Shown here piece after piece: positions 1-5,068 of a stretch of 5,068 nt of DNA. A model generated the notes under the pieces. That model did no database searches and had not been told where the DNA came from. It was given only the letters and a program-made list of their open reading frames with translations. The stretch lies in contig JBFMHD010000203.1 in assembly GCA_040752395.1 (NCBI GenBank), positions 1 through 5,068 on the forward strand. The letters run 5' to 3'. Numbering within the stretch: position 1 is the stretch's first letter; each line of letters starts with the position of its first letter. The DNA comes from JBFMHD01 sp040752395 [NCBI: Candidatus Hydrogenedentota bacterium] (GTDB lineage Bacteria > JBFMHD01). Both the position numbers and the translations under genes were made by a program.

Positions 1-1331
1 GTGATTATGGCAGGTCGCACTGGATTACAAAAGATGCATCAAGCGGTGAAGAAAATCCACAGCATTATATGGAAAACAGATTCTGGTTTGACGTTGCTCC
101 TTCTGTATGGTCGTTCTTAAAAATGACTGTTAAAGGTGGGGGCAGCAGATTTGATGTTCAAATGCAAGAAGGCGCTCTTTGTATTGGAAAGTATGGCAAG
201 GATAGTAAAGGTAAAGACTGGGGAGTTGAGTTGAAACCATTTAAAAACTGGGGTGAATATAATATCGGCCATAATATTGATTTAGTGTCAAATGACAGCA
301 GTCGGTGGGATTTCAATACTGGCGGAGTGAGGTTTAATGCATGGGGTAAAGACTTCTGGAGCCATTTTGTAACAGGGCCATCTGCTGATGGTCAGGATCA
401 GCTGGCTGGTCGATGGGGTAAAAATTTTTTTAATGCGCAATTAACTTTAGCGAATTTTGGTGGTTATAAAAGATGGGATGCCGGGAGTAATTACAATTAT
501 TACTGGGGGTTTGAGATACGGGGTAATCACAAAAACTTTTTCTCACCTGCAAATGTATATTATCAGTTTAACTGGGCCACTTCCAATACTACTAATATTG
601 TAAGAACATCTGACAATAATTTACTTGATTTTGAGATAAGAGACTTTCAGTTTTATGGATTAAAATTTGGGACACTGGGTTTTAATTTACGGTATGCAGA
701 TTATGACAAAGATTTCAGAGACTATATATCAAATACATTTGGGGCGGTACCGGATAGAAAAGAATATTATGGCGAAACATACTATAATTTTCCTGCAAAA
801 ATGGCTACACTTGTTATAAGCGAGACATATCGTGAGAACCAGGCTGGTGTAAAACTAAACGAGGACTTTAATTCAAGATTAGAGATATCATTTATAAATA
901 ATTTTTCTACGAAATTTATCTATAAAAATTACAAAGACTCTAATGGTATTTATCCTAATTATATATTTTGGCTTAAAGCAGCAGATGAGATGGGGTTTAT
1001 TCGAGCCGGATTTAGAATAAGAGACCCTGAAACTATTTATAAAAAGCGATTTTTTGGCGTCGAAGGCAATTATAATATATCAAAACAACTGATGTTTTTT
1101 AGCCGTTTAATCGTTTCTGAAGAGGTTCTGACAGAAAATTATAAACAGAGTTTATTTCTGCAATTGAGATATAACTGGGAAAATACAAGGTTTTATCTTG
1201 AGTACGGTCCTACATGGATAGGTTCGAACTCGCTTGTAGAAGATGATAATACAGCTGACCTGTTATATGATGATGATTGGGAAAGAAAGAATCAGGACCG
1301 TATCCAATTTTTATTCCAGGCAGACTGGTAA
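1..1331 (+). CDS. Outer-membrane beta-barrel protein, 5'-truncated by window edge
   Basis: The frame is open from the first complete codon at position 3 to the TAA at 1329-1331, giving 442 visible residues. The first ATG, at 69, is preceded by 22 in-frame sense codons reading DYGRSHW...NPQHY and has no convincing ribosome binding site, so it is probably an internal Met and the real start is left of the window. No signal peptide is visible. The protein is rich in Trp, Tyr, Phe, Asn and Asp, with alternating polar/hydrophobic strands separated by Asn/Asp/Gly turns (for example GGVRFNAWG, YYWGFEIRGN, LFLQLRYNWENTRFYLEYG). It ends in ...IQFLFQADW; a C-terminal aromatic residue closing an amphipathic strand is the usual outer-membrane barrel signature recognised by the BAM machinery. 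No named porin family is recognisable. The visible N-terminal strand region loosely resembles the start of the barrel in the next gene, so the two may be distant paralogues (inference). A 163 bp repeat-filled gap separates it from that gene. Confidence 0.8.
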   Translation, partial: DYGRSHWITKDASSGEENPQHYMENRFWFDVAPSVWSFLKMTVKGGGSRFDVQMQEGALCIGKYGKDSKGKDWGVELKPFKNWGEYNIGHNIDLVSNDSSRWDFNTGGVRFNAWGKDFWSHFVTGPSADGQDQLAGRWGKNFFNAQLTLANFGGYKRWDAGSNYNYYWGFEIRGNHKNFFSPANVYYQFNWATSNTTNIVRTSDNNLLDFEIRDFQFYGLKFGTLGFNLRYADYDKDFRDYISNTFGAVPDRKEYYGETYYNFPAKMATLVISETYRENQAGVKLNEDFNSRLEISFINNFSTKFIYKNYKDSNGIYPNYIFWLKAADEMGFIRAGFRIRDPETIYKKRFFGVEGNYNISKQLMFFSRLIVSEEVLTENYKQSLFLQLRYNWENTRFYLEYGPTWIGSNSLVEDDNTADLLYDDDWERKNQDRIQFLFQADW

Positions 1332-1350
1332 GATCAAGAGATGATATGAA

Positions 1351-1478
1351 ATCAGTCTAAAAGTCAAAGAATCGTGAGTCGTGAGTTAGCAGCCTTTAGT
1401 CGTCAGTCTTTAGTCATTAGTCTTTGACTTATGACTGGCAACTTATTGACTGATTTTACGACTTGAGACTTAAGACTG
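1351..1478. repeat. Heptad repeat array with internal inversion (NNNAGTC then NNNGACT)
   Basis: From 1351 to 1422 the sequence reads as about ten 7-bp units ending in AGTC or a one-base variant, in nearly perfect 7-bp phase from 1374 onward (GTGAGTC, GTGAGTT, AGCAGCC, then units at 1395, 1402, 1409 and 1416). From 1423 to 1477 the units instead end in GACT, the reverse complement: units start at 1423, 1430, 1437, 1445, 1457, 1464 and 1471. The first three bases of each unit vary while the last four are held. The array is therefore a set of direct repeats that reverses orientation near 1422/1423. It fills most of the gap between the first two genes. Confidence 0.85.
1353..1478 (+). other. Long imperfect inverted repeat / possible RNA hairpin
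   Basis: Nested complementary segments follow from the orientation switch. CAGTCT (1353-1358) pairs with AGACTG (1473-1478), AAGTC (1361-1365) with GACTT (1467-1471), AGTCGT (1398-1403) with ACGACT (1458-1463), and CAGTC (1404-1408) with GACTG (1448-1452). The core AGTCATTAGTC (1412-1422) pairs with GACTTATGACT (1426-1436), ten of eleven pairs, around a TTT loop. If genes 1 and 2 share a transcript, this would form a branched or bulged stem ending 5 bases before the Shine-Dalgarno of gene 2. The repetitive AGTC content also allows alternative registers, so the exact fold is uncertain. No T-tract follows, so it is not an obvious intrinsic terminator. Confidence 0.6.
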
Positions 1479-1483
1479 TTTAT

Positions 1484-1488
1484 AGGAG
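1484..1488 (+). promoter_or_regulatory. Ribosome binding site of the CBM-barrel gene
   Basis: AGGAG lies 6 bases before the ATG at 1495, a strong Shine-Dalgarno match at good spacing. It supports that start together with the signal peptide that begins immediately after it. Confidence 0.85.
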
Positions 1489-1494
1489 TTATTT

Positions 1495-3675
1495 ATGAGA
1501 ACCAAATTTATTAAATTGGTGATTTTATTGATTATTATCTCGCTCTGGATAATAGATTATATTAAAGCACAGCCTTTGCCAGTTACTATTGAAGCAGGTG
1601 AGATAGTATTTCGGTATCAGGATGCGTTTGCTGATAAGGTTACTATAGCAGGTAATTTTAATAACTGGAACCCTGACCAATATAAATTACGCAAAGAAAA
1701 AGATGATATATTTGTAATAAAACTTAAACTTGATGTAGGGATGTATGAATATAAATATATAATAGATGGTAACTGGATGAGTGGTGATAATATTAAACTC
1801 AAGGTGATACGAAATGAGAGAGGGGAGTTAGAGGTAAAAGAAAAAACAGCTCAATATAATATACTCTCGAATACAAAAGTTTATGTTAATGGTGGCTATT
1901 TTTTCAAAGGTGGAACAAAATTTGAAGACAAAAGTAATAATAATCGTTATTCCTGGCGGATTACAAAACCTGATAATGAGATGGACCTTAATATAGAACT
2001 CTCAATTAATCAGAATGTTTCAGTCTTTGCTAATCTGAACGCAAATTATACTGAGAGAGGGGATGCTCAATTTCGGATGGATGAAGCAAGTATGAGAGGG
2101 GAGCTCGGACCTGTATCTATAACTGGTTTTTTAAATCAGCGATTAGTTGATATTGATGACCCGCTTCGAATAATCGATTATTCTTACAGACTTTATACAG
2201 AGGATGATGCGTGGACCGAACACTGGCATTATATCCGTGCCGAAGACCCGTTCAGATATTATGGCAGTATCTCTAATTTAGCCACAAGAGAGATGTTTCT
2301 TATTGGTGAACAAAGAACAGAAGATTGTTTATATGGTAAAGGTTTACAGGGCGGTATTTTACAATTCGAGCCCTGGGGGTTTAATAACACCTTCTTCTTT
2401 CTTGATTCTATAAGGTCTGACAGAGTCTTTTTCGGGTATCGTGGTAAAAAATCCTGGGATATGTTTTATATCGGTGGTCTTTTCTATACTGATAGAATTG
2501 AAGACGGGTTATGGGGAAATCTTGATTTTGGAGGCGACAGGTATGTAACTGTTGCTGAAAACGGGATGAATTATTCTAATGCTGGTGGTGCTGATAGATG
2601 GTGGAGATTGGATTCACCTAATCTATGGGTACATAACTTCGATAATGTTATTATTCTTGATGCTGATGGCAGAAACCAGAACAGGCTCGCAGGCATTGAT
2701 GCAGGTCTCCTGTTTGATTATGTCAAACTTTATTTTGAATACATAAATGAGCATCGGGAATCAGCCTATGTAGCGAGTCTCGATGGTGTAAATGACGCGT
2801 TCAATAATGCAACTGAGTATTCAAGATATTTTTATGGTAGAAACGATGGCACCTATACAAGGGCTTTTGGGGCACAGGAATTTGGTGGTGACCATCGTGG
2901 CAATATCTTTCTTGTTGGGTGTAGATTTGATATTATAAAAAGTTTTGATGCTGATTTATTCGTATATTTTCACGATAGAGAATCAGTGCTTCTGCCTCTT
3001 TATGGCGATACAGACACTCTTTTAAGAGTCTCACCGCAGAGAGACACTATAACTGGCAGATTAAGATATAAAGGCAAGCGATTTAATGCAGGGTTAGAAT
3101 TATCATATACAAGAATCGATGATTATCCAGTGGTCACATTTGAGAACATTTATGATGAATACGGGTTTTACGGTCTCGAAATACTTGGTGCTAAAAAACG
3201 TAATACAGCCACGCTTCTTATGAACTGGAAACCTATCGATAGAATAGATATCTTCTTTGGGGATAGATATAAAAACTTCAGATACTATGACAAGAAAGCT
3301 GATGTTAATTTTACTGATTTTGTATTCAAGTTTAAATGGACCAAAAGATTATATAATGATGCAGGGATCCGGTTAGTAAATTATGATGTTAATACAGTTG
3401 ACCACACTTATACTTTCCCCCATCTTGGTATAGGATACCAATTTTTGAAGAATGTAAATTTAAGATTATACTACGGAATAGATTATCTATTTGATGATGA
3501 TAAACTTGAGGGTGGTAGATATGATTTGTGGAGTAAATACGGTTATGGCGCTGAACGAGCCGTATACTCATATAACCCTAATATCGACCCTAATGTTAAT
3601 GATTTATTCCATGCTGAAGATTTACTGAAAAAAGAGAAACGAGTTGTTCTTGAAGCAAAAGTTATATTCGAATGA
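1495..3675 (+). CDS. Secreted glycogen-binding-domain (CBM48/AMPK1_CBM) outer-membrane barrel protein
   Basis: This is a 726-residue protein. Residues 1-25 form a signal peptide: basic start (R2, K4, K7), hydrophobic core about 8-20, likely cleavage after A25 (IKA|QP). Residues about 34-115 match the glycogen-binding early-set domain of AMPK beta subunits and CBM48. Features seen are VFRY at 38-41, the GNFNNWNP turn at 53-60, and YEYKYIIDGNW at 84-94. W58, K87 and W94 sit where AMPK beta carries its known sugar-contacting Trp, Lys and Trp (equivalence judged by eye); the later Asn contact has no clear equivalent. From about 128 to the end the sequence is a long aromatic-rich, strand-and-turn region typical of an outer-membrane barrel. 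The last strand is RVVLEAKVIFE, with Phe next to last rather than last. Only two cysteines are present (C278, C476) and there is no lipobox. No catalytic domain is evident. Likely role: a surface or periplasm-facing polysaccharide-binding barrel. The domain fold is well supported; ligand and function are inferred. Confidence 0.85.
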   Translation: MRTKFIKLVILLIIISLWIIDYIKAQPLPVTIEAGEIVFRYQDAFADKVTIAGNFNNWNPDQYKLRKEKDDIFVIKLKLDVGMYEYKYIIDGNWMSGDNIKLKVIRNERGELEVKEKTAQYNILSNTKVYVNGGYFFKGGTKFEDKSNNNRYSWRITKPDNEMDLNIELSINQNVSVFANLNANYTERGDAQFRMDEASMRGELGPVSITGFLNQRLVDIDDPLRIIDYSYRLYTEDDAWTEHWHYIRAEDPFRYYGSISNLATREMFLIGEQRTEDCLYGKGLQGGILQFEPWGFNNTFFFLDSIRSDRVFFGYRGKKSWDMFYIGGLFYTDRIEDGLWGNLDFGGDRYVTVAENGMNYSNAGGADRWWRLDSPNLWVHNFDNVIILDADGRNQNRLAGIDAGLLFDYVKLYFEYINEHRESAYVASLDGVNDAFNNATEYSRYFYGRNDGTYTRAFGAQEFGGDHRGNIFLVGCRFDIIKSFDADLFVYFHDRESVLLPLYGDTDTLLRVSPQRDTITGRLRYKGKRFNAGLELSYTRIDDYPVVTFENIYDEYGFYGLEILGAKKRNTATLLMNWKPIDRIDIFFGDRYKNFRYYDKKADVNFTDFVFKFKWTKRLYNDAGIRLVNYDVNTVDHTYTFPHLGIGYQFLKNVNLRLYYGIDYLFDDDKLEGGRYDLWSKYGYGAERAVYSYNPNIDPNVNDLFHAEDLLKKEKRVVLEAKVIFE

Positions 3676-3691
3676 CAATCTCATCGATGTT

Positions 3692-3697
3692 GTGAGG
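3692..3697 (+). promoter_or_regulatory. Ribosome binding site of the PorV/PorQ-family gene
   Basis: GTGAGG lies 4 bases before the ATG at 3702. The spacing is short, but this is the only purine-rich match nearby. The ATG at 3687 upstream runs into a stop two codons later, so 3702 is the sensible start and leads directly into a signal peptide. Confidence 0.65.
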
Positions 3698-3701
3698 TTT
3701 A

Positions 3702-4646
3702 ATGTTTAAGATTAGATTTATTATTTTTTTAGTTATGTTATATTATACAACCACTCTATTTGCAAACGGTGCTGGCTCAACCACGTGCGATTTCTTATTA
3801 ATAGATTATTCTACAAAATCATCGGGTATGGGGTCATCTTATGCAGGATGCTTTAACCATCCTGATGCATTGATTTTTAATCCTGCAGGACTTGGTTTTA
3901 TCAGACAGAATATATTTACAGCAAGCCATTTAGAATATCTTGCTGAGATGAGATATGAGTATATTGCTATGGTTCATAAATTATATGATGATTGGAACTG
4001 GGGTGCAAACATTGTATATCGTGGATCAGATGAAGTGGCAAGAGACTCAAAAGGCAGAGATATCGGAGAATTTGTTAACAGAGATATATTTGCAACCTTT
4101 GGCGCAGGCTACCCTGTGAATAAATATTTCTCGTTTGGGATCGCAGCAAAAGTGATTTATCAGCGACTCTTTGATAGGAATGGCTGGACTTTTGCAGTTG
4201 ATGGCGGCATGCATTTACAGAAACAATGGAAAAATGTAAAATTTATAACAGGTCTGTCATTAATGAATCTGGGGCCTGATATAAGTTATGATGGTGCAGA
4301 AGGACCGCTACCGATATTGTGGCGTGTCTCATTTGGTCTGGATTTTTCAATAAAAAAACATCAGTTCTTAATCACTCAGGATTCAAGAATAATAAAAAAG
4401 AATGAACCTGATTTTTCGTTCGGGATTGAATACAAACCAAATAATTATTTCGGCTGCAGGATAGGTTTTGTTGGTGGTAAAGAGATGACAGATTTCAATT
4501 CACCGAGAATAGGGTTTTCATTTTATCAGAAATATGGCACTTTTGATTATAGTTTCAGGCGTCTCAAAGGGCTTGATGATATACACCAGATAAGTTATAC
4601 TATACCATTTGGAAAAGGCAGGTGGCTAACAGAGATGGAAAAGTAA
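3702..4646 (+). CDS. PorV/PorQ family (UPF0164) outer-membrane protein
   Basis: This is a 314-residue protein, a typical length for the family. Residues 1-21 are a signal peptide (MFKIRF, hydrophobic core, cleavage near LFA|NG). The family's N-terminal signature follows: GAGSTTCDFLLIDYSTKSSG (23-42) leading to the MGSSYAGC...HPDALIFNPAGLG segment (43-65). It corresponds to the usual pattern of Gly-Thr/Ser start, FL-I-, S/A-GMG-A-A and D--AL--NPAGL. The rest is a FadL-like barrel with regular strands, ending at HQISYTIPF (295-303) plus a polar tail of about 11 residues. In Bacteroidota, PorV is a shuttle in type IX secretion and PorQ a relative. Many other lineages carry the family without a known role, and no type IX genes are visible here, so secretion function cannot be claimed. 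It starts 26 bp after the CBM-barrel gene, which suggests co-transcription. Three cysteines (C29, C50, C252) are present. Confidence 0.85.
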   Translation: MFKIRFIIFLVMLYYTTTLFANGAGSTTCDFLLIDYSTKSSGMGSSYAGCFNHPDALIFNPAGLGFIRQNIFTASHLEYLAEMRYEYIAMVHKLYDDWNWGANIVYRGSDEVARDSKGRDIGEFVNRDIFATFGAGYPVNKYFSFGIAAKVIYQRLFDRNGWTFAVDGGMHLQKQWKNVKFITGLSLMNLGPDISYDGAEGPLPILWRVSFGLDFSIKKHQFLITQDSRIIKKNEPDFSFGIEYKPNNYFGCRIGFVGGKEMTDFNSPRIGFSFYQKYGTFDYSFRRLKGLDDIHQISYTIPFGKGRWLTEMEK

Positions 4647-4690
4647 TATACTGCTCCCCTGAATTGAAAGATTATGAAGTCAAGTAGTGA

Positions 4691-4704
4691 GGGTCACAAG
4701 ACCC
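4691..4704 (+). other. Small hairpin downstream of the operon
   Basis: GGGTC (4691-4695) and GACCC (4700-4704) form a perfect 5-bp GC-rich stem closed by an ACAA tetraloop, 44 bases after the last stop codon. No T-run follows, so it is not a canonical intrinsic terminator. GGGT could alternatively pair with ACCC at 4722-4725. It might mark the transcript 3' end or belong to a small structured RNA. Confidence 0.45.
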
Positions 4705-4707
4705 GTA

Positions 4708-4723
4708 GTATAGCCGGCTTTAC
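4708..4723. repeat. 16-bp near-perfect palindrome around AGCCGGCT
   Basis: GTATAGCCGGCTTTAC is self-complementary except for one central-flank pair (4711/4720). Having no loop, it resembles a binding site for a dimeric protein more than an RNA hairpin. Its 8-bp core recurs exactly at 4968-4975. Confidence 0.4.
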
Positions 4724-4736
4724 CCATCCATAGAGA

Positions 4737-4752
4737 GGCACAAAGGCACAAA
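4737..4752. repeat. Two tandem copies of GGCACAAA
   Basis: Two exact 8-bp copies (4737-4744 and 4745-4752) open the chain of short tandem repeats that continues to about 5040. Confidence 0.75.
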
Positions 4753-4761
4753 ATTAAATTC

Positions 4762-4782
4762 AAAATTAAAAATTAAAAATTA
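4762..4782. repeat. Three tandem copies of AAAATTA
   Basis: Three exact 7-bp copies occur, preceded by shorter related AAATT units from 4751. Such an AT-only tract could also bend DNA, but nothing shows a promoter function. Confidence 0.8.
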
Positions 4783-4786
4783 GAAA

Positions 4787-4814
4787 ACAGGAGACAGGAG
4801 ACAGAAGTTAGGAG
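4787..4814. repeat. Heptad repeat, consensus ACAGGAG
   Basis: Four 7-bp units in phase: two exact copies of ACAGGAG (4787, 4794), then ACAGAAG (4801) and TTAGGAG (4808). The tract is nearly all purine on this strand. A related heptad, ACAGGCT, lies in inverted orientation near 4985-4998. Confidence 0.8.
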
Positions 4815-4838
4815 TTGAAGAGTTGAAGAGTTAAAGAA
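4815..4838. repeat. Octad repeat, consensus TTGAAGAG
   Basis: Two exact 8-bp copies (4815, 4823) and a third variant, TTAAAGAA (4831), directly continue the previous heptad array. The period shifts here from 7 to 8 bp. Confidence 0.8.
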
Positions 4839-4841
4839 TGT

Positions 4842-4905
4842 ATTGAGTTTTTGGGTTATTGGGTTCTTGCGTTCTTGGGTTATTGGGTTATTGGGTTTTT
4901 GCGCT
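4842..4905. repeat. Eight tandem copies of an ATTGGGTT octamer
   Basis: Eight contiguous 8-bp units start at 4842, 4850, 4858, 4866, 4874, 4882, 4890 and 4898. Consensus is ATTGGGTT. Changes fall at unit position 1 (A, T or C) and position 5 (A, G or C), with one further change at position 7 in the last unit; TTG at positions 2-4 is invariant. There is no insertion or deletion in the 64 bp. Confidence 0.9.
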
Positions 4906-4939
4906 CTACACAAGGTATGAAAAACTAAAGATGATATGT

Positions 4940-4998
4940 TGGCTTCAGGCTCCGGGCTTTTGGCTCCAGCCGGCTGTAGTCCGTAGCCTGTAGCCTGT
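4940..4998. repeat. Heptad array switching from GGCT units to AGCC units
   Basis: Four 7-bp units of form NGGCTYN occupy 4940-4967. After the palindrome AGCCGGCT (4968-4975) come units GTAGTCC (4976), GTAGCCT (4983) and GTAGCCT (4990), which carry AGCC, the reverse complement of GGCT. This is the same orientation switch as in the 1351-1478 array, with a different core. Confidence 0.75.
4946..4990. other. Inverted repeat capable of a 13-bp stem
   Basis: CAGGCTCCGGGCT (4946-4958) pairs with AGTCCGTAGCCTG (4978-4990): eleven Watson-Crick pairs, one G-T pair and one mismatch (4952/4984), around a 19-base loop that contains AGCCGGCT. It arises from the unit switch of the surrounding array. No T-tract follows. 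Confidence 0.55.
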
Positions 4999-5026
4999 CC
5001 TGATACCTCTCACTTCTTCCGTTATC

Positions 5027-5040
5027 TTGCTTCTTGCTTC
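5027..5040. repeat. Two tandem copies of TTGCTTC
   Basis: Two exact 7-bp copies sit in a pyrimidine-rich stretch (about 5005-5040) and form the last recognisable tandem unit before the window ends. Confidence 0.7.
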
Positions 5041-5068
5041 TACTTGATATCATTAGAGTTACAATGTT

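What the first reader, a model, noticed from the sequence alone, without database searches (positions are those of the whole stretch)
1351..1478. Heptad array that reverses orientation in the middle
About ten NNNAGTC units are followed by seven NNNGACT units, in close 7-bp phase across the switch at 1422/1423. The four-base core is held while the other three bases drift. This is neither a simple microsatellite nor a normal hairpin: it is a repeat whose two halves are mirror-complementary, so the direct array and the stem-loop exist together. Heptanucleotide tandem repeats (STRR) are known from filamentous cyanobacteria, but a mid-array inversion with a conserved core is not something I recognise as described.
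Basis: seen in the sequence. Interest (0 to 1): 0.65.

Follow-up and report, generated by a model that had tools for sequence, protein, structure and literature searches.

The report
Head-to-head seven-base repeats between genes
The gap between two genes is filled by two runs of a loose seven-base repeat that face each other, and the same head-to-head layout, nearly always in the same order, recurs between genes in unrelated bacteria, which points to an unexplained directional process in bacterial DNA.

Summary
Gap 1332-1494 carries 7 exact AGTC and 6 exact GACT cores (10 and 7 with one mismatch); none of 2000 dinucleotide shuffles reached its 7-bp phasing. Strict phase covers eleven central units (1370-1443).

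It is not unique. An exact inverted pattern (chance about 0.5) hit 25 stretches of GTDB contigs in cyanobacteria, Acidobacteria, Bacteroidota, Bipolaricaulota, a Gemmatimonad and a Chloroflexi bin. It belongs to a known kind, intergenic heptanucleotide arrays; inverted "convergent" pairs are published for Xanthomonas GGGAATC.

The new part is a polarity. AGTC..GACT pairs outnumber GACT..AGTC by 246 to 3 matches (80 genomes) and 69 to 1 (247 Acidobacteria). In sampled stretches of six genomes 82 of 83 inverted heptad pairs of any core have the AG/GT/GG strand first. Arrays abutting one ORF edge mostly lead a G-richer strand away from it whichever way the gene runs (108 vs 31; gaps without arrays 489 vs 472), but for single arrays alone this is weak (32 vs 16).

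Best reading: two arms grew separately by slippage in a polar way; the "inversion" is where they meet. Non-core bases of facing arms are no more complementary than shuffled arms. Ku is not required. The cause of the polarity is unknown.

The parts
1332..1494 (.). whole intergenic gap between two + strand genes, largely filled by the heptad arrays
   Evidence: ORFs 3-1331 and 1495-3675; lag-7 identity 0.44, 0 of 2000 shuffles
1354..1422 (+). left arm: ten AGTC-type units (7 exact, 3 one base off); strict 7-bp register from 1370
   Evidence: AG/GT/GG minus CT/AC/CC dinucleotides of 1332-1422 = +20
1423..1425 (.). TTT at the switch
   Evidence: sequence
1426..1477 (-). right arm: seven GACT-type units (6 exact, 1 one base off), register lost after 1443
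   Evidence: same dinucleotide score of 1423-1494 = -7, though plain G minus C is +5
3..1331 (+). upstream ORF (442 aa, open at its 5' end), no Pfam or NCBIfam match at E 0.001
1484..1488 (+). AGGAG, likely ribosome-binding site of the downstream gene (motif recalled, not tested)
   Evidence: sequence
1495..3675 (+). downstream ORF (726 aa): AMPK1_CBM/CBM48 domain near the N-terminus, rest without a match
   Evidence: PF16561 E 2.5e-11, residues 38-110
4736..5041 (.). second gap with polar 7- and 8-base arrays: ACAGGAG, GAGTTGAA, TATTGGGT first, then CTGTAGC and TCTTGCT
   Evidence: dinucleotide score +32 for 4781-4910 and -11 for 4961-5068, near zero (+4) for 4647-4780 and 4911-4960

Best explanation
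It is a degenerate heptanucleotide array of the STRR-like kind. The two arms grew separately by gain and loss of seven-base units (replication or repair slippage), and in a polar way: in a gap with two arms, the arm next to each coding region has its AG/GT/GG-containing strand (here AGTC) running 5' to 3' away from that gene into the gap. The two arms then face each other and look like one array that switches from AGTC to GACT. Shown: recurrence, the fixed order of arms, its independence from gene direction, unit-number change between species, independent variable bases in the two arms. Inferred: slippage as the growth step, and a directional process acting on one strand of DNA in the gap (for example on 3' ends during break repair) as the source of the polarity. 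The RNA stem-loop is then a by-product.
For: Order: AGTC..GACT 246 matches in 45 of 80 genomes against 3 in 3 of 80 for the reverse order (overlapping matches counted); 69 in 13 of 247 against 1 in 1 of 247 Acidobacteria (two of the 247, with 23 of the 69, were already in the 80). Any core, period 7: 82 of 83 pair loci are AG/GT/GG-first in the six sampled genomes that had pairs (the Pedobacter sample had none); period 8: 11 of 12, three of them from IMG/VR. Short range: within 200 bp 9 vs 0, beyond 4 vs 8, in G023. Gene edge: AGTC runs lie nearer the ORF on their 5' side in 64 of 89, GGGA/TGGG in 19 of 20; of 152 arrays that abut one ORF edge the outward strand has G>C in 108, G<C in 31, tie 13, for start and stop edges alike (16:4, 24:8, 34:12, 34:7), against 489:472 in gaps without arrays. 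Unit number: GACTAAT from 1 to 7 copies in a gap of Nostoc relatives. Independent arms; orthologues with CAT on the left and AAT or AAC on the right. Published Xanthomonas and Beggiatoaceae data agree as I read them.
Against: The gene-edge tests include arms of pairs. For gaps with one array and no inverted partner the bias is only 32 vs 16 (tie 3, p 0.03), so the gene-edge part rests largely on gaps with several arrays. CAGT runs show no gene-edge bias (25 of 43). In 120 IMG/VR stretches the pair order is weaker (28 vs 7 pair loci, tie 1; AGTC-first 10, GACT-first 2). Nostoc G008 and Scytonema G019 alone are not significant for the G>C test (p 0.08, 0.13). By plain G against C, 22 of 119 pair loci go the other way and 16 tie, and the window's right arm has more G than C (14, 9). 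Stop edges without arrays lean slightly the same way (225:186). The AG/GT/GG criterion was chosen after seeing part of the data. No age gradient was found (11 arrays), so the growing end is not shown. Ku is absent from all 13 cyanobacterial genomes tested, so Ku-dependent end joining is not the general route. Slippage alone does not explain why both arms share the core while the other bases differ; in four Pedobacter orthologues right-arm cores change about as often as the other bases (by eye).
Confidence: 0.45

Rival explanations
1. RNA element: the inverted arrays are transcribed and fold into a long imperfect hairpin that ends transcription from either side or protects or processes the mRNA.
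For: The gap folds better than shuffles (z -3.57). The Pedobacter array fills the space between two stop codons of convergent genes, and in one relative (L273) the same space holds a different hairpin-like repeat (by eye). RNAs read from either strand of a pair carry AGUC first.
Against: Single arrays show no clear orientation to genes (small numbers) and the outward bias is similar at start and stop edges. The reverse order would fold with the same stacked pairs (reasoning). Non-core bases of the arms are no more complementary than shuffled arms. The window array lies between two genes on one strand.
Confidence: 0.2
2. Mobile palindromic element (REPIN- or MITE-like) whose ends consist of heptads; copies are inserted as units, so the order is fixed by the element.
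For: In G382 and G312 several copies share arms and similar spacers. In L368 and L374 further polar pairs lie inside the spacer of an AGTC pair. REP dimers have head-to-head or tail-to-tail forms with spacers of variable or conserved sequence (PMC3733652 section 14).
Against: The spacers listed are mostly different in sequence and length (by eye). Y1 transposase genes were not found in 5 of 35 array-bearing genomes, G023 with 20 pair matches among them, and were found in 25 of 35 Acidobacteria without the pair pattern (drafts, so absence is weak). No target duplication seen by eye at the nested insertions.
Confidence: 0.17
3. DNA-level recognition site: a protein that reads AGTC-like words with polarity, for example a recombination-control site of the Chi kind (recalled), placed so that resection from a break in the gap stops before the gene.
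For: In gaps with two arms the polarity faces the gap from both gene edges whatever the gene direction. Repeat-bearing Xanthomonas gaps lie in more conserved neighbourhoods than controls (PMC4692102 section 14).
Against: Several different cores per genome; a single protein would be expected to prefer one. No binding protein was looked for. 234 of 247 Acidobacteria lack the AGTC pair pattern.
Confidence: 0.15
4. Ordinary slippage microsatellite; the polarity is a side effect of sequence selection at gene edges.
For: Copy-number change in orthologues. Period 7 dominates in three genomes looked at. The gene-edge bias of single arrays is weak (32 vs 16).
Against: Gaps without arrays have almost no such bias (489 vs 472), and slippage acting on chance seeds should give both orders equally, against 246:3 and 69:1.
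Confidence: 0.18

Closest known systems
GGGAATC and GGGGA(C/T)T heptamer repeats of Xanthomonas and Nostoc (PMC4692102; sections 10 and 14 read whole, passages elsewhere)
   Same: Heptads with conserved and loose positions, mostly intergenic, two arrays in convergent orientation (70 in Xcc, 75 in Xac), nearer the 5' neighbouring ORF (28 nt against 160 nt; I take 5' to mean the repeat's own 5' side), 83% kept in the same gene context between species.
   Different: G-rich, studied as quadruplex formers; only a few paired repeats in the Nostoc strain studied. Here the core is AGTC, without G-runs, in several phyla, and the order is tested across cores and against gene direction.
TAACTGA direct repeats of Beggiatoaceae, cyanobacteria and Bacteroidetes (PMC4679880; abstract, section 5 part 1 of 5 and section 10 read)
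   Same: Intergenic heptads in overlapping phyla; in the main genome and Flexibacter mostly forward before start codons, and one set just after a stop codon in reverse, which fits the polarity found here.
   Different: Core ACTG rather than GACT; one inverted case reported in the main genome; read as a translational regulator site. Its Microcystis sample (6 forward, 8 reverse to a start codon, 8 between stop codons of 22) shows no simple rule relative to start codons.
STRR heptamers of heterocystous cyanobacteria (recalled; Calothrix heptanucleotides are mentioned in PMC4692102)
   Same: Degenerate tandem heptanucleotides between genes.
   Different: Original description not read; inversion and polarity not known to me from it.
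REP/REPIN dimers (PMC3733652; abstract and section 14 read)
   Same: Mostly intergenic inverted dimers with variable spacers.
   Different: Each REP is itself a palindrome with a GTAG or CGTC tag; heptad arms are direct repeats of no fixed length.

Membership tests
Intergenic heptanucleotide tandem arrays (STRR-like) | seven-base period | tested here: met
   lag-7 identity 0.44, highest of lags 1-24, 0 of 2000 shuffles
Intergenic heptanucleotide tandem arrays (STRR-like) | lies between genes | tested here: met
   gap between ORFs 3-1331 and 1495-3675
Intergenic heptanucleotide tandem arrays (STRR-like) | dispersed in many copies in its own genome | not testable with these tools
   no genome held for the window; in other genomes up to 252 overlapping matches of five AGTC units
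Xanthomonas GGGAATC convergent pairs | two arrays on opposite strands facing each other | tested here: met
   dinucleotide score +20 then -7
Xanthomonas GGGAATC convergent pairs | G-tract of the unit, able to form a quadruplex | tested here: not met
   core AGTC/GACT, no repeated GGG
TAACTGA repeats | unit TAACTGA | tested here: not met
   cores are GACT and AGTC
REP/REPIN | each unit a short palindrome with GTAG or CGTC tag | tested here: not met
   arms are direct heptads; the two inverted repeats found pair one arm with the other
REP/REPIN | partner Y1 transposase in the genome | tested here: inconclusive
   not testable for the window; 30 of 35 array-bearing genomes have one, 25 of 35 Acidobacteria without the pair pattern
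Known structured RNA family | Rfam match at gathering score | tested here: not met
   0 matches in the window

The most novel reading that the evidence does not exclude
Heptad arrays in many bacterial phyla are the trace of one directional DNA process: units are laid on the strand that runs 5' to 3' from a gene edge into the gap, as when 3' ends at breaks are extended and the two extended ends are then joined head to head, much as fused telomeres look. Repeated events would give the nested pairs seen in Nostoc (L368, L374).
Probability: 0.2. Interest if true: 0.8.

Novelty: new variant of a known kind. Interest (0 to 1): 0.5.

Why it matters
Heptanucleotide arrays are known from several bacterial groups, and I know of no accepted origin or function. 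An order of arms that nearly always holds, across cores and phyla and regardless of gene direction, is a strong constraint: it argues against plain slippage and against a gene-oriented RNA role, and it gives a simple measurable quantity (order of arms, strand facing the gap) with which any proposed mechanism can be tested.

Tried and rejected
Rfam: nothing at gathering score. Idea that arrays follow gene strand (3' UTR element): not supported. Idea that the arms are a fold-back or inversion product: not supported by the non-core bases (4, 12 and 7 pairs in three genomes; two genomes with 2 pairs each not scored). Idea of a GT-rich strand: not general, since Nostoc variable bases are A- and C-rich while the order still holds. 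Ku-dependent end joining: Ku in 12 of 35 array-bearing genomes and 15 of 35 Acidobacteria without the pair pattern, 0 of the 13 cyanobacteria. Y1 transposase. Age gradient along arrays: 11 arrays, no difference; core decay outward in 27 pairs has no null and was not used. The 'backwards' control (CTGA core) of the genome search is not neutral, because CTGA/TCAG heptads are a natural family too. In one search, 14 of 30 printed stretches missed the array's position and were not used, of 27 loci tried, those where the anchors did not fall in order or matched poorly were not used. Papers: searches cover the held open library only; no paper they listed is titled or abstracted as describing an AGTC heptad or a polarity across cores, and only PMC4692102, PMC4679880, PMC3733652 (parts named above) and passages of PMC4853749 (not used) were opened. 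Subscription papers on STRR and small dispersed repeats, which I recall, were not available.

Full report
What is there. The window (5068 bases, 36% G+C) holds three + strand genes: an open ORF 3-1331 with no family match, ORF 1495-3675 with a glycogen-binding AMPK1_CBM/CBM48 domain, and ORF 3702-4646 of the PorV/PorQ family. The 163-base gap 1332-1494 holds the array. Exact AGTC stands at seven places and exact GACT at six; four more units are one base off, each by a transition. Eleven units from 1370 to 1443 are in strict 7-bp register across the switch at 1423-1425; outside this stretch the register slips. Phase-locked count, 7-bp links and lag-7 identity were not reached by any of 2000 dinucleotide shuffles. 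The gap folds as RNA at -46.7 kcal/mol against a mean of -34.6 for shuffles.

Recurrence. The exact pattern of three AGTC and two GACT units in phase, expected about 0.5 times by chance (my estimate for 257 billion bases, both strands, equal base frequencies), hit 25 stretches in GTDB contigs. They are not all independent: by their flanks (by eye) L003, L011, L019 and L021 are one orthologous site, L012, L013 and L014 another, L004 and L015 a third; L008 and L023 lie in one genome. The record titles name cyanobacteria, Acidobacteria, Bacteroidota (Lewinella, Pedobacter, Prolixibacteraceae), Bipolaricaulota, a Gemmatimonad and a Chloroflexi bin. Five AGTC units in one orientation occur in 22 of 24 of these genomes, up to 252 overlapping matches. 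A count of heptads with variable remaining columns gave more arrays at period 7 than at periods 5, 6 and 8-12 in Pedobacter (11), Nostoc (49) and an Acidobacterium (144) (the Acidobacterium stretches were chosen at AGTC sites, the other two are contiguous). AGTC was the main core in 400 kb of Pedobacter and one of several in Nostoc.

Polarity of pairs. With two-plus-two units, AGTC-first pairs numbered 12 and 12 in the Nostoc G008 and Acidobacterium G023 samples, GACT-first none. Over 80 genomes the three-plus-three pattern with a spacer of 3 to 33 gave 246 AGTC-first matches in 45 genomes (summed) and 3 GACT-first matches in 3 genomes, of which two are GGGGACT arrays. Overlapping matches within one site are counted, so the number of sites is smaller. 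Over 247 Acidobacteria: 69 in 13 genomes against 1 in 1 genome; without the two genomes already used, 46 against 1. With all cores, 82 of 83 pair loci had the AG/GT/GG strand first in the sampled stretches of six genomes (the Pedobacter sample had no three-plus-three pair); the exception is in Scytonema G019. With period 8 it was 11 of 12, three of these from IMG/VR. By the plain count of G against C, over all 119 period-7 pair loci including IMG/VR, 81 are G-first, 22 the reverse and 16 tie. In 120 IMG/VR stretches chosen for AGTC runs the AG/GT/GG order is weaker, 28 to 7 with one tie. The AG/GT/GG criterion was formed on part of these data; the Acidobacteria phylum search and the IMG/VR stretches are the tests nearest to independent. 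In G023 array neighbours within 200 bp are 9 AGTC-first to 0, and beyond that 4 to 8, so the effect is local.

Polarity against genes. ORF calls here are simple longest-ORF calls. AGTC runs of four or more units lie closer to the ORF on their 5' side in 64 of 89 cases (p 4e-5), GGGA/TGGG in 19 of 20 (p 4e-5), CAGT in 25 of 43 (not significant). In a core-free search, 333 intergenic 7-periodic segments were found in six of seven samples; 152 abut exactly one ORF edge. The strand leading away from that edge has G>C in 108, G<C in 31, tie in 13, with the same sign for start and stop edges and for each arrangement of the two genes (16:4, 24:8, 34:12, 34:7). In the three contiguous cyanobacterial samples it is 57 to 22 (p 1e-4); G008 and G019 alone are not significant. 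Gaps without arrays in five samples gave 489 to 472 (stop edges 225:186, start edges 264:286). These tests include arms of pairs. Restricted to gaps with one array and no inverted partner, the bias is 32 to 16, tie 3 (p 0.03). So the order of arms in pairs is the strong result, and the rule for lone arrays is only suggested. The window agrees by dinucleotides: +20 left and -7 right of the switch, and in the second gap +32 then -11; by plain G against C its right arm does not reverse (14 G, 9 C).

How arrays change. In a gap next to a sufD-like gene of Nostoc relatives (gene name by recall) the unit GACTAAT is present once to seven times, or as GACGAAT/GACAAAT (16 of 30 printed stretches usable). 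In four Pedobacter species the convergent-gene gap keeps an AGTC/GACT pair while other bases drift; a fifth has an inverted heptad array with another core (GTT/AAC) in the same gap, and a sixth has none (by eye). In Nostoc orthologues the two arms share the AGTC core but carry different other bases (CAT on the left, AAT or AAC on the right), and in two species further polar pairs of other cores lie nested in the spacer (by eye). The non-core bases of facing arms are no more complementary than arms shuffled between loci (0.558 vs 0.565, 0.513 vs 0.482, 0.524 vs 0.513 for 4, 12 and 7 pairs). On this small sample the arms do not look like products of one inversion or fold-back.

Interpretation. 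The array is a member of the loose class of intergenic heptanucleotide arrays. Its inversion has a published counterpart: Xanthomonas GGGAATC arrays form 70 and 75 convergent pairs and sit on average 28 nt from the 5' neighbouring ORF against 160 nt on the other side (PMC4692102 section 10). TAACTGA repeats in the marine Beggiatoaceae genome mostly precede start codons in one orientation, and in Flexibacter a set after a stop codon is in reverse (PMC4679880), as the polarity predicts; its Microcystis sample is mixed. I did not find a statement that the AG/GT/GG strand comes first in inverted heptad pairs of any core among the papers listed. The best reading is separate growth of two polar arms. 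What imposes the polarity is not known. Extension of 3' ends during break repair would give it, and so would a polar binding site. Ku is not needed (0 of 13 cyanobacteria). A Y1 transposase is probably not needed (not found in 5 of 35 array-bearing genomes; drafts, so absence is weak). An RNA role is not excluded for single cases but does not explain the independence from gene direction.

Limits. The source genome is not held, so abundance in the window's own organism is unknown. The other genomes are mostly drafts behind handles. Three of the seven samples (marked * in the scripts) were chosen because they carry AGTC arrays.

Noticed in passing
window 4736-5041: The gap after ORF 3702-4646 is a chain of other 7- and 8-base arrays (AAATTAA, ACAGGAG, GAGTTGAA, TATTGGGT, then CTGTAGC, TCTTGCT), G-rich in the middle part and C/T-rich at the end.
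   Followed up: partly
G382 (places listed): Several copies of one roughly 65-base element with AGTCAGG/AGTCAGA ends and a shared spacer on different contigs; looks like a small dispersed palindromic element.
   Followed up: no
G312: Three pairs with AGTCGGG on one side and AGTCCAA on the other and similar spacers, in both directions: an asymmetric dispersed pair.
   Followed up: no
L368, L374: Polar inverted pairs of other cores (ATTTTAG/CTAAAAT type; AGGGGAG/CCCCTGC type) nested in the spacer of an AGTC pair.
   Followed up: partly
L009:300-335: A repeat of about 30 bases found in many places in Pedobacter genomes, near AAGATGCT...TTCAGCATG; a copy lies in the L273 gap that lacks the array.
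   Followed up: no
L272: The same convergent-gene gap that holds AGTC arrays in other Pedobacter species here holds an inverted heptad array with a GTT/AAC core.
   Followed up: no
L022 near 2992: An AGTC/GACT pair just before an ORF that starts like ribosomal protein L16 (recalled), perhaps inside a ribosomal protein operon.
   Followed up: no
L058-L177: AGTC heptad runs occur in at least 120 stretches of contigs classed as viral in IMG/VR (scan stopped at its limit); whether these are phages or misassigned host DNA was not tested.
   Followed up: no
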